This document shows positions 1-64,000 of a stretch of DNA of 64,000 bases, piece by piece (the stretch's first letter is position 1; each line of letters starts with the position of its first letter). This DNA is from Bacteroidota bacterium (GTDB lineage Bacteria > Bacteroidota > Bacteroidia > Flavobacteriales_E > Vicingaceae). The notes under the pieces are model-generated. The model saw only the letters and a program-made list of their open reading frames with translations. It made no database searches and was not told the origin of the DNA. Both the position numbers and the translations under genes were made by a program. The stretch lies in the NCBI GenBank assembly GCA_013112545.1, contig JABFGJ010000004.1, positions 186,001 to 250,000 on the forward strand, given 5' to 3'.

Positions 1-380
1 AAATGCGCCTCGCTTACTTTTGATCCATTTCTACTTACAAATAGATTAACTGAACCTTGTTTTGAATTGATTTCAGCTTCATCATCTATTTCGATTAATT
101 CGAAACCTTCTTCTTGAAACATCTTTCTGATATCACTACCACTATATGTTTCTTTAACCACTAACATTCTGCCTTCAGAAAAATCACCAGTTATCCATTT
201 TTCTTTGCCATTAAAATCGATATCCATATCAAAGAAATCAATCATGTCTTTTGAAAATGACATGCTAAATGCATCGGTTTCCGATTTTAGTTTTTTATAA
301 ATCTTATCAGCATCCCCTTTTGTGGCAAATGCTGTAGCACTAATTATTATTGCTAATAGGAGTAATGTGTGTCTTTTCAT
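1..380 (-). CDS. DUF4252-like secreted protein, C-terminus cut by window edge
   Basis: The reading frame runs from an ATG at 378-380 to the window edge without a stop, giving about 126 residues. It opens with a signal peptide (MKRHTLLLLAIIISATAFA) followed by a lysine-rich start to the mature part. The body (KLKSETDAFSMSFSKDMIDF, then a GRMLVVKETYSG segment) resembles the small DUF4252 family of Bacteroidota exported proteins, whose function is unknown. A good promoter lies just upstream. The family assignment rests on overall resemblance, so it is moderate; that this is a real exported protein is more certain. Confidence 0.6.
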   Translation of the reverse strand, partial: MKRHTLLLLAIIISATAFATKGDADKIYKKLKSETDAFSMSFSKDMIDFFDMDIDFNGKEKWITGDFSEGRMLVVKETYSGSDIRKMFQEEGFELIEIDDEAEINSKQGSVNLFVSRNGSKVSEAH

Positions 381-403
381 CTTTTTTCTTTTATTTTGTT
401 TGG

Positions 404-435
404 CAAAGATATATATAAAAGATAGTAGTTTGCAA
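404..435 (-). promoter_or_regulatory. Bacteroidota-type promoter for the DUF4252-like gene
   Basis: On the minus strand there is a perfect TAnnTTTG -7 box (TATCTTTG, 404-411). A TTG -33 element (433-435) lies 21 bases upstream of it, which is the spacing expected for the Bacteroidota primary sigma factor. The box lies about 24 bases before the ATG. Confidence 0.6.
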
Positions 436-557
436 TACATAGTACTAAATATTTTTAATAAATTTTTTATATGATTGATTATTAAATCATTATAGTTAAA
501 TATTTTTTAATTCAAAATGCTACTATCTTCGTATTTTTACATTTTTTAAGAATATAT

Positions 558-1274
558 ATGGAAATTTTTTTACATTCTGAGACTTGGATTAGTCTTCTAA
601 CCTTAACCTTTTTAGAAATTGTTTTAGGGATTGACAACATTATTTTTATTTCAATCGTTTCGGATCGGTTGGCTGTTGAGAAACAATCAAAAGCTAGAGC
701 AATAGGCTTAACATTAGCAATTCTTATTCGTGTATTGTTGCTTTTTGGAATTTCTTATATCGTTCACTTAACAGATCCTATTCTCACTATCAAAGATTTT
801 GATTTAAGTGCAAGAGATTTGATACTGATTGCCGGTGGATTATTTTTATTGGCAAAAAGCACCTCAGAAATTCACGAAAAAATTGAAGAAGGGGATGAAA
901 AAGAGGAGAAAAAGAATGTTGTTAAATTGACCATGCAAAAAGCCATTATACAAATTATCTTATTAGATGTTGTGTTTTCTTTTGATTCTATTTTAACAGC
1001 TGTTGGCTTATCAGATCATTTAATTATTATGGTAATGGCCGTTATTATTTCTATGCTCGTCATGTTGGCATTTGCCAAAAAAGTAAGTGATTTTGTAAAC
1101 AGAAACCCAACGGTTAAAATGCTTGCATTAGCCTTTTTAATTATGATAGGAACCTTATTGTTATTAGACGGATTTCATGTTCATGTACCTAAAGGATACA
1201 TTTATTTCTCTTTAGCTTTCTCGCTGTTTGTAGAGTTCTTAAACCAAAAAATACGACAAGGCAAAAAAGCTTGA
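558..1274 (+). CDS. TerC family integral membrane protein
   Basis: This 238-residue protein has about seven hydrophobic segments. It carries the TerC family signatures: an acidic residue inside the first helix (FLEIVLGIDNIIFIS, residues 19-33) and the paired motif in the second half (LLDVVFSFDSILTAVG). These buried acidic residues are thought to bind or transport metal ions; family members are linked to manganese export and metal-stress resistance. A charged cytoplasmic loop (EKIEEGDEKEEKK) separates the two halves. A TAnnTTTG-like box (TATCTTCG, 524-531) sits about 26 bases before the ATG. The gene stands alone, so context adds nothing about its substrate. Confidence 0.85.
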   Translation: MEIFLHSETWISLLTLTFLEIVLGIDNIIFISIVSDRLAVEKQSKARAIGLTLAILIRVLLLFGISYIVHLTDPILTIKDFDLSARDLILIAGGLFLLAKSTSEIHEKIEEGDEKEEKKNVVKLTMQKAIIQIILLDVVFSFDSILTAVGLSDHLIIMVMAVIISMLVMLAFAKKVSDFVNRNPTVKMLALAFLIMIGTLLLLDGFHVHVPKGYIYFSLAFSLFVEFLNQKIRQGKKA

Positions 1275-1321
1275 GTTAAAGCAGGAGTAATCTATAGCGC
1301 ATACATAACTTCAACAAATAA

Positions 1322-1344
1322 AGCTCAGTGTAAACCACTAAGCT
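1322..1344 (+). terminator. Weak hairpin downstream of the TerC gene
   Basis: AGCTCAGTG (1322-1330) can pair with CACTAAGCT (1336-1344) across a 5-base loop with one mismatch, followed by a short T-rich run. It lies between the convergent TerC and mqnE genes. The stem is imperfect and the T tract poor. Confidence 0.3.
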
Positions 1345-1395
1345 CTTTATAAATTCTCGTCTGCTCCTTATTTAAGTTTTCGTTTGTTTTAAAAC

Positions 1396-2526
1396 TTAAT
1401 TGGAATAATCTCTTAAAACATTGTAAACACTATCGCGTTCTAGTGGTTTGCGACCAACATTTTTAATTAGCTCAATTATCTGTTCTGTTGACATGGTAGG
1501 GGATTGCTCTTCTGCACCAGCCATAGAATAGATTTTTGTAGTGTCGTCAATTGTACCGTCTATATCATTAACACCATAAGCCAGAGTTAGTTGTGCTGTT
1601 CCTCTGCCTATCATTGGCCAATAGGCTTTTATGTGATCAAAATTGTCCATAAAAATTCGACTTACTGCATACACTTTTAAGTCTTCAATTACAGAAACTT
1701 CACTCAAATGCGACATTTGATTGTTGCCATTTCTATACTTTAAAGGAATAAAAGTATTAAAGCCTCCTGATTTATCTTGTAAGGTTCTCAAGCGATTCAT
1801 GTGATCAATGCGGTCTTCAAAAGATTCTATATGTCCATATAACATGGTTGCATTAGAAGGCATGCCAATAGAATGAGCAGCTTCATGAATTTCTAACCAT
1901 TCTTCAGAACTGCATTTATCGTTGCAAATTTCTGCTCTAATTGCTTCTGCAAAAATCTCGGCGCCACCACCAGGTAAAGAGTCTTGACCGTGATCTTTTA
2001 AAATTTGTAAACCTTCTTTATAGCTTACTTTGGCTTTTCGGCACATGTACTCTAACTCAACAGCAGTAAAAGCTTTAACATGTAAATCAGGTTTTATAGC
2101 TTTTATGTTTTTAATCAAGTTCGCAAAATAATGTAATCCCATTTTTGGATGCACTCCGCCAACAATGTGTACTTCAGTTACATCGCTTTTATCATAAGAA
2201 CGGATGGTTTCATAAATGGCTTCTTCGTCCATTTCCCAAGCATCATATTCACCTTTATTTCTCAAGAGTTTAGAATAGGCACAAAACTTACAGTCAAATA
2301 CACAAATGTTTGTTGGTTCTATGTGGAAATTCTTGTTGAAATAGGTGTTGTCACCATGTTTTTTTTCTCGAATATAATTAGCTAATGAACCTAAAAAATT
2401 TAGTTCCCCTTCTTTAAATAAGGTAACGCCTTCATCAAAAGTAATGCGTTCGTCTTTAAAAACTTTTTCAGAAATACGTTTAAGGGAATCTGATATGTTG
2501 GATTGTAAAATAAGCTCTAAATTCAT
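1396..2526 (-). CDS. mqnE: Aminofutalosine synthase MqnE (radical SAM)
   Basis: This is a radical SAM enzyme of the futalosine menaquinone pathway. It joins the enolpyruvyl group of 3-[(1-carboxyvinyl)oxy]benzoate to SAM-derived adenosyl, giving 6-amino-6-deoxyfutalosine. The CX3CX2C iron-sulfur motif is at residues 75-82 (CVFDCKFC) in the context HIEPTNIC. The PGGGAEIF and SNATMLYGHIES segments are typical of MqnE rather than MqnC. The frame stays open 36 bases further upstream, but I chose the ATG at 2524-2526 because MNLELIL fits family N-termini; this gives 376 residues. The gene follows the M43 protease gene on the same strand. The partner genes mqnA, mqnC and mqnD are not in the window. 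Confidence 0.9.
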   Translation of the reverse strand: MNLELILQSNISDSLKRISEKVFKDERITFDEGVTLFKEGELNFLGSLANYIREKKHGDNTYFNKNFHIEPTNICVFDCKFCAYSKLLRNKGEYDAWEMDEEAIYETIRSYDKSDVTEVHIVGGVHPKMGLHYFANLIKNIKAIKPDLHVKAFTAVELEYMCRKAKVSYKEGLQILKDHGQDSLPGGGAEIFAEAIRAEICNDKCSSEEWLEIHEAAHSIGMPSNATMLYGHIESFEDRIDHMNRLRTLQDKSGGFNTFIPLKYRNGNNQMSHLSEVSVIEDLKVYAVSRIFMDNFDHIKAYWPMIGRGTAQLTLAYGVNDIDGTIDDTTKIYSMAGAEEQSPTMSTEQIIELIKNVGRKPLERDSVYNVLRDYSN

Positions 2527-2563
2527 TCGATAAAAATTGATTTGCAAAAGTAAACAAGTCAAT

Positions 2564-3775
2564 TTATCTATTGTTGAGAATTAGCTTTTTTACTTGCTGT
2601 GTTTTTTCTGTTTTTATTTTTAAAAAATAGATGCCAGAATTGGTATTATTCAATTCAAATTGAAATTGATCTCCCAAACTAATAGCTAGAAAGGGAACTG
2701 CTTTTCCTGTAAGGTCAACAAGCTCAAAATGATAATTAGATGGTTTCGATATTAGTTGAAGAAAAAACTTACCATTTGAGGGGTTAGGGTAAAGACTATA
2801 TGTTTCCTTGATTTGTTCTTTCTTAATTCCAACAGCATTACAGCCCTTGTCAGATTGCAAAATGGCTGCTCTGGAAGTCAATAAACTAGTGCGCATTCTT
2901 GTTTTCTGCCCATCAGTGAAATTGGCCATGCAGCGGTCAAAAACATATCCCATGTAATTAGTTGTCATGTCTTCGGAAGAGCAAGAGCTTACACTTCTTT
3001 CACATTTAGTATAGATAGTTGATTGATTTGGGGTGTCTGCAACGCCATCATCATTGCTACAATTTGGATTAACATCATTGGTTCCCCATATATGGACTAA
3101 GTTCAACCAATGTCCAATTTCGTGAGTAACAGTTCTTCCAAGATTATAGGGTGAAATTACAGTTCCAATTGTACCGAAATTTGTGTAATCGATTACTAAA
3201 CCATCTCGGTCAGCAGGAGAACCTGGAGGATAAGCTTGGCCGGCAACATTGCCTCCAAAATCGCAAACCCATATATTTAAATAATCGTCGTTTCCCCAGC
3301 TTGGTTTTATTTGATAATAACGATTACTTAATCCAACATCATCAAAAGTGGTGAAAGTGCGTGTTATGCCATTGGTCCAACTACTATCAGGCGCTACTCT
3401 GGCTAAACAAAATTCTATTTTTGTATCAGTTCTAGAAAAGTAAGATTTTACGATAGTTGTGTCTGCATTTAGCATTCGCATATCTTTATTTAAAGCTTCT
3501 ATTTGTGAAAATATTTGGGCATCCGATATGTTTTCGGTTTCATTTTTATAAATAACATGAACCACAACTGGAATTACTATAACGGTGTCGGACTTTAGAA
3601 AATGAGTTTGTTTGATGTCTTGTTTCATTTTAGCTTGTACTGCTAAAAAGTTAGAATCATTTTGTAAACCTTGATAAATCTTGTTGAATCCACATTCTTT
3701 ATGCTCCGATTGAGCAAAGACTATACTATTTAGTAGGACTAAAGAAAAGCAAATAAGTATGGTACTAAATTTCAT
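2564..3775 (-). CDS. Secreted M43-type zinc metalloprotease with T9SS sorting domain
   Basis: The protein has 403 residues. A signal peptide covers residues 1-22 (ends IVFAQ). The catalytic domain has the zinc motif HEIGHWLNLVH at 218-228 and a Met-turn segment NYMGY near 273, as in the pappalysin/cytophagalysin family (M43). Multiple cysteines suggest disulfides. From about residue 325 there is a type A T9SS C-terminal domain beginning YSLYPNPSNGKF and ending in KKLILNNR, so the enzyme should be exported across the outer membrane and released or anchored at the surface. It lies 37 bases upstream of mqnE, with no visible terminator between. The substrate is unknown. Confidence 0.88.
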   Translation of the reverse strand: MKFSTILICFSLVLLNSIVFAQSEHKECGFNKIYQGLQNDSNFLAVQAKMKQDIKQTHFLKSDTVIVIPVVVHVIYKNETENISDAQIFSQIEALNKDMRMLNADTTIVKSYFSRTDTKIEFCLARVAPDSSWTNGITRTFTTFDDVGLSNRYYQIKPSWGNDDYLNIWVCDFGGNVAGQAYPPGSPADRDGLVIDYTNFGTIGTVISPYNLGRTVTHEIGHWLNLVHIWGTNDVNPNCSNDDGVADTPNQSTIYTKCERSVSSCSSEDMTTNYMGYVFDRCMANFTDGQKTRMRTSLLTSRAAILQSDKGCNAVGIKKEQIKETYSLYPNPSNGKFFLQLISKPSNYHFELVDLTGKAVPFLAISLGDQFQFELNNTNSGIYFLKIKTEKTQQVKKLILNNR

Positions 3776-3881
3776 TTTTCAAATATCTGAAATTAATTAA
3801 GCTATGGGCAACTATTAGTATAATGATAACGTCTTATTAATGTAAGAATTTGTGGTAGATATCTTACAGCTATTCCCTGAG

Positions 3882-3907
3882 AAGACCTTTGTTTCGACAA
3901 AGGTCTT
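3882..3907 (+). terminator. Strong hairpin with TTCG loop and T tract, plus orientation
   Basis: AAGACCTTTGT (3882-3892), loop TTCG (3893-3896) and ACAAAGGTCTT (3897-3907) make a perfect 11-bp stem, followed on the plus strand by TTT and an AT-rich stretch. This is a textbook intrinsic terminator on the plus strand. Both neighbouring genes are on the minus strand, where the T tract is absent. It may act as an mRNA 3'-end structure for the AddB-like gene, or end an unannotated plus-strand transcript. Confidence 0.6.
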
Positions 3908-3911
3908 TTTA

Positions 3912-6629
3912 TTATTTGCAGAAATTGCAATACTGCGAATTAGTATTGTGTTCAAATCTGGAAAGTTTAATGGTCATCATACTAACTAATTCGTCAAAAA
4001 TCATTTTGATAAGTTCTTCCTCTGGGTGCTCATCTAATTCTGGTACAACTAATTGCAAAGGAATAAATTTTGTTTCTTTCATCTTTAAACTTATTATTCC
4101 CACTTCAACATTAGCGTATTCTTGTTTAATTGCTGCATAATAGCAAAGCATTTGAAAAGCTTTTGATAGCTTGCCTTCTATTAAAGGATCTAGTTTTCTT
4201 ATGATTAAATCCTTGTCTTCAACTTTGCCGGTTTTATAATCGATTATCCTAGTTTTACCATTAAATGTATCAATTCGATCAATAATTCCCTTTATTTTAA
4301 TTCCATAATCAAAAAGATGTAAAGGCTTTAAAAAAGGAATTTCTAAGTCTTTAATAATGATTTCATTTCCGAGTTTAATTTCGCTTTCATCAAGTTTTAC
4401 CAGCTTTTGCAAGTAAATTTTACTGACTTCATAAGCTATTTTTAAATTTCCTGTATTGGGCTCTTGATTTAATTTAGCTTTAAAAGCATCAAACAAAACA
4501 GCATCACTTTTAGACTTAATCTCTTGTATTGCTATTTTATCAAGGATTTGGTTGATGTATGGACGATATAAATTTTCGAGTGCCTTATGAACGATACTAC
4601 CAAAATCACTCAACTCAATTTCTTCACTAACTTCTTCATCTGTTTCAAGGTTTAAAATGTATTTATAATAATAATCTAAGGTGCAAGTCAAAAAAGTATT
4701 GATTGCTGAAGGGGAAATTCCATTTTTTAAGTGTTGAATTATTTTCTCTTGAATACCTTCATTATTTTGAATAATGGTGCTTTCAAGTTCATTTTTCAAC
4801 ATCTTAGTATTAATCTGCCGATTGTTTATTGTGATGTTCGGATTGTAACTCTGAATTTCATTTTCCAATTGCAAAATAAAACGGCTTTTCTCACCAGCAT
4901 TTAATCCAGAACTATTGCTGTTATATATTAGATGTATGTTTTTTGCTCTTTGAATTAAACGATAAAAGTGATAAGCAAAAATGGCATCCTTTTCTTTGTA
5001 TGAAGGCATTTCGAATTTACGCTTTATATCAAACGGAATAAAGGTGTTTTGCGTTTTCCCCGAGGGTAAAATTCCTTCGTTTAAGCTAGTTAAAATGATG
5101 TTTTCAAAGTCTAAGGTTCTAGTTTCTAAAACTCCCATAATCTGTAATCCACTCAAAGGTTCACCAATAAAAGAAACATCATAAGTGCTTACTACTTGTC
5201 GGTATAGTTGCAACAATGCTTTGGCAGAAATTGCAGTTGCTTCAGATGTAAACTCAAGTATTCGATTGAAGCATTTTAAAAAGTTATAGTTCATTTCACG
5301 ATTCAGAATTGAACTGCTCAAACTTGGTTCAGCATCTATTTTTAGACAAAACTGAATCAGTTTTTGAATGATTTGCTCGCCGTTATTATTTGCTTCAAAT
5401 AAGCTAATTCCTAAAGTAGAATTAATTGATTCTAGGCTTTTTATGTTTAAAAATAAGATGTTTTGGCTTTTTACTTTTTGAAGAATTGATTGAACGGCTT
5501 CTTCTAATTCTCGGCTCAGGCTTTTCCAAATGGGATGCTCCAAAAATGGAATCAAATCTTTGTAGAAATAATTGTTCTTTGAAGTTTCAGCTTCTATTTG
5601 TTGGCATAGTTGTAAATATTTTTCAAAGAAATCATACAAAGAAGCGTTGGAAAGCGGGTAGCCCATGGTTACGTTAAACGTTTCAATTTCTTTGGGAATA
5701 CTATCCAAAATAGGGATTAGTAGATTTTCATCGGCCAATACAACTGCTGTGTTTTTTTCTCCAGCTTTTGTCAGAATTTCGCCTACCAATTTCGCCTGAC
5801 CGATTTGACCAGAAATGCCGTAAATATCGATTGCTTTTTCAGAATCTTTAAAGTGATTTTGTATCCATAAATTGGGATTGCTAAGATTTAATTGCTTCCT
5901 TAAAAATTTCCCAGCTTCTTGGTTTTTATCCTTCATGTAAAAGGAATCTGCATCCCATAAAAATTGACCTGTCCCAATGGATTCAAAGTGTTTTAAAACA
6001 ATTTCTTCTGCTTTTGTAAGGGCATTAAAACCTGCGAAATATATTTTTTTATAAGGAATTCGTTCTGCTCTTTTTTCAATCTCTTCTGCTGCAATACGGA
6101 AACTCAATCCTTGATATGCTTTTTTGCTAGCAGTTAACTGTGTTCTAAACAAATGGTAATATCGTCCCATTTTTTTCCAAAAGGCTAAGTATTTCTTTTG
6201 AAAATCGGTGATTTCTCCAGTATCTACATTCCAAACCTCTAAGGCTCGGGCTTCAGAAAGAAAAGCATAAAGCTCATCAGCATCCACCAAATACCGATCA
6301 ACCTCGTTAAAATCATGTAAGAGTATGTTTCCCCAATTCAAAAACTCATCAAGCGGCTCTGCCTTTTCTTGTTCTATTTGTTTGTGAATTTCATATAATT
6401 CAAGAATTAAGTCCAATTGATCTAGATTAGCTAAGTCTGACAATTCTGCAACAAAATCTTCTAAACTATAAATTTTGGGTGCCCAAATATTCTGGTCTAT
6501 TTCTTTGGCTAACTCCTCTTTTAAGAAAACATGAGAACGCCTATTAGGTAGCACAATTGCAATGTCCAATAATTCATTTTGATGGTTTTCGAGGATGTGT
6601 TTCGCGACTTGATTTAAGAAAGTTTGCAT
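3912..6629 (-). CDS. AddB-like PD-(D/E)XK nuclease family protein
   Basis: This 905-residue protein resembles the Bacteroidota AddB-like family, the partner subunit of AddAB/RecBCD-type recombination nuclease-helicases. The N-terminus (IAIVLPNRRSHVFLKEELA) resembles a degenerate superfamily 1 helicase start without an intact Walker A motif. The C-terminal nuclease domain shows His in IVHKALE (~682), Asp in IKGIIDRID (~786) and DYKTGK (~798-803). A cysteine at ~650 (FLTCTLDYY) and the final CNFCK could supply iron-sulfur ligands. In AddB a fourth cysteine normally follows the CxxC, but here the protein stops right after it. No AddA gene is adjacent. Confidence 0.75.
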   Translation of the reverse strand: MQTFLNQVAKHILENHQNELLDIAIVLPNRRSHVFLKEELAKEIDQNIWAPKIYSLEDFVAELSDLANLDQLDLILELYEIHKQIEQEKAEPLDEFLNWGNILLHDFNEVDRYLVDADELYAFLSEARALEVWNVDTGEITDFQKKYLAFWKKMGRYYHLFRTQLTASKKAYQGLSFRIAAEEIEKRAERIPYKKIYFAGFNALTKAEEIVLKHFESIGTGQFLWDADSFYMKDKNQEAGKFLRKQLNLSNPNLWIQNHFKDSEKAIDIYGISGQIGQAKLVGEILTKAGEKNTAVVLADENLLIPILDSIPKEIETFNVTMGYPLSNASLYDFFEKYLQLCQQIEAETSKNNYFYKDLIPFLEHPIWKSLSRELEEAVQSILQKVKSQNILFLNIKSLESINSTLGISLFEANNNGEQIIQKLIQFCLKIDAEPSLSSSILNREMNYNFLKCFNRILEFTSEATAISAKALLQLYRQVVSTYDVSFIGEPLSGLQIMGVLETRTLDFENIILTSLNEGILPSGKTQNTFIPFDIKRKFEMPSYKEKDAIFAYHFYRLIQRAKNIHLIYNSNSSGLNAGEKSRFILQLENEIQSYNPNITINNRQINTKMLKNELESTIIQNNEGIQEKIIQHLKNGISPSAINTFLTCTLDYYYKYILNLETDEEVSEEIELSDFGSIVHKALENLYRPYINQILDKIAIQEIKSKSDAVLFDAFKAKLNQEPNTGNLKIAYEVSKIYLQKLVKLDESEIKLGNEIIIKDLEIPFLKPLHLFDYGIKIKGIIDRIDTFNGKTRIIDYKTGKVEDKDLIIRKLDPLIEGKLSKAFQMLCYYAAIKQEYANVEVGIISLKMKETKFIPLQLVVPELDEHPEEELIKMIFDELVSMMTIKLSRFEHNTNSQYCNFCK

Positions 6630-7019
6630 GAAGTAAACTTAATTATTTGTTTATTTAATTACGCGCACTGTTGCCAAACTAAATTTTTTTAATTTGATAA
6701 ACGAGAAATGCATTATGAACTATCATTGTTCTATTTGTTGAGCATAAAGAACCAAAAAGCATAGCACTTATAAAAAAACCAATTATTTCCATAGCTCGAC
6801 TATGAGCAGCCAGATAGTTTTTCGGGCAAGCTGTAAACATTTCGCTTTTATTGAGTCGAGACTTCAATTTTAATAGGAAGTATTAATCGATTATTTTTTG
6901 GAAATTGGGTAGTAGAAAGTGATAGACTATCAGGTTCGTATTGATTAAAACCGTTTATAGAAAAAAACATGAATCACGTTGGGCTTTTTGTAAATTCGTA
7001 AACATTAAAAAAATACAAC
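6630..7019. other. Intergenic region with no recognised gene
   Basis: This 390-base AT-rich stretch lies between the divergent AddB-like and S9 peptidase genes and must hold both promoters. A weak TAnnTTTG-like box (TAAATTCG, 6991-6998) sits about 22 bases before the peptidase ATG. A 62-codon minus-strand frame at 6679-6867 has no family resemblance, and I do not regard it as a gene. Confidence 0.5.
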
Positions 7020-9449
7020 ATGAGAAGAATTTATTTATTTGTTTTTGCAATGTATTCTCTTAGTCTTTTGGCTCAGGAGAATTTAACCTATCAAAAACCA
7101 AGCAGTGAAATACTCGATTTGGTTGATGTAAAATTGGCTCCTTCAGTTATTTTAGACGAAAAGAAAGAGTTTTTAATTTTTTTATATCGAGATCCATACA
7201 AAACCATAGCCGATTTATCGCAAGAAGAATTGCGCCTTGGAGGATTGAGAATTGACCCTAAAACCAATATAGGAAGTAGAACAAACTACTACAACGACAT
7301 TAAAGTTAAGTCCATGCAAGAGGGTTCAAGTTTGATGGATGTAAAAGACTTACCTGAAAACGCCAAACTTTCAAATTTTACTTGGTCTCCAGATCAAAAA
7401 TTAATGGCCTTTACCAATACAACTGAAGAAGGTGTTGCCGTTTGGGTATTGAATCTTGCTAAATCTAGCGCAACAAAAATTACTAAAGAAAACATAAACG
7501 CCAATATCGGTGATGTAATTAACTGGTTTGAAGATAGTAAATCTCTGCTCGTTAAAATGGTTTCTAAAGATCGAAAGGAGTTGATTAACACCAAAGAAGC
7601 AATTCCGACAGGACCAACTATATCGGAGAATGATGGTAAAAAAGCACAGAATAGAACTTATCAAGATTTATTGCAAAACGCCAATGATGAATTTAATTTT
7701 GAGCAATTAGCCTTATCTGAAATGTATAAAGTTGACTTAAAAGGTAATGCAAGTTTGTGGTTACCATCAGCCATGTATGATGGCATTAGCTTTTCACCTG
7801 ACGGGGAATATGTGATGGTAAGTACCATCGAAAAACCATTTTCATACTTGCTTACTTATCACCGATTTCCAAGCAAAACAATAATCTATTCTAAAGATGG
7901 TAAGATAGTAAACACGGTATTAGAAGTGCCTTTAATAGAAGATTTGCCTCAAGGTTTTATGGCTGTTCGCAAAGGAAGAAGAAACCTTAGTTGGCGAGCA
8001 GATAAACCTGCCAATTTAATTTATGTTGAAGCTCTAGACGGTGGCGATCCAGCTAGTGAAATGATTTATAGAGATGAAGTATTTGAATTAGCATTCCCTT
8101 ATGAAGGAGATGGAAACTCGATTTTGAAAACCATAAACCGTTTTTCGGGAATAACTTGGGCAACAGAAAATCAGGCAATTGCTTATGACTATTGGTGGAA
8201 TACGAGAAATACAAAAGTGTATTTGTTTAATCCTTCGGATTCAAAACAAAAAGTTAAAACACTATTTGATCGAAATTATCAAGATCAATACAGCAATCCT
8301 GGGAGTTTTGAAACTAAAAGAAACGAATATGGTTCTAATGTGCTGAATATTAAAGACAATAAGGCTTTTTTATTAGGCGATGGTTATACTGAAAATGGTC
8401 AGTTTCCTTTTTTAGATGAACTTGATTTAACGAGTTTGGAAACCAAAAGAACATACCTTTCAAAGCTCACTGATAAGAAAGAAGATCTACGTGCTTATGA
8501 TGCTGATAAAAATCAATTGTTGGTGAGAATTGAGTCACCAAGCGAGTATCCGAATTATTATTTTAGAAATTTAAGCGACAATAAATTAAAGCAGATTACA
8601 CAATTTAAAAATCCATTTGTAAGCCTGCAAGGTGTTCACAAAGAGGTAATCAATTATAAACGGGACGATGGTTTGGATTTAACGGGAACTTTATACCTTC
8701 CAATTGGATACAATAAAAAGAAAAAGGAAAAAATGCCTTTGATTTTGTGGGCCTATCCTAGAGAATTTAAAGATAAATCGAGCGCAGGACAAAACACACA
8801 AAACCCAAACGAGTTCACTTATCCGTATTATGGTTCGCCAATTTATTGGGTGGCAAAAGGCTATGTTGTTTTAGATGATGCTACTTTTCCCATAGTTGGT
8901 GAAGGAGATGAGCAACCCAATGATTCCTTCAGAAAGCAATTGGTGGCTAATGCCAAAGCGGCGATAGATGCCGTTGACGAAATGGGTTATATAGACCGCA
9001 ATAGAGTAGGAGTTGGCGGACACAGCTATGGCGCATTTATGGTGGCTAACCTATTGTCGCATTCCGATTTATTTGCAGCAGGCATTGCCAGAAGTGGCGC
9101 TTATAATAGAACCTTAACTCCATTTGGATTTCAGAGCGAAGAACGAAATTACTGGGAAGCACCAGAAGTGTATTACAATATGTCACCATTTATGCATGCC
9201 GAAAAGATGAAAACTCCCTTGTTATTAGTTCATGGTGAAGCGGATAATAATTCTGGCACTTACCCTATGCAAAGCGAGCGATATTTTAATGCTTTAAAAG
9301 GATTGGGGGCAACTGTACGATTGGTAATTTTGCCAAAAGAAAGTCATGGCTATAGAGCCAAAGAAAGCATTTTGCATTTGTTGTGGGAACAAGACCAGTG
9401 GTTAGAAACCCATGTTAAATTCAGAAAAGTAGAAACAACTGATAAATAA
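7020..9449 (+). CDS. S9 family serine peptidase, glutamyl endopeptidase-like
   Basis: The protein has 809 residues with an N-terminal signal peptide (ends LSLLAQ), so it should be periplasmic or exported. Residues ~25-580 form the beta-propeller-like part typical of S9 peptidases. The alpha/beta-hydrolase domain follows, with the nucleophile elbow GGHSYGA (Ser ~669), the Asp in HGEADNN (~742) and the His in ESHGYR (~776). The Asp loop sequence GEADNNSGT and the overall length match the S9D group related to chloroplast glutamyl endopeptidase, which cuts after glutamate. That specificity is inferred from resemblance. The stop codon lies 4 bases before the rluF start, so the two are probably co-transcribed. 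Confidence 0.88.
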   Translation: MRRIYLFVFAMYSLSLLAQENLTYQKPSSEILDLVDVKLAPSVILDEKKEFLIFLYRDPYKTIADLSQEELRLGGLRIDPKTNIGSRTNYYNDIKVKSMQEGSSLMDVKDLPENAKLSNFTWSPDQKLMAFTNTTEEGVAVWVLNLAKSSATKITKENINANIGDVINWFEDSKSLLVKMVSKDRKELINTKEAIPTGPTISENDGKKAQNRTYQDLLQNANDEFNFEQLALSEMYKVDLKGNASLWLPSAMYDGISFSPDGEYVMVSTIEKPFSYLLTYHRFPSKTIIYSKDGKIVNTVLEVPLIEDLPQGFMAVRKGRRNLSWRADKPANLIYVEALDGGDPASEMIYRDEVFELAFPYEGDGNSILKTINRFSGITWATENQAIAYDYWWNTRNTKVYLFNPSDSKQKVKTLFDRNYQDQYSNPGSFETKRNEYGSNVLNIKDNKAFLLGDGYTENGQFPFLDELDLTSLETKRTYLSKLTDKKEDLRAYDADKNQLLVRIESPSEYPNYYFRNLSDNKLKQITQFKNPFVSLQGVHKEVINYKRDDGLDLTGTLYLPIGYNKKKKEKMPLILWAYPREFKDKSSAGQNTQNPNEFTYPYYGSPIYWVAKGYVVLDDATFPIVGEGDEQPNDSFRKQLVANAKAAIDAVDEMGYIDRNRVGVGGHSYGAFMVANLLSHSDLFAAGIARSGAYNRTLTPFGFQSEERNYWEAPEVYYNMSPFMHAEKMKTPLLLVHGEADNNSGTYPMQSERYFNALKGLGATVRLVILPKESHGYRAKESILHLLWEQDQWLETHVKFRKVETTDK

Positions 9450-9453
9450 ACAA

Positions 9454-10176
9454 TTGGTACGATTAAATAAATTTTTGAGTGAATTGGGTTATTGCTCACG
9501 CAGAGAAGCAGACAAACTTATTGAGCAAGAGCGAGTAACCGTAAACGGCTTAATTCCAAAAACTGGAACAAAGGTTTCTATTGACGATGAGGTTGTAGTG
9601 GACGGAGAGTATGTTAATAAGCCTAAGAAAATAGCTGAACGATTTGTTTACATTGCATTTAATAAGCCGAGAGGAATAGTTTGCACAACAGATTCTAAAA
9701 GTGAAAAGAACAACATTGTTGATTACATCAATCACAAAAAGCGGATTTTTCCAATTGGAAGGCTAGATAAACCAAGCGAAGGATTGATATTTTTAACTAA
9801 TGATGGCGACATAGTCAATAAGATATTACGTTCAAAAAATAATCATGAAAAAGAGTATATCGTTACCGTTGACAAGCCTATCAATTCAACATTTATAAAA
9901 AAGATGTCGGATGGAGTTCCGATTTTAGGCACAAAAACAAAGCGATGTAAGGTAGAAAAGATTAATCAGTATAAGTTTAAAATTGTTTTAACAGAAGGCA
10001 TGAATCGCCAAATAAGACGCATGTGTGAATTCTTGGATTACAAAGTAAAATCCCTACAACGAGTGAGGATAATGAATGTAAAACTAGATGTAGGCATAGG
10101 GAAGTGGAGAGATTTAACAGATCAAGAAATTACGCAAATCAAGCAAATGGTATCTAGTTCAGCTAAAACGAAATAA
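9454..10176 (+). CDS. rluF: 23S rRNA pseudouridine synthase RluF
   Basis: The protein has 240 residues. It has an S4 RNA-binding domain at residues 1-60 (LNKFLSELGYCSRREADKLI) and then an RsuA/RluB/E/F-type pseudouridine synthase domain with catalytic Asp105 in GRLDKPSEGL. The C-terminal block GMNRQIRRMC...RIMNV...KWRDLTDQE matches RluF, which modifies U2604 of 23S rRNA. No in-frame ATG exists near the N-terminus. The TTG at 9454 is the only start that keeps the S4 domain whole, and it lies 4 bases after the preceding stop codon. Confidence 0.88.
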   Translation: MVRLNKFLSELGYCSRREADKLIEQERVTVNGLIPKTGTKVSIDDEVVVDGEYVNKPKKIAERFVYIAFNKPRGIVCTTDSKSEKNNIVDYINHKKRIFPIGRLDKPSEGLIFLTNDGDIVNKILRSKNNHEKEYIVTVDKPINSTFIKKMSDGVPILGTKTKRCKVEKINQYKFKIVLTEGMNRQIRRMCEFLDYKVKSLQRVRIMNVKLDVGIGKWRDLTDQEITQIKQMVSSSAKTK

Positions 10177-10243
10177 TTTTTCAGCTATTTATGACTCAAT
10201 AAATATTTTCGATTAAAAAAACAGATAAGCTATTTATTTAGTG

Positions 10244-10251
10244 TACGTTTG
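10244..10251 (+). promoter_or_regulatory. -7 promoter box of the cold-shock gene
   Basis: TACGTTTG is a perfect TAnnTTTG box, 26 bases before the cold-shock ATG. I see no clear -33 TTG at the usual distance. Confidence 0.5.
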
Positions 10252-10277
10252 CACTTTAAAAATTATTAAATAATAAC

Positions 10278-10469
10278 ATGAGTAAAGGAACAGTAAAGTT
10301 CTTCAATGAGGCCAAAGGTTTTGGTTTTATTACTGAAGACGAAACGAACAAAGAATATTTTGTACACATTAGCGGTCTTGTTGACGAGGTACGTGAAGGT
10401 GACGCAGTAACGTTCGATTTAAAAGAAGGTAGAAAAGGATTAAATGCGATTGACGTAAAGGTTGCATAA
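10278..10469 (+). CDS. CspA-family cold-shock protein
   Basis: This 63-residue single cold-shock domain protein starts MSKGTVKFFNEAKGFGFI. RNP1-type (KGFGFI) and RNP2-type (YFVHIS) motifs are both present. Such proteins bind single-stranded RNA or DNA and act as RNA chaperones or antiterminators in the cytoplasm. The gene has its own promoter box and a strong terminator, so it is monocistronic. Length and motifs match the family fully. Confidence 0.95.
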   Translation: MSKGTVKFFNEAKGFGFITEDETNKEYFVHISGLVDEVREGDAVTFDLKEGRKGLNAIDVKVA

Positions 10470-10492
10470 TACCAAAGATATTTTTTTAATTC

Positions 10493-10527
10493 AAAAGCCC
10501 ATTTCGATTATTCGAAATGGGCTTTTT
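10493..10527 (+). terminator. Intrinsic terminator of the cold-shock gene
   Basis: AAAAGCCCATTTCGA (10493-10507) pairs perfectly with TCGAAATGGGCTTTT (10512-10526) across the 4-base loop TTAT, and the second arm ends in five T residues. It lies 23 bases after the cold-shock stop codon. Confidence 0.9.
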
Positions 10528-10864
10528 GCTTTTAAGGGGGGGGAAACCTTCAAAACAAATTTATACGCTCCAAAAGATTTTTATAGCGCTATTCGAAACA
10601 CCGAATTTGGATCCTGAGTATTTTCGGGCATTTCGATACAAAATCCTTGGCACTTCGATACAATTTCGACTTTGTCATATTTACTCGTTGTCCGGATTTC
10701 ACTTAGGGTACTTCTTGAAAATGTATAAAAGGATACAAATTGAGCAATCAAGGTGCAATAAAATAGTATAGTAAGCTAATTTTGAAATCAATGAGTTATA
10801 TTGGTTGTCAAGGAATTCCCTATCAAAACTCTTATTCTACTTTACTTGCTAAAGAAAATTACAA
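10528..10864. other. Intergenic region with no recognised gene
   Basis: This stretch lies between the cold-shock terminator and the 3' end of the aminotransferase gene. It holds a run of eight G residues (10536-10543) and two close copies of a CTTCGATACAA-like phrase (around 10635 and 10655). Small open frames here have no family resemblance. Confidence 0.5.
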
Positions 10865-12040
10865 CTACAACAAATCCAAAATGATTTGGCAAGCTTTGCG
10901 AATTTCTTCCTCAGAAATAGTTAGGGGAGGAGCTAAGCGAAAGGCATTGGGTGTAGATAGAAACCAAAACAAAATCAAGCCATTTTCCAGGCTTTTTAAA
11001 ACGATTTCTTTGACCTTTTCTTCGCTTTCTAATTCGATGGCAAACATCAAACCTTTATGTCTTACTTCTTTAATTTTTTCATGCACCAATAATTGATGAA
11101 TTAATTCTGCTTTTGATTGTACGGATTCAAGTAAGTGGTTTTCTCTAGTGAATTTTAATCCAGCAGCAGCTGCGGCGCAAACAACAGGATGTCCACCAAA
11201 AGTAGTGATGTGTCCTAGCATGGGATTGTAGCTGAATTTTGCCATTAATTGCCTGGAGCAAATTAGGGCGCCTATCGGCATTCCCGCCCCCAGGGCTTTA
11301 CCACTGGTTAGGATATCTGGTTGTATTCCATAATGTTCAAAAGCCCACATTTTACCAGTTCTGCCCATTCCGCATTGTATTTCATCTAAAATCAACAGCG
11401 TTCCAGTTTCTTTGCATTTCTTGCTTAATGCTTTTAAATATAATTCATTAGGTATTCGAACTCCGGCATCTCCTTGTATGGTTTCTAAGATTACCGCTGC
11501 GGTTTTCTTAGTTATTTTCTCTAAATCATCCCAAAAGTTTAGTTGTATAAAGCTGACATCTGGCAATAGCGGTCTGAAAGGAATCTTTTTTATTTCGTTA
11601 TAACTAACACTTAATGAGCCATGTGTGCTTCCATGATAACTGCCTTTAAAAGCGATTAGCTCTGTTCTTCCTGTTGCTCGCTTGGCTAATTTAAGTGCAG
11701 CTTCATTAGCTTCTGTACCAGAATTAACAAAATAAAATGCATCTAATTCCGGTGGTAAGACTAACATTAGCTCTTCGGCTAATTGGTTTTGCGCTTCTTG
11801 TTCAAATTCTCCATACACCATAACATGTAGGTGTTTATCCACTTGGTTCTTTATGGCCGAATTTACCGCTTCATTTCCATGTCCTAAGGAAGAAACTCCA
11901 ATTCCAGAGATAAAATCCAGATAAGCTTGGTCGTTTTCATCGTAGATATAAGAGCCTTTGGCGTATTTAACTTTAATCCCAAAAGGGAAAGGAGTCGTTT
12001 GAGCCAAGTGATTTCTGAAGGTGTTTTGCTCTTTATTCAT
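10865..12040 (-). CDS. Class III PLP-dependent aminotransferase (acetylornithine/ornithine aminotransferase-like)
   Basis: This 391-residue fold-type I aminotransferase of class III has the phosphate-binding segment NSGTEANEAALKLA (106-119), the motif LILDEIQCGMGRTG (216-229) and the PLP-binding Lys248 in TSGKALGAGMP. Related enzymes move the terminal amino group of acetylornithine, ornithine or similar omega-amino compounds to 2-oxoglutarate. In Bacteroidota this subgroup is usually left without an assigned substrate, and no arginine genes are nearby, so I give no gene name. The ATG at 12038-12040 fits the family N-terminus. Confidence 0.85.
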   Translation of the reverse strand: MNKEQNTFRNHLAQTTPFPFGIKVKYAKGSYIYDENDQAYLDFISGIGVSSLGHGNEAVNSAIKNQVDKHLHVMVYGEFEQEAQNQLAEELMLVLPPELDAFYFVNSGTEANEAALKLAKRATGRTELIAFKGSYHGSTHGSLSVSYNEIKKIPFRPLLPDVSFIQLNFWDDLEKITKKTAAVILETIQGDAGVRIPNELYLKALSKKCKETGTLLILDEIQCGMGRTGKMWAFEHYGIQPDILTSGKALGAGMPIGALICSRQLMAKFSYNPMLGHITTFGGHPVVCAAAAAGLKFTRENHLLESVQSKAELIHQLLVHEKIKEVRHKGLMFAIELESEEKVKEIVLKSLENGLILFWFLSTPNAFRLAPPLTISEEEIRKACQIILDLL

Positions 12041-12062
12041 AGGTATAAAAATAATTAATCAA

Positions 12063-12094
12063 AAAAGTCCATCTACAAATGTAAATGGACTTTT
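12063..12094 (-). terminator. Terminator of the transketolase operon
   Basis: AAAAGTCCAT (12063-12072) pairs with ATGGACTTTT (12085-12094). Read on the minus strand, the second arm runs into six T residues. It lies 18 bases beyond the transketolase C-subunit stop codon and before the aminotransferase start. Confidence 0.75.
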
Positions 12095-12111
12095 ATAAAA
12101 AGGTATAAAAA

Positions 12112-13065
12112 CTATCTAGCTAATAGGATTTTTGCTTTTTCAATTATGCTCTTACTGCTTAATCCATATTTTTCAAACAATTCTTCTGGTTTTCCACTTT
12201 CTCCGAATGAATCGTTAACGGCTACCATTTCCATTGGAGTAGGAAGTTTTCTAGCAAGTAATTGAGCTACGCTATCACCTAAACCGCCATTCATTTGATG
12301 TTCTTCAGCAGTGATAACTTTTCTTGTTTTAGTTGCTGATTTTAATATGGCCGCTTCATCCAAAGGTTTAATGGTGTGAATATTAATAACTTCAACGCTA
12401 ATATTTTCTGTTTCTTCTAAGTATTCAGCAGCTTTTAAAGCTTCCCAAACACAATGCCCAGTGGCTATTATAGTAAGGTCAGTTCCTTCTTGAAAAGTAA
12501 TGGCTTTCCCAATTTCAAATTTTTGATTTTCAGGAGTAAATACTGGCCATTTTGGTCTTCCGAATCGCAAATAAACTGGACCTTCAAATTCAGCTATGGC
12601 AATGGTTGCAGCTTTTGTTTGGTTATAATCGCAAGGATTGATAACCGTCATGCCTGGTAGCATTTTCATCAATCCGATGTCTTCAAGTATTTGGTGAGTT
12701 GCACCATCTTCACCCAAGGTTAAGCCAGCATGAGAAGCGCAAATCTTCACATTCTTATCGCTATAAGCAATCGATTGTCGTATTTGGTCATAAACTCGAC
12801 CAGTAGAGAAGTTGGCAAAGGTTCCAGTAAATGGTATTTTTCCTCCAATGGTAAGTCCTGCGGCAACGCCCATCATATTGGCTTCTGCAATTCCAGCCTG
12901 AATAAATCGATCTGGGAATTCATCTTTAAAAGCATCCATTTTTAAAGAGCCTGTTAAGTCAGCGCAAAGTGCAACTACTTGAGGGTTCCTTTTTCCAGCT
13001 TCTAATAATCCTGCTCCAAATCCTGAGCGAGTGTCTTTTTTTTCAGTGTATTCGTACTTTGCCAT
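12112..13065 (-). CDS. Transketolase C-terminal subunit
   Basis: This 317-residue protein holds the pyrimidine-binding (residues ~8-170) and C-terminal domains of a two-subunit transketolase. The catalytic Glu that activates thiamine diphosphate sits in [14 protein letters not shown] (~residue 80). [14 protein letters not shown] and the C-terminal block [18 protein letters not shown] are typical. With the N-subunit it moves two-carbon ketol units in the pentose phosphate pathway. In most relatives the two subunit genes are adjacent. Here a VWA gene sits between them, ending 5 bases before this ATG. Confidence 0.92.
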
Positions 13066-13070
13066 TTTGC

Positions 13071-14444
13071 TTATAATTTAACTTGAGTGCTTTGTCCTGA
13101 TTGAATAGTAAATGATTGTTCTTTAGTATATATGCTTTGTTTTGCGTTTAAAGGTCGATATACAATTCGATAACTTCCTGGTTGCAATACGATGGATTCT
13201 CTGGTACTTGATTCGGATATGTTGCAAACCCAAACGAGTTTATCTTCTTTTTCTAGAAAAATACTTCCATAGCCTTTAGAAGTTGAACCGATAGAAACCA
13301 TGCCAGCTTGCGGTATTTCAACTTTAGTCGTGTTGCTTTGTGCTATATTAACATTTTCAACATAAGTTCTTGGAAGGGTTAAGATTTCTAAGTCATATTT
13401 TCCGACTAGGTAGCGTTGTTGACGATCAAAATCTTGAATGACTAAGGTTTTGTCTTCCCCGTGTTTTCGAACGATAGCTTTTAAATCTTTGTATTCATTG
13501 AAACCATTCATTTTAATCACCAAGTCGCCTTGAGGAGCATCAACAGCAATGATGTTGTGTTTGCCAGCAGTCAATTTTATGTCTTTTTTCTCAACAGGAG
13601 GTATGGTGTGAACTGTTAAATTATAATTTCCCAATGGGTCAATAGGAATGGTGTCTGGATTTCCTCTACTGTCTATGGTGTGAATGAAATTATAGCGGAT
13701 GCTGCCTGAAAACGCATCGTAGAAAGTCATGGCTACATTGGTTTCTGTTGGTTTGTTTAAGATGTCTAATAAATTAACCTGAGCTGTAGTATTGTTAAGT
13801 GCTTGAGAAATAACGATGCCCAATACATTTCTGAATGTTGATTCGCTTTTTGCATCGAAAAAATTACCAATACATTTAAAGGCGTCCATGATTTGAGGAT
13901 CCAATCCTAATCCGATAACAAATGGTTTTAAAATGACTCCTTTTTTCTGCAAAGCCAAAGAAACAGCACAAGGATCGCCATCACATTCCTCAATTCCATC
14001 GGTAATTAAGATAATGACATTTCTGCAATCGCTACAAGTAGGAAAATCGTTGGCTGCTTGCTCAAGCGAGTAGGCTATAAGCGTAGTTCCTTTTGGTTGA
14101 ATTGACCTTAATGTTGATTTTATCTTATCGTGGTTTTTTGGTGAAAATGGAACTTCAAGCTTAGTGTCTTTACAATTTCTACCATCAGCAGAAACATTAT
14201 ATTGGTGTCCATAAGCCCTTAGCGCTAATTCTATGTTAGGTACATCACTAAGACTGTCAACTAATTCTCTTAGTAGTCGAGTTGCAATTTGCATTTTAGA
14301 TCCATTATCCCATCTGGCATACATGCTTTGAGAACCATCTAGGACAAATAAAATTCTTGTTTTTTGCGGATTGCTTTGGGCGTGAGTTATGCTAGAGAAA
14401 ACCATAAACAGGACAAGTAGTCCAAGCGAGATTCGAAGCTTCAT
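13071..14444 (-). CDS. Secreted von Willebrand factor A (VWA) domain protein
   Basis: I chose the ATG at 14442-14444, giving 457 residues, because it starts a clean signal peptide ([13 protein letters not shown]... ending THAQ); the frame is open to 14489. A VWA domain follows. Its metal-ion-dependent adhesion site is intact: DGSQS at 36-40, a Thr in [10 protein letters not shown], and an Asp in [15 protein letters not shown]. Several cysteines point to an oxidising compartment. The rest (~220-457) looks like repeated beta-sandwich domains, with similar segments such as [14 protein letters not shown] and [13 protein letters not shown]. It is probably a periplasmic or surface binding protein. 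The gene sits between the transketolase subunit genes, 5 bases before the C-subunit. Confidence 0.8.
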
Positions 14445-14495
14445 AGAGGATGCTTTTAGAGTTAAAAGTTTATGGAAATCAACAACCATACCTTT

Positions 14496-15338
14496 TTAAT
14501 AATCGCCTAAAGTTTCTTCCAATTGATCTAAAGCATTGGCTAATTGTTCGTCGTTGGGAGCAACACCATGCCAAGCATGTGTTCCCATCATATAGTCAAC
14601 CCCTTGGCCCATTTCTGTTTTCATTAGAATCGCAATGGGCTTACCATGGCCACATTTTGTTTTTGCAAATCGAAGCGTATCAACTACGTTTTGCATTTGA
14701 TTGCCTTCCATGTCAATGACTTCCCATCCAAAAGCTTCAAACTTTGATCTTAAATCACCTAAACTTAAAACATCTTCCACATCTCCATCGATTTGTCGGC
14801 CATTCCAATCAACGGTCATGATTAGATTGTCAATCTTTTGATGTGCAGCAAACATCATGGCTTCCCAAATTTGTCCTTCTTGTAGTTCTCCATCTCCGTG
14901 AAGAGAATAAACAATTTTAGAATCTCCATTCATTTTTTTTGCCATAGCAGCACCTGCGGCAACAGATAAGCCTTGCCCTAAAGAACCACTTGCCATACGA
15001 ATACCAGGTAAACCTTCATGTGTAGTTGGGTGACCTTGTAAACGGGTATTGATTTTTCGAAAGCTGCTCAGTTCAGAAACTGGGAAATAACCACTTCTGG
15101 CTAAAGCGCTATAAAAAACTGGAGAAATATGACCGTTGGAAAGAAAGAAAAGGTCTTCATTTTTACCATCCATGGAAAAATCAGTAGAATGCTCTAGTAT
15201 TTCAAAATAAAGTGCTGTAAAAAAATCAGCACAACCAAGCGAGCCACCAGGGTGTCCCGAATTTACGGCGTGTACCATTCTTACTATGTCTCTGCGGATT
15301 TGACTGGCTGTTTTTTCGAGTTCTTGGATGCTAGGCAT
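14496..15338 (-). CDS. Transketolase N-terminal (thiamine diphosphate-binding) subunit
   Basis: This 280-residue protein carries the diphosphate-binding half of transketolase: HPGGSLG at 29-35, GHISPVFYSALA, SGSLGQGLSVAAGAA, and the thiamine diphosphate/Mg motif GDGELQEGQIWEA followed by an Asn (DWNGRQ). It needs the C-subunit (12112-13065) for activity. The 51-base gap to the VWA start suggests a three-gene transcription unit. Length and motifs match the short N-subunit family. Confidence 0.92.
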   Translation of the reverse strand: MPSIQELEKTASQIRRDIVRMVHAVNSGHPGGSLGCADFFTALYFEILEHSTDFSMDGKNEDLFFLSNGHISPVFYSALARSGYFPVSELSSFRKINTRLQGHPTTHEGLPGIRMASGSLGQGLSVAAGAAMAKKMNGDSKIVYSLHGDGELQEGQIWEAMMFAAHQKIDNLIMTVDWNGRQIDGDVEDVLSLGDLRSKFEAFGWEVIDMEGNQMQNVVDTLRFAKTKCGHGKPIAILMKTEMGQGVDYMMGTHAWHGVAPNDEQLANALDQLEETLGDY

Positions 15339-15457
15339 GCTTTGAAATTAAGGAGTTTTATATGGGTCTCAAAGGTAAATTTAATTGTGAAGGAAATCAG
15401 AAAAATGTTAATAACATTTATTGACTGTTGATAAGCTTTAAATCTTGAAAGAATGAA

Positions 15458-15465
15458 TAACTTTG
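15458..15465 (+). promoter_or_regulatory. -7 promoter box of ychF
   Basis: TAACTTTG is a perfect TAnnTTTG box, 22 bases before the ychF ATG. No TTG lies at the usual -33 spacing. Confidence 0.5.
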
Positions 15466-15487
15466 CCGCCTTTAAAAATAAATTAAT

Positions 15488-16585
15488 ATGGCCTTAAAAT
15501 GTGGAATCGTCGGTTTGCCAAATGTTGGAAAATCAACCTTGTTTAATTGTTTGTCAAATGCGAAAGCACAATCGGCAAACTTCCCATTTTGTACTATCGA
15601 ACCTAATGTGGGTGTAATTACAGTGCCCGATGAGCGATTAAATAAATTGTCGGAAATCGTGCAGCCAGAGAATGTACAGCCCACCACCATTGATATTGTA
15701 GATATTGCTGGCTTGGTAAAAGGAGCAAGTAAAGGTGAAGGATTAGGCAATAAATTTTTGGGAAATATTCGAGAAACAGATGCGATTATCCATGTGTTGA
15801 GGTGTTTTGAAGATGGAAACATCGTGCATGTAGATGGCTCAGTAAACCCAGTAAGAGATAAAGAGACGATTGATTATGAATTGATTCTGAAAGATCTAGA
15901 GGCGATTGATAAAAAGCTAGAAAAAATTTCTCGTGCGGCTAAAACAGGAGATAAAGCAGCTAGAGTTAGCCAAGAGATTCTATTGAAGTATAAATCTCAT
16001 TTAGAAGCTGGGCATTCTGCACGCTCTATTGATTTGGAAAAAGAACAAAAGCGAGAAGTTGCAGATTTGTTTTTATTAACGGAAAAGCCAGTATTATATG
16101 TGTGCAATGTGGATGAAGGTTCGATTGCAAATGGCAACAAACATGTAGAAGCAGTTAAAGCAGCTGTAGCTGCTGAAAATGCAGAAGTATTGATGGTTGC
16201 AGCAGGTTTAGAAGCTGATATTGCTGAACTAGAAGATTCAGAAGAACGAAAGGAGTTTTTGGAAGATGCTGGTTTATCAGAGCCTGGAGTAAATAAATTA
16301 ATTAAAGCTGCGTATTCATTATTGAATCTACAAACTTACTTTACGGCGGGCAAGAAGGAAGTAAGAGCTTGGACGATAAAGAAAGGGATGACTGCGCCAC
16401 AAGCTGCAGGTGTAATTCATGGTGATTTTGAACGTGGGTTTATTAAAGCGGAAGTAATTAAGTTTCAAGATTGGGTAAATTTTGGTTCTGAACAAGCTGC
16501 AAAGGAAGCTGGAAAAATGAATATGGAAGGAAAGGAATACATCGTTCAAGATGGCGACGTAATGCACTTTAAGTTTAATGTTTAA
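15488..16585 (+). CDS. ychF: YchF/OLA1 family ATPase
   Basis: This 365-residue Obg-like P-loop protein has G1 GLPNVGKST at 8-16 and G3 DIAGLVKGA. The altered base-recognition motif NVDE replaces NKxD, which explains why YchF hydrolyses ATP rather than GTP. A coiled-coil insertion (~residues 130-200) and a C-terminal TGS domain (~280-365, ending GDVMHFKFNV) complete the fold. YchF binds ribosomes and affects oxidative-stress responses and translation initiation. Its 3' end overlaps the end of the convergent membrane protein gene by 11 bases. Confidence 0.95.
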   Translation: MALKCGIVGLPNVGKSTLFNCLSNAKAQSANFPFCTIEPNVGVITVPDERLNKLSEIVQPENVQPTTIDIVDIAGLVKGASKGEGLGNKFLGNIRETDAIIHVLRCFEDGNIVHVDGSVNPVRDKETIDYELILKDLEAIDKKLEKISRAAKTGDKAARVSQEILLKYKSHLEAGHSARSIDLEKEQKREVADLFLLTEKPVLYVCNVDEGSIANGNKHVEAVKAAVAAENAEVLMVAAGLEADIAELEDSEERKEFLEDAGLSEPGVNKLIKAAYSLLNLQTYFTAGKKEVRAWTIKKGMTAPQAAGVIHGDFERGFIKAEVIKFQDWVNFGSEQAAKEAGKMNMEGKEYIVQDGDVMHFKFNV

Positions 16586-17960
16586 GTGACTTAAAAATCA
16601 CGTATTTACTAGAGTTCTTCTCAAATACTCGAAGAAGTTTCAAGTCCTTGTTGGATTCTAAATCTTTTAATTGAATTCCCCAGTCGGTGGGAGAATGCCA
16701 ATTATCCCAAATTATAATTCCGGGTTGCTTTAACTTTTCTGCATGATCTAAAATCGAATGAACAGCAGGGTTAAAGGGGTCTAAATTTAAAGATTCTGAG
16801 AGGTATGGGTCTGAATAAACTAGTAATGGTAGGGTATTAAATTCTGAGTTAACCCAGGTAGAAACTTGATTGGCTAAGTTTTGGGATTCGTTTAAATTTA
16901 AGTCTTTTTGCCAATCGACTGCAGCAGGATTAGATGTGAAAATAAAAACGAAGCTGTATATTAAAAATAAAGCTTGGATTGTATTGCGGATTTTTTTCGA
17001 CTTAATCCATTCAAAAGCATAGTTGAAGCCATACAGACAAATTACTGCCATTATAGGAATAAGGCAACCTAAAACGCGCTTTAATCCCATGGAATTAAAT
17101 ATTCCGAATTTCCAGAAAAGGGCATGAGCTATAAAAAAGGCTAAAAAGCTAAAGGCTATTAAAAGTAGCGGTGTGGATTTCCATCTTTTTTTTCTGAGAT
17201 TGAAATAAAGTAAGCCGATTAAACCAATACAAAACAGAATAAGTAAAGGCAAACCTGTTACATAGATTAATTGTACTGGAAAGTGAAAAATAGAGCCGCT
17301 GCCATAAGGAGAACTTAATGAGGCATAAGGAATTTTGGTAAATACCCACAAAAAATCCTGATAATAATGCCAGCCGATTAAAGAGTAAACAAGATGGCCA
17401 ACAAGCAAATAAGGTAGCACTTTAAACTGCTTGTTAGCTAAGAAGTAAAAACCGATAAGTCCTATTAAAATCAATCCTTCTGAGCGTACAAAAGGTAAAA
17501 AGGAGATAAGAATTGCAGCTGAGGTTAGTTTTTTATCCAGGATTAAATAAATACCTAAAGTTAAAATAAGTGCAGCTAAAGGCTCTGTTAAACCACTAAA
17601 AGTAACTAAGTAGGTGAGTGGCATTAGAAAAACAAAGAATGCGATTAGCCAACTGTGTTTTAAATTGAGTTTAGTTGCAATCCTTTCTGCAAAATAGATG
17701 CTGAGCAAGGTGCACAAAACATTAAACACTTTGACACCCACAAAACCATATTGAGCAAAAGGAGTAGCAAGTAAAGTGAATAATGGTTTTGCCCAATGGT
17801 TTAAATACAATTCAGGATGAATAGGAGCGTACTTGGCGTATAAATAATGATTTATGCTATCTGCTTCTTGTCCGGTGCCATTGAAAAAATAGAGTACAAC
17901 TACTGAAACAATAATGCTTAAGTAGAAGCTAATGAGCTTGATGTGATGATTTGAAATCAA
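16575..17960 (-). CDS. Polytopic membrane protein, GT-C glycosyltransferase-like
   Basis: The protein has 461 residues with about ten hydrophobic segments. An acidic site follows the first helix (TGQEADSINHYLYAKY) and HWAKPLFTLLATPF comes next, an arrangement typical of GT-C lipid-linked-sugar transferases such as the GT39/PMT-like families. A periplasmic tail of about 100 residues forms the C-terminus. The donor and acceptor are unknown. The gene is alone on its strand, with its end overlapping that of ychF and its start divergent from the HTH-PIN pair. Confidence 0.6.
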   Translation of the reverse strand: MISNHHIKLISFYLSIIVSVVVLYFFNGTGQEADSINHYLYAKYAPIHPELYLNHWAKPLFTLLATPFAQYGFVGVKVFNVLCTLLSIYFAERIATKLNLKHSWLIAFFVFLMPLTYLVTFSGLTEPLAALILTLGIYLILDKKLTSAAILISFLPFVRSEGLILIGLIGFYFLANKQFKVLPYLLVGHLVYSLIGWHYYQDFLWVFTKIPYASLSSPYGSGSIFHFPVQLIYVTGLPLLILFCIGLIGLLYFNLRKKRWKSTPLLLIAFSFLAFFIAHALFWKFGIFNSMGLKRVLGCLIPIMAVICLYGFNYAFEWIKSKKIRNTIQALFLIYSFVFIFTSNPAAVDWQKDLNLNESQNLANQVSTWVNSEFNTLPLLVYSDPYLSESLNLDPFNPAVHSILDHAEKLKQPGIIIWDNWHSPTDWGIQLKDLESNKDLKLLRVFEKNSSKYVIFKSLKH

Positions 17961-18031
17961 TTATTTTTAACTAGTATAATAAACGCAAACCTATTGTTTT
18001 ATTTAGAAATAGAGATAAAGAAATAAAACTG

Positions 18032-18055
18032 TTTCGTTTATTTCGTTTATATTTG
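18032..18055 (+). promoter_or_regulatory. Promoter with tandem 9-bp repeat before the HTH-PIN pair
   Basis: Two exact direct copies of TTTCGTTTA (18032-18040 and 18041-18049) run into a TATATTTG box (18048-18055, TAnnTTTG), 27 bases before the HTH gene start. A repeat overlapping the -7 box is what an autorepressing antitoxin would use. Binding itself is inferred. Confidence 0.45.
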
Positions 18056-18082
18056 CAATAGGTACATTTTTAAGAACTTACT

Positions 18083-18538
18083 ATGGATAATTATTTAGAT
18101 ATAAAAAAGCCATCTAAAAAAGAACAAATTTTAGCAATGGCGTCTTACAATGCTCTTGCAACAACATTAGAGCATATAAATAAAGAGAATCCTGAGATTG
18201 AAATTGAGCAAACAGAAGAAAAAATAAAAATTCCACTTTCTGCATTAAAATTACTAGTTAAGATTCTAAAGGCAACGAGTCAAGGAAAGCCAATTTCAGT
18301 AGTTCCAATTGCTACTGAAATGACAACTCAGGCGGCAGCCGAGTTATTATCTTGTTCTCGACCTCATTTTGTTAAGCTTTTAGAACAAGGGGAGATTCCA
18401 TTTATTAAAGTAGGAAAGCATCGACGTGTTAAGTTTGAGGATGTTATAAACTACAAGAAACGTATGAAAGCAAAACAAGAGGATTTGCTTATTAAGATGA
18501 TGAGAACAGACGAAAAATCTGGCTTATATGATTCATAG
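18083..18538 (+). CDS. Excisionase-family HTH protein, probable antitoxin
   Basis: The protein has 151 residues. The C-terminal part (~81-130, TTQAAAELLSCSRPHFVKLL then KVGKHRRVKFEDV) is an excisionase/MerR-like winged helix. The N-terminal 75 residues are helical and may contact the toxin. The stop overlaps the next gene's start by 11 bases. Excisionase-like HTH proteins paired with a downstream PIN protein form a known toxin-antitoxin layout, with the HTH partner as antitoxin and repressor. Here the toxin partner is truncated, so this gene may be left only as a repressor. Confidence 0.75.
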   Translation: MDNYLDIKKPSKKEQILAMASYNALATTLEHINKENPEIEIEQTEEKIKIPLSALKLLVKILKATSQGKPISVVPIATEMTTQAAAELLSCSRPHFVKLLEQGEIPFIKVGKHRRVKFEDVINYKKRMKAKQEDLLIKMMRTDEKSGLYDS

Positions 18539-18956
18539 TGTTCGTTATACCTGTGTGCTAGATACAAATGTAATCTATCCAATAGAAATTCGAGATTTAT
18601 TGTTTTGGTTTGCTCATTATGAGTTATATACACCAAAATGGAGTTATCATATTTTTGATGAATGGGAAGATGTAATGCAAAGAAAAGGGATTAACGTTCA
18701 AGAAGCGAAAAAGAGATCTGCTGTTGCCAATCTAGCTTTTCCAGATGCGCTTGTTGAGAATTATGAGTCCTTAATTACTGGATTGAATTTGCCTGATGAA
18801 AAATATTCCAACGATATTACTCTGGAGTGTCATGTTTCCATTATCATCATATTGATAAGTTCTTTTATAACCTTCCATTGCAGAAGTATTCGTGTCTGGT
18901 ACTGGGTTTTTAATAACAATATCTGGACTGCAAGTCCGCGCTTGCTTCAAATTTAA
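18528..18956 (+). pseudogene. PIN-domain toxin, 3' end replaced by Rhs-derived sequence
   Basis: Residues 1-92 read as a PIN nuclease: LDTNVIYP with the first catalytic Asp (12), then FDEWEDVM with acidic residues (44-48). After NLPDEK (about 18803) resemblance stops just where this family normally continues with an Asp-Arg-His block carrying a further catalytic acid. From 18829 the DNA matches the antisense strand of the nearby Rhs gene, so the last ~45 codons are unrelated and the RNase active site is incomplete. I read this as a toxin inactivated by a deletion or recombination. The frame runs to a stop at 18956. Confidence 0.7.
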
Positions 18957-18959
18957 CAC
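18829..18959 (-). pseudogene. Orphan Rhs gene fragment
   Basis: Read on the minus strand this encodes DIVIKNPVPDTNTSAMEGY and YQYDDNGNMT, which parallels DITVKNPVPDSDTTALENY and YLYDSNGNMT inside the large Rhs protein. At the DNA level 18829-18925 aligns without gaps to 20985-21081, with 69 of 97 bases identical by my count. It has no start of its own and no continuation, so it is a remnant. It forms one side of the junction that cuts the PIN gene. Confidence 0.75.
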
Positions 18960-19049
18960 TGATTTTCAAACAATTAACTTGAAAAAAAACAAAAACAGAT
19001 AATCTGTAACACTACCCAATTCGGGAAGGCTTTGAAGAGTAATTTCGTT

Positions 19050-19418
19050 TTATTCTTCTTGTTTTATAAGGTCATAATCAGAGTTATCAAGATTTAAAAT
19101 TAAACGGTTATCCCGTAAAATTAATTGATGTATTCCTAACCCTCCATCATATTTATAGCCATCGTTTCTAGGAATAAACCGCTCCCAATCATAAATATTT
19201 ATTCTACAACTACCTTGTGATTTTGAAGGTTCCCATTTTCCATAGTCCTCTATTTTTTTACCATTATAGGTAGCAATATATTTATAAGTTTTGTCTTTGT
19301 TTAACCTCAATACTTGCTCACAACCATTCTGATTGTTGTAATAAACTCCAACATAACTACTAACAGGACAACATCCTAAGAAGCTACAAATTAAAATTAA
19401 AATCCCAATTCTTTTCAT
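19050..19418 (-). CDS. Small lipoprotein downstream of the Rhs gene, possible immunity protein
   Basis: The protein has 122 residues with a lipoprotein signal peptide (MKRIGILILICSFLGC, lipid attachment at Cys16). The mature part has the pattern YYNNQNGCEQVLRLNKDKTY...YGKWE, a small beta-rich fold seen in many Bacteroidota lipoproteins. Its ATG lies 2 bases after the Rhs stop codon. A small gene tightly coupled to the 3' end of an Rhs gene is the normal place for an immunity gene, and a lipoprotein could protect against a periplasm-acting toxin. I recognise no specific family, so the role is inferred from position. Confidence 0.55.
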   Translation of the reverse strand: MKRIGILILICSFLGCCPVSSYVGVYYNNQNGCEQVLRLNKDKTYKYIATYNGKKIEDYGKWEPSKSQGSCRINIYDWERFIPRNDGYKYDGGLGIHQLILRDNRLILNLDNSDYDLIKQEE

Positions 19419-19420
19419 AA

Positions 19421-22400
19421 TTACCTCCCTTGTTTGAAAACTGCATTTTTGATTCCTAAGTTTAATCTATTTGGATCTCTTTTAATAGTAAATCGAATAG
19501 TTTGACTTCGAGTTTGTAGTTCAACTCCTTCATCACTTCTACTTTCCGCATTGTGTCCCATTAATGAGTTTCTTGAAGTTTCATTGTAGATTTCAACTGA
19601 TAAATCAGAGTTGGCATTAAGACTAATACTTACTGTATAGCTTCCTAAAAACCTTTCCATCCAATCGTTAGTTTGAAGATGTTCTATTCCTGAACGCATA
19701 AGTTCTAAACCGCTCATATCTTGAGGGCTAAATTCATATAACTTTGGTTTTAAACGTTGAACTTCTGAAGGTATTTTTGCTTCTTTATTTTGTTTGTAAA
19801 ACTCATTTAAACCTTCTTTCAACCCTTCTGAGTCTAATAAATTCTTTGTGATAGCATCATTGCCATCAAATTTTCTGTCTGTTATTCCAACTCCGTTAAT
19901 AAACTCATACATCAGTATTGCAACAGTATCATCAGTGCTCTGTCTGAAATAAAATTGTTTTTCATGCTCTTCCATATCCAAAACATCACTTTCTTTCAAG
20001 GTAGAAATTTTACCTGCTAAGCCCCTTAAAGCTGCTTTCCCTGCTGCATCTAGCCCTTTATCTATTATATTTCTGTTATCTTTTCCCTCTTTGTTTTCCT
20101 TATTAGGTTTGACCCCTGTAACTACAACTTCATCTATCGAAGCTGTATAAGTCTTACCATCATCGCCAACAAAAGTATCCCCCTTTTTAACAGGGTCGCC
20201 ACCGCCATCATCCAACGCCCCTGTGGGGTCTGTTAAATTTATTGGGTTGTTCTGCACGTAATTGTAAGGTGTAAGCCAAGCCCTTTTTTCCTTCAATGGG
20301 TCAACAGATATGAAGCGACACAACCAAGAAGCATAATACCTCGCACCATAATAATACAATCCAGTTTCTTCGTCTCGTTCTTGGCCAGTGTATCTAAATC
20401 GTTTACGTTTTACTTCTGCATCACTTTTGCCGCTGTGGTAGCTAGTTGCACCAAAAGGGAAATATTCTTCATAAGAAATAACAGCGGCATTGGCATCTAA
20501 TTCTAAAGCAGCAGAACCCAAATGGTCATCAAATTGGTATCGCCATTCTGTTGTTGGGCTACCTACAGCAGATCCTCCACTTACGGTAAGGGTATCTAAT
20601 TGTAAAAATTGCTTACGATCATCGCTTACATAAGTAGTTTCTCTTTCTAATTGTAAACTAGTGGTGGTTTCACGGTATATTTCATAATTACCAAGGTAAA
20701 ATCTTTCTTTGGTAAGCGATCCTGATTCTACTACCTTTCTAATCCGGTTACCACCTGCATCATATCTGTAATATGCGGTTCCTCCACCTCCTAAATCGGC
20801 TTCTATTATTTGGTCGTTTTCATTATATGTTAAACCAATTATACTTGGCCCATCTATTAAATTACCATGCGCATCGTAAGTATATTCTACTGAACCGGGG
20901 TTGGTGTGTTTTTCTAATCGGTTGTTGGTGCTTGAATAATAAAAGTTCTTTGTCCAACTGCTTGTTGAAACGTTTTTTTTCTCCGTCATGTTGCCATTCG
21001 AATCATACAAATAGGTTCTTGTATAATTTTCTAAGGCTGTTGTATCACTATCAGGTACCGGGTTTTTTACCGTAATATCTGCATTTGTTGGTGCAGCGTT
21101 TAAGCCTACTAATTGTCTTCCTTCAGCCTTTACTAAACGATTCAAAGCATCGTATTCGTATTTACGAGTTGGGTCAACCTGTTGGTTATTAAAAAATACA
21201 GTTTCTTTAGCTGTGTCTTGTACTTCAATAATGTTTCCCACGGCATCGTAGAAATAAACCAAGTCTTGTAGTTTTTCTGTTGCTCCACCATTTACTCTTT
21301 CCGTTAAGATTCTGGTTAATTGAAAAGTTTGTGCATTGTAAAATATTTTAGTGGTAGCACCATTGGCATAAAACACACGAGTTCTTTGCCCTCTTGCATT
21401 ATACCGAATCGTATCTATTGCATCTTCAGTAGTTGTGCTACCTTTTACTTTTACTTGTATTTTGTTTAGTAATCCCAAGCGGTTATAAATAAATATTCGT
21501 TCGGTATCGTCTGCACTTGTTTCATTTGTTGGTCGATTTAGGGCATCAAATTGTGCGGTACTTGTATAGGTTTCTGTTTCATAGGTTACTGTAGAATCAT
21601 AATCAATATCATTATCATAAACAGCAGCAAACTGCCTTGTTTGGCTTATGGCATTGCCTTTAAAGTCATATTCATTTAGGGTTACTTTTCCTGCTTGGTC
21701 GAAACTTTGGTACAACTGCCCTCTAAAGTTATCAGCAGCTCCTTGGCTTTCACCATAAACAAATTTCTCAGCTAAATATTCGCTTCCGCCATTAGGTGTT
21801 ACCCATAATTCTATGGGGCGTTGTAAATCATCATATTCATGGCGGTAAGTAAACAATCTGCTGTTCCACCTACGAGTGGGTTTGTCAGTCGCATCCAACA
21901 AATTCCATCGTTTCCCTGCATCTGGAGAATCGCTAAATAGAACTTGTGGCTCTTGATCTTTGCCAGGTGGGTTTAATCCATAAGCATAGATTGTTTCCAA
22001 ACTTCGTGGGTCTATGGTTTTTAGTTGTCTGCCTAAAATATCATACTCAAAACGAGTATCTAAGGTACTTGTGCCTAAGTCATCTTTTTGCAAATACAAT
22101 CGACCTAGACTATCTAAATGAATTACCTGAGGTGTATCATAATGCTGAGCTGCAAGCCAAGCAACTCTTCCCCAAACCCCTCCATTGTATGGTTGATCAG
22201 GGTTAGGACTATTGTGGGTTATATACCACTGGCTATCCATAACCGTATCGTTTTTGTCGTAGTTTTTTTGCTGCCATGCATCAAATTCTACTTTCTCGAA
22301 AGTGCCATCGTCATAATCTATTCGAGTGTTTCTGCCCATCACATCGTATTGCATTTTAATACGAGCTAAGCTATTCGAATCAGGTGCACTTATATAATCA

Positions 22401-22468
22401 AATCCATCTTCTACATAGGGTTCAAATTGCTCTATTATCTTGTTTTTCTTATTCTGCAACATTAACAT
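19421..22468 (-). CDS. Rhs/TcC-like YD-repeat protein with unique C-terminal tip, 5' truncated
   Basis: The 1015-residue protein consists mainly of YD repeats (for example YDAVGNIIEVQD, YRYDAGGNRIRK). They end in the Rhs core (DDHLGSAALELD, YFPFGATSY, GARYY, SVDPLKEKRAWLTPYNYVQN) and DPTG at about residue 750. The last ~265 residues (19424-20218) form the variable tip, with a charged linker and a final beta-rich segment (LGSYTVSISLNANSDLSVEI); I recognise no catalytic motif. Relatives of the TcC/SpvB class are much longer and carry a secretion or N-terminal domain. Here the frame starts inside the YD region with no signal peptide, so the 5' part seems lost. The start is TTG-22471 or ATG-22468. 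Confidence 0.75.
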   Translation of the reverse strand: MLMLQNKKNKIIEQFEPYVEDGFDYISAPDSNSLARIKMQYDVMGRNTRIDYDDGTFEKVEFDAWQQKNYDKNDTVMDSQWYITHNSPNPDQPYNGGVWGRVAWLAAQHYDTPQVIHLDSLGRLYLQKDDLGTSTLDTRFEYDILGRQLKTIDPRSLETIYAYGLNPPGKDQEPQVLFSDSPDAGKRWNLLDATDKPTRRWNSRLFTYRHEYDDLQRPIELWVTPNGGSEYLAEKFVYGESQGAADNFRGQLYQSFDQAGKVTLNEYDFKGNAISQTRQFAAVYDNDIDYDSTVTYETETYTSTAQFDALNRPTNETSADDTERIFIYNRLGLLNKIQVKVKGSTTTEDAIDTIRYNARGQRTRVFYANGATTKIFYNAQTFQLTRILTERVNGGATEKLQDLVYFYDAVGNIIEVQDTAKETVFFNNQQVDPTRKYEYDALNRLVKAEGRQLVGLNAAPTNADITVKNPVPDSDTTALENYTRTYLYDSNGNMTEKKNVSTSSWTKNFYYSSTNNRLEKHTNPGSVEYTYDAHGNLIDGPSIIGLTYNENDQIIEADLGGGGTAYYRYDAGGNRIRKVVESGSLTKERFYLGNYEIYRETTTSLQLERETTYVSDDRKQFLQLDTLTVSGGSAVGSPTTEWRYQFDDHLGSAALELDANAAVISYEEYFPFGATSYHSGKSDAEVKRKRFRYTGQERDEETGLYYYGARYYASWLCRFISVDPLKEKRAWLTPYNYVQNNPINLTDPTGALDDGGGDPVKKGDTFVGDDGKTYTASIDEVVVTGVKPNKENKEGKDNRNIIDKGLDAAGKAALRGLAGKISTLKESDVLDMEEHEKQFYFRQSTDDTVAILMYEFINGVGITDRKFDGNDAITKNLLDSEGLKEGLNEFYKQNKEAKIPSEVQRLKPKLYEFSPQDMSGLELMRSGIEHLQTNDWMERFLGSYTVSISLNANSDLSVEIYNETSRNSLMGHNAESRSDEGVELQTRSQTIRFTIKRDPNRLNLGIKNAVFKQGR

Positions 22469-22618
22469 CAAATTTCTTCATTTCTCCGTAGTCCTGCAAG
22501 CATTTCAAGCGATTTAAGGTAACGTTGTGGACACGACCCATTTATTGCTGCTCAAATTTGGGTTTCATACTTTAATATGGCAGATAGAGTTTAAAATACA
22601 TTTGTTAAGAAAAGATGA

Positions 22619-23329
22619 TTAACGTAATACAAACTGCCCACTTGAGCTTCTTTTGTTCTCAATAATTTCCTTAGGATTTCCATAGGCTATAATGTCGCCT
22701 TCTCCTTCAATGCTGTATTCAATGTATTGACTTACATTGACTTCGCAGTTTCCTTTCGAGTTATTGTTGACAAGTGCTTTTTCGCAAATCAAACTTTTTG
22801 CATCAACAGATAAAATAGCGGAATTCCATATTTTTAACTCTTTTGTCTTACCACTTAAAGTTAATTTTCCACCGCAGGGGAAGTCATTCCAATAATAAAC
22901 AACTTCATTGTCAACTTGTATGTCGGCTACATTAACTTTGCTGCCCAATATAATTCCAAACTCTTTTGTAGTAATGGGGTTCAAGGTTCTAATATTGCAG
23001 GTTTCAAGTGCTGTTACTTCCCTTAAATGACTACTAGAAATGTGCAAACTAACTTGGTTGTTTTGCGGGTTTCTCCATTTTAAAGCTTGTTCATTGCTGA
23101 TTGTTAAAACACTGTCAATTACTTTAAATTGAATGTGTTTCATAAGATTTTCATTGGTTTTTATTTCAATAGAATAACTGCTGTCTTCAATTAAAAAAAC
23201 ATCGAAATAATCCTTTAATACAATTTGATTAAAAGTTGGAAGTATTTCAAACCTAAGAACTTGATTGCTTTTTTCTTTTTTACAAGAAAAACTAAAAAGG
23301 ATCAATGATATGATGAATAGTCGTTTCAC
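22619..23329 (-). CDS. DUF2807 (head GIN domain) lipoprotein
   Basis: The protein has 236 residues with a lipobox (LILFSFSC, Cys16). The mature part has the repetitive beta-helix look of DUF2807 proteins: FEILPTFNQIVLKDYFDVFL, then DSVLTISNEQALKWR and repeated short strands with NVADIQVD and LKIWNSAILSVDA. The function is unknown; such proteins are common envelope proteins of Bacteroidota. Its start lies 1 base after the stop of the PagL-like gene, so the two are co-transcribed. Confidence 0.75.
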   Translation of the reverse strand: MKRLFIISLILFSFSCKKEKSNQVLRFEILPTFNQIVLKDYFDVFLIEDSSYSIEIKTNENLMKHIQFKVIDSVLTISNEQALKWRNPQNNQVSLHISSSHLREVTALETCNIRTLNPITTKEFGIILGSKVNVADIQVDNEVVYYWNDFPCGGKLTLSGKTKELKIWNSAILSVDAKSLICEKALVNNNSKGNCEVNVSQYIEYSIEGEGDIIAYGNPKEIIENKRSSSGQFVLR

Positions 23330-23330
23330 T

Positions 23331-24494
23331 TTATAGTTTTATTCCAATTCCTATTTCTGGGTAATCTAAAATATGTAAATGCGATTTCATGCTAAACCTC
23401 AAGGAGAAATTATCAGTTAACCAGTATTTAAAAATACCCCGATTATACATGCTATAATGTTCTACTTTTTCTGTTAAACCCAGATAAATACCTTCTTGCA
23501 AGCTTATGCTAAATCGATTGTAAACAATAGTTTGAGAAATGTGTAAGCCTGTTTGAAATTGATTGATGGGGTGATATTCTCTGTGAGAATCGAGCAATTG
23601 ATCCTCAACTGAGGAATCGTAAAAAGCATCGGCTCCAATACCTAAATGGAATGCTCTAAAATATTTTTTTCGCACTTCATAAGAAATGGAATTGGTTAGA
23701 TAATAATTTGAGGATAATGCTCTTGAATGTTTGCCGCCAATATTTACAATAAACTCTTGTTCAATAGTTTTGGGTATTTCACTTAAATCTTTTGTTTGCA
23801 TTTCAGTTATACCTCCAATGGCCAAACTTAAACCCGAATTCCATGTTAACATGTTGATCCCTAAATTTGGTTCACTGGTGTTGGCATTAGAAAAATGATC
23901 GAATGAAAGCGCGGAATGTATCTTTAATTTCTTACTCAGATGATACTCTAAACCAAAGCGAGCATTGAAATGTAAATTCCAATGTGAGCCAACAGCAACA
24001 TTCCAATAATTATCAATCAAATCAAATTTTTTATTCACGTAACTAAGGCCTAAACCAGTTTGATTGTAAATTTTTAACTTTTTGAAATCAGCAATGTTTA
24101 CTTGAAAATAAGGGTAAGCGGCAACTAATTCTCCTAAAACATCAGGACTTCCTAAGTCTGTATAAATGAATCTAAAACCATAAGCAGGATAATGATACAA
24201 TTGTTCCCATTCACTTTTTCCCTTGGTTTGTTTTAGAAAAGAAAACTCGTAAGTTCTTGTGTAATCGCTGACTACATAGTTTAAAAATTGGTATTCTGGA
24301 AGGATATAACCAACTGAATGATTGAAGTCTAAGTATAAATTATCGCTAAACTTTTCTTGGCTTTTAAGCTGAAAAGAAAACAGGAAAACAATCGAATAAA
24401 GAATATGTAAGAATGAAGCTTTCAGCTGAATAAATTTTAAATAGCGTATTCTAATTTTTTGATTTAAAGGCTTGCCAAAAATAAAACCAAACAA
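23331..24494 (-). CDS. PagL-like acyloxyacyl hydrolase (lipid A 3-O-deacylase family)
   Basis: The 387-residue protein is longer than classic PagL. The motif DHFSNANTSEPNLGINMLTW (~199-218) contains the His200 and Ser202 pair and the downstream Asn/Gly pattern of lipid A 3-O-deacylases, which remove an ester-linked acyl chain from lipid A in the outer membrane. Alternating beta-strand segments before and after it fit a barrel. The only start is TTG at 24492-24494, followed by an unusually long basic stretch before the hydrophobic core (ILYSIVFLFSFQL), so the exact start is uncertain. The region ~245-387 is an extra barrel-like extension. Confidence 0.72.
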   Translation of the reverse strand: MFGFIFGKPLNQKIRIRYLKFIQLKASFLHILYSIVFLFSFQLKSQEKFSDNLYLDFNHSVGYILPEYQFLNYVVSDYTRTYEFSFLKQTKGKSEWEQLYHYPAYGFRFIYTDLGSPDVLGELVAAYPYFQVNIADFKKLKIYNQTGLGLSYVNKKFDLIDNYWNVAVGSHWNLHFNARFGLEYHLSKKLKIHSALSFDHFSNANTSEPNLGINMLTWNSGLSLAIGGITEMQTKDLSEIPKTIEQEFIVNIGGKHSRALSSNYYLTNSISYEVRKKYFRAFHLGIGADAFYDSSVEDQLLDSHREYHPINQFQTGLHISQTIVYNRFSISLQEGIYLGLTEKVEHYSMYNRGIFKYWLTDNFSLRFSMKSHLHILDYPEIGIGIKL

Positions 24495-24572
24495 GTTCCC
24501 GAAAGGATTATGTAGATGATTTTTTGCTTCATGCTACATAGACTGTTTAGAATTGATTTTCGTTGCAAGGCT

Positions 24573-25166
24573 TTATGATTTTTCTTCTGTAAGCCACTTT
24601 TCCAATGGAGGAGGAGTATAATCGCTCATGAGTTGTATAACTTCTTGAATGTCTTCCGAAACGAGTAACATACCGAGGTTTTCATCTCTAAGTAAACCTT
24701 CTTTATTCATCAGTTTTAATTGCTCAATTAGTGGATTATAAAATTGGTTGACATTTAGAATGGCTGAAGGTTTTTGATGTAAACCCAATTGACCCCAAGT
24801 AATCATTTCAAAAAACTCTTCCATGGTTCCAAAACCACCAGGAATGGTTAAACAGGCATCGCTTAACTCATTCATTTTTAACTTTCTTTCGTGCATCGAA
24901 TCCACATAAATCAGTTCTGTGAGCTCTAAATGAGCAATTTCTCTTTTATTTAAAAATTGAGGTAAAACACCTATAACATGTCCACCTGCATCTAATGCAC
25001 CCTTAGCTACGGCACCCATACAGCCAATACTTGCACCGCCATAAACCAATCGAATTCCCAATTCAGCCATGTGCTTACCCAATTGATAAGCTGTTTCGGT
25101 ATAAGTTTTATTGTTTCCGTCTGCCGATGCGCAAAAAACGGCTATGCTTTTAATTTTTGTATTCAT
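24573..25166 (-). CDS. LOG family protein (nucleoside 5'-monophosphate phosphoribohydrolase)
   Basis: This 197-residue Rossmann-fold protein has GGASIGCMGAVA near residue 43 and the family signature PGGFGTMEEFFEMITW. LOG enzymes split cytokinin riboside monophosphates or AMP into base and ribose 5-phosphate; bacterial members often act in nucleotide turnover. Its start overlaps the end of the glycosyltransferase gene by 4 bases, so it is translationally coupled in a cluster that runs from 27235 down to 24573. Confidence 0.88.
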   Translation of the reverse strand: MNTKIKSIAVFCASADGNNKTYTETAYQLGKHMAELGIRLVYGGASIGCMGAVAKGALDAGGHVIGVLPQFLNKREIAHLELTELIYVDSMHERKLKMNELSDACLTIPGGFGTMEEFFEMITWGQLGLHQKPSAILNVNQFYNPLIEQLKLMNKEGLLRDENLGMLLVSEDIQEVIQLMSDYTPPPLEKWLTEEKS

Positions 25167-26164
25167 CTAAAAAAGTAATAATCGTTATATTCTTGTAAAC
25201 CTAAATTTCTTAAAAATGAGATAATCTCTTGTTTTGCATTCCGTTGTGCAACGGTTATTATGATTTGTGGATTGTTTGTTTTTAGTATGGTTTCATAAGA
25301 TTTCAAGATTTTTTCATAAATCTCTTTGCCATGTTTATTTGGATTGTTGCTAACCCAAGTGTATTTAATCTGCTTGCGATTTAAAATCTTAACCATTTGT
25401 TTTCCTTTTGTCCCTGCACCCCAAATCACTAAAGGTCGTTTTAAATCTCGATCTAATTCAAAAAAATAGCTGAGTTTAAGTGCAAAAAAAGCTACACTTT
25501 CATAATTTGGGTCATTGCGGCTTGTTCTTTTTGCATGGTCTCTCCATAAATGAAGTGTTTCATTGATAGAAATCACTTTTAAGCCTTGCTTATAGAACCT
25601 AAAAACTAAATCATAGTCTTCTGGGTATTGATTGGGTTCAAATGCGCCAGAAGCGATCAAATCACTTCTGTGTACCAACCAGCATGGTGAAGCAATGACA
25701 CATTCTTTATAAATTTCATCCCAATGTGAATTATTATCACATAAGCTATTTAACCAGTTTTGGTATTTGATGAATCCGTTGCTAACTCCTTGCTCTGAAA
25801 AGTATTTCACTTTTCCAGTAATGATGTGGTTTTCGCCATGAACAACAAGGTTTTTCTTGAGCAGTTCTAATTTGTAAGAAGGCATAAGGTCATCAGCATC
25901 CATGCGGTGAATGTAAACCCCATTGCTTTTTTTTAACCCCATTCTTAGTGCTTCTATAATACCATTTCCTTCATTGTTCCAAACTGAAATTCTAGAATCT
26001 TTCTGTGAGAATTCTTGAAGAATATTGAGCGAGTTATCTGAGGAATGGTCGTTTACGGTAATTAATTCCCAATTGATTTCTGTTTGTTTAATAATGCTTT
26101 CTAAGCAATCTTTTAAATAAAGACCAGCATTTTTAACAGGCATTAAAATGCTAATCAAACCCAT
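25163..26164 (-). CDS. Family 2 glycosyltransferase with C-terminal Rossmann-like domain
   Basis: I chose the ATG at 26162-26164, which shares its A with the stop codon of the preceding gene (TAATG) and begins MGLISILMPVKNAG, as GT2 enzymes do. This gives 333 residues. Residues 4-220 form the GT-A fold: VNDHSSDNS, the DXD-type motif HRMDADDLM, and the acceptor-side acidic stretch QYPEDYDLVFRFY. From ~235 a second domain (VIWGAGTKGKQMVKIL) resembles a nucleotide-binding Rossmann fold. It probably adds a sugar to a surface glycan; donor and acceptor are unknown. Confidence 0.82.
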   Translation of the reverse strand: MGLISILMPVKNAGLYLKDCLESIIKQTEINWELITVNDHSSDNSLNILQEFSQKDSRISVWNNEGNGIIEALRMGLKKSNGVYIHRMDADDLMPSYKLELLKKNLVVHGENHIITGKVKYFSEQGVSNGFIKYQNWLNSLCDNNSHWDEIYKECVIASPCWLVHRSDLIASGAFEPNQYPEDYDLVFRFYKQGLKVISINETLHLWRDHAKRTSRNDPNYESVAFFALKLSYFFELDRDLKRPLVIWGAGTKGKQMVKILNRKQIKYTWVSNNPNKHGKEIYEKILKSYETILKTNNPQIIITVAQRNAKQEIISFLRNLGLQEYNDYYFFR

Positions 26165-26460
26165 TAAGTTAGTTGATGTAAACGATTGGAACTCCACGCA
26201 ATGGCTTTGCTCTTAAAGAGAGGTTTTGTTTTCGCCCAAGTGCTCTTAAAAAGTTCAGAGTGTCGGTAGTTTTCTAAGTCATTAGCACTTTCCCAATGAC
26301 TATAAGTGCAAAATATACAAGGGTCTTGATTATCTTGAAGCAATTCCAAGTAAAGAACTCCAGGGAAGTTTCGAATGTTATCTTTAGAGGACTCAAACAC
26401 TTGCTTAAATTGTTCAATCTTCTCTTTTTGAAATGTCATTTTAACTATTCTAACGATCAT
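26164..26460 (-). CDS. Antibiotic biosynthesis monooxygenase (ABM) domain protein
   Basis: This 98-residue single ABM ferredoxin-like domain has the pattern VKMTFQKEKIEQFKQVF, PGVLYLELLQDNQDP, TYSHWESANDLENYR and HSELFKSTW. Relatives include the YgiN quinol monooxygenase and many proteins of unknown substrate. It overlaps the SAM hydrolase gene by 11 bases at its start and touches the glycosyltransferase start codon at its end, so it lies in the same transcript. Confidence 0.82.
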   Translation of the reverse strand: MIVRIVKMTFQKEKIEQFKQVFESSKDNIRNFPGVLYLELLQDNQDPCIFCTYSHWESANDLENYRHSELFKSTWAKTKPLFKSKAIAWSSNRLHQLT

Positions 26461-27235
26461 GAAACATAATTCTAATGCTATCTAGGTTTCTAATTCCAAG
26501 CAATTTGCTCGCATTTCCTTGGTTGATAGCTATTTCTAATAATTTTGATGAACTGAAAAGCGCCAGTTTTTCACCTTCAGCAACGTCAGAATACGAGGTG
26601 CTAATGGTGTTTATATCATAACTTCCATCTCTAAATTCGATTACAAAGTCTCGATTCATTCCAAATACAGTAAAGAAATCTTTTTCGATGTTGGTAATAA
26701 TATTACCATAATGGTCGATGTGGGTAACCATGCCTTTAATGATATCGCCCACAGATAGAGCTCTAAACAATGATTTTTCAAGTATATCTTGTTTTGGTTT
26801 GCCAATCATTTCAAGTGTGCCACCATTAGCTATATGACTCGCGGCTTTGGTGTATATTTCTTTAATTGGAAAAGAGCTGCCTTCATAGCTAGACATGATA
26901 TCTAATTGAAAAATGCGTTGCGGTTTTTCATCAAAAATCAATGAAAAAATACCATTATCTGAGCCAATAAAATAGTGTCCATTATGCTCAATAGCGAGGT
27001 GAATAACATCTTTTTTGCTGTCGGGATTCACTCCAATTATATGAATGCTACCCTCGGGAAATTCAGCGTATGAGTTTTTGACTGTAAAAGCCGCCTCTAA
27101 AATATTGAAAGGTGCAATTTGATGGGTGATATCAATAATAATTGCATTTGGGCAAAGTTTAAATATATTACCTTTTACTACTCCAGCATAGTGGTCTTTG
27201 TTGCCTAAGTCTGTTGTAAGTGTAATAATCGCCAT
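26450..27235 (-). CDS. SAM hydrolase/SAM-dependent halogenase family protein
   Basis: I chose the ATG at 27233-27235, giving 261 residues that start MAIITLTTDLGNKDHYAGVVKG, the standard N-terminus of the S-adenosyl-L-methionine hydroxide adenosyltransferase (DUF62) family. DITHQIAPFNILEAAF, GSIHIIGVNPD and FIGSDNGIFSL are conserved. Members use water to split SAM to adenosine and methionine; a few relatives use halide. The second domain is the usual beta-barrel part (VTHIDHYGNIITNI). It is divergent from phoH. Confidence 0.9.
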   Translation of the reverse strand: MAIITLTTDLGNKDHYAGVVKGNIFKLCPNAIIIDITHQIAPFNILEAAFTVKNSYAEFPEGSIHIIGVNPDSKKDVIHLAIEHNGHYFIGSDNGIFSLIFDEKPQRIFQLDIMSSYEGSSFPIKEIYTKAASHIANGGTLEMIGKPKQDILEKSLFRALSVGDIIKGMVTHIDHYGNIITNIEKDFFTVFGMNRDFVIEFRDGSYDINTISTSYSDVAEGEKLALFSSSKLLEIAINQGNASKLLGIRNLDSIRIMFHDR

Positions 27236-27333
27236 AAATACGAAGTGGAATTTTATTTGAACCTTTGATGCGACCAAAATTAGTAATAATTTCGCATGCT
27301 CATAGAGAAATATAACAGTGCAAGTACAGCAAT

Positions 27334-28302
27334 TTGGAAGAAAAAATAATTGAAATTTCAGCAGTAAATCCCGTCGAATTATTTGGCGTAAACGATGTAA
27401 AATTAAATTTAATCAAAGAGCACTTTCCCGAATTAAAAATAGTTTCAAGAGGAGGAAAGATAAAAGCAATTGGACTACTTAGCGATTTAATTTCATTTGA
27501 AAAAAAAATAATGTTGTTGGTTCAGCACATTATAAAGTTTAAGGAGCTAACAGAAAGTCACATTGATCGTTTACTTTTTGATGGTGACACTGAATTTAAA
27601 AAGCAATTAAATGGCAAGGATGAAATTCTAGTCTTTGGGAATGCTGGAAAAATAATTAGAGCAAGAACTGTAAACCAGCGTAGGTTGGTGAAATCATTTG
27701 AAAAAAATGATATGGTTTTTGCATTAGGTCCTGCTGGAACTGGTAAAACCTATACTGCAGTAGCTTTAGCTGCTAGGGCGCTAAAAAATAAAGAAGTAAA
27801 ACGCATTATCTTAACTCGACCGGCAGTAGAAGCAGGTGAGAATTTAGGTTTTTTACCTGGTGACTTAAAAGAAAAGCTAGATCCATTTTTACAACCGCTT
27901 TATGATGCTTTGTACGATATGTTTCCAGGAGAAAAGCTGAACGATTACTTAGATACAGGAGTAATTCAAATTGCACCATTGGCTTTTATGAGAGGCAGGA
28001 CTTTAGATCACGCTTTTGTTATCTTAGATGAAGCTCAAAATGCCACTAAAAGCCAAATGAAAATGTTTTTGACTAGAATGGGTAAACATGCCCAATTTTG
28101 TATAACTGGCGATGCCTCTCAAATTGATTTACCAAAAAATCAACCATCAGGCTTAATAGAAGCAACTCAAATTTTAACTAAAACTAAGGGGATTGATTTT
28201 ATAGAATTTACAGGAGAAGATGTAATACGACATGAATTAGTCAAAAAAATAATAGCTGCCTACGATAAAGAAAGTAAAAAAGAACCATCAGATAAAAAAT
28301 GA
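27334..28302 (+). CDS. PhoH family ATPase
   Basis: This 322-residue protein has Walker A GPAGTGKT at 132-139, Walker [12 protein letters not shown] and the conserved [11 protein letters not shown]. An N-terminal KH-like region (residues 1-110, [13 protein letters not shown]) is typical of PhoH/YbeZ proteins, which act with YbeY in RNA metabolism. The frame has no early ATG and must start at TTG-27334. The stop overlaps the purC start in an ATGA. Confidence 0.9.
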
Positions 28303-29240
28303 AACAAGATTTTAACTTCAAATTTTCGAATCAAACCGAGGTATATCATGGCAAAGTAAGAGATGTGTATAGCATTGGGACTAAGTATTTGGTAATGCTT
28401 GCAAGTGATCGAATTTCGGCTTTCGATTATATTTTGCCAAAAGCAATTCCATTTAAAGGCCAGGTTTTAAATCAAATAGCTGCTTATTTTTTAGAAGCAA
28501 CTAAAGATATTGTACCCAATTGGGTTATTTCTGTACCAGACCCAACAGTAACCATAGGAAGAAAATGCGAGACTTTTCGTGTAGAAATGGTCATTAGAGG
28601 CTATTTAAGTGGCCATGCTTGGCGCGAATATAAAGCTGGTAAGCGAATGATTTGCGGTGTTGAAATGCCTGAGGGAATGAAAGAAAATGATCGATTTCCA
28701 AATCCAATTATTACACCTGCAACCAAAGAAGAAGAAGGACATGATGAAGATATTTCTAGGGAGGATATTATCGCTCGAGGCATAGTTTCAGAATCGGATT
28801 ACACACAATTAGAGAATTTTACGAAAGCGCTTTTTCAGCGAGGAACAGAAATGGCTGCTAAACAAGGATTGATTTTGGTCGATACTAAATATGAGTTTGG
28901 AAAAATTGGCGATACCATTTATTTGATTGATGAAATTCACACGCCAGACTCTTCTCGTTATTTTTATGCAGAAGGCTATCAACAGCGACAAACTCAAGGT
29001 GAAAAACAAAAACAACTTAGTAAGGAGTTTGTTAGAGAGTGGTTAATAGATAATAATTTTCAAGGCCTGGACGGTCAAAATATGCCCGATATGCCCGATG
29101 AATTTGTGAACCTAGTATCAGAGCGTTATATAGAGCTTTATGAAAAGATAACTGGGAAAAAATTTGTAAAGGCCGATGTGTCAAATGTCCCACAAAGAAT
29201 TATTCAAAACGTAGAAAACGCATTAAAAAAATTAGATTAA
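28299..29240 (+). CDS. purC: Phosphoribosylaminoimidazole-succinocarboxamide synthase
   Basis: The protein is SAICAR synthetase of purine synthesis: it joins aspartate to CAIR with ATP use. Its 313 residues match the long form found in Bacteroidota and eukaryotes rather than the ~237-residue proteobacterial form. Conserved segments are [41 protein letters not shown] and [13 protein letters not shown] followed by [13 protein letters not shown]. Four bases overlap phoH, and the next gene starts directly after its stop codon, giving a three-gene operon. Confidence 0.95.
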
Positions 29241-30266
29241 ATGAGTCAAAATTTCTATCCATTAAAGGTTAAAAACCTGATAAAAGAAAGTATAAATGCA
29301 GTTTCTATTGTATTTGAAATACCTAATGAGCTAAAAGAAAAGTTCAATTATAAAGCTGGTCAATATTTAACTCTAATAGCGCAAATAAACGGTCAAGAAG
29401 TACGAAGAGCCTATTCTCTTAGTTCTTGTCCTGAGACAGATAGCGACCTTAAAGTTTCAGTTAAGAAAGTCAAAGATGGACTTTTTTCAAGTTATGCAAA
29501 TGATTTATTGCAAATTGGAGATGAACTAAAAGTTATGCCACCTCAAGGGACTTTTATCAATAATGAAGAATCGGAGCATTTGGTTTTATTTGCTGCTGGA
29601 AGTGGAATTACACCCATTATTTCGATATTGAAATCTGCATTGCATTATGGCAAACAAAAGGTGAGTTTGTGCTATGGCAATAGGAGTGAAGCGGAAACTA
29701 TGTTTAAGCATGAGTTGGATGCTTTAGCTTCAGCGCATAGCGATAAATTTTCGCTAGAATACTTTGAAAGTGATGAAGCAGACATTTTAGACATAGCTAA
29801 AATGACATCTATAGTTAAAACCACCTCTAACGATGCGCATTACTTTATTTGTGGACCACAAGGCGTAATTACGGCTGTAAACGAAAGTTTACAAGCTGCA
29901 AACATTTCTAAGAGTCATATACATATCGAATATTTTGCAAGTCCCAAAACGGATAAGAAAGAAGTTATTTCAGTCGTTTCAGGCGATGTGTTAGATGTGG
30001 TAATGGTTATTGATGATGAAACCTACGAAGTTCGTTTAAATGAAAATGAAACCTTATTGGAAGCAGGAGAGCGTGTTGGTATTGACCCACCATTTTCTTG
30101 TCAATCGGGTGTTTGTACAACTTGTAAAGCTAAACTATTGGTTGGAGAAGTAGAAATGGAGAATAATTTTGGTTTAGGAGACGATGAAGTGGAGGAAGGT
30201 TATATATTAACTTGTATTTCAACACCAAAAACTCCTGGGGTGAAAATAAGTTGGGATGAAGTATAA
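29241..30266 (+). CDS. PaaE-like ferredoxin reductase with C-terminal [2Fe-2S] domain
   Basis: The 341-residue, three-part flavoprotein has an FAD domain (RAYSLSS at 56-62), an NAD(P)H domain (AAGSGITPIISILKSAL, YFICGPQGV) and a plant-type ferredoxin domain with CQSGVCTTC (Cys287, 292, 295) and Cys325. This order is that of PaaE-type oxygenase reductases, but no oxygenase genes are present, so the electron acceptor is unknown. It starts immediately after the purC stop codon. A strong bidirectional terminator follows. Confidence 0.88.
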   Translation: MSQNFYPLKVKNLIKESINAVSIVFEIPNELKEKFNYKAGQYLTLIAQINGQEVRRAYSLSSCPETDSDLKVSVKKVKDGLFSSYANDLLQIGDELKVMPPQGTFINNEESEHLVLFAAGSGITPIISILKSALHYGKQKVSLCYGNRSEAETMFKHELDALASAHSDKFSLEYFESDEADILDIAKMTSIVKTTSNDAHYFICGPQGVITAVNESLQAANISKSHIHIEYFASPKTDKKEVISVVSGDVLDVVMVIDDETYEVRLNENETLLEAGERVGIDPPFSCQSGVCTTCKAKLLVGEVEMENNFGLGDDEVEEGYILTCISTPKTPGVKISWDEV

Positions 30267-30277
30267 ATTAGGCTAAG

Positions 30278-30307
30278 AAAAAAAGGGTAATTATTTACCC
30301 TTTTTTT
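30278..30307. terminator. Bidirectional intrinsic terminator
   Basis: A7-GGGTAA (30278-30290), loop TTAT and TTACCC-T7 (30295-30307) form a perfect 13-bp stem with T tracts on both strands. It sits between the convergent ferredoxin reductase gene and the 69-residue gene, whose stop codon falls inside the loop. Confidence 0.9.
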
Positions 30308-30500
30308 CTGAAACCCATTTGTCGCTCTTCATTTCGCCGAGGACTTTAACTTCTTTCGTTCGTTCAAAGTCTTTTTTGGCGAGCATTAATTCATCCCAAG
30401 TATCTCGTCTTATCTTGATTCCTGATTTTGCACCTTGATTTTTTACTTCCAAGTAAAATCCATCCTTTAATTTTTTCGGTTTTGTAGAGGGTCTTCCCAT
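30291..30500 (-). CDS. Small conserved basic protein of unknown function
   Basis: This 69-residue, lysine-rich protein starts MGRPSTKPKKLKDGFYLEV and contains SGIKIRRDTWDELM. I recall near-identical small proteins in many Bacteroidota genomes, without an assigned role. The basic charge and the short strand-helix pattern would suit nucleic-acid binding. It lies 11 bases downstream of mtaB on the same strand and ends in a terminator. Confidence 0.75.
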   Translation of the reverse strand: MGRPSTKPKKLKDGFYLEVKNQGAKSGIKIRRDTWDELMLAKKDFERTKEVKVLGEMKSDKWVSEKKGK

Positions 30501-30511
30501 TTTATATAGTT

Positions 30512-31843
30512 TTATGCCATTGCAAGTGGTTGAAATTCATCAACCAATACTTCAGCGTGAATTGTTCCATCTGAATTAACAGATAAAGGAACTACTTGTT
30601 TTAATTTATTTACCCAATCTGGGTTGAACTCCGTTTTTATTTTTAAATAGTTTTCAGTAAAACCAGTCATTTCTCCATGGTTTTCCTGTGCTTCAAATAA
30701 TACGGTGAATTTTTTATTTAATTGTTGTTCGTAGAAATAGCGTTTTTTCTTTTCTGATAAAATTTGTAGCATTCTGCTACGCTCTTTTCTAAGTTCCATT
30801 GGAACTATTCCATCGGTTTTTCTAACAGCAACTGTATTATTTCTTTCTGAATAACTAAATACATGCAAATAAGAAACATCTAATTCGTTTAAGAATTGAT
30901 AGGTTTCTTTGAAATGAGTATCACTTTCTCCAGGGTATCCAACAATGACATCAACTCCAATGCAAGCATTTGGCATTGATTCTTTTATTTTTATAACCCG
31001 TTCAACATAAAGCTCTTTGAAATACCGTCGGCGCATGCCAGCTAAAATTTCATTTGAGCCCGATTGTAAAGGGATGTGAAAATGAGGTGTAAACTTTTTT
31101 GATTGTGCAACAAAGTCAATAATTTCATTACTCAATAGATTTGGTTCTATCGATGAAATCCGGAAACGCTCTACGCCTTCTATGTGATCCAATTCTTGAA
31201 TTAAATCTAAAAAGCTCTCGTCTGTCCCTTGTCCAAAATCACCGATGTTTACACCAGTCAAAACAATTTCTTTTGCATTTGTTTGAGCAGCTTCCCTAGC
31301 CGTTTTAAGGGTTTCAGCAATGTTATTGCTTCTACTTCTTCCTCTAGCAAGCGGAATGGTGCAAAAGGAACAGAAATAATCGCAGCCATCTTGTATTTTT
31401 AAGAATGTTCTAGTTCTGTCTCCAGTAGAATAGGAGGGCATAAACTCTTTTACTGTTTTTATTTCGCTTGCAAACACCTTATTTAGGTTTTGCTCTTCCC
31501 AAGACTCTATGTGTTTTAGGATATTGAATTTTTCAGAAGCACCTAAAACTAAATTGACTCCAGGTATTTTTACTATTTCATCTGGTTTTAATTGAGCATA
31601 ACAGCCAATTACCGCAATGAAAGAATCAGGAGAAATATTTCTAGCTTGGTTAACAATTTGGCGACACTTTTTGTCTGCGTTATCGGTAACCGAACAGGTG
31701 TTAATGATAACGATATCAGCTCCATCTTTAAAGTCAATGCGTGCGTATCCATTTTCTTCAAATTGCTTGGCAATGCCTGAGGTTTCTGAAAAATTAAGCT
31801 TGCAGCCTAAAGTGTAAAAAGATACTGTATGCGTGTGTTTCAT
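30512..31843 (-). CDS. mtaB: tRNA t6A37 C2-methylthiotransferase MtaB
   Basis: This 443-residue radical SAM methylthiotransferase converts N6-threonylcarbamoyladenosine-37 of tRNA to its 2-methylthio form. The N-terminal cluster ligands are Cys14, Cys50 and Cys81 (TLGCKLN, NTCSVTD, GCYAQ). The radical SAM motif is CDYFCSFC at 154-161. A TRAM domain closes the protein. I used the ATG at 31841-31843 (MKHTHTVSFYTLGCK), because the upstream extension of seven residues does not fit the family. Confidence 0.92.
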   Translation of the reverse strand: MKHTHTVSFYTLGCKLNFSETSGIAKQFEENGYARIDFKDGADIVIINTCSVTDNADKKCRQIVNQARNISPDSFIAVIGCYAQLKPDEIVKIPGVNLVLGASEKFNILKHIESWEEQNLNKVFASEIKTVKEFMPSYSTGDRTRTFLKIQDGCDYFCSFCTIPLARGRSRSNNIAETLKTAREAAQTNAKEIVLTGVNIGDFGQGTDESFLDLIQELDHIEGVERFRISSIEPNLLSNEIIDFVAQSKKFTPHFHIPLQSGSNEILAGMRRRYFKELYVERVIKIKESMPNACIGVDVIVGYPGESDTHFKETYQFLNELDVSYLHVFSYSERNNTVAVRKTDGIVPMELRKERSRMLQILSEKKKRYFYEQQLNKKFTVLFEAQENHGEMTGFTENYLKIKTEFNPDWVNKLKQVVPLSVNSDGTIHAEVLVDEFQPLAMA

Positions 31844-31902
31844 TAAGTTTGCGAATGTAAGCATTACAAACTACAAAGTCAATAGCTTGCCTTGGTGCTA
31901 CT

Positions 31903-32598
31903 TTATAAACTTTCTTTTATTTCAGAAAAGATACGTTCAGTCCACATGGAGTACATTTTTTCTGCAGGATGAAGTTTATCTTTAGTAAATAATTCAGGTT
32001 CATTTTTAGCTAGTTGAGATAAATCTGTGATGTTGATAAACTTAATTTCAAATTGACCAGCTATTTCTTTGCACAGCATGTTGTATTCATTTATCTCCTT
32101 TTTTATCTTCTTCTTATCCATTTTGTCGGCAAATGGCGAAACACTATAGTCTGGAATACTGACAATAACAATACTATTTGTGCCATTTTTAGCTTTTCCC
32201 ATCGCTAACTCGATAAGGTGTAAGAATGATGCTTTAAACTCAGAAATTGACTTGTTTTGAAATTGATTATTAACTCCGATTTGTATGGTTATCAAATCGA
32301 ATTTTTCTTCAACTTCAAGGTTTTTTGCTTCGTTAAATAATTCATCTGCTCGCCAGCCTGTTTTTGCAATTACTGTAGTAGCAACACTATCTTTTCCTGA
32401 GGCTTTAATTTTTTTACTCAACTGCATTGGCCAACTGCTAGAGTTTGAGACTAATTCTCCTACAGTATAGGAATCACCCAATGCTAAATAATAAAATGGT
32501 TTGACATTGCTAGTTTTATTAGCTGAATGTTGTGTTTTTATTGAAGATGTACAGGACATTAATCCAGCACAAATTATAAGTAATTGTAATGTTTTCAT
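31903..32598 (-). CDS. SGNH/GDSL hydrolase lipoprotein
   Basis: I started at the ATG of a lipoprotein signal peptide (MKTLQLLIICAGLMSC, Cys16), giving 231 residues. The GDSL block YLALGDSYTVGE holds Ser43, block III is IGVNNQF, and the catalytic Asp-His pair is DKLH (207-210). It is an envelope-bound esterase or lipase of unknown substrate. It starts 10 bases after the stop of the outer-membrane receptor gene and should share its transcript. Confidence 0.85.
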   Translation of the reverse strand: MKTLQLLIICAGLMSCTSSIKTQHSANKTSNVKPFYYLALGDSYTVGELVSNSSSWPMQLSKKIKASGKDSVATTVIAKTGWRADELFNEAKNLEVEEKFDLITIQIGVNNQFQNKSISEFKASFLHLIELAMGKAKNGTNSIVIVSIPDYSVSPFADKMDKKKIKKEINEYNMLCKEIAGQFEIKFINITDLSQLAKNEPELFTKDKLHPAEKMYSMWTERIFSEIKESL

Positions 32599-32608
32599 TC
32601 TAAAAAAT

Positions 32609-35026
32609 TTAAAAATCATCTCCACCGCCATCAAAAGAGCCATCAGGCTTTCCGTTGCGTTTTTTCATTTCTTTAATACGGTAGGTAAAAGTGAGCAAAA
32701 ATTGACGACTTCTCCACTGAAATTCAGACTCACTGTATAGATAATCTGTTTCTGTAGTAGATCTTCGTTTTCTCGAGTTTAGTACATCTCTAACACTTGC
32801 CACTAAGGTACCTTTTCCTTTTAAAACATCTTTAGAAGCCGATAAATCAAAAGTATAAAGAGCTTTTCTAAATCCTTGACTCGTCTTTTGAGGAGCCATG
32901 TATCTTCCTGAAAACTGAAAATCTACTTTTGGTAGAATTTCCATTTTATAGGTGGTTCTATTACTCCAAGTATAAATGTCATTATCTAAATTAATACCTT
33001 GATATGAGCCTTTAGCAATTGAGCGATAAAAATTAAAACTAGTGTTTAGGTTGTTTTTCTTATTGAATTTATAATTTCCATTAAATTCAAATCCAACATT
33101 GTCTTCAGTCGTCAAATTAACAGGAAACATTTGAGAATACCCCAAGTTATCTGTTACTACAATTCGGTTGATTACTCCTGTTCTATGCCGATAATAAAGG
33201 CTTGAAAAGAGTGAACCTTTTTTATAGTATTTTAAAAAACCAAGTTCATAAGCATCGGTAAATTCAGGCTGTAAGTTGGGATTACCTTTCCATAAATTAC
33301 GTTGATCGCTAAAAGTTTGAAAGGGGAGTAGATGCCTGAAATGTGGGCGGTTAATTCTTCTACTATAACTTAGTTGGACACTGTTCTTATTTTCAAATTC
33401 ATAAGAGAAATGTGCACTAGGAAATAGATTTGTATATGTCCATTTGTTTTTCTGATTTGTCAATTTTAATTCAGTACTAATGTCAGCGTGTTCAGTTCTA
33501 AGCCCAAATTGATAGTTAAATCCTTTTATCTTGTTGCCAAACATCATATAGGCCGCATAAATGTTCTCTAAAAACAAAAAGTCATTGTTGTAGTTCGGTA
33601 ATATTTGCAATACCTTGTTTTGGTCTTCTTGTTTTACTTGAAATGTATTTTCAATGGTTCTAGCTGTTGCCTTAGCTCCAAGTTCAAACAAGCCATTTTT
33701 ACCAATTGGCTTTGCGTAATCTGTTTGCGCTAAATAGGTGCGGTTAGCTTCTACATTACTTGATTTTTGAATTTTTTCTGTTTTTAAAAGATGATTATAC
33801 TCATCTATATCTGACTTTTCCAAATCATCACTTTCGCTCCATTGCAAATCGAAAGTGAAAAGCTCATCTTTTTTGTCAAAAGTTTTGCGGTAGTTTATCG
33901 AAGCCTCTTTTGTGTCTCCAATTTCGGTTTCATAATCATTTCTATTGATTTGACGATACAGTTCACCATTACTATACAAATCCAAATACTTGTATTTAGC
34001 TGTGTTATATTCATCAGAGTATCGATACAAACCTGCAACTGTTATGGTGTTTTTATCATTTAAGAAAAAATCGGCTCCTAATCTTGCATTGTGATTTAAG
34101 CCAGATCTAATTCGCTCACTTTCACTCTCATATAAATAAGAAGTGTCTGGATTACTAAACCTTTGATAGTTTACTCCTCCGCCTGGTGACTTATTGTATC
34201 CTATACCATATGAGGTAAATAAGTTGACCATTTTTTGGCGATAATTTAGATTAAATGACAAACGATAGTTATCAGGATATCCCACCACGGACTCAATTGA
34301 GCCATTGATGCCTTTTTTTTCTTCTTTTTTAAGTACAATATTTATAATACCAACTTCACCTTCTGCATCATATCTCGCTGAAGGATTTGTTACTACTTCA
34401 ACACGCTCTATCATACTCCCTTGAAATTGCCTTAATACATCAGCTGTGCTTCCTCCTGTTATGCTCGAAGGTTTGCCGTCAATCAGCACTCGAACATTTT
34501 CTGAGCCTCTCAAACTAACGTTTCCGTCAATGTCAACAGCCACAGATGGTATATTGTCAAGTATTTCAGCTGCATTACTACCGGCATTACTTAAATCTTT
34601 GCCTACATTAAAAATTCGCTTGTCTAATTTGAGTTCCATTTGGTTTCTTTCAGCTGATATTTCGACTTCTTCAAGCTGATTTACATTAGGTTCTAAAACA
34701 ATTGTGTTAAGTTCAATTGATTCATTACTCAGGTTTACATTGCCTATTGTTTTGGTATGGTATGATAAGAAACTAATTTTCAAATAGTATTTACCTGGGT
34801 TGACATTAATTGTGAAATTTCCATCGATATCGCTTGTGGTTCCTCTTAATAAAGTAGAGTCTATGCTTTTGTATAATACAACATTTGCAAAAGGAATTTC
34901 TTCATTGATTTTGCTTATGATTTTACCACTTATTTGAAAATCTGGTTTTGTTGTTTGTGCTTTTCCTTCTATTGGAATTAGCATTTTAGCTAGTAATAAA
35001 ACAAGTATGATGTAATGTTTAAGCAT
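32609..35026 (-). CDS. Outer-membrane beta-barrel receptor (TonB-dependent receptor family)
   Basis: The protein has 805 residues. The signal peptide ends at ~24 (EGKAQT). Residues ~30-115 are a carboxypeptidase regulatory-like beta-sandwich (SGKIISKINEEIPFANVVLY...TSDIDGNFTINV). A plug domain follows (VDIDGNVSLRGSENVRVLIDGKPSSITG), and then a beta-barrel to the end, of the outer-membrane protein beta-barrel family 3. No TonB box is obvious. The substrate is unknown. Directly upstream lies the tandem repeat array. Confidence 0.85.
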   Translation of the reverse strand: MLKHYIILVLLLAKMLIPIEGKAQTTKPDFQISGKIISKINEEIPFANVVLYKSIDSTLLRGTTSDIDGNFTINVNPGKYYLKISFLSYHTKTIGNVNLSNESIELNTIVLEPNVNQLEEVEISAERNQMELKLDKRIFNVGKDLSNAGSNAAEILDNIPSVAVDIDGNVSLRGSENVRVLIDGKPSSITGGSTADVLRQFQGSMIERVEVVTNPSARYDAEGEVGIINIVLKKEEKKGINGSIESVVGYPDNYRLSFNLNYRQKMVNLFTSYGIGYNKSPGGGVNYQRFSNPDTSYLYESESERIRSGLNHNARLGADFFLNDKNTITVAGLYRYSDEYNTAKYKYLDLYSNGELYRQINRNDYETEIGDTKEASINYRKTFDKKDELFTFDLQWSESDDLEKSDIDEYNHLLKTEKIQKSSNVEANRTYLAQTDYAKPIGKNGLFELGAKATARTIENTFQVKQEDQNKVLQILPNYNNDFLFLENIYAAYMMFGNKIKGFNYQFGLRTEHADISTELKLTNQKNKWTYTNLFPSAHFSYEFENKNSVQLSYSRRINRPHFRHLLPFQTFSDQRNLWKGNPNLQPEFTDAYELGFLKYYKKGSLFSSLYYRHRTGVINRIVVTDNLGYSQMFPVNLTTEDNVGFEFNGNYKFNKKNNLNTSFNFYRSIAKGSYQGINLDNDIYTWSNRTTYKMEILPKVDFQFSGRYMAPQKTSQGFRKALYTFDLSASKDVLKGKGTLVASVRDVLNSRKRRSTTETDYLYSESEFQWRSRQFLLTFTYRIKEMKKRNGKPDGSFDGGGDDF

Positions 35027-35241
35027 GAATAGAAGGAATATTTATGTATTGGTGTCTTAAATGAATTAAGATAATTGCAATTATTAATTATATACAATCG
35101 TAGATTGTATTTAAAGTTTGCGAAATTAATTATAAAGAGAAAGACTATTGGTACAGAACAAAAAGGGAAAGCCTTGAAATTTGTTAAAGTTTGGTAAAAA
35201 ATAGTAGTGTTTTTTCAATAAAAGCTATAAAGTTTGATGTT

Positions 35242-36090
35242 TACTGCAAAGGCGCAATTTCTCTCACAAAGTTCACGGAGTTTTACTATTAAGAGTTCTT
35301 AGTGTCCTCTGTGCATTCTTAGTGTTCTCCGTGGTTAATTTTTTTACCACAAAGGCGCAAAGGTTTCTCACAAAGTTCACGGAGTTTTCTATTAAGTGTT
35401 CTTAGTGTCCTCTGTGTATTCTTAGTGTTCTCTGTGGTTAATTTTTTTACCACAAAGGCACAAAGGTTTCTCACAAAGTTCACGGAGTTTTACTATTAAG
35501 AGTTCTTAGTGTCCTCTGTGCATTCTTAGTGTTCTCTGTGGTTAATCTTTTACCACAAAGGCGCAAAGGTTTCTCACAAAGTTCACGGAGTTTTTCTATT
35601 AAGTGTTCTTAGTGTTCTACGTGGTTAATTTTTTTACCACAAAGGCGCAAAGGTTACTCACAAAGTTCACGGAGTTTTACCATTAAATTTTCTTGGTGTC
35701 CTCTGTGTATTCTTAGTGTTCTCTGTGGTTAATTTTTTTTACCGCAAAGGCACAAAGGTTTCTCACAAAGTTCACGGAGTATTTCTATTAAATTTTCTTG
35801 GTGTCCTCTGTGTATTCTTAGTGTTCTCCGTGGTTAATTTTTTTTACCACAAAGGCGCAAAGGTTACTCACAAAGTTCACGGAGTTTTACCATTAAATTT
35901 TCTTGGTGTCCTCTGTGTATTCTTAGTGTTCTCCGTGGTTAATTTTTTTTACCACAAAGGCGCAATTTCTCTAACAAAACTTACGGAGTTTTCTATTAAG
36001 TGTTCTTAGTGTCCTCTGTGTATTCTTAGTGTCCTCTGTGCATTCTTAGTGTTCTCTGTGGTTAATCTTTTACTACAAAGGCGCAAATTA
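35242..36090. repeat. Tandem array of ~105-bp repeats, eight copies plus a partial one
   Basis: Units begin with (A/T)CCACAAAGGCGCAAAGG-like text at about 35242, 35346, 35449, 35551, 35636, 35741, 35846 and 35951, with a partial copy at 36071. Spacing is 102-105 bases, except one 85-base and one 120-base unit that differ by about one ~20-base module (TCTTAGTGTCCTCTGTGTAT-like). Each unit has a purine-rich left half (CACAAAGTTCACGGAG) and a right half made of GTGT/CTCTGTG modules. At each unit boundary CTCTGTGGT can pair with ACCACAAAG around a T-rich loop, so the array is a string of potential hairpins. It lies between the tamL 3' end and the receptor gene start. Confidence 0.93.
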
Positions 36091-36113
36091 AACAACAAGG
36101 ACATAAAAGTAAA

Positions 36114-38423
36114 CTAGAATGGATAGCCAATTCCAAAGTTTAAGTTGCTTTTTCTCCATTGAGCTCTTATCGATTCAGGATTAGATTCCGCAGGATCTTT
36201 AATCGGTGCAGCTATGTCAAACCTAAAGATAAAGAAGGTAAAATTTAATCTTAAACCAACACCTACGCCAATGGCAGTTCCTCGCCAAAGTTTATTGACT
36301 TCAAATTGTGTTTCCTTACGGCTATCTTTTTGGTTAAGGTTCCAAATGTTTCCAGCATCTACAAACATGGCTCCTTCAAAGATTTTAGTGATTCCAAAAC
36401 GAAATTCAACATTGGTTTCCAATTTCATATTACCAATTTGATCTACTGCTGCTGTAGATGAGTCAGGTAAATTTCCTGGGCCAAGTTGGCGAGCCTGCCA
36501 CGCTCTAATTCCGTTTGCACCACCAGCATAAAAACTTTTTTCAAAAGGCATGGCTAAGGAATTCCTATAGGGTATTCCAACTCCACCATATAAGCGATAA
36601 ACCAATTTATTGGTCTTAAAATTATCATAATACCTCAAATCAGCATCTAAACGAGCATATTGAGCATATTTAATTCCCAATAATTCTCTTCTTCCAACCT
36701 CGCTATTAGAAGCATCAAAGTTTTTATTTAAAAAGGCAGCAAAATTACCTGCTGACTCAGCATTCATCCTAAAGTATATGTGGTTTTTAAGTTTGTTTTC
36801 GTTTTGAGTGTTGACAATAAAACTATATTTAGACGCAAGAATTAAATTGTCGGTATAACTATTTTTTAAAAATGGATTTCGAATGTTTTCTAGCACATTT
36901 TTAAAAGCAATGCTGGGGTCTAGTTTGATTAAACTTAAATCTAAAGGTTGTATGATGTGTGTTTTTGTTGGCGTTTCATTCCAAGCATAAGAAATATATG
37001 TTTTCGAAACACTTCTGACATAATCAGGTCTATTTTGTAGATTATAAGAAGCATTAAAGGTAGTTCTAGGGCTTCCTTTCTGAGATATATTATTTGCTTT
37101 AAAAGGCAATAAAAAGCGTGGGATTTCTAAACTCACTTCTGGACCAAATTCAAAAGTATTGAAAGGCAATAAGCCATTAATAGCTTGCTCTTCATTTTCT
37201 TTAGTTAAAATTTGTTGTGCTTCAACTCCTGCACTTAGGCGCACATTTAAAATTTCGGCTCCCTTAAATGTATTGATGTTTTGAAACCCAATATTGCCAT
37301 TTACACCTAAATTACCTCCATTGTTTGTTCCTTCAGATTGAATAGTATATGACATCTGTTTTCTAGGATTCAAGTCTATATATGCAACCAATCCATTTCC
37401 ACTTGATTCAAAATCTTGATCATAAGTAATGCTTACAAATGAAAAATTTCGAAGTCCCGCTAAGTTTCTGTAGGTTAATTCTTGTTTTGATTGCTGAAAA
37501 ATATCTCCTGGTCTTATATTGATTAAACTAGTTAAAACCGACTTTCGAATTTGATCTTCATCGGTTTCTATAAATGATATAGAATCCAACATAATGGTAT
37601 CGGTTTTTAATTTTTCTATTCGCTGTTGGCTGTAATTAGAGCGAACATATACTTTATCTATTACATAAACTTTATGCTCTTTCGATTTAGTACTATCTTC
37701 GGAGTTTGGTCGATTTAAAATCACTGTTTTAACTGCTGCTTGGTTACTAAGCATAAAGGTGTCAACTTTAAATTGAATAAACTCTTTATTGAATTTATAA
37801 TAACCATTGTTCTTTAAATCTTTTTCAATGCGTTTACGTTCTTTTTCTAACAATTCTAAATCAAAAGGAGCTCCTTTTTTTAGTTCGCTTTTCGAAATTT
37901 TTGATTGATAAATGTTTTGAATATTTAAATCGGTGACCTCAGAAGCTAATGATTTAATCTTAAACTCTGGCCCAGCTTTTATATGATACTCTATTTTGGC
38001 CTTTTTGCGTTTTAGAAAACTGCTTGTTTCTACTTTGTTTTTGTAATATCCTCTATTGTTTAAATATTTATGCATTAAGTCTGCTGATAAAGGAACTAAG
38101 CTTGAGTCGTAAACAACAGGAGGTTCTCCAATATTATTTCTAATCTTACTTTCTTCTTTGTGATAATAGAGGTTGTAAATTCCAAGATAAAACCTAAACA
38201 AACCAAGTATTTTTCGATTGGGTTTTTGTTTAGAAATAGTATAAAGCTCTTCTTTTAAAACACTTGGGCCTTCATACTTTATTTTGACTTTTGTCAGCAG
38301 TTGTTCGTTTTCTTTTAGATGTCTTGTACTGCTACAAGCTTGCATTAAACAGCATAGGACAATCAAGAGCAAAAACTTACTTTTGACTTTAATCAACAAC
38401 AGGTATTTGTTTTTTGAAAACAT
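36114..38423 (-). CDS. tamL: TamL-type BamA-superfamily outer-membrane lipoprotein
   Basis: This 769-residue Omp85-family protein has a lipobox (LIVLCCLMQAC, Cys30), unlike BamA. POTRA-like repeats fill residues ~35-330 (KVKIKYEGPSVLKEEL, LKNNGYYKFNKEFI). The C-terminal 16-strand-type barrel ends in the aromatic signature FGIGYPF, and AGGANGIRAWQARQLGPG is the lid-loop region. Lipidated TamA-like proteins (TamL) of Bacteroidota work with TamB in outer-membrane biogenesis. A TATCTTCG box lies close to the ATG. A TrmH-type gene starts divergently 28 bases away. Confidence 0.85.
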   Translation of the reverse strand: MFSKNKYLLLIKVKSKFLLLIVLCCLMQACSSTRHLKENEQLLTKVKIKYEGPSVLKEELYTISKQKPNRKILGLFRFYLGIYNLYYHKEESKIRNNIGEPPVVYDSSLVPLSADLMHKYLNNRGYYKNKVETSSFLKRKKAKIEYHIKAGPEFKIKSLASEVTDLNIQNIYQSKISKSELKKGAPFDLELLEKERKRIEKDLKNNGYYKFNKEFIQFKVDTFMLSNQAAVKTVILNRPNSEDSTKSKEHKVYVIDKVYVRSNYSQQRIEKLKTDTIMLDSISFIETDEDQIRKSVLTSLINIRPGDIFQQSKQELTYRNLAGLRNFSFVSITYDQDFESSGNGLVAYIDLNPRKQMSYTIQSEGTNNGGNLGVNGNIGFQNINTFKGAEILNVRLSAGVEAQQILTKENEEQAINGLLPFNTFEFGPEVSLEIPRFLLPFKANNISQKGSPRTTFNASYNLQNRPDYVRSVSKTYISYAWNETPTKTHIIQPLDLSLIKLDPSIAFKNVLENIRNPFLKNSYTDNLILASKYSFIVNTQNENKLKNHIYFRMNAESAGNFAAFLNKNFDASNSEVGRRELLGIKYAQYARLDADLRYYDNFKTNKLVYRLYGGVGIPYRNSLAMPFEKSFYAGGANGIRAWQARQLGPGNLPDSSTAAVDQIGNMKLETNVEFRFGITKIFEGAMFVDAGNIWNLNQKDSRKETQFEVNKLWRGTAIGVGVGLRLNFTFFIFRFDIAAPIKDPAESNPESIRAQWRKSNLNFGIGYPF

Positions 38424-38451
38424 TTGGCTGCGAAGATACCTAATCTGAGAT

Positions 38452-39192
38452 ATGTTAAGTAAGAAGCAAGAAAAATTAGTTCGATTATTAAGGACAAAAA
38501 AGGGCAGGAATGCAGAAAAGCTTTTTGTAATAGAAGGAAGTAAATTAGTTGAAGAAGCAATGGCTGAGGAAATTACATTTCATACTTGCTTTGCCACTCA
38601 AACTTGGATAGAAAATAACACAGCTGATTTAGAATGTATAGTGATTGATGAACGTGAAATGCAACGAATTTCATCATTAAAAAACGCACCAGGTGTATTA
38701 GCAATCGTTGCTTTTATTCAGTTTAAAAAACAAACTAAGAGCTGTGATTTGAGTTTGCTGCTCGACGATATTAAAGATCCAGGGAATCTAGGAACCATAA
38801 TACGGACTGCTGAGACATTTGGTGTTTCACAAATAATTTGTTCTCCCGAAACCGTTGATGTTTACAACGAAAAAGTGGTTCAAGCTAGCATGGGTTCTAT
38901 CTTTAGACTGCCGCTTTTTGTTGAAGATTTAACACATTATATTCAGCAAATTCCGAAAGCAGAGACTTTGTATTTGAGTAGTTTAGAAGGGAAAAATATG
39001 TATGAATTAGAATTAAAAACTCCAGCTCACATTCTATTGGGAAGCGAATCACATGGAATTCAAGAATCTCTTTTAAAAATGGGCAAAATGCACCTTAAAG
39101 TTCCTCAAATGGGAAAAGTAGAATCGATGAATGTTTCCATTGCCGCTGCGGTTATTTTAGCAGAATTTAGAAGGCGAATAGGAAGTAAATAG
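38452..39192 (+). CDS. TrmH/SpoU family RNA 2'-O-methyltransferase
   Basis: The protein has 246 residues. It has an N-terminal substrate-binding domain (1-90, RNAEKLFVIEGSKLVEEAM) and a SPOUT knot domain with motif 1 LLDDIKDPGNLGTIIRTAETFG, motif 2 LLGSESHGI and motif 3 VPQMGKVESMNVSIAAAVILAE. It transfers a methyl group from SAM to a ribose 2'-OH of rRNA or tRNA; the exact site cannot be read from the sequence. It is divergent from tamL. Confidence 0.9.
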   Translation: MLSKKQEKLVRLLRTKKGRNAEKLFVIEGSKLVEEAMAEEITFHTCFATQTWIENNTADLECIVIDEREMQRISSLKNAPGVLAIVAFIQFKKQTKSCDLSLLLDDIKDPGNLGTIIRTAETFGVSQIICSPETVDVYNEKVVQASMGSIFRLPLFVEDLTHYIQQIPKAETLYLSSLEGKNMYELELKTPAHILLGSESHGIQESLLKMGKMHLKVPQMGKVESMNVSIAAAVILAEFRRRIGSK

Positions 39193-39240
39193 AGTTAAAT
39201 ATACTTGGATTTCAGAAATGCATAATGAGTTTGAATAAGT

Positions 39241-40809
39241 TTAATTTGCAAGCTTTTCCTTTATTGCATTTGCTACTTTCACCCCGTCTATGGCTGCTGA
39301 AACTATACCTCCTGCATAACCTGCTCCTTCACCACAAGGATAAAAATTACTTAGCTCGCTATGTTGAAGTGTTTCTCTATTTCTAGGAATAGAAACAGGG
39401 GAGGATGTTCTACTCTCAACACCTACTATTAAAGCATCGTTACTTAAATATCCAGGCATGGTTTTGCCAAATTGAACAAAGGCTTTTTGTAATCTTTTGG
39501 CTATAAATCCTGGAAGCAATTGATCTAATCTTGCTGGAATTACTCCCGGAAAATAAGAGCACTCTGGCAAATCAGTCGATTCTTTTCCATTTACAAAATC
39601 CAACAATCGTTGGGCGGGTGCATATTGAGATTCGTTTTGCCCTTTATTTACAGCTTGATATGCTTTTTGCTCTATATCTTGTTGAAACCGCAATGCAGCC
39701 AATGGGCCATACTTTTTAAAAGCTAGCCAATCATTTTCTTCTACTGGAACAACAATGCCTGAGTTGGCATAAGGGTTATTCCTTTTCGAAGGAGACCAGC
39801 CATTGGTAACAATTTCGCCTTTATCGGTGGCACATGGGGCAATAATTCCACCCGGACACATGCAAAAAGAGTAAACTCCTTTATCGTCAACTTGTTTTAC
39901 TAATTTATAAGAAGCCGGTGGCAACAATTCTCCACGGTCGGCACGATGATACTGTATTTTATCAATGAGGGTTTGAGGATGCTCTACACGCACTCCCAAA
40001 GCAAATGGTTTCGCTTGAATTTCTATTTTCCTTTTATAGAGCAATTCAAATACATCTCTAGCAGAGTGTCCTGTTGCTAAAATCAATTGTGAAACAGGTA
40101 TCGTTTGCTTGTCGTTAATGCAAATGGTTTCGATTTTCCCATCTTTATAAGTTAAATCGGTCAGTTTAGAATTGAAATGAACTTCTCCGCCTGAAGCAAT
40201 TATTGCTTCGCGAATGGCGATAATAATTTGTGGTAATTTATTGGTTCCTATATGCGGATGCGCTTCAATTCGAATAGCATCAACTGCTCCAAATTGCACC
40301 AAACCTTTTAAAATTCGGTCAACATCACCCCGTTTTTTTGAACGAGTATAAAGCTTTCCATCTGAATAGGTTCCGGCACCACCTTCGCCAAAGCAATAGT
40401 TGGACTCAGGATTTACGATGTGTTCTTTGTTGATTTTCGCCAAATCTCTTCGCCTAGCTTTAACATCTTTTCCACGCTCAAATAAAATGGGTTTCAATCC
40501 AAGTTGGATTAATTCTAAAGCGGCAAATAAACCCGCAGGACCACTGCCAATTAGATGAACTTCTGGTGATTTTGAAACATCTTGCAATTCGAAAGCAGGA
40601 CTTTCAATTTCTTCTTGCTCATCTATAAATACTTGAAACCTTAAATTGACTTTTATTTCCTTTTTTCTAGCGTCAATAGACCTTTTAACTAGTTTGCATG
40701 AATAAATACGCTCACTTTTTAAGTTTAATTCTGTTGCAGCAAGTTCAATTAGATTGCCTAATTCAGCTTCTTGTTCTATTGGAATTTGTATGTCAAATGT
40801 TTGTATCAT
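39241..40809 (-). CDS. FAD-dependent oxidoreductase, COG2509-like
   Basis: This 522-residue protein has an N-terminal small alpha/beta part (1-75), a dinucleotide-binding motif LIGSGPAGLFAALELI (~85-101) and the marked motif NYCFGEGGAGTYSDGKLYTR. Downstream are LILATGHSARDVFELL, CMCPGGIIAPCAT and the closing FAD contact YPCGEGAGYAGGIVSAAIDG. These place it in the uncharacterised FAD-dependent dehydrogenase group COG2509. The reaction and partner are unknown. It stands alone. Confidence 0.85.
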   Translation of the reverse strand: MIQTFDIQIPIEQEAELGNLIELAATELNLKSERIYSCKLVKRSIDARKKEIKVNLRFQVFIDEQEEIESPAFELQDVSKSPEVHLIGSGPAGLFAALELIQLGLKPILFERGKDVKARRRDLAKINKEHIVNPESNYCFGEGGAGTYSDGKLYTRSKKRGDVDRILKGLVQFGAVDAIRIEAHPHIGTNKLPQIIIAIREAIIASGGEVHFNSKLTDLTYKDGKIETICINDKQTIPVSQLILATGHSARDVFELLYKRKIEIQAKPFALGVRVEHPQTLIDKIQYHRADRGELLPPASYKLVKQVDDKGVYSFCMCPGGIIAPCATDKGEIVTNGWSPSKRNNPYANSGIVVPVEENDWLAFKKYGPLAALRFQQDIEQKAYQAVNKGQNESQYAPAQRLLDFVNGKESTDLPECSYFPGVIPARLDQLLPGFIAKRLQKAFVQFGKTMPGYLSNDALIVGVESRTSSPVSIPRNRETLQHSELSNFYPCGEGAGYAGGIVSAAIDGVKVANAIKEKLAN

Positions 40810-41035
40810 CGACGGCGAATTTAAACCTACCTAATCAATTTTCAATTGGGTTTTATAATAACTTATTGCTAAACACCTTTCTCCCGCAGATTTCGCAATT
40901 AAGTGCGGATATTTATTGGCATAAATAAAACTAAGTCCATAAATCTAGTAAATGTGATTCAAACCTTTTCAACAATAGTTAATAAATATCTAAGACAACA
41001 TTTTATTTTAACAATGTTTGATGTTCCTCTTTGGC

Positions 41036-41043
41036 TAGTTTTG
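41036..41043 (+). promoter_or_regulatory. -7 promoter box before the T9SS-exported EEP protein
   Basis: TAGTTTTG is a TAnnTTTG match 15 bases before the ATG. A TTTG (41017-41020) lies upstream at a spacing shorter than usual. Confidence 0.4.
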
Positions 41044-41058
41044 TAAGAAATAAAAGCA

Positions 41059-42372
41059 ATGCGCCTATCTTTTTCGATTTTCTTACTAACTCTTGTCTTT
41101 TTTACTTCTCATCCAGTACAAGCTCAATCGAAAGATACAGTTAAAATTATGTCTTATAATGTATTGAGTTATAGGAATTTTACTAGTTACTGTACTAGCT
41201 CTAATAATAGCACTTCAACCAAAGAGAATGCCTTAGAAATCATAATAGACCATACTTTACCTGACATTTTAGCGGTTTGTGAAATGGGAAGTTCTCCAAA
41301 CGGAATTAATGCTTTTCATTTAATGAATAATGCTTTAAATAAAAATGGAAGAAGCTATTTTCAAATGGCAAATTATACGGTTACTGGAAATTCTAGTTTA
41401 ACTAACATGCTGTATTTTAACAGCAACAAATTTGGGTTAATAGCGCAAAATCAAATTACACATTCTATAAACAATGTTCAATTGGTGCGATTAATCGACG
41501 AATACATACTATATTATAAAGATTCAAACTTAGCTCAACACCGAGACACCACTTATTTTCATTTTCTAGTTGCACACTTAAAAGCAGGTAACACCGGAGG
41601 TGATAGAACTGAAAGAGGATTGGCTACTGAGGCTGTCATGGCTTACTTAGATACCATTAATGCCACAGGAAATTATTTTATAATGGGAGATTTTAATTTG
41701 TACGCACCAAATGAACCAGCATTTTTAGATTTAATCGCTTACAATCCTGATCCTTCTTTAAATTTTCAAGACCCTGTAAATAGAATAGGGAATTGGAGTA
41801 ATAATTCAAGTTATGCCGATGTTCATACTCAATCTACTAGAACAAGTGGAGGCTGTGGATCTAGTGGAGGAATGGATGATCGTTTTGATTTTATTTTATG
41901 TTCTGATGAAGTCATCAACAATTCTGATAAAGTCAGATATATTCCAAATACATATTGGGCTTTAGGACAAGACGGAAATCGATTTAATGGGAATATAAAC
42001 TCACCAACAAATAATAGTGTGCCCAATTATGTTGCTAATGCTTTATACGACATGAGCGATCACTTGCCTGTTTTGATGGATTTAGAAGTAACACTTCCAA
42101 CTACCAATGGTATCGAAGTTATGAATAATAATATGGAAGTTTATTTTAATAATCCAATCCAGAATACTTTAGTGATAAATTTTAAATCATCATTAAATGC
42201 AATTAAAAGCATCGAGATACTTGATTTTTCAGGTAAAGTAGTGCATCGAGTTGAGCAAGATTTAAAACAGGGAATTTCCGTTGATTTTTCAGGTAAACAA
42301 AAAGGAGTTTACTTTTTAAAAATTAATAAACAAAACGGTTCAAAACATATTGATAAATTAATAAAGATTTAA
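41059..42372 (+). CDS. Secreted endonuclease/exonuclease/phosphatase-domain protein with T9SS tail
   Basis: The protein has 437 residues with a signal peptide ending HPVQAQ. The EEP fold shows MSYNVLSYRNF, a Glu in LAVCEMG, AHLKAG, MGDFNL, DDRFDFIL and the catalytic SDHLPVLMDLE (~335-345). EEP enzymes are metal-dependent phosphodiesterases acting on DNA, RNA or phospholipids. From ~360 a T9SS type A sorting domain follows (VYFNNPIQNTLVINF...GVYFLKINKQNGS...KLIKI), so it should be exported to the surface. Extracellular phosphate scavenging is a plausible role but only inferred. Confidence 0.85.
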   Translation: MRLSFSIFLLTLVFFTSHPVQAQSKDTVKIMSYNVLSYRNFTSYCTSSNNSTSTKENALEIIIDHTLPDILAVCEMGSSPNGINAFHLMNNALNKNGRSYFQMANYTVTGNSSLTNMLYFNSNKFGLIAQNQITHSINNVQLVRLIDEYILYYKDSNLAQHRDTTYFHFLVAHLKAGNTGGDRTERGLATEAVMAYLDTINATGNYFIMGDFNLYAPNEPAFLDLIAYNPDPSLNFQDPVNRIGNWSNNSSYADVHTQSTRTSGGCGSSGGMDDRFDFILCSDEVINNSDKVRYIPNTYWALGQDGNRFNGNINSPTNNSVPNYVANALYDMSDHLPVLMDLEVTLPTTNGIEVMNNNMEVYFNNPIQNTLVINFKSSLNAIKSIEILDFSGKVVHRVEQDLKQGISVDFSGKQKGVYFLKINKQNGSKHIDKLIKI

Positions 42373-42513
42373 TACTTAAAACCTTGGTGTAATAGAATGG
42401 ATTCTTCAATTTTGCACCAATAACAAAAATAAAAAAAAGTCAAGGCACCTATCCGCTTATTGTGGATTGATAACCGGCGGGCTTAGCAAAGATAAAAAGC
42501 TGAATAATCGCTG

Positions 42514-44643
42514 ATGAAGACTAGATTTTTAATATTATGTATAACTTTTTCCTTAGGGCTTTTAGCTCAAGATTCTTTTGATGAAAAAGTTACCTCTAGC
42601 TCTAATGTCAGATTAAATGTTACCAATGTAGGTACTTTTGGAAATGCCTTTAGAGGTTATCGAGATGGAACGTCAAATGAATCTTGTGAATATCCAGCTG
42701 GTTCAGGTACTGAACACTTATTTGAATCTGGAATATGGGTTGGTGGAGTTAGAAATGGAACATTCTTAGTTTCCACTTCGGCTCTTGATGCTTCTTCTGG
42801 TTATCGTACTGGCTCGGCTGGATTTGAATTTACTGCAGAACCTGGGGCAAAACTTGATGAACGTTCTACTTACAAGGATAGTCCTTTTTATACTCCTTTT
42901 GCTGTTTCGCATCAAGATTATGTAGCCACCTTTTCTGATAAGAATGTTCAAGTTCCTGGAACAACTACACCTATAGTCAACCATACTCAACCCTTGTTTT
43001 TACAAGTTAATTTAAAAACATACAATTTTAATTTCGCCTTTAGCGACTTCATTGTTTTTGTTGATATGGAAATTATAAACACAGGCAACCTTGGAGATAT
43101 CAATTTTTTAGATAGCTTGTATTTTGGATTGTGGGCTAATACAGTTGTGAGAAATATCAACATTACACCTCCAGGTACTGGTGGAGTAGCCTTTTATAAT
43201 AAAGGTGGAAATGGATATATTGATTCGCTTAACATGGCTTATTGTTATGACTACAATGGGGATGTAGGATTTACGAACAGTTATATTTCACAACGATTTC
43301 TAGGCGCAGAAGATAAATTTGGATTTCATCATCCTAAAGTGGACTCTACGTTTAAATCAAATTATAATGCTTGGGAGTTTAACGTGCCTGGAACTGGTAC
43401 ATTTCAAGCTCCTCAAAATGATAGAGAGCGGTATAAAAAACTAAGCAAGGGATTAGAAGACGATCCTTGTTGGACGGTTGATTTAAATTGCGGAGGTGGT
43501 ACTTTTCAGGAACAATTAAATTCTGATGGCAATCGCTCTGATTTAGTTTCAGTAGGTCCATTTCGAGACTTTAAAGCTGGTGATACCATTAAGATTTCGT
43601 ATGCATTTGTATTAGCTGAAAAGTTAGATGACGGAAATCCTAATACGAGTAATACACCAGCCCAAATGGCACAGTTGGTCGAAAATTCGAATAAAGCGCA
43701 AACAGCTTATATAGGAGAAGATGTAAATTTTAACGGTATATTAGATGCTGGAGAGGATAAAGATGGCAATGGAAAAATAACTCGATTTATATTACCTAGT
43801 CCTCCTGATATTCCTAAAACAAAAATTGTTTCGAAACCCAATAAAATTGAAATATATTGGGCAGCTAATGCAGAAGAGTCTATCGACCCAATTTCTCAAA
43901 CTAAAGATTTTGAAGGATATCGCATTTATTTGTCAAAACTAGGATTTGATGTTGTTGGTGTTTCTAACCTCTTAAAAGATTTAATCCCTTTAGCAGAGTT
44001 TGATATAAAGGATAATGGTTTTGCCAATGAAATAGGTTTGGAAAAAATAAAACTAGATAATCCAGTTTCTTTTGACGGAGATCCAACTTTATATTCCTAT
44101 AAATATGAAATTAATCAAGTACTAAATGGATGGCAATATGCCGTAGCTGTTTCTGCTTTCGATACTGGCAATGAAGAACAAAATTTGGAACCTTTAGAAT
44201 CTTCATTACTAGCAAATAACTTTAGAGTATTTCCGGGAAAAGAAGCGACTCCAGCTGAAAAAAATAAAGAAAATGCCCCCTTCGTTTATCCTAATCCTTA
44301 TTATTTTGGAGCATCTTGGGAAGGGAAAAGTAATTTTCAGGAACAAAGTAGAAAGTTGGTTTTTGCCAATCTACCAAAACGATGCATTATTCGTATTTTC
44401 ACTCCAGCTGGGGACTTAATTGATGAGATTCACCACGATGAGAATTATAAAGGAGAGGATATACGTTGGTATGAAACATTTGGTGCAGAAAATTCAGAAG
44501 AAAATATATTTTCAGGTGGCGAACATGCTTGGGACTTGCTTTCAAACTACACTCAGATAATCAGTAGAGGAATCTATGTGTTTGTCGTTGAAGATTTAAA
44601 CAATGGTATAACAAGAAAAGGAAAATTCACAATTATAAAATAA
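42514..44643 (+). CDS. Secreted modular protein with fibronectin-like and FlgD-like C-terminal domains
   Basis: The protein has 709 residues with a signal peptide ending SLGLLAQ. Residues ~25-400 are a beta-rich region of no known function (NVGTFGNAFRGYRDG, FESGIWVGGV). A calcium-binding EF-hand/dockerin-like loop lies near 405 (DVNFNGILDAGEDKDGNG). A fibronectin type III-like domain follows (~426-556, KIEIYWAANAEES...DFEGYRIYLSK). The C-terminus (~586-709, YPNPYYFGASWEG to RGIYVFVVED) resembles FlgD-Ig-like/T9SS-related sorting domains. It is the first gene of a six-gene cluster, 32 bases before the next. The upstream 141 bases contain an AAAAAAAAGTCAAGGC phrase that looks like part of a dispersed repeat. 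Confidence 0.72.
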   Translation: MKTRFLILCITFSLGLLAQDSFDEKVTSSSNVRLNVTNVGTFGNAFRGYRDGTSNESCEYPAGSGTEHLFESGIWVGGVRNGTFLVSTSALDASSGYRTGSAGFEFTAEPGAKLDERSTYKDSPFYTPFAVSHQDYVATFSDKNVQVPGTTTPIVNHTQPLFLQVNLKTYNFNFAFSDFIVFVDMEIINTGNLGDINFLDSLYFGLWANTVVRNINITPPGTGGVAFYNKGGNGYIDSLNMAYCYDYNGDVGFTNSYISQRFLGAEDKFGFHHPKVDSTFKSNYNAWEFNVPGTGTFQAPQNDRERYKKLSKGLEDDPCWTVDLNCGGGTFQEQLNSDGNRSDLVSVGPFRDFKAGDTIKISYAFVLAEKLDDGNPNTSNTPAQMAQLVENSNKAQTAYIGEDVNFNGILDAGEDKDGNGKITRFILPSPPDIPKTKIVSKPNKIEIYWAANAEESIDPISQTKDFEGYRIYLSKLGFDVVGVSNLLKDLIPLAEFDIKDNGFANEIGLEKIKLDNPVSFDGDPTLYSYKYEINQVLNGWQYAVAVSAFDTGNEEQNLEPLESSLLANNFRVFPGKEATPAEKNKENAPFVYPNPYYFGASWEGKSNFQEQSRKLVFANLPKRCIIRIFTPAGDLIDEIHHDENYKGEDIRWYETFGAENSEENIFSGGEHAWDLLSNYTQIISRGIYVFVVEDLNNGITRKGKFTIIK

Positions 44644-44675
44644 ACAAATTCTCTTAAACTCTAAAATTCAATATT

Positions 44676-46871
44676 ATGAAAAAAATTATACTCTCTATTT
44701 TTAGTCTGCTTACGGTGGGTTTCGCTTCGGCGCAAAGCTATCAATATGTTGACATAAATCAGATTAACTATTCCTCTCCCGCAGCTTTACAAAACTGTGT
44801 TGACACCAGTGTTTATATCGGTGATACCATCATAACAAGAGGATATGTTGTTGTTGATGGAAACTTAAGTGAAGTTGTTTCTTCTTCAGTAACTGGAAAC
44901 AGTCGTCCATTTATTACTCTTGTTGACACAGCGAATGGCGGTGCTCCTGGTCCTTTTAAAGGAATTGTTGTAATGGGTGTTAATGCTAGTGGAACTCCTA
45001 ATACTCCAAATGCCGATTTAGAAAACGCTTTGGCTGGAGATTTAGTTGAATTAACTTGTATTGTTGCTGATTATGCAGGATTGATACAATTACAACCACT
45101 TGACAATAATTCATTTAATGTGCTTTCATTTGCTAATGCTCCTACTTACCAAACTGTACCAGTTGGAGATTTGCAAAATGCAAACAGAGAGAACATATTG
45201 CCAACAGGTGAGCAATGGGATGGTTCTTATGTAGAAATTCAAAATGTGACCGTTACTTCTGTTTCTGTTTTTAGTGGTGGTAGTAGAACTGAATTCACTG
45301 TTGCTGATGCTAATGGAAATCAAATTTTGGTAGCCGACCGTTTTTTACCGATGAAAGTTAACGGTATTGCTACGGTTAATCCAAACTCTCCAAAAGCAAC
45401 TGGTACTTTTGTTGCTCCATCTGTAGGAACTGTTTACAATTACATTAGAGGGGTTATTTTTCAAGATCAAAATGGTTGTGCTGGTGGTGGCCAATTTAAT
45501 GGTGGATATGAAATCAATCCATTTGATTCTACTCATTTTGATAAAGCAGCTTCTCCTGCATCAATTTCTTTAGTTAACAGAATGCCTAAAGTTCCAAACG
45601 CAAGTCAAACAGTAACTATTTCTGCTGACATAGTTGATAATGATGGTGTTGTTACAGGCGCTAATTTATACTATTCTGCTGACCAAAATGCAGCGGCTAA
45701 TACCTTTAGTTCTGTTGCGATGACTTCTGTTGGTTCTGTTTATTCTGCGGTAATTCCTGCATTTCCAGTTGACTCTTTAGTTAGATATTACATAGAAGCA
45801 ACGGATGACAGTGCTAATGTTTCAATTTATCCAGGTGTGAATAACTTTGATTTTTATACTGTAAGAGCAAACGGAATGACCATTATGGACATTCAAAAAA
45901 CATTATCTGGTTCTAGTGCAGACTCTCCTTATGCAGGTGATACAGTTACGGTTACAGGTATAGTTACTTCATCTTACCAATCTGGAGATATGGGCTATTT
46001 ATACATGCAAGATGCTAATGGAACTGCTCATGCAGGTATATTAGTTGACGGTGGTGGAACAGCTGTTTTTAGTTTAATGAGAGGACAAGAAATTACAGTA
46101 ACAGGTATTGCTGCTGAGCAATATGGATTTACAAAAATTACTGCCTTAACTGTAACAGCTACTGGTAATACAGGAACTGTGAATCCAGTTGTTATAGACC
46201 CTTCAGATGTTAATTTATTTGGAACATCTAACAGTCCAAATCTTGAGAAGTACGAAAGCATGTTGTTAAGATATGAGAATCCAATGTCTGGAGGAAAGGT
46301 TTATATAAACAATCCTAACTTAAACTTTGGAGAATATTCTGTAGGTTCAGGTGTAGGAGCAACTGTTTCTGCAAGAGTTTTAGCCGGAAGACAAAGTGGA
46401 ACATCAGCACAATCTTCTTTAGATGTCTCAGTAGTTTCTGATTCTGCTTTTTATGCTGCAAACATGAATGTTCCTGCTATACAAGCAAAAATCACTCAAA
46501 ACATGGATGCTTTAGTTGGAATTTTATATTACTCGTTCAATAACTTTAAATTGACTCCAAGAAACAATGCAGACTTTGTTGGTTTTAGCGAGCCACTAGT
46601 AAGCATAGAGCCCCTTGTTAATTCAAAAGTTGAAACAAGTATTTTCCCAAATCCAGCTCAAGATAGAGTAAATGTTTCTATAGACAACAATTACAAATTC
46701 AACCAAATTTCTATTCAAGTGATAGATGTAACAGGTAGAGTTGTTGTTGATCAAAGAACCTCATTGCATTTAAGTTCTTTAAATCTTAGTGGATTAGAGA
46801 AAGGAATGTACTTAATCAGAGTTTCTGAAAACAATGAATTAATTCAAGTTTCTAAATTGATTTTGAAATAG
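44676..46871 (+). CDS. T9SS-exported modular protein with OB-fold-like domains
   Basis: The protein has 731 residues with a signal peptide ending GFASAQ. Two similar parts (~residues 30-200 and ~405-520) carry the pattern GDTxxTRGxV/GDTVTVTGIVTSS...FITLVDTANGG / YLYMQDANG, which looks like an OB-fold of the secreted nuclease-associated type. Between them is an Ig-like domain (~290-390, SLVRYYIEATDDSANVSIYP). A type A T9SS sorting domain forms the end (~655-731, SIFPNPAQDRVNVSI...GMYLIRVSENNEL). There is no catalytic motif, so it is more likely a binding or structural surface protein. A strong terminator follows 7 bases after the stop. Confidence 0.8.
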   Translation: MKKIILSIFSLLTVGFASAQSYQYVDINQINYSSPAALQNCVDTSVYIGDTIITRGYVVVDGNLSEVVSSSVTGNSRPFITLVDTANGGAPGPFKGIVVMGVNASGTPNTPNADLENALAGDLVELTCIVADYAGLIQLQPLDNNSFNVLSFANAPTYQTVPVGDLQNANRENILPTGEQWDGSYVEIQNVTVTSVSVFSGGSRTEFTVADANGNQILVADRFLPMKVNGIATVNPNSPKATGTFVAPSVGTVYNYIRGVIFQDQNGCAGGGQFNGGYEINPFDSTHFDKAASPASISLVNRMPKVPNASQTVTISADIVDNDGVVTGANLYYSADQNAAANTFSSVAMTSVGSVYSAVIPAFPVDSLVRYYIEATDDSANVSIYPGVNNFDFYTVRANGMTIMDIQKTLSGSSADSPYAGDTVTVTGIVTSSYQSGDMGYLYMQDANGTAHAGILVDGGGTAVFSLMRGQEITVTGIAAEQYGFTKITALTVTATGNTGTVNPVVIDPSDVNLFGTSNSPNLEKYESMLLRYENPMSGGKVYINNPNLNFGEYSVGSGVGATVSARVLAGRQSGTSAQSSLDVSVVSDSAFYAANMNVPAIQAKITQNMDALVGILYYSFNNFKLTPRNNADFVGFSEPLVSIEPLVNSKVETSIFPNPAQDRVNVSIDNNYKFNQISIQVIDVTGRVVVDQRTSLHLSSLNLSGLEKGMYLIRVSENNELIQVSKLILK

Positions 46872-46878
46872 TATTTTT

Positions 46879-46914
46879 AATTGGGCGCAAACCATGGTTT
46901 GCGCCCAATTTTTA
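46879..46914 (+). terminator. Intrinsic terminator abutting the next gene's start
   Basis: Positions 46879-46910 are a perfect 32-base palindrome (arm AATTGGGCGCAAACC) followed by TTT and an A/T stretch, giving a GC-rich stem with a T tract. It ends 3 to 6 bases before the ATG of the lipoprotein gene at 46917. A TTG inside it opens a longer but false reading frame for that gene. Confidence 0.85.
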
Positions 46915-46916
46915 TT

Positions 46917-48371
46917 ATGAAAAACATCTTTAAATATATCATTATAGTACTTATTTTCTCAGCTTTATCTGCTTGTAAAAAAGATGAAGGAGAAATAAAA
47001 GTCAACCAAGCGCCGAACACGCAAATTTCGGTGGAAGCCATTAATTTATCTGGAGACAGAAGACTAAATACCATTGTGCATTTAACTTGGTATGGAAGCG
47101 ATCCAGATGGATATGTGGTAGGTTATGAAATTAGTTATGACCAAGTTAATTGGACTTATACCACAAAACAAGACTCCACCTTTAAATTTAGCATCAATTC
47201 TGGGTCAGATACTACTGATATAGATTTGTATGTTAGAGCAATAGACAATGAAAACCAAAGAGACCCAAGCCCAGATTACCTTAAAGTTCCAATAAAAAAT
47301 ACAGCGCCAAGTATTTCTTTTGATGCTAAACTAACCATTGCTGATACTGCATTTTTAGTAGCTACAACAGCTTGGTCGGCTCAAGATATAGATGGCATAG
47401 AAACCATAACCAAAGTGATGTTAAGTATCAATGGCAAGACCTGGTACGAACTTAACAAATCAAAAAAGACTTTTTCAATTTTACCAAGCGATCCAATTAC
47501 TTCAGACACAACAAGTTCTTACATTTATTATGATTCAGATAAAAATCCTTCAAGCCAACTAATTGAAGGTTTGGTGGTAAACGATACCAATAGACTTTAT
47601 ATAAAAGCAATAGACCAAGCAGGAACTGAAAGTAAAATAGATTCTTCGAATACATTTTATTTAAAAGGCAAAAAGAACGACATCCTCGTTGTAGGTGGAG
47701 TTACAGGTAATTCTAAATCAGTTTACACGAACTCATTAACAAATGTGGGTGTACAATATGATTTCTTAGACTTATTGGCAAACAATGGCTTGTATCAGCC
47801 GAAAGTTTGGAACATTACTTTTAGATTGCAACTCGAACAATATGATAAATTGTTTTTCTATTCTGATGAAACTATTTTTAAAAACCCATATACCAATCTA
47901 AGTGCGATGCTGCTAGAGTTTTCAGCAGCTTCATTACAAAACTATGCAAATGATGGTGGTAAATATTTGATATCGACTAAGTTCAATCACAATCAAACTA
48001 TTGATGTTTTTGTGGGAGTTTTGCCAATAGCTTCAGTTTCTACTAAGAATTATGGAAGCGCAAGATTATATAGTGGAGATTCTATTGTAACTACTTTGCC
48101 TAATTATCCTAATTTAAGTACAAACACAACCATTTCTGGAGTTGGAGTTTACAACATAGATAGTGCAGATACAGAAGTTTTATATACCGCTAACGTAGTA
48201 GATGGAAGGCCAACAAAGCCTTGGAATGATACTAAGATAATTGCATCTGGAAGAAGAGTTGGTGGAAAACTAAACCAAATTTATTTTGGAATGCAATTGT
48301 GGCAGCTATACGATAAGCCAGAACGCTTAGAAGCATTATTCAACCAAATTTTTAATGTAGAATTCAATTGA
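46917..48371 (+). CDS. Lipoprotein with fibronectin-like domains, surface operon
   Basis: I start at ATG-46917, where a lipoprotein signal peptide begins (MKNIFKYIIIVLIFSALSAC, Cys20), giving 484 residues. The earlier in-frame TTG lies inside a terminator palindrome and would place 12 odd residues before the signal. Two Ig/fibronectin-like domains follow (~35-220, LTWYGSDPDGYVVGYEISYD, YVRAIDNENQRDPSPD). The C-terminal ~230 residues (NDILVVGGVTGNSKSVYT...QLEQYDKLFFYSDE) look like an alpha/beta glutamine-amidotransferase-like fold without an evident nucleophile. The stop overlaps the receptor ATG (TGATG). Confidence 0.72.
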   Translation: MKNIFKYIIIVLIFSALSACKKDEGEIKVNQAPNTQISVEAINLSGDRRLNTIVHLTWYGSDPDGYVVGYEISYDQVNWTYTTKQDSTFKFSINSGSDTTDIDLYVRAIDNENQRDPSPDYLKVPIKNTAPSISFDAKLTIADTAFLVATTAWSAQDIDGIETITKVMLSINGKTWYELNKSKKTFSILPSDPITSDTTSSYIYYDSDKNPSSQLIEGLVVNDTNRLYIKAIDQAGTESKIDSSNTFYLKGKKNDILVVGGVTGNSKSVYTNSLTNVGVQYDFLDLLANNGLYQPKVWNITFRLQLEQYDKLFFYSDETIFKNPYTNLSAMLLEFSAASLQNYANDGGKYLISTKFNHNQTIDVFVGVLPIASVSTKNYGSARLYSGDSIVTTLPNYPNLSTNTTISGVGVYNIDSADTEVLYTANVVDGRPTKPWNDTKIIASGRRVGGKLNQIYFGMQLWQLYDKPERLEALFNQIFNVEFN

Positions 48372-51202
48372 TGAGAAAGTATATTCAACTATTTCTTGCT
48401 TTACTTATTTGCTATGCTTCTGCTGATGCTCAAGTGAATACAGGAATTTTAAAAGGAAATGTTGTAGATGAAAGTACGGGCGAGCCTTTAATTGGAGCTA
48501 CAGTTGTGATTGTAGGTACTTATAAAGCAACAAGTTCAGATTTTGTTGGTGATTATGAAATTGAAGGGATAAAACATGGTGATTATTCTGTAAAATTTAC
48601 TTACATCGGATATGCCGATAAAATATTCAATGGCATTTCCATCAAAAAAGGTGAAACTTTAAAACTCGATGTAAAACTGAAGCCAAGTGCTCAAGCCTTA
48701 GGAACTGTCGAAATTGTTGGAAAAAAGAATTTAGTTAACCTAGAATCTGCCAAGTCTGAAGTGACTATTTCTCAAAAAGAAATTGCCGAAATGAATGTAA
48801 GAGACGTTCAGGAGTTGGCGGCCATGCAATCTGGAATTAACAAAACTCCCGATGGTTTACAAATAAGAGGAGCAAGGGTTTATGAAACACAATACATGGT
48901 GGATGGAATATCTGCTCAAGATCCTTTAGCTGGAACTGGTTTTGGAGTAAATGTTTCTTCTAGTTCTATAGGTAAATTAGACATTATAACTGGTGGGGCA
49001 GGAGCCGAATTTGGCGATGGCTCATCTGGGGTTATTTCTACAACCATTCGCGAAGGTGGAGATAAATTAGAGTTTTCTGGAAGCTGGCAAAGAGATAATT
49101 TAGGTTTCAACAAAAATGGAAACTCTTCATGGAATACTGATATTGTAGAACTATCTGCCGGTGGACCAGTTCCTAAAACCAAAAAGAAATTAAGCTTTTT
49201 TGCTAACGTTACCACTCGACTCACGGATACTTATTTTGGTGAAGAAGCCGATCAATTAAGCAGTTCTTTGATGGAAAATAACCCTGAAATATGGGCTCCT
49301 AGACAAGACAACAATTTTACAAATACTTTAAAACTTTCTTACAACCTAAAAAAAGGTTCTAAACTAACCTTAACCAATCAGCATAGTTTAAGCATCAATC
49401 AAAACACTAGAACTTTACAAATTGTTGGATTCGATGCTTTATTGCAACCTGGTTATCAGTTTGAAAGAAGTTTAAATCTAGATAATGCAAGTACTTATAC
49501 GCATCAATCAAATCTAACAGCATTAAACTACAAGAAAATTTTAAATGAAAGAACGTGGTTTAATGTTTCTGTAGGTAGGTTATTTACTAATTTAAGAGCT
49601 GATGCCAATGGAAGACCTTTTAGGGAAGAAACTGTTGATCAAATTTACGATGAAGCTTCAATTGTAACCGATCCTGTTTCTATCTATAACCCGGGTGATG
49701 AAATACGATTTGTTTTACCTGGCCCAGGTTTAGTTAATAATGGTGGTATAACTCCTTTATGGCACGATCATTTTGCTCAAGAATATACCTTTAAAACTCA
49801 AGTGACCCGCTTTTCTGAATCGCAAAAAAGCAAATTGACTTTTGGTTTTGAGCATAAAATGCAACATCTTCAATGGGTTGATGTATCAAGTCCTTGGATT
49901 GGTGCCCCCATTCAAATTAACGATTCAGTTACTTCGCCAGCCGTTAGTGTTGGTTCTTCAAATGATATTTGGGAAGTGAAACCTTTTAATGGAGGCTTGT
50001 TTGTGAGTGATGAAATTCGCTACCGAGGAATTATTGCAACTGTAGGGATGCGTTTAAATTATTGGGCACCTGGGAAATTTGCTGATGATGCGGTAGAAAA
50101 TCCTTTATCTCCGGTTGTTGACCAAGTGCGCGATGATTATCAAGATAAAACGGTAGGATTACTAGGATACCGCATGAAAGCGAGATTATTGCCCAAAATT
50201 AATGTGTCATTCCCAGTTTCTGAAAACAATGTACTGTATTTCAATTATGGTCACTCCATGCGTTTGCCTCATCCTCGATTTGTATATGCCGGTTTAGACC
50301 CTCAATATCAAGATCGTTCTTTTTTGTCTAACCTAGGAAACCCAGACATTAATCCAGAGGTAAACATCTCTTATGAAGTTGGGTATAAAACACAAATAAC
50401 CAAAGACATTGGTTTAACCCTTGCTGCATTTAACAACAATCGATTTGACTATATCGTGCAACGTAGTGTAATTGTAAAAGACCAAACAGGAAGACCAGTT
50501 ACCAAGCGTATGTATATCAATCAAGATTATGCTCGAATTATGGGCTTAGAAGGTGGTGTTTCATATAGATTTAAAGATTATTATAGAGCATTTGTAAATG
50601 CAACCTATCAAGTAGCAAGAGGTAAGTCAAATTCAGCTAGAGAGTCTGGTTTACAAATTGAGCAAAATGGAGCCGTTGAATTGTCTTCAGAACAATATTT
50701 AGCCTTTGATAGACCTTGGGACATTACCTTGGGGTTTGTCATGACAACAGATTCTTCGTTTAAAATAAGAGGAAGAGCCATTCCTGGATTAAGAATATTC
50801 CTGTCTTTCAATTATGTTTCTGGTTTCAGATACACACCTTATGCGCAAGAAGGTGTAAATGATGTGGGCAGACCTTTATTTGTTCGACTAGACGATCAAT
50901 ACCTACAAGAAGTTTCTAAACCTTGGTACCAATCGGATTTAAAAATCAGTAAAAATGCCTTTTTCTATAATAAGAAAGTGGGTGTTACTTTTAGCATAGA
51001 AGTAAGAAACTTATTGAACATTAAAAATTCAGTAATTATTAATCCAATTACTGGAGAAGCATATAAAGATGGAGATGATGTGCCAAATGAATGGCGAGAC
51101 AATCGATACTTAGGGCCACAAGAAGGTGGAACTCCATCTGATAATCCAGCTAGATACTTAGCTCCAAGACAAATTTTATATGGTGTTAGCTTTAAATTTT
51201 AA
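48371..51202 (+). CDS. TonB-dependent receptor, SusC-like architecture
   Basis: I start at ATG-48371, which overlaps the preceding stop codon, giving 943 residues; a TTG lies one codon earlier. The signal peptide ends ADAQ. A carboxypeptidase regulatory-like domain follows (GILKGNVVDESTGEPLIGATVVIVGT), then the plug (IAEMNVRDVQELAAMQSGI, LQIRGARVYETQYMVDGIS, IISTTIREGG-like edge) and a large barrel ending YGVSFKF. There is no SusD partner; instead a PorV-like gene follows after 1 base. The ligand may be a protein-assembly or export partner rather than a glycan. That is inference. Confidence 0.87.
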   Translation: MRKYIQLFLALLICYASADAQVNTGILKGNVVDESTGEPLIGATVVIVGTYKATSSDFVGDYEIEGIKHGDYSVKFTYIGYADKIFNGISIKKGETLKLDVKLKPSAQALGTVEIVGKKNLVNLESAKSEVTISQKEIAEMNVRDVQELAAMQSGINKTPDGLQIRGARVYETQYMVDGISAQDPLAGTGFGVNVSSSSIGKLDIITGGAGAEFGDGSSGVISTTIREGGDKLEFSGSWQRDNLGFNKNGNSSWNTDIVELSAGGPVPKTKKKLSFFANVTTRLTDTYFGEEADQLSSSLMENNPEIWAPRQDNNFTNTLKLSYNLKKGSKLTLTNQHSLSINQNTRTLQIVGFDALLQPGYQFERSLNLDNASTYTHQSNLTALNYKKILNERTWFNVSVGRLFTNLRADANGRPFREETVDQIYDEASIVTDPVSIYNPGDEIRFVLPGPGLVNNGGITPLWHDHFAQEYTFKTQVTRFSESQKSKLTFGFEHKMQHLQWVDVSSPWIGAPIQINDSVTSPAVSVGSSNDIWEVKPFNGGLFVSDEIRYRGIIATVGMRLNYWAPGKFADDAVENPLSPVVDQVRDDYQDKTVGLLGYRMKARLLPKINVSFPVSENNVLYFNYGHSMRLPHPRFVYAGLDPQYQDRSFLSNLGNPDINPEVNISYEVGYKTQITKDIGLTLAAFNNNRFDYIVQRSVIVKDQTGRPVTKRMYINQDYARIMGLEGGVSYRFKDYYRAFVNATYQVARGKSNSARESGLQIEQNGAVELSSEQYLAFDRPWDITLGFVMTTDSSFKIRGRAIPGLRIFLSFNYVSGFRYTPYAQEGVNDVGRPLFVRLDDQYLQEVSKPWYQSDLKISKNAFFYNKKVGVTFSIEVRNLLNIKNSVIINPITGEAYKDGDDVPNEWRDNRYLGPQEGGTPSDNPARYLAPRQILYGVSFKF

Positions 51203-51203
51203 G

Positions 51204-52220
51204 ATGAAAGCAGGACTAAAAATAGGAACCTTATTACTCGTTTGCTTGATGAGCATGAATGCTTGGGGACAACTAATTCCAAATTTTGGGGGTCAAAGAG
51301 CTGGTTTGTCAACTTTATCATTTTTAAAAAATGACATTAACCCAAGGTCTGCTTCCATGAGTGGAGCTAGTGTGGCTTTAAATGGTGATGCTTTTTCCAT
51401 TTTTTCAAATCCGGCAGCTACAACGGACAACGAAGGGTTTAATGTAGCAATGAGTAATTACACAATAGGTGCGGGAATTCAACAATCTTTTGTTTCGGCT
51501 GTAATGCCTACTAAAAGCAAATTATCGACTATTGGATTATCGGTGAATACTTTGAATTCAGGAGCTATGGATGTAAGAACTGAATTTCAACCAGAAGGGA
51601 CTGGCGAGAAATTTTACGTCAGTAATTTAGCGATAGGAGCTTCTTATGCTCAAAAGTTATCGGATATGTTTTCTGCTGGAATAAGTTTAAAATACATTCA
51701 CGAGCAAATTGATACCTATTCTAATTCTACAGCCGCTGCCGATGTAAGTTTCTTATATTTTACCGATTATAAAGATTTGAAATTTGCGGTTATGATTCAG
51801 AATTTTGGAGGAAACTCTTCCATCAATGGCGATGAATTGAAAACAACTTTTAACAGAACAGGAACTTTAGAGCCAGAAAAATATTCTGTACCAACAGTTT
51901 TTAGTTTAGGTGCTTCCATCATACCATGGAAAAAAGAGAAACAATCTTTATTAGTTGCAGCTCAATTAAACCATCCTAACGACAATGCGGAGAACTATAG
52001 AATTGGCTTGGAGTATCAATATTTAAAGCTGTTGTATTTAAGAGCAGGCTATAAAATTAATGTTACTGGGCAGCGATTTCCAAGTTTTGGATTTGGAATT
52101 AGAAAACTGTTTGGAGCTCATCCATTGTTTATAAGCTATGCTGCAAACCCAACAGAATTTCAAGGTATTCTTCACACAGTTGGATTATCAATCACTATAA
52201 ATAACATGGAACGTGAGTAG
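51204..52220 (+). CDS. PorV/PorQ family outer-membrane protein
   Basis: The ATG at 51204, 1 base after the receptor stop codon, begins a signal peptide (MKAGLKIGTLLLVCLMSMNA); this gives 338 residues. The mature N-terminus INPRSASMSGASVALNGDAFSIFSNPAA is the PorV/PorQ signature. The rest alternates like a FadL-type 14-strand barrel, ending HTVGLSITINNM. PorV carries T9SS cargo from the Sov pore to the attachment complex, and PorQ-like proteins have related roles. A paralogue inside a cargo operon may serve just these exported proteins. Confidence 0.8.
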   Translation: MKAGLKIGTLLLVCLMSMNAWGQLIPNFGGQRAGLSTLSFLKNDINPRSASMSGASVALNGDAFSIFSNPAATTDNEGFNVAMSNYTIGAGIQQSFVSAVMPTKSKLSTIGLSVNTLNSGAMDVRTEFQPEGTGEKFYVSNLAIGASYAQKLSDMFSAGISLKYIHEQIDTYSNSTAAADVSFLYFTDYKDLKFAVMIQNFGGNSSINGDELKTTFNRTGTLEPEKYSVPTVFSLGASIIPWKKEKQSLLVAAQLNHPNDNAENYRIGLEYQYLKLLYLRAGYKINVTGQRFPSFGFGIRKLFGAHPLFISYAANPTEFQGILHTVGLSITINNMERE

Positions 52221-53415
52221 AATTAAACGATATATTTCTTTCGCTTTTGGATTAAGTTTATTGCTTGGTATGACCTCCTGTGATCATTATTTTGGAGATA
52301 AAACAGACTTAGATTTTATAGAAATTCCAACACAATCTTATCGTGAAGTGGCCTATGTGCCAGTTCAGCCAATTTTAAACCAATTTTTAGAACCCACTGA
52401 TATAATCGCCGGATTCGATGAACTTATTTATATAGTAGATGCAGGCACACAAGAAGTTATTGCTTTAGATGAGTCAGGTAGAGAGTTATCAAGAAAATTT
52501 ATTCAAGGAGCAAAAGGAATAGCTCAAGACCGAAGTTTAGATTTATTGGTGATAGGTTCTAAAACGGATCATAGTTCAGGCAGCCCAATCGTAAGAACTT
52601 GCATATATCGTTTAGAATTAAATCAACCTGAAGGATATGGATTGCAATATGCAAAAATTGTAAAGGAAATTGTTCATCCTTTTTATTTTAAAACTTCAGC
52701 AATATCAAGAGACGAGCAAGTAAAATTTAACCGAATTGCTGTAATTTCTGATAATTCTTTCTATGTCACTCGTTCTGGCGATTTTAACAATCCGCTTCAA
52801 TCAGGAGGCCCTGACAATTCAATTTTACTGTTTGATAAGCATGACAAATTTGTAACTCCTATAGTAGTCACCAATAGCTCAGGCGGTTTGTTTAATGATT
52901 ATTTTAAATATCCTTTTGCTATATCAAGTTTGGCAAAACCACCACAAATCAGTGTTGATACCCGAGGAGACTTCATCTTTTCTTCCTTAGATCCAAATGG
53001 AGTTTTAAAAGTACAATACATCGAGAACCAATCTTCGGAAAACGGAAGCATTTATGTTCCTAAAACAAGTTGGAGTAACGATACAAGCCAGGCGAGTAGC
53101 TTTATTACAGATGCTTTTAAATTTGAAGAACCAGTTGGTGTAGAATATGCCGGAGATGGATCCAATTATATTTTTGTTGTTGATCGTGCTAAAGATTCTT
53201 TATATCAGTTTACAGCAAATGGTCTAGAAGGAGTTAGACCCCCACCAGCTTCTGGTAAAACGAAATACATCAAAACATCTTTTGGAGGGACAGGCGATGG
53301 ACCTACTAATTTTAATAAACCAATGGCCATTGCCTACAAAGACAGAGTGTTGTATGTTGCAGATGCAGGAAATGGTAGAGTTTTAAGATTTAAGTTAACA
53401 CTTGATATTCGATAA
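52213..53415 (+). CDS. NHL/beta-propeller lipoprotein of the surface operon
   Basis: The protein has 400 residues and starts at GTG-52213, overlapping the previous gene by 8 bases; no closer ATG exists. The signal ends in a lipobox (GMTSC, ~Cys23). Repeated blades such as IAGFDELIYIVDAGTQEVIALD, VGVEYAGDGSNYIFVVDRAKDSLYQF and MAIAYKDRVLYVADAGNGRVLRF are NHL-type beta-propeller motifs, which mediate binding. It is the last of six tightly packed genes. A Crp-family gene follows after 5 bases and may share the transcript. Confidence 0.78.
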   Translation: MSRIKRYISFAFGLSLLLGMTSCDHYFGDKTDLDFIEIPTQSYREVAYVPVQPILNQFLEPTDIIAGFDELIYIVDAGTQEVIALDESGRELSRKFIQGAKGIAQDRSLDLLVIGSKTDHSSGSPIVRTCIYRLELNQPEGYGLQYAKIVKEIVHPFYFKTSAISRDEQVKFNRIAVISDNSFYVTRSGDFNNPLQSGGPDNSILLFDKHDKFVTPIVVTNSSGGLFNDYFKYPFAISSLAKPPQISVDTRGDFIFSSLDPNGVLKVQYIENQSSENGSIYVPKTSWSNDTSQASSFITDAFKFEEPVGVEYAGDGSNYIFVVDRAKDSLYQFTANGLEGVRPPPASGKTKYIKTSFGGTGDGPTNFNKPMAIAYKDRVLYVADAGNGRVLRFKLTLDIR

Positions 53416-53420
53416 GAATT

Positions 53421-54056
53421 ATGAAAAATCAAGAAGCACAAGATCTTTATCAGCCATTTTTTGAGGAGGCATTGCTTCAAGAAATTGCTCAATTTGGGCT
53501 TAAAAAATCAGTTAAGGAAGGTTTTGCATTGATGGAAATAGGGCAGAAGGTGACTCACATGCCTTTAATGCTGTCGGGTGCAATTAAAATATTACAAGAA
53601 GATAAAGAGGGAAATGATTTACTACTTTATTTTATAGAAAGAGGCGACACCTGCGCCATGACTCTGAATTGTTGTTTGGGAAATACTAAAAGTGATATTA
53701 GAGCCATCGCTGAAATTGATTCAGAACTTCTAATGATTCCAATTCATTTAATGGATGAATGGATGGTGAAATATCCTTCCTGGAGAAAATTTGTTTTTGA
53801 AAGTTATCACATTCGCTTTAAAGAGATGTTGCAAGCCATAGACAATATCGCTTTCTCAAATATGGATGAACGCCTTACAAAATACCTATTGGACTTAGCT
53901 TCAGTTCGCGGAAGTGATACCATTAAAATAACACATCAAGAAATTGCAGTTGACTTGCATACCTCTAGAGTAGTGGTTTCGCGCTTACTTAAAAAATTAG
54001 AAAACAAAAAGGCCATCGCTTTAAATAGGAATAGCATAGAAATAATCAAACTATAG
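53421..54056 (+). CDS. Crp/Fnr family transcriptional regulator
   Basis: The protein has 211 residues. It has an N-terminal cyclic-nucleotide-binding-like beta barrel (~20-130) and a C-terminal winged helix (~150-211, ITHQEIAVDLHTSRVVVSRLLKKLE). The usual cAMP contacts are not evident. Three cysteines in GDTCAMTLNCCLG (Cys78, 84, 85) may sense redox or persulfide. It sits 60 bases upstream of the TauE gene, with a GTAAC-N4-GTTAC palindrome in between, which suggests that it controls the sulfur genes downstream. Confidence 0.85.
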   Translation: MKNQEAQDLYQPFFEEALLQEIAQFGLKKSVKEGFALMEIGQKVTHMPLMLSGAIKILQEDKEGNDLLLYFIERGDTCAMTLNCCLGNTKSDIRAIAEIDSELLMIPIHLMDEWMVKYPSWRKFVFESYHIRFKEMLQAIDNIAFSNMDERLTKYLLDLASVRGSDTIKITHQEIAVDLHTSRVVVSRLLKKLENKKAIALNRNSIEIIKL

Positions 54057-54072
54057 TGTAACCATCGTTACT
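54057..54072 (+). promoter_or_regulatory. Candidate Crp/Fnr operator before the TauE gene
   Basis: GTAAC (54058-54062), CATC and GTTAC (54067-54071) form an inverted repeat centred about 30 bases upstream of the TAnnTTTG box, in the -33 region. It starts right after the Crp gene stop codon. The form fits known Crp/Fnr half-sites, but binding is untested. Confidence 0.5.
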
Positions 54073-54093
54073 TTTATAGAATATTAGTTTCTC

Positions 54094-54101
54094 TAATTTT
54101 G
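54094..54101 (+). promoter_or_regulatory. -7 promoter box of the TauE gene
   Basis: TAATTTTG matches TAnnTTTG, 14 bases before the ATG at 54116. The candidate Crp site covers the expected -33 position. Confidence 0.45.
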
Positions 54102-54115
54102 CCTTCTTTTAATAC

Positions 54116-54919
54116 ATGGACATCAATCTACTATTCGGATATATAGGAGCCTTATCAATTGGCATAGTGCTAGGCTTAATTGGTGGAGGTGGTTCTATTT
54201 TAACAGTCCCAATATTAGTTTATTTATTGGCTATCAATCCAGTACTCGCCACCGCATATTCTTTGTTTGTGGTCGGTGTTTCTTCACTCTTTGGCGCCCT
54301 TAGAAATGCCGCCAAAGGATTAGTAGATTTTAAAGTAGCGCTTATTTTTTCAGTTCCAGCTTTCATTGCTGTTTACATAGCCCGAAAGTTTTTAGTGCCA
54401 GCGATTCCCGAAAGCATTTTCCAATTCAATTCATTTGAATTGACAAAAAACATAGCCATCATGGTATTTTTTGCAATCATTATGTTGTTGGCTGCTTTAT
54501 CAATGATTAGTAACAAACAAAATTCTACGGAAAGTGAAGAAACACAAAAAATTCAATACAATTATCCGATAATCATGATTAAAAGTTTTTTTGTGGGCAT
54601 CATTACAGGAATTGTAGGAGCAGGCGGAGGTTTTTTGTTTGTTCCTTCTTTGATTATTCTAGCAAAGTTGCCCATGAAAAAAGCAGTTGCAACTTCCTTG
54701 TTAATTATCGGAATTAATTCGCTTATTGGATTTACTGGAGACCTGCAATACTTAGAAATTGATTGGTCGTTTCTATTAAGTTTTACGATTGTAGCAATTG
54801 TGGGTATATATATGGGAATGTGGCTTAGTAAATTTATAGAAGGGAAAAAATTAAAGGCAGCTTTTGGATGGTTTGTGTTGTGCATGGCCATTTATATTAT
54901 TTTTAAAGAGCTTTTATAA
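54116..54919 (+). CDS. Sulfite exporter TauE/SafE family protein
   Basis: This 267-residue protein has about eight hydrophobic helices in two homologous halves. Each half starts with a glycine-rich motif: GLIGGGGSILTVPILVYLL (~20-38) and GIVGAGGGFLFVPSLIILAK (~162-181). TauE/SafE proteins move sulfite, sulfoacetate or similar anions out of the cell. Position between a Crp regulator and a persulfide dioxygenase-rhodanese gene favours sulfite export. A 419-base gap separates it from the latter. Confidence 0.85.
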   Translation: MDINLLFGYIGALSIGIVLGLIGGGGSILTVPILVYLLAINPVLATAYSLFVVGVSSLFGALRNAAKGLVDFKVALIFSVPAFIAVYIARKFLVPAIPESIFQFNSFELTKNIAIMVFFAIIMLLAALSMISNKQNSTESEETQKIQYNYPIIMIKSFFVGIITGIVGAGGGFLFVPSLIILAKLPMKKAVATSLLIIGINSLIGFTGDLQYLEIDWSFLLSFTIVAIVGIYMGMWLSKFIEGKKLKAAFGWFVLCMAIYIIFKELL

Positions 54920-55338
54920 ATAAATTTGTTAGTAAGATAAATACAGACAGAACATTTAATTTAAATTTTAAACGCCATTTAAAATCACTGGTGTACATTA
55001 AAATTTTATACATACATAAAATATAACTTAAATGACTTATAATTAAAAGGATAAAATGAGGCTCTCTAATTAAAACTTGATATTTATACTTTGGGACTGC
55101 CTTTTAGCAAAAGGTAAGTAAATTTGATGAATTGCCTTAGAGAAACCGGAAAGCTTCGAAGGTTGACCGAGAAGATCATCCGGCTGAACTTAGGTAATTC
55201 GAGGATTTTCTTACTTTTTGATAAGGGCTGAGTTTTTTGTTTTACTTTTTGCTCATCAAAAAGTAAACTAAAACCCAATAAGGTATCAAAATTTGATGTT
55301 TGTCGGACAATAGTGATTAAAAATATAAAAAATAGAAC
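54920..55338. other. Intergenic region with dispersed-repeat-like sequence
   Basis: The region carries no gene that I can support. The stretch ~55180-55290 holds a hairpin and phrases (TTACTTTTTG twice, CTAAAACCCAATAAGGT) that resemble repetitive intergenic text common in Bacteroidota. The promoter of the metallo-hydrolase gene must lie here, but no clean TAnnTTTG box is visible near its ATG. Confidence 0.5.
55241..55267. repeat. Hairpin inside dispersed-repeat-like sequence
   Basis: TTTACTTTTTG (55241-55251), loop CTCAT and CAAAAAGTAAA (55257-55267) form a perfect 11-bp stem. A related CTTACTTTTTGAT sequence lies just upstream at ~55210. As far as I recall, similar text recurs between genes in several Bacteroidota genomes. 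Confidence 0.6.
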
Positions 55339-56751
55339 ATGAAAATAGAACAAATATATACAGGTTGTTTAGCACAAGGTGCTTATTATATAGAAAGTGA
55401 AGGTGAAGTAGCGATAATAGATCCACTTAGAGAAGTGAAACCATATCTTGAAAGAGCAAAAAACGACGGAGCTAAAATTAAATACATTTTAGAAACACAT
55501 TTTCATGCCGACTTTGTCAGTGGTCATGTTACTTTGGCAAAAGAGACAGGTGCAACCATTGTTTTTGGACCCAATGCAAATCCAAGTTTTGATGTAAAAA
55601 TTGCCGAAGATGCCGAAATACTCGAATTGGGAAATATTAAAATTAAAGTATTGCATACTCCAGGGCATACGATGGAAAGCACTTGTTATTTATTAATCGA
55701 TGAAAAGGGGAAAGAGCATTCCCTATTTTCTGGAGACACCTTATTTCTTGGTGATGTAGGAAGGCCTGATTTAGCTCAAAAAGCAGCACACATGACCCAA
55801 GAAGATTTGGCGGGAATATTATTTGACAGCCTAAGGACTAAAGTGATGACTTTAGCAGATGATGTTACGGTTTATCCAGCCCACGGTGCTGGTTCAGCTT
55901 GTGGCAAAAACATGATGAAAGAAACTGTTGACAGCCTTGGAAATCAAAAGCAGATGAATTATGCTTTAAGAGCAGACATGACCAGAGAAGAATTTGTCAA
56001 AGAAGTAACGGATGGTTTGTTACCGCCTCCTATGTATTTTCCAATGAATGTCAAAATGAATAAGGAAGGCTATGATGACATTGATGTAGTGCTAGAAAGA
56101 GGTACAAAAGCATATAGTCCAGATGTTTTTCAAGCAGTAGCGAATGAAACAAATGCTGTTATATTAGATGTTAGAGCTGTTTCTGAATTTGTAGAAGGTT
56201 TCATACCTAAATCTATTTCTATTGGGATAGATGGACAATTTGCCCCTTGGGTTGGAGCATTAATTGCAGACGTAAAGCAAGCAATATTACTTGTTTTGCC
56301 AGAAGGAAGGGAAGAGGAAGTAGTCACCAGATTATCTCGTGTTGGTTTTGATAATACCTTGGGTTATTTGAAAGGAGGATTTAATGCATGGAGAAATACA
56401 GGCAAAGAAATAGACACCATAAAATCGATTAGCGCAGAAGTATTTAAATCTGAAAAAGAAACTTGTCCTTTACCTATTTTTGATGTTCGGAAACCAGGAG
56501 AGTATGCAGGAGAGCATTTAGAAGAAGCATACAATACTCCACTGGATTTTATAAATGAGCACTTTTCTGATTTTCCTAGAGATCAAGACTTTTACATTCA
56601 TTGTGCAGGCGGTTACCGCAGTGTAATAGCGGCTTCAATTTTAAAAAGTAGAGGAATACATAATTTAATCGACATTTCTAGTGGGTTTGCAGGCATTAAA
56701 GAAACTGGCATTCCCACTACCGATTTTGTTTGCCCATCTAAGGCTTTATAA
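55339..56751 (+). CDS. Persulfide dioxygenase-like MBL-fold hydrolase fused to two rhodanese domains
   Basis: The protein has 470 residues. An ETHE1-like metallo-beta-lactamase domain (1-245) has metal ligands in THFHADFVSGH (His54, His56, Asp58, His63), then TPGHTMES, SGDTLF and YPAHG. Two rhodanese domains follow (~254-355 and ~367-464). The second has the active Cys422 in HCAGGYRS; the first has no cysteine in its loop (VLPEGREEE) and is probably structural. The expected chemistry is that rhodanese passes sulfane sulfur to glutathione-like thiols and the MBL domain oxidises it with O2 to sulfite. This fits the neighbouring TauE exporter. Confidence 0.87.
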   Translation: MKIEQIYTGCLAQGAYYIESEGEVAIIDPLREVKPYLERAKNDGAKIKYILETHFHADFVSGHVTLAKETGATIVFGPNANPSFDVKIAEDAEILELGNIKIKVLHTPGHTMESTCYLLIDEKGKEHSLFSGDTLFLGDVGRPDLAQKAAHMTQEDLAGILFDSLRTKVMTLADDVTVYPAHGAGSACGKNMMKETVDSLGNQKQMNYALRADMTREEFVKEVTDGLLPPPMYFPMNVKMNKEGYDDIDVVLERGTKAYSPDVFQAVANETNAVILDVRAVSEFVEGFIPKSISIGIDGQFAPWVGALIADVKQAILLVLPEGREEEVVTRLSRVGFDNTLGYLKGGFNAWRNTGKEIDTIKSISAEVFKSEKETCPLPIFDVRKPGEYAGEHLEEAYNTPLDFINEHFSDFPRDQDFYIHCAGGYRSVIAASILKSRGIHNLIDISSGFAGIKETGIPTTDFVCPSKAL

Positions 56752-56786
56752 AGTGGTATTTGATTTTTTATACCTTATACCACATG

Positions 56787-57389
56787 TTATTTTACTTCTA
56801 TTTTATTCAAGCATTTAACTAACGACTCAGTTAAACCATTATCAAGAGAGTCAAATTGAAGATAATGAATACCCATCCAAGTTGAATCTAAAAAAGTTAT
56901 ACCATTAATGCCTTTAACTCTTTTTAAACTGTTGTGATTAATACGTTCATAGCTTACTAATACGAAATTGCTATCAATAATTCTTGAGGTTATTTTCGCA
57001 TTCGAGTCTATAGATAAAATAAAAGATTCTATGTTTAAAAGTTCTTTTTTAAAATCTGGAATTCTAACAGGAAGAAAAGTGTCTTTATTTAATTGAACAT
57101 CAAAATATAAATACCAGAGAGCAGTCGTGTCTATTTTCCAAGGTGAATAAAAGCCTGTAGTTTCAGGAACTTTATCTAAAAAATCTCTACTTGAAAAAAC
57201 AGTCTCATGGCTCTTGCAGGATTTACAGTCTGACATATGAATAGAAATTTTATAATCTTCTAGGAGCTTTGGTAATTCTACTAAAACCTGCTTATTAGTT
57301 CCATGCAGTGGGAAGTTCCATTTAACTGTATTAGGTTCAAAACAAGAAGTTAAAATAGCTAATAAGAATATTTGAATCAGTTTTTTCAA
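56787..57389 (-). CDS. Lipoprotein of unknown function
   Basis: The frame is open to 57410, but a TTG at 57387-57389 opens a perfect lipoprotein signal (KKLIQIFLLAILTSC), giving 200 residues, and I prefer it. The mature protein has a CKSCKSHE motif, and mixed beta-strand segments follow, with no known domain seen. It is convergent with the rhodanese-fusion gene. Its upstream region is one copy of the direct repeat that flanks the DUF1016 gene. Confidence 0.6.
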   Translation of the reverse strand: MKKLIQIFLLAILTSCFEPNTVKWNFPLHGTNKQVLVELPKLLEDYKISIHMSDCKSCKSHETVFSSRDFLDKVPETTGFYSPWKIDTTALWYLYFDVQLNKDTFLPVRIPDFKKELLNIESFILSIDSNAKITSRIIDSNFVLVSYERINHNSLKRVKGINGITFLDSTWMGIHYLQFDSLDNGLTESLVKCLNKIEVK

Positions 57390-57410
57390 TATATTTATGT
57401 GTGGAAGCAA

Positions 57411-57520
57411 CTAAACAAACGCACCATTCCGATTATTCCAGTTTTCATCAACCAAATTAATAAAACCTATCCAATGGAGTGTGTTGATGAATTTTAATAA
57501 ATGTAAATTTAGTTCATAAG
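57411..57520 (+). repeat. Direct repeat, left copy
   Basis: These 110 bases match 59068-59171 in the same orientation. Both begin CTAAACAAACGCACCATTCC and end AGTTCATAAG. By eye there are about nine substitutions, a 1-base gap and a ~7-base gap. The two copies enclose the DUF1016 gene and its promoter. Confidence 0.85.
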
Positions 57521-57558
57521 GTTAAGTAGGCTTGAATGGCACTGTAGAGTGACTGAAT

Positions 57559-57590
57559 TCCGACTTCCCGATAGCTATCGGGAAGTCGGA
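57559..57590. repeat. Perfect 32-base palindrome
   Basis: The arm TCCGACTTCCCGATAG is followed directly by its reverse complement. The core CCCGATAGCTATCGGG is, as far as I recall, a frequent intergenic hairpin in Bacteroidota. There is no T tract on either strand. Confidence 0.85.
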
Positions 57591-57880
57591 GTTATCTACT
57601 CGATTGACAATAGTGCAAAGTTCTCACTTTCAAATTCCCGAGCCTTGTTTTTAGTCAATTTATACTGAAAAAAATCACTAAATTGGAATGGAATAATTGG
57701 CTGATTTTATTTGATTAAAATCTATTGATGAAGTAAATTTTGTCCGTTAGCAATGAATTAGACTGTCCCTTTAAACATTAAACTGAATTATATTAGTTTC
57801 AATCTTGTAGAAATGGCATTTCAGTATTGATATGTGTCAAGCAGTTAATTTATTGTTTAAACAATACAATTATTATTAAA

Positions 57881-57938
57881 TTCTCGCACAGCTGTGCGAG
57901 AACTTGTATTTTTGAATTCTATCACAAGTGTGCGAGAA
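57881..57938 (+). promoter_or_regulatory. Promoter of the DUF1016 gene between two operator-like sites
   Basis: Site 1 (57881-57902) is a perfect 22-base palindrome with arm TTCTCGCACAG. Site 2 (57917-57938) is the same 22-mer with four changes: CG to AT and GC to AG. Its right arm TGTGCGAGAA is intact. Start-to-start spacing is 36 bases. Between them sits TATTTTTG (57907-57914), a perfect TAnnTTTG box. The ATG follows 14 bases after site 2. Occupancy of both sites would block the promoter. Confidence 0.65.
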
Positions 57939-57952
57939 ATAGATATAGTTAA

Positions 57953-58993
57953 ATGAGCGATTTAAAGCAGTATAATAATTTTTTTGAGGAGATAGTGAAA
58001 ACTATTAATTCAGCACGCTATGAAGCTTATAAGTCATTAAATAAACACCATATAGGTCTAAATTTTGAAATTGGTAAATTGATTGTTAAGAATCAAAATG
58101 CCAATAACTGGGGTAAATCAATTGTTGATACTTTATCACAGGATATTAATAAGCAAATCGACGGTATCAAAGGATATTCGCCACAGAATTTATGGCGAAT
58201 GAGACAGTTTTATCTTGAATATGAGAATGATATTGAATTGTTAGAATTAACAGTAAAAATACCTTGGGGACAAAATTTGTTAATAATGCATCAAATAAAA
58301 AACCGTGAAGAACGAAAATATTATTTAGATGCAACTGATAAATTAGGATGGAGTAGAGCAGTTTTATTAAATCAAATTAAAGCCAATGCATTCGAGAATC
58401 ATATGATTAACCCGAAGCAAAATAACTTTGAAGTTTCTCTTCCTGTCCATTTATCTGAGCAGGCAAATGAAGCATTAAAAAGTGAATATAATCTTGACTT
58501 TCTTGGGATATCAAAACCAATATTAGAAAGAGAGTTAGAAAATAGACTTGTAGAAAATATTAGAGATTTACTTTTAGAACTTGGTTATGGGTTCACATTT
58601 ATTGGTAATCAGTATCGGCTAAAATTGAACCAAAAAGAATATTTTATTGATTTATTATTTTATCATCGGTTTTTAAAATGTTTGATAGCTATAGAGTTAA
58701 AAACAGTAGAATTTGAACCTGAGTTTGCAGGAAAAATGAATTTTTATCTTGAATTATTGGATACACAAGAGAAGCAAGAAGATGATAATCCTTCGATTGG
58801 TATTATTCTTTGTCCAACAAAAGATAATATAGAGGTCGAATATAGTTTAAAATCAAGCGCTAAGCCGATTGGAGTGTCAGAATATAAACTGACGCATAAT
58901 TTACCGATAGAATTGAAAGGTAAAGTTCCTACAGCTAAGGAGTTAAAAGAGATGCTTTCAAAAGCAATAGTCCAATCTGGACTTAATGAATAG
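57953..58993 (+). CDS. DUF1016 (YhcG-type) PD-(D/E)XK nuclease
   Basis: The protein has 346 residues. The N-terminal DUF1016 domain (~10-150, ARYEAYKSLNKHHIGLNFEIG...GYSPQNLWRMRQFY...IPWGQNLLIMHQIK) is followed by a PD-(D/E)XK nuclease domain (~195-335) with Asp233 in YFIDLLFYHR and Glu248/Lys250 in CLIAIELK. The catalytic set looks intact. Relatives occur in defence islands and near restriction-modification genes, but here no partner lies nearby. The gene is solitary, with a twin-operator promoter and flanking direct repeats, which points to transfer as a small cassette. Confidence 0.88.
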   Translation: MSDLKQYNNFFEEIVKTINSARYEAYKSLNKHHIGLNFEIGKLIVKNQNANNWGKSIVDTLSQDINKQIDGIKGYSPQNLWRMRQFYLEYENDIELLELTVKIPWGQNLLIMHQIKNREERKYYLDATDKLGWSRAVLLNQIKANAFENHMINPKQNNFEVSLPVHLSEQANEALKSEYNLDFLGISKPILERELENRLVENIRDLLLELGYGFTFIGNQYRLKLNQKEYFIDLLFYHRFLKCLIAIELKTVEFEPEFAGKMNFYLELLDTQEKQEDDNPSIGIILCPTKDNIEVEYSLKSSAKPIGVSEYKLTHNLPIELKGKVPTAKELKEMLSKAIVQSGLNE

Positions 58994-59067
58994 ATTTATA
59001 ATTAATTTACTTTAAAAATCTTATAATAAGGATGAAGTCTAATTTTTGGGTCATTATTGCTCAACAT

Positions 59068-59171
59068 CTAAACAAACGCACCATTCCGCCCATTCCAGTT
59101 TTACATCAACTAAATTAATAAAACCTAGCCAATGAAATGTATTGATGAATTTTAATAAATCAGTTCATAAG
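59068..59171 (+). repeat. Direct repeat, right copy
   Basis: This is the partner of 57411-57520 in the same orientation. It lies 75 bases after the DUF1016 stop codon and 37 bases before the end of the convergent DUF1801 gene. Confidence 0.85.
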
Positions 59172-59207
59172 ATTTTGCAGGTTTGTATGTGCGAATCTGC
59201 TGTTCTA

Positions 59208-59564
59208 TTAGGCCTTTTTTGCTCGCAGTTTTAAAGCCTCAGTTAAAATCAACTGAATCGTTTCAATGTCAATATCTTCTTCAGGGTTTATCGATAATAC
59301 CTTCATTCTTTTTCGATCTCCAGCCTCTAATAAAGGATGATTTATCCTATTTCCATCGGCGAATAATATATAGGGAAACATGGTTTTCTTATCATACCAT
59401 AAATAACAAATGTGTTTTTTATTGTAAGAAAAACAAGGCAAGCCATATTTTAAAGATTCTGAAATTGAATCATTTTGACTTAAAATGATATCTCGCAATG
59501 AAAGCAAGCAAGATTGCATGGGCTCATCTTTTTTAAAATAAAATTGACTTAAATCTTCCTGCAT
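59208..59564 (-). CDS. DUF1801 domain protein (YdhG-like)
   Basis: This single-domain protein of 118 residues has ESLKYGLPCFSYNKKHICYLW, FPYILFADGN and MKVLSINPEEDIDIETI, matching the DUF1801/YdhG family, which is structurally close to the frataxin-like iron-chaperone fold. The role is not established. It lies 15 bases downstream of the thioredoxin-family gene and is probably co-transcribed. Confidence 0.8.
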   Translation of the reverse strand: MQEDLSQFYFKKDEPMQSCLLSLRDIILSQNDSISESLKYGLPCFSYNKKHICYLWYDKKTMFPYILFADGNRINHPLLEAGDRKRMKVLSINPEEDIDIETIQLILTEALKLRAKKA

Positions 59565-59579
59565 TTCCTTACAAATAGT

Positions 59580-60137
59580 TTATTGCTTCCACTTTATTCC
59601 GCAACCTATGCTTGGTTTTTGTGGGGCAATGGGCGTTTTATTATTTAATAAAGCTAAAATAGCAGCTCGCAAATCTTTACCGTCTATTGCTTTGTCATTT
59701 CCAGGTCTTGCATCGTCCAACTGCCCATGATAAGTTGATTTTAAATTAGCATCAAACACATAAAAATCAGGCGTACAAGCAGCATCATAAGCTAGTGCAA
59801 CGGCTTGGCTTTCGTCGTATAAATAGGGGAAGGGATAGCCTAATCTTTTTGCATTTTCTTTCATTTTTATTGGTCCATCTTGTGGGTAACGTTCTACATC
59901 ATTGCTGCTAATAGCAATAATAGAAATACCTTGGTTTTGATATTCTTTTGCAAGTTGAATCAATTGTTCGTTTATGTGAATGACAAAAGGACAATGATTG
60001 CAAATAAACATAATGACAGTTCCATTTTTTCCTTTTAAAGCATTTAGTGATAATAACTTGCCTGAAATGGTATCAGGCAATTCGAAATTTGGAGCAATTG
60101 TGCCTAGTGGAAAAAGATTAGAAGAGGTAAGTGCCAT
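59580..60137 (-). CDS. Thioredoxin-family (AhpC/TSA-like) protein
   Basis: I used the ATG at 60135-60137 (MALTSSNLFPLGTIAPNFEL), giving 185 residues. This is the redoxin fold: APNFELPDTISGK, then VIMFICNHCPFVIHIN with a CxxCP active-site-like motif, SSNDVERYPQDGP, and TPDFYVFDANLKSTYHGQLDD. The family is annotated as peroxiredoxin-like or thiol-disulfide proteins; the substrate is unknown. There is no signal peptide, so it is cytoplasmic. Confidence 0.85.
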   Translation of the reverse strand: MALTSSNLFPLGTIAPNFELPDTISGKLLSLNALKGKNGTVIMFICNHCPFVIHINEQLIQLAKEYQNQGISIIAISSNDVERYPQDGPIKMKENAKRLGYPFPYLYDESQAVALAYDAACTPDFYVFDANLKSTYHGQLDDARPGNDKAIDGKDLRAAILALLNNKTPIAPQKPSIGCGIKWKQ

Positions 60138-60292
60138 AATTGTAAAGAGCACTAAGTTAATAGATTCCTAAGAGATCTCAAACCTATTAAATCAAAGAGT
60201 TTTTAATACAATTATATTTTAATGGTTTTGGGTACTAATAAGCAATAGCGATCACAGGTTTGTCATAAGATTCTATTGGGGCAACCTACAAT

Positions 60293-61102
60293 TTAGTTTT
60301 TTAATGGCTTTTTAATGTTTAGTTTATGTTTAATTTGTATCCATAATACATCGGCATATTTATAACTTTTCTTAGTAGAAGTACTTGAAAATTGACTATT
60401 CCAAGTAATAGAAACCGCTAAATTCTTACTAAAATAAATAGTAGGACTAATGATTAGTCTGTTCTGATAGAAAAGTTTATATGAATTATTTTCTCCTACG
60501 TTGATAAATATTTCATCACCCAAGTTAATTGAGAAAATTCTATTAGTGTTTTCTTTCGAAAGCTTAAACAGAGGGATGCTGATTGTAAATGCATATCGAA
60601 AGCGGAAATTAAAAACTGATGAATTCTGAATTTTTCCTTTATATACAGGATAGAAAATGCGTTCTTCAATTCTAATTCTATGATTCAAATCAAATTTCTT
60701 GACTTTATTCTTAATAATTAATTCCTGAAATGGTCTAAATTCAACCTTATTAATTTTCCCTGATGAGTGAAAACCTAGATGCGCAAATCCTGCTGAAATT
60801 TGTAAGTTCGGATTGATAAAATATCCTAAAGCTGTTCTTGTAATATACTGAGAGTTTTCCTGAAATCCATCCTTCCAACGATACCCTCCATCTGCCAGCC
60901 AAACAAATTTATCACCCAGTCTTGTTTGATTATAATAATGTAACCATTGCTGATTGCCTATAGAAATGTCTTTTACTTGGCTCAAAGCAATAACTGAATT
61001 AATGCAAAAAACAAAAATGATAATTGCTAATCTATTAAAAATGTACCTTACGTCTTGATTGATAGACTGCTGTGTAGTTATATTGCTTTTGATAATTATC
61101 AT
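60293..61102 (-). CDS. DUF2490 outer-membrane protein
   Basis: The 269-residue protein has a hydrophobic signal (LAIIIFVFCINSVIALSQ) after a 26-residue basic stretch. QQWLHYYNQTRLGDKFVWLADGGYRWKDGF and HRIRIEERIF are hallmarks of DUF2490, a small outer-membrane barrel family of unknown role. The final strands fit a barrel. The early ATG leaves a long N-region, so the true start may lie further downstream. Confidence 0.75.
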   Translation of the reverse strand: MIIIKSNITTQQSINQDVRYIFNRLAIIIFVFCINSVIALSQVKDISIGNQQWLHYYNQTRLGDKFVWLADGGYRWKDGFQENSQYITRTALGYFINPNLQISAGFAHLGFHSSGKINKVEFRPFQELIIKNKVKKFDLNHRIRIEERIFYPVYKGKIQNSSVFNFRFRYAFTISIPLFKLSKENTNRIFSINLGDEIFINVGENNSYKLFYQNRLIISPTIYFSKNLAVSITWNSQFSSTSTKKSYKYADVLWIQIKHKLNIKKPLKN

Positions 61103-61161
61103 TGTTTAAAAAACTGCAATATTCTTAATTATGAGTCACAACTGGTATATGATTATTGCTA

Positions 61162-63768
61162 TTACCGAATTACATCGTAAAAATCTCTTCTTCTGTTCAG
61201 TTTTAAATCTTGAAGAACAGGCGATTTTACATTGATGGTTATCATATAACTTTGTCTCGGACCATAAGGCACCCAATTGATGGCCATTTGCCAGCAATGC
61301 AAATCTCTATTTATATTTACTGAGGTATAAGTCAAATCTTTTCGTTCGAAATCCCAACCAGAGTTAAACCCAATTTTCCAATTTTTGGTTAAACTAACAT
61401 CTCCACTGAAATTCATGGTTTGGGTCACATCATCTTCAAAAGCAGGCTTATTATACCGAATGTTATAACCCACATTTAAAGACCAAGGAATACTGAAATC
61501 TATAAATTGTTCTGGATGGCTATTGATGTATTCCATTTCGTCATCAGTTGCATATTTACTGCGTTTCTCTTTATTTTTTTTTGGATTTCCTCCCTTCAAT
61601 GAGAAGTTTAAAGACACATTTCCCGAAGTTAATCTTGCTAATTTTCCGCTTTGCTCGTTCCAAGATGTATTAATTTTTCGCCCACTTGTATCTAAGCCAT
61701 AAGGATCCATTATGCCATTGAATTGAAAGGTAATGAAGTTTCCAATTCGAGTTCTACCATTGATTGAAACAGGTGACCAATTTAGCGAGTCGGCTACGGT
61801 ATTGTAATTACTCGAAAAACCTAAATTATCAAAAAGCGTTATTTTTTTTGTTCCAGTGCTGTCTTTGTCTGAACGCACTTTCATCTCAATATTGTTGAGT
61901 AAATTAAAACCGATTCGTTCGCTTTTTTCTCGGTTTGGACTTCCATAAACTCCACCTTCAAAAATAGAATATTCTATTTCTTTCCCTTGTGCATTGGTAT
62001 AGCTTTTTATCCCAGATTTTATTTCAGGCTGGTAATTGTATGTTATTTGAGGTGTTACAACATGTCTAATCGCTTGAACTTTACCTCTTTTAAACTGGAA
62101 CATGCCATAAATTTTAGTTGACATGGTTGTATTGAAACTATAGGTCTCTCCAGTTTTTATTTCTGAAATGGTGTCTCTGATTACTTGGTTTTTACTTGGA
62201 TCATATTCTTTTCGTATTGTTCTAAAGCTGACAATTTGATTGGTGCTCAAACTTGGGTTTAAGTTGAAAAACTTCAACAATTTAAAAGAAGTACTAAGCG
62301 GAATCGAATGTCTAAAACCGTTTGAAAAATCTTGTTTAAGATTATCAAAATTGTTGAACGAAATTAAGGTGTCTATGGTTCTCAACTGGTTTGTAGCTGA
62401 TGATGAATAGCTTAATCCAAAGTTCTTGTATATGCTTCGCCACCATTCATTTCCGATTTTCCCAAACTGTTTAAACGGATATTGCCTAGAAACATTAAAA
62501 GCGACTTCGGGCAAATTCACATTAAATGCACCAGTTTGTGTGTTTTGATCATGCCTTGCACTAACAGTTAAGTTAAATGGTTTAGAAGGAAATGAGTTGG
62601 TGTAAGAAACTGATGACTGGAAAGTATTGGTTAAATAATCTTGGGAAAAACTATTCAAGTTATTTGTAAAATTATTTCGAGTTCCCACATTTACATTGGC
62701 TGAAAATCGACTTCCAGGCCTAGCTTTCGGGTCTTGATTATGTGTCCATCGAAGAAACATTTCCTTACTTTCATTAAAGTCTGGGAACTCTTTATAGCCA
62801 TTTCGAATGTTGGCATAAGAGTAATTTATATTTCCATCGAAATGGTATTTGTTTTTGTACCTCGAATTAATTTTTGTCCCCCAACTTCCTAAAGAATAGA
62901 TATCTGCAGTAATGGTCGCATCGATATAATCATTAATGCCCCAATAAAATCCTCCATCTCTCAAGAAAAAACCAAGTGATCTAGAATCTCCATAGGTTGG
63001 AATTACAATTCCAGATGCGCGACCTTTTTTATTTGGAAAAAAACCAAAAGGCAATCCCAGAGGGGTAGGCACACCTTCAATTTTTAAAACCGTAGGACCT
63101 GTGATTATTTTATCATTGGGAATAACTTTTAATTTAGAAGTAGCTAAAGAAAAATGAGGGTCGTCTAGGCTGCAAGTTGTGTAATAGCCGTTTCTGATAT
63201 ACATAATATCTTCAGCCGTCTTCTTGACTTCGTTTCCTTTTATATAGCCATCACCTTCTTGGGTTTTAACCTCACTTATTTTTCCTTTTTTGGTTTTGAA
63301 ATTATAAGTCATTTTACCTGCTTGGTATTCCTGAGCACCTTCTTTAAAAACTGGCAATCCTTTTATTTCTCCAGTGCTATCGGGCAATCCATTTGCTAAA
63401 ACTGTATTTTTCGACAAATCCACTTCTATATAATCCGCAGTTAGTTGTATGTTCCCGTAATTCACTTGAGCCTTCCCAAACAGATATACTTTTTCTACAG
63501 CCATGTCAAATCGCATGGAATCTTTGGCTTGATATTTTACTTTAGTAGTAATCGCATCTTTAGAAAGCGTGGTATCAATTTTGGTAAGGCTGCTGTCCGA
63601 ATTAGTATTAATAATAATTTTACTAGAGTCAATTAATTGGTTTGTATCAATGGGAAAATTAGCATGCAAAGAATCGAATTTTTCTTGTGCGATGAGTTCC
63701 TGACTAAAAACCGTAGTTATTAACATTAGTAGGATGAAAACCCGAGAAGTGATTGAAAAAGATTGCAA
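61162..63768 (-). CDS. lptD: LPS-assembly outer-membrane protein LptD
   Basis: This 868-residue protein has an N-terminal OstA/LptA-like jellyroll (~75-215, VYLFGKAQVNYGNIQLTADYIEVDL; YYTTCSLDDPHFSLATSKLKVIP). The conserved LptD barrel entry follows (TPLGLPFGFFPNKKGRASGIVIPTYG; GFFLRDGGFYWGINDYIDATITADIYSLGSWG), then a large barrel. LptD inserts LPS into the outer leaflet. The only start that keeps the signal (VFILLMLITTVFSQELIAQ) whole is TTG-63768. It is divergent from the amidase gene. Confidence 0.88.
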   Translation of the reverse strand: MQSFSITSRVFILLMLITTVFSQELIAQEKFDSLHANFPIDTNQLIDSSKIIINTNSDSSLTKIDTTLSKDAITTKVKYQAKDSMRFDMAVEKVYLFGKAQVNYGNIQLTADYIEVDLSKNTVLANGLPDSTGEIKGLPVFKEGAQEYQAGKMTYNFKTKKGKISEVKTQEGDGYIKGNEVKKTAEDIMYIRNGYYTTCSLDDPHFSLATSKLKVIPNDKIITGPTVLKIEGVPTPLGLPFGFFPNKKGRASGIVIPTYGDSRSLGFFLRDGGFYWGINDYIDATITADIYSLGSWGTKINSRYKNKYHFDGNINYSYANIRNGYKEFPDFNESKEMFLRWTHNQDPKARPGSRFSANVNVGTRNNFTNNLNSFSQDYLTNTFQSSVSYTNSFPSKPFNLTVSARHDQNTQTGAFNVNLPEVAFNVSRQYPFKQFGKIGNEWWRSIYKNFGLSYSSSATNQLRTIDTLISFNNFDNLKQDFSNGFRHSIPLSTSFKLLKFFNLNPSLSTNQIVSFRTIRKEYDPSKNQVIRDTISEIKTGETYSFNTTMSTKIYGMFQFKRGKVQAIRHVVTPQITYNYQPEIKSGIKSYTNAQGKEIEYSIFEGGVYGSPNREKSERIGFNLLNNIEMKVRSDKDSTGTKKITLFDNLGFSSNYNTVADSLNWSPVSINGRTRIGNFITFQFNGIMDPYGLDTSGRKINTSWNEQSGKLARLTSGNVSLNFSLKGGNPKKNKEKRSKYATDDEMEYINSHPEQFIDFSIPWSLNVGYNIRYNKPAFEDDVTQTMNFSGDVSLTKNWKIGFNSGWDFERKDLTYTSVNINRDLHCWQMAINWVPYGPRQSYMITINVKSPVLQDLKLNRRRDFYDVIR

Positions 63769-63854
63769 CCTTATAATGCTATTTTTGTGTGATACACGAG
63801 TGTTGAATCGGATTCAAAACTAACTAAATTATTTAAATAGGAAGGTCTCATAAG

Positions 63855-64000
63855 ATGAACAAAAAAGCTTTTTTATTATTTCTTTTCATAACATATTTTA
63901 TTCCAAATACAATTTGGGCTCAAAATGACGAAGATTTTTTTGGTGAATTAAATACTGTCGTAATTGATGCAGGCCATGGTGGTGGCGATAATGGTTGCTC
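63855..64000 (+). CDS. N-acetylmuramoyl-L-alanine amidase, N-terminal part only
   Basis: ATG-63855 opens a frame to the window edge (48 codons). A signal peptide (MNKKAFLLFLFITYFIPN...WAQ) is followed by TVVIDAGHGGGDNGC, the zinc-binding start of the amidase_3 (AmiC-like) domain that cleaves peptidoglycan between muramic acid and L-alanine. Divergence from lptD is a common arrangement in this phylum. The rest lies outside the window. Confidence 0.85.
   Translation, partial: MNKKAFLLFLFITYFIPNTIWAQNDEDFFGELNTVVIDAGHGGGDNGC

Follow-up and report, generated by a model that had tools for sequence, protein, structure and literature searches.

A conserved six-gene surface locus of Bacteroidota with type IX cargo, a TonB-dependent receptor and a PorV-family barrel, and its possible role in nucleic-acid uptake

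Described systems and the proteins of the locus

A transposon screen in Riemerella anatipestifer, a bacterium without pili, showed that a DUF5689 protein and an adjacent outer-membrane barrel with a CarboxypepD domain are essential for natural transformation, and the same screen also names ComEC, DprA, RecA, ComF and a three-HhH protein (PMC8459023). Mutants in the Riemerella tonBA and tonBB genes transform less, in the case of tonBA without a defect in iron uptake (PMC8383284). The window analysed here, meaning the whole stretch of 64,000 nt, contains six plus-strand genes in the order A-B-C-D-E-F at positions 42514-53415. We give an even chance to the reading that their products, together with an accessory enzyme (nuc), form a surface machine for capturing extracellular nucleic acid, with DNA as the most likely substrate, and importing it across the outer membrane. 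Searches of the literature available without subscription gave no described system of this composition, as the original prediction had held, and no experiments on any of the operon proteins.

All six genes are present in the predicted order and are tightly packed, with gaps of 32 nt (A-B) and 45 nt (B-C) followed by overlaps of 1, 23 and 8 nt. The predicted absence of a SusD gene was borne out by profile searches of the seven genes nuc and A to F. However, the statement that there is no enzyme gene does not hold, since the gene at 41059-42372 on the same strand, 141 nt 5' of A, encodes a T9SS-tailed protein of the Exo_endo_phos family. This protein, nuc, is a secreted endonuclease/exonuclease/phosphatase (EEP) enzyme of 437 aa with a T9SS tail of type A (Pfam PF03372, 4.3e-6; PF18962, 2.2e-11), in which the EEP motifs YN, GDFN and SDH as well as E75 are invariant across 11 orthologues. 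The gene is accessory and often present, and it lies directly 5' of A in all 12 loci of the window's family for which that flank is covered. The downstream crp and tauE genes are not conserved.

Protein A (42514-44643, plus strand) is a secreted protein of 709 aa. AlphaFold2 predicts its fold with a pLDDT of 90.6 as an N-terminal beta-supersandwich followed by an Fn3 domain and a tail. The fold-search matches are weak, and the N-terminal domain is similar to the supersandwich of glycan phosphorylases; a catalytic role for A was rejected, as this domain is not accompanied by the (alpha/alpha)6 barrel that GH94 enzymes possess. Protein B (44676-46871, plus strand) is a secreted protein of 731 aa with an OB/DUF5689-like domain at about residues 400-505 and a T9SS tail of type A. 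Por_Secre_tail scores over cut-off at the C terminus of both nuc and B (46.0 bits for the type A tail of B, cut-off 23), so the predicted clear T9SS tail on one of the two secreted proteins is that of B, while the tail of A is a divergent relative that was detected by profile-profile comparison only (hhalign probability 78-87%). The DUF5689 score of B, 26.6 bits, is just under the cut-off of 28.6, which speaks against uptake of DNA. The match of B to the N-terminal module of ExeM/NucH nucleases (NF033681, 52.4 bits) and to the N-terminal region of the EEP protein structure 9sf8 favours it. The type IX system would export nuc, A and B, and B through its OB/DUF5689 domain, possibly also A, could then bind nucleic acid at the surface.

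Protein C (46917-48371, plus strand) is a lipoprotein of 484 aa in which a GATase1-like alpha/beta domain accompanies two Fn3/Ig-like domains, and its lipobox Cys20 is invariant in 63 sequences. The predicted structure (AlphaFold2, pLDDT 92.5) matched 2d7j in a fold search (TM 0.57 by target). C was rejected as a catalytic protein, because the GATase-like domain has no conserved nucleophile Cys and only Cys20 is invariant. Protein D (48371-51202, plus strand) is a TonB-dependent receptor of 943 aa with CarboxypepD_reg, plug and barrel regions (PF00593, PF07715 and PF13715), of which PF07715 and PF00593 score over cut-off, and a TonB-box-like motif, V(E/V)(I/V)VG, is conserved across the phylum. 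Protein F (52213-53415, plus strand) is an NHL/beta-propeller lipoprotein of 400 aa (PF01436 and further propeller matches) in which Cys23 is invariant. The lipoproteins C and F may assemble on D as the extracellular portion of a complex, and D, powered by TonB, would carry nucleic acid through the outer membrane. Both the motif in D and the presence of SprA in 40 out of 40 tested genomes carrying A are in favour of the capture and uptake of DNA.

Protein E (51180-52220, plus strand) is an outer-membrane barrel of 346 aa from the PorV/PorQ family (NF033709, 162.8 bits, cut-off 90). It scores under the equivalog cut-offs for PorV, PorQ and PorV2, with 65.6 bits against 250 for the T9SS PorV equivalog NF033710. 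A PDB profile search gave PorV (6h3i) as the only relative and neither FadL nor BamG, on which ground a BamG/BamH module was rejected for E and the operon. In the tree of the PorV family all E proteins group together, but this grouping is weakly supported, by 72% of bootstrap trees and with long branches. There are eight PorV-family matches in the home genome, which elsewhere encodes a canonical PorV (468 bits) together with PorU (G000:C2), PorQ, PorV2-PorU2 and SprA. These exclude E as the only canonical PorV of the genome, and E is a paralogue distinct from PorV, PorQ and PorV2 and additional to the core T9SS, in line with the private PorV paralogue next to a receptor that had been predicted. 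A possible role for this PorV-like barrel is to retain the T9SS tails of nuc, A and B or to pass them on, by which the secreted parts would be docked beside D. The home genome also contains a second receptor-cargo-PorV cluster.

Conservation of the operon, its hairpin and its leader

The order A-B-C-D-E-F is not unique to the home genome. As the original prediction supposed, it is conserved in other Bacteroidota, being kept in 80 distinct loci, far above chance, from the family of the window to Ignavibacteria and other classes of the phylum. The named relatives include Cryomorphaceae, Schleiferia, Salibacteraceae and many Ignavibacteria and Melioribacteraceae, and in the distant ones the order is unchanged at an identity of about 40% for A. 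Within the window's family every complete locus reads nuc-A-B-C-D-E-F, and orthologues of E with 60-70% identity, a group including Acidiluteibacter and Vicingaceae records, occur in 16 of 46 genomes (home genome counted). A is the most conserved of the operon proteins and normally has a single full-length copy per genome; it was found in 87 of 395 class genomes and in 114 of 395 phylum genomes. C, also normally single-copy, occurs in 113 genomes of the same phylum sample, and the two are found together in 111, an almost perfect co-occurrence. Many Bacteroidia genomes lack the operon, and in some families of this class the cluster is reduced to A-B-C-D, A-B-C, A-B or A by itself.

The original prediction treats the six genes as one operon, but a strong terminator-like hairpin at 46879-46910 (plus strand), in the B-C gap just 5' of C, splits A-B from C-F. 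It has a stem of 14 bp, with 7 G-C pairs, plus a T-tract. With one criterion used for all junctions, such a hairpin is present at B-C in 45 of 71 loci (family 14/14, other Bacteroidia 11/16, other classes 20/41), and the other five junctions together gave 4 in 321 (nuc-A 0/20, A-B 1/87, C-D 2/75, D-E 1/69, E-F 0/70). Shuffles predict about 0.15 hairpins at B-C as compared with the 45 observed. The stem sequences vary between genera, which indicates that structure rather than sequence is kept. The start of C was placed at the ATG at 46917, a TTG at 46881 being inside the hairpin. Only 6 nt separate the hairpin from this start codon, so that transcription of C-F must mostly read through it. A Bacteroidota-type -7 box was found 5' of C in only 1 of 14 loci, and sigma-70-type promoters numbered 53 against 57 expected by chance. 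We infer that the B-C hairpin is a device yielding more A and B than C-F: it would end most transcripts after B, and the secreted parts would then exceed the membrane parts.

A second element is a conserved structured leader between nuc and A (42438-42483, plus strand) of the form AGTC-AGGCACCTAT-hairpin-GATAAMCGGC-GRCT, represented by 10 sequences and with a model hit of 63.7 bits. In 10 loci of the window's family the leader is 46-55 nt long with invariant flanks and a covarying inner hairpin, and each of 10 genomes has a single copy. It has no match in Rfam, and the model found nothing outside the family.

Nuclease neighbours, the DUF5689 locus and possible function

A secreted nuclease-type gene (EEP or PLD) adjoins 39 of the 80 loci in a motif search, against a background of 1 in 420 non-adjacent genes. 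Pfam identified PLD partners at four further Ignavibacteria loci (L192, L197, L205 and L207), some of them carrying DUF5689 domains. The neighbours come from two unrelated enzyme families and stand on either flank of the operon, 5' of A in Flavobacteriales and mostly 3' of F in other classes. Orthologues of nuc itself sit 3' of F at four loci (L190, L212, L213 and L226), at L226 EEP and PLD genes are in tandem, and the PLD partners at L229 and L241 have T9SS tails. Such a neighbour at about half of the loci argues for DNA capture and uptake, in which nuc would trim DNA or degrade one strand. On the other hand, many loci are without an adjacent nuclease (21 of 32 outside Bacteroidia), EEP and PLD enzymes also cut other phosphodiesters, and a secreted nuclease could destroy transforming DNA; all three points weigh against this reading.

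The distribution of the operon can be set beside that of the DUF5689 locus. Among the 46 genomes of the window's family a strong DUF5689 locus is found in 20 and the operon in 16 with no overlap, where about 7 genomes with both are expected, and in the class sample the numbers are 50 and 53, again with an overlap of zero (about 11 expected). The DUF5689 loci of operon-less genomes encode a barrel and a lipoprotein-like DUF5689 protein, often joined by a third protein with a T9SS tail; in 8 of 20 cases this third protein is homologous to the middle and tail of B (domains of 70-100 bits), and near 4 of the 20 there is an orthologue of nuc with 36-41% identity. Like the Riemerella pathway, the home genome includes ComEC and a protein with three HhH domains, here of 304 aa, and it has no strong DUF5689 gene. 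The zero co-occurrence, the parts common to both loci, this gene set of the home genome and the Riemerella genetics of the DUF5689 protein, barrel and tonB genes (PMC8459023, PMC8383284) all favour DNA capture and uptake. Against it, the exclusion may be due to phylogeny and not to a common function, the chance of zero overlap at genus level in the window's family being no lower than 0.013. Further, the DUF5689 locus contains nothing that corresponds to C, E or F, and D is not an orthologue of the Riemerella-type barrel, since its profile reaches the DUF5689-locus barrels in the N-terminal CarboxypepD region only, with at most 34 bits.

The operon could instead serve nutrient scavenging, with the nuclease and OB proteins digesting nucleic acid at the surface and D importing nucleotides, oligonucleotides or phosphate in a PUL-like manner, without passage of intact DNA across the membrane. 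The usual substrates of TonB-dependent receptors are small molecules, the operon is adjoined by secreted EEP and PLD enzymes, and Bacteroidota are prominent degraders of extracellular DNA (PMC8289736). However, PULs are multi-copy and variable, and the operon is single-copy with a fixed order across the phylum. As the nuclease is missing at many loci and the partner in the exclusion is a transformation locus, we regard scavenging as unlikely, though it is the most probable of the alternatives.

The original prediction hinted at a specialised export or surface-assembly machine. The part of it that is supported is a dedicated PorV-family paralogue tied, in a conserved order, to secreted proteins and a receptor; as the leading reading the machine itself is not supported. 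In its developed form, the private PorV-type barrel E would collect A and B and join C, D and F in building or anchoring a surface structure, D serving assembly and not import. This agrees with the similarity of E to PorV above all others, with the T9SS-type tails on A and B and with the second receptor-cargo-PorV cluster of the home genome. Type B tails, which pair with PorP-like proteins, are another class of T9SS tail with dedicated surface partners (PMC9143113). It leaves the recurrent nuclease linkage and the TonB-box-like motif of D unexplained, however, and the genomes tested already possess SprA, the home genome also canonical PorV, PorU and PorQ, which makes a platform of this kind rather improbable. 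The import of DNA fits better than export in view of the nuclease neighbour, the OB/DUF5689 domain of B, the motif of D and the replacement of a transformation locus, and a DNA-uptake machine could include, as one of its steps, the building of a surface structure from A and B. That the EEP or PLD enzyme processes some other phosphodiester substrate (phospholipid, teichoic-acid-like or polyphosphate material) is very unlikely, for although both superfamilies include phospholipases and phosphatases and the N-terminal domain of A resembles that of glycan phosphorylases, the OB/DUF5689 module is found in B and in PLD partners and the operon is linked to a transformation locus.

Returning to nucleic-acid capture and import, it is tempting, if distinctly tentative, to go further and regard the operon as the machine by which DNA passes the outer membrane during pilus-less natural transformation in much of the Bacteroidota phylum, assembled by the T9SS, powered by TonB, equipped with its own PorV-type barrel and representing an ancestral or alternative form of the Riemerella DUF5689/barrel locus. 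If true, this would be a phylum-wide, previously unnamed surface machine, in which T9SS, PorV paralogue and TonB receptor work together, and it would explain how many Bacteroidota without competence pili acquire DNA. The complementary distribution with a known transformation locus makes this directly testable in cultured carriers. Even if the substrate is not DNA, a single-copy six-gene order common to Flavobacteriales and Ignavibacteria, with a hairpin at one exact junction, points to an important undescribed envelope system.

Comparison with known systems

The BamG-BamH part of the Bacteroidota BAM is similar in having a FadL-like barrel with surface lipoprotein partners, but the operon has no BamA or BamD, and BamG and BamH are reportedly universal among Bacteroidota (PMC12611786, PMC12578637), unlike the operon, which is missing from many Bacteroidia genomes. 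With SusCD PULs the operon has in common a TonB-dependent receptor, surface lipoproteins and a secreted enzyme. It differs in its single copy and fixed order and in a phosphodiesterase-type enzyme in the place of glycoside hydrolases; assignment as a SusCD PUL was rejected, because SusD is absent and D reaches 49.4 bits against the SusC/RagA subfamily (TIGR04056), far from the cut-off of 368. The SprA-PorV translocon and attachment complex of the T9SS is comparable with regard to the family of E and the tails of the cargo, whereas E scores under the equivalog cut-offs and the genes for the canonical PorV, PorU and SprA lie at other sites of the genome. The OB-type module of B and the EEP catalytic domain of nuc correspond to two parts of ExeM/NucH nucleases such as Shewanella ExeM (PMC6085458), but here they come from two separate genes, both encoding a T9SS tail of their own, and the full-length model NF033681 (cut-off 300) gives nuc only 18.6 bits and B the score stated above.

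The Riemerella locus RA0C_RS04915-RS04920 likewise combines a TonB-type outer-membrane barrel carrying a CarboxypepD domain with a DUF5689/OB-type surface protein (PMC8459023). At loci of this type the barrel is not orthologous to D, A is without a counterpart as are C, E and F, and the DUF5689 protein is lipoprotein-like with 414-478 aa, in contrast to the larger T9SS cargo protein B. These loci nevertheless often contain a B-homologous T9SS-tailed protein and sometimes an orthologous EEP nuclease nearby, and their distribution and that of the operon are mutually exclusive.

A family-restricted leader between nuc and A

The stretch between nuc, which encodes a secreted EEP-family enzyme with a T9SS tail, and the secreted-protein gene A of the A-F operon contains an RNA-like conserved leader (window 42438-42483), found also at loci L040-L045, L048, L049 and L131. 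Across all of these the hairpin covaries and its flanks are invariant. The leader, which has no match in Rfam, is restricted to the window's family and present in single copy per genome; taken together with the terminator-like hairpin downstream in the B-C gap, it may act as a riboregulator or in antitermination.

Operon genes and their neighbours in other lineages

In some families A is retained as a lone gene beside unrelated conserved neighbours (L117, L119, L121, L126), which suggests that it has a function of its own. At L227 no separate gene for B, the other secreted protein, was found and the lipoprotein gene C is an 899 aa frame, so that lineage may have a fusion or rearrangement of B and C.

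In other Bacteroidota classes, large T9SS-tailed proteins adjoin the operon (L226 15421-18681, L213 15489-18809 and L229 15014-17368). These carry either DUF5689 and PLD domains or lamin-tail domains, and are probably additional partners acting on nucleic acid.

Downstream genes and a second cluster

The genes downstream of A-F (window 53421-56751), encoding a Crp/Fnr regulator, a TauE/SafE permease and a metallo-beta-lactamase-rhodanese protein, do not keep this adjacency in relatives and look like a separate sulfur-handling cluster. The home genome also has a second receptor-cargo-PorV cluster (L056, G000:C2:1530-10621), comprising a TonB receptor (1255 aa), a protein of 1412 aa in which some stretches weakly resemble A, and a PorV-family barrel (357 aa) whose relatives are present in family genomes without the A-F operon.
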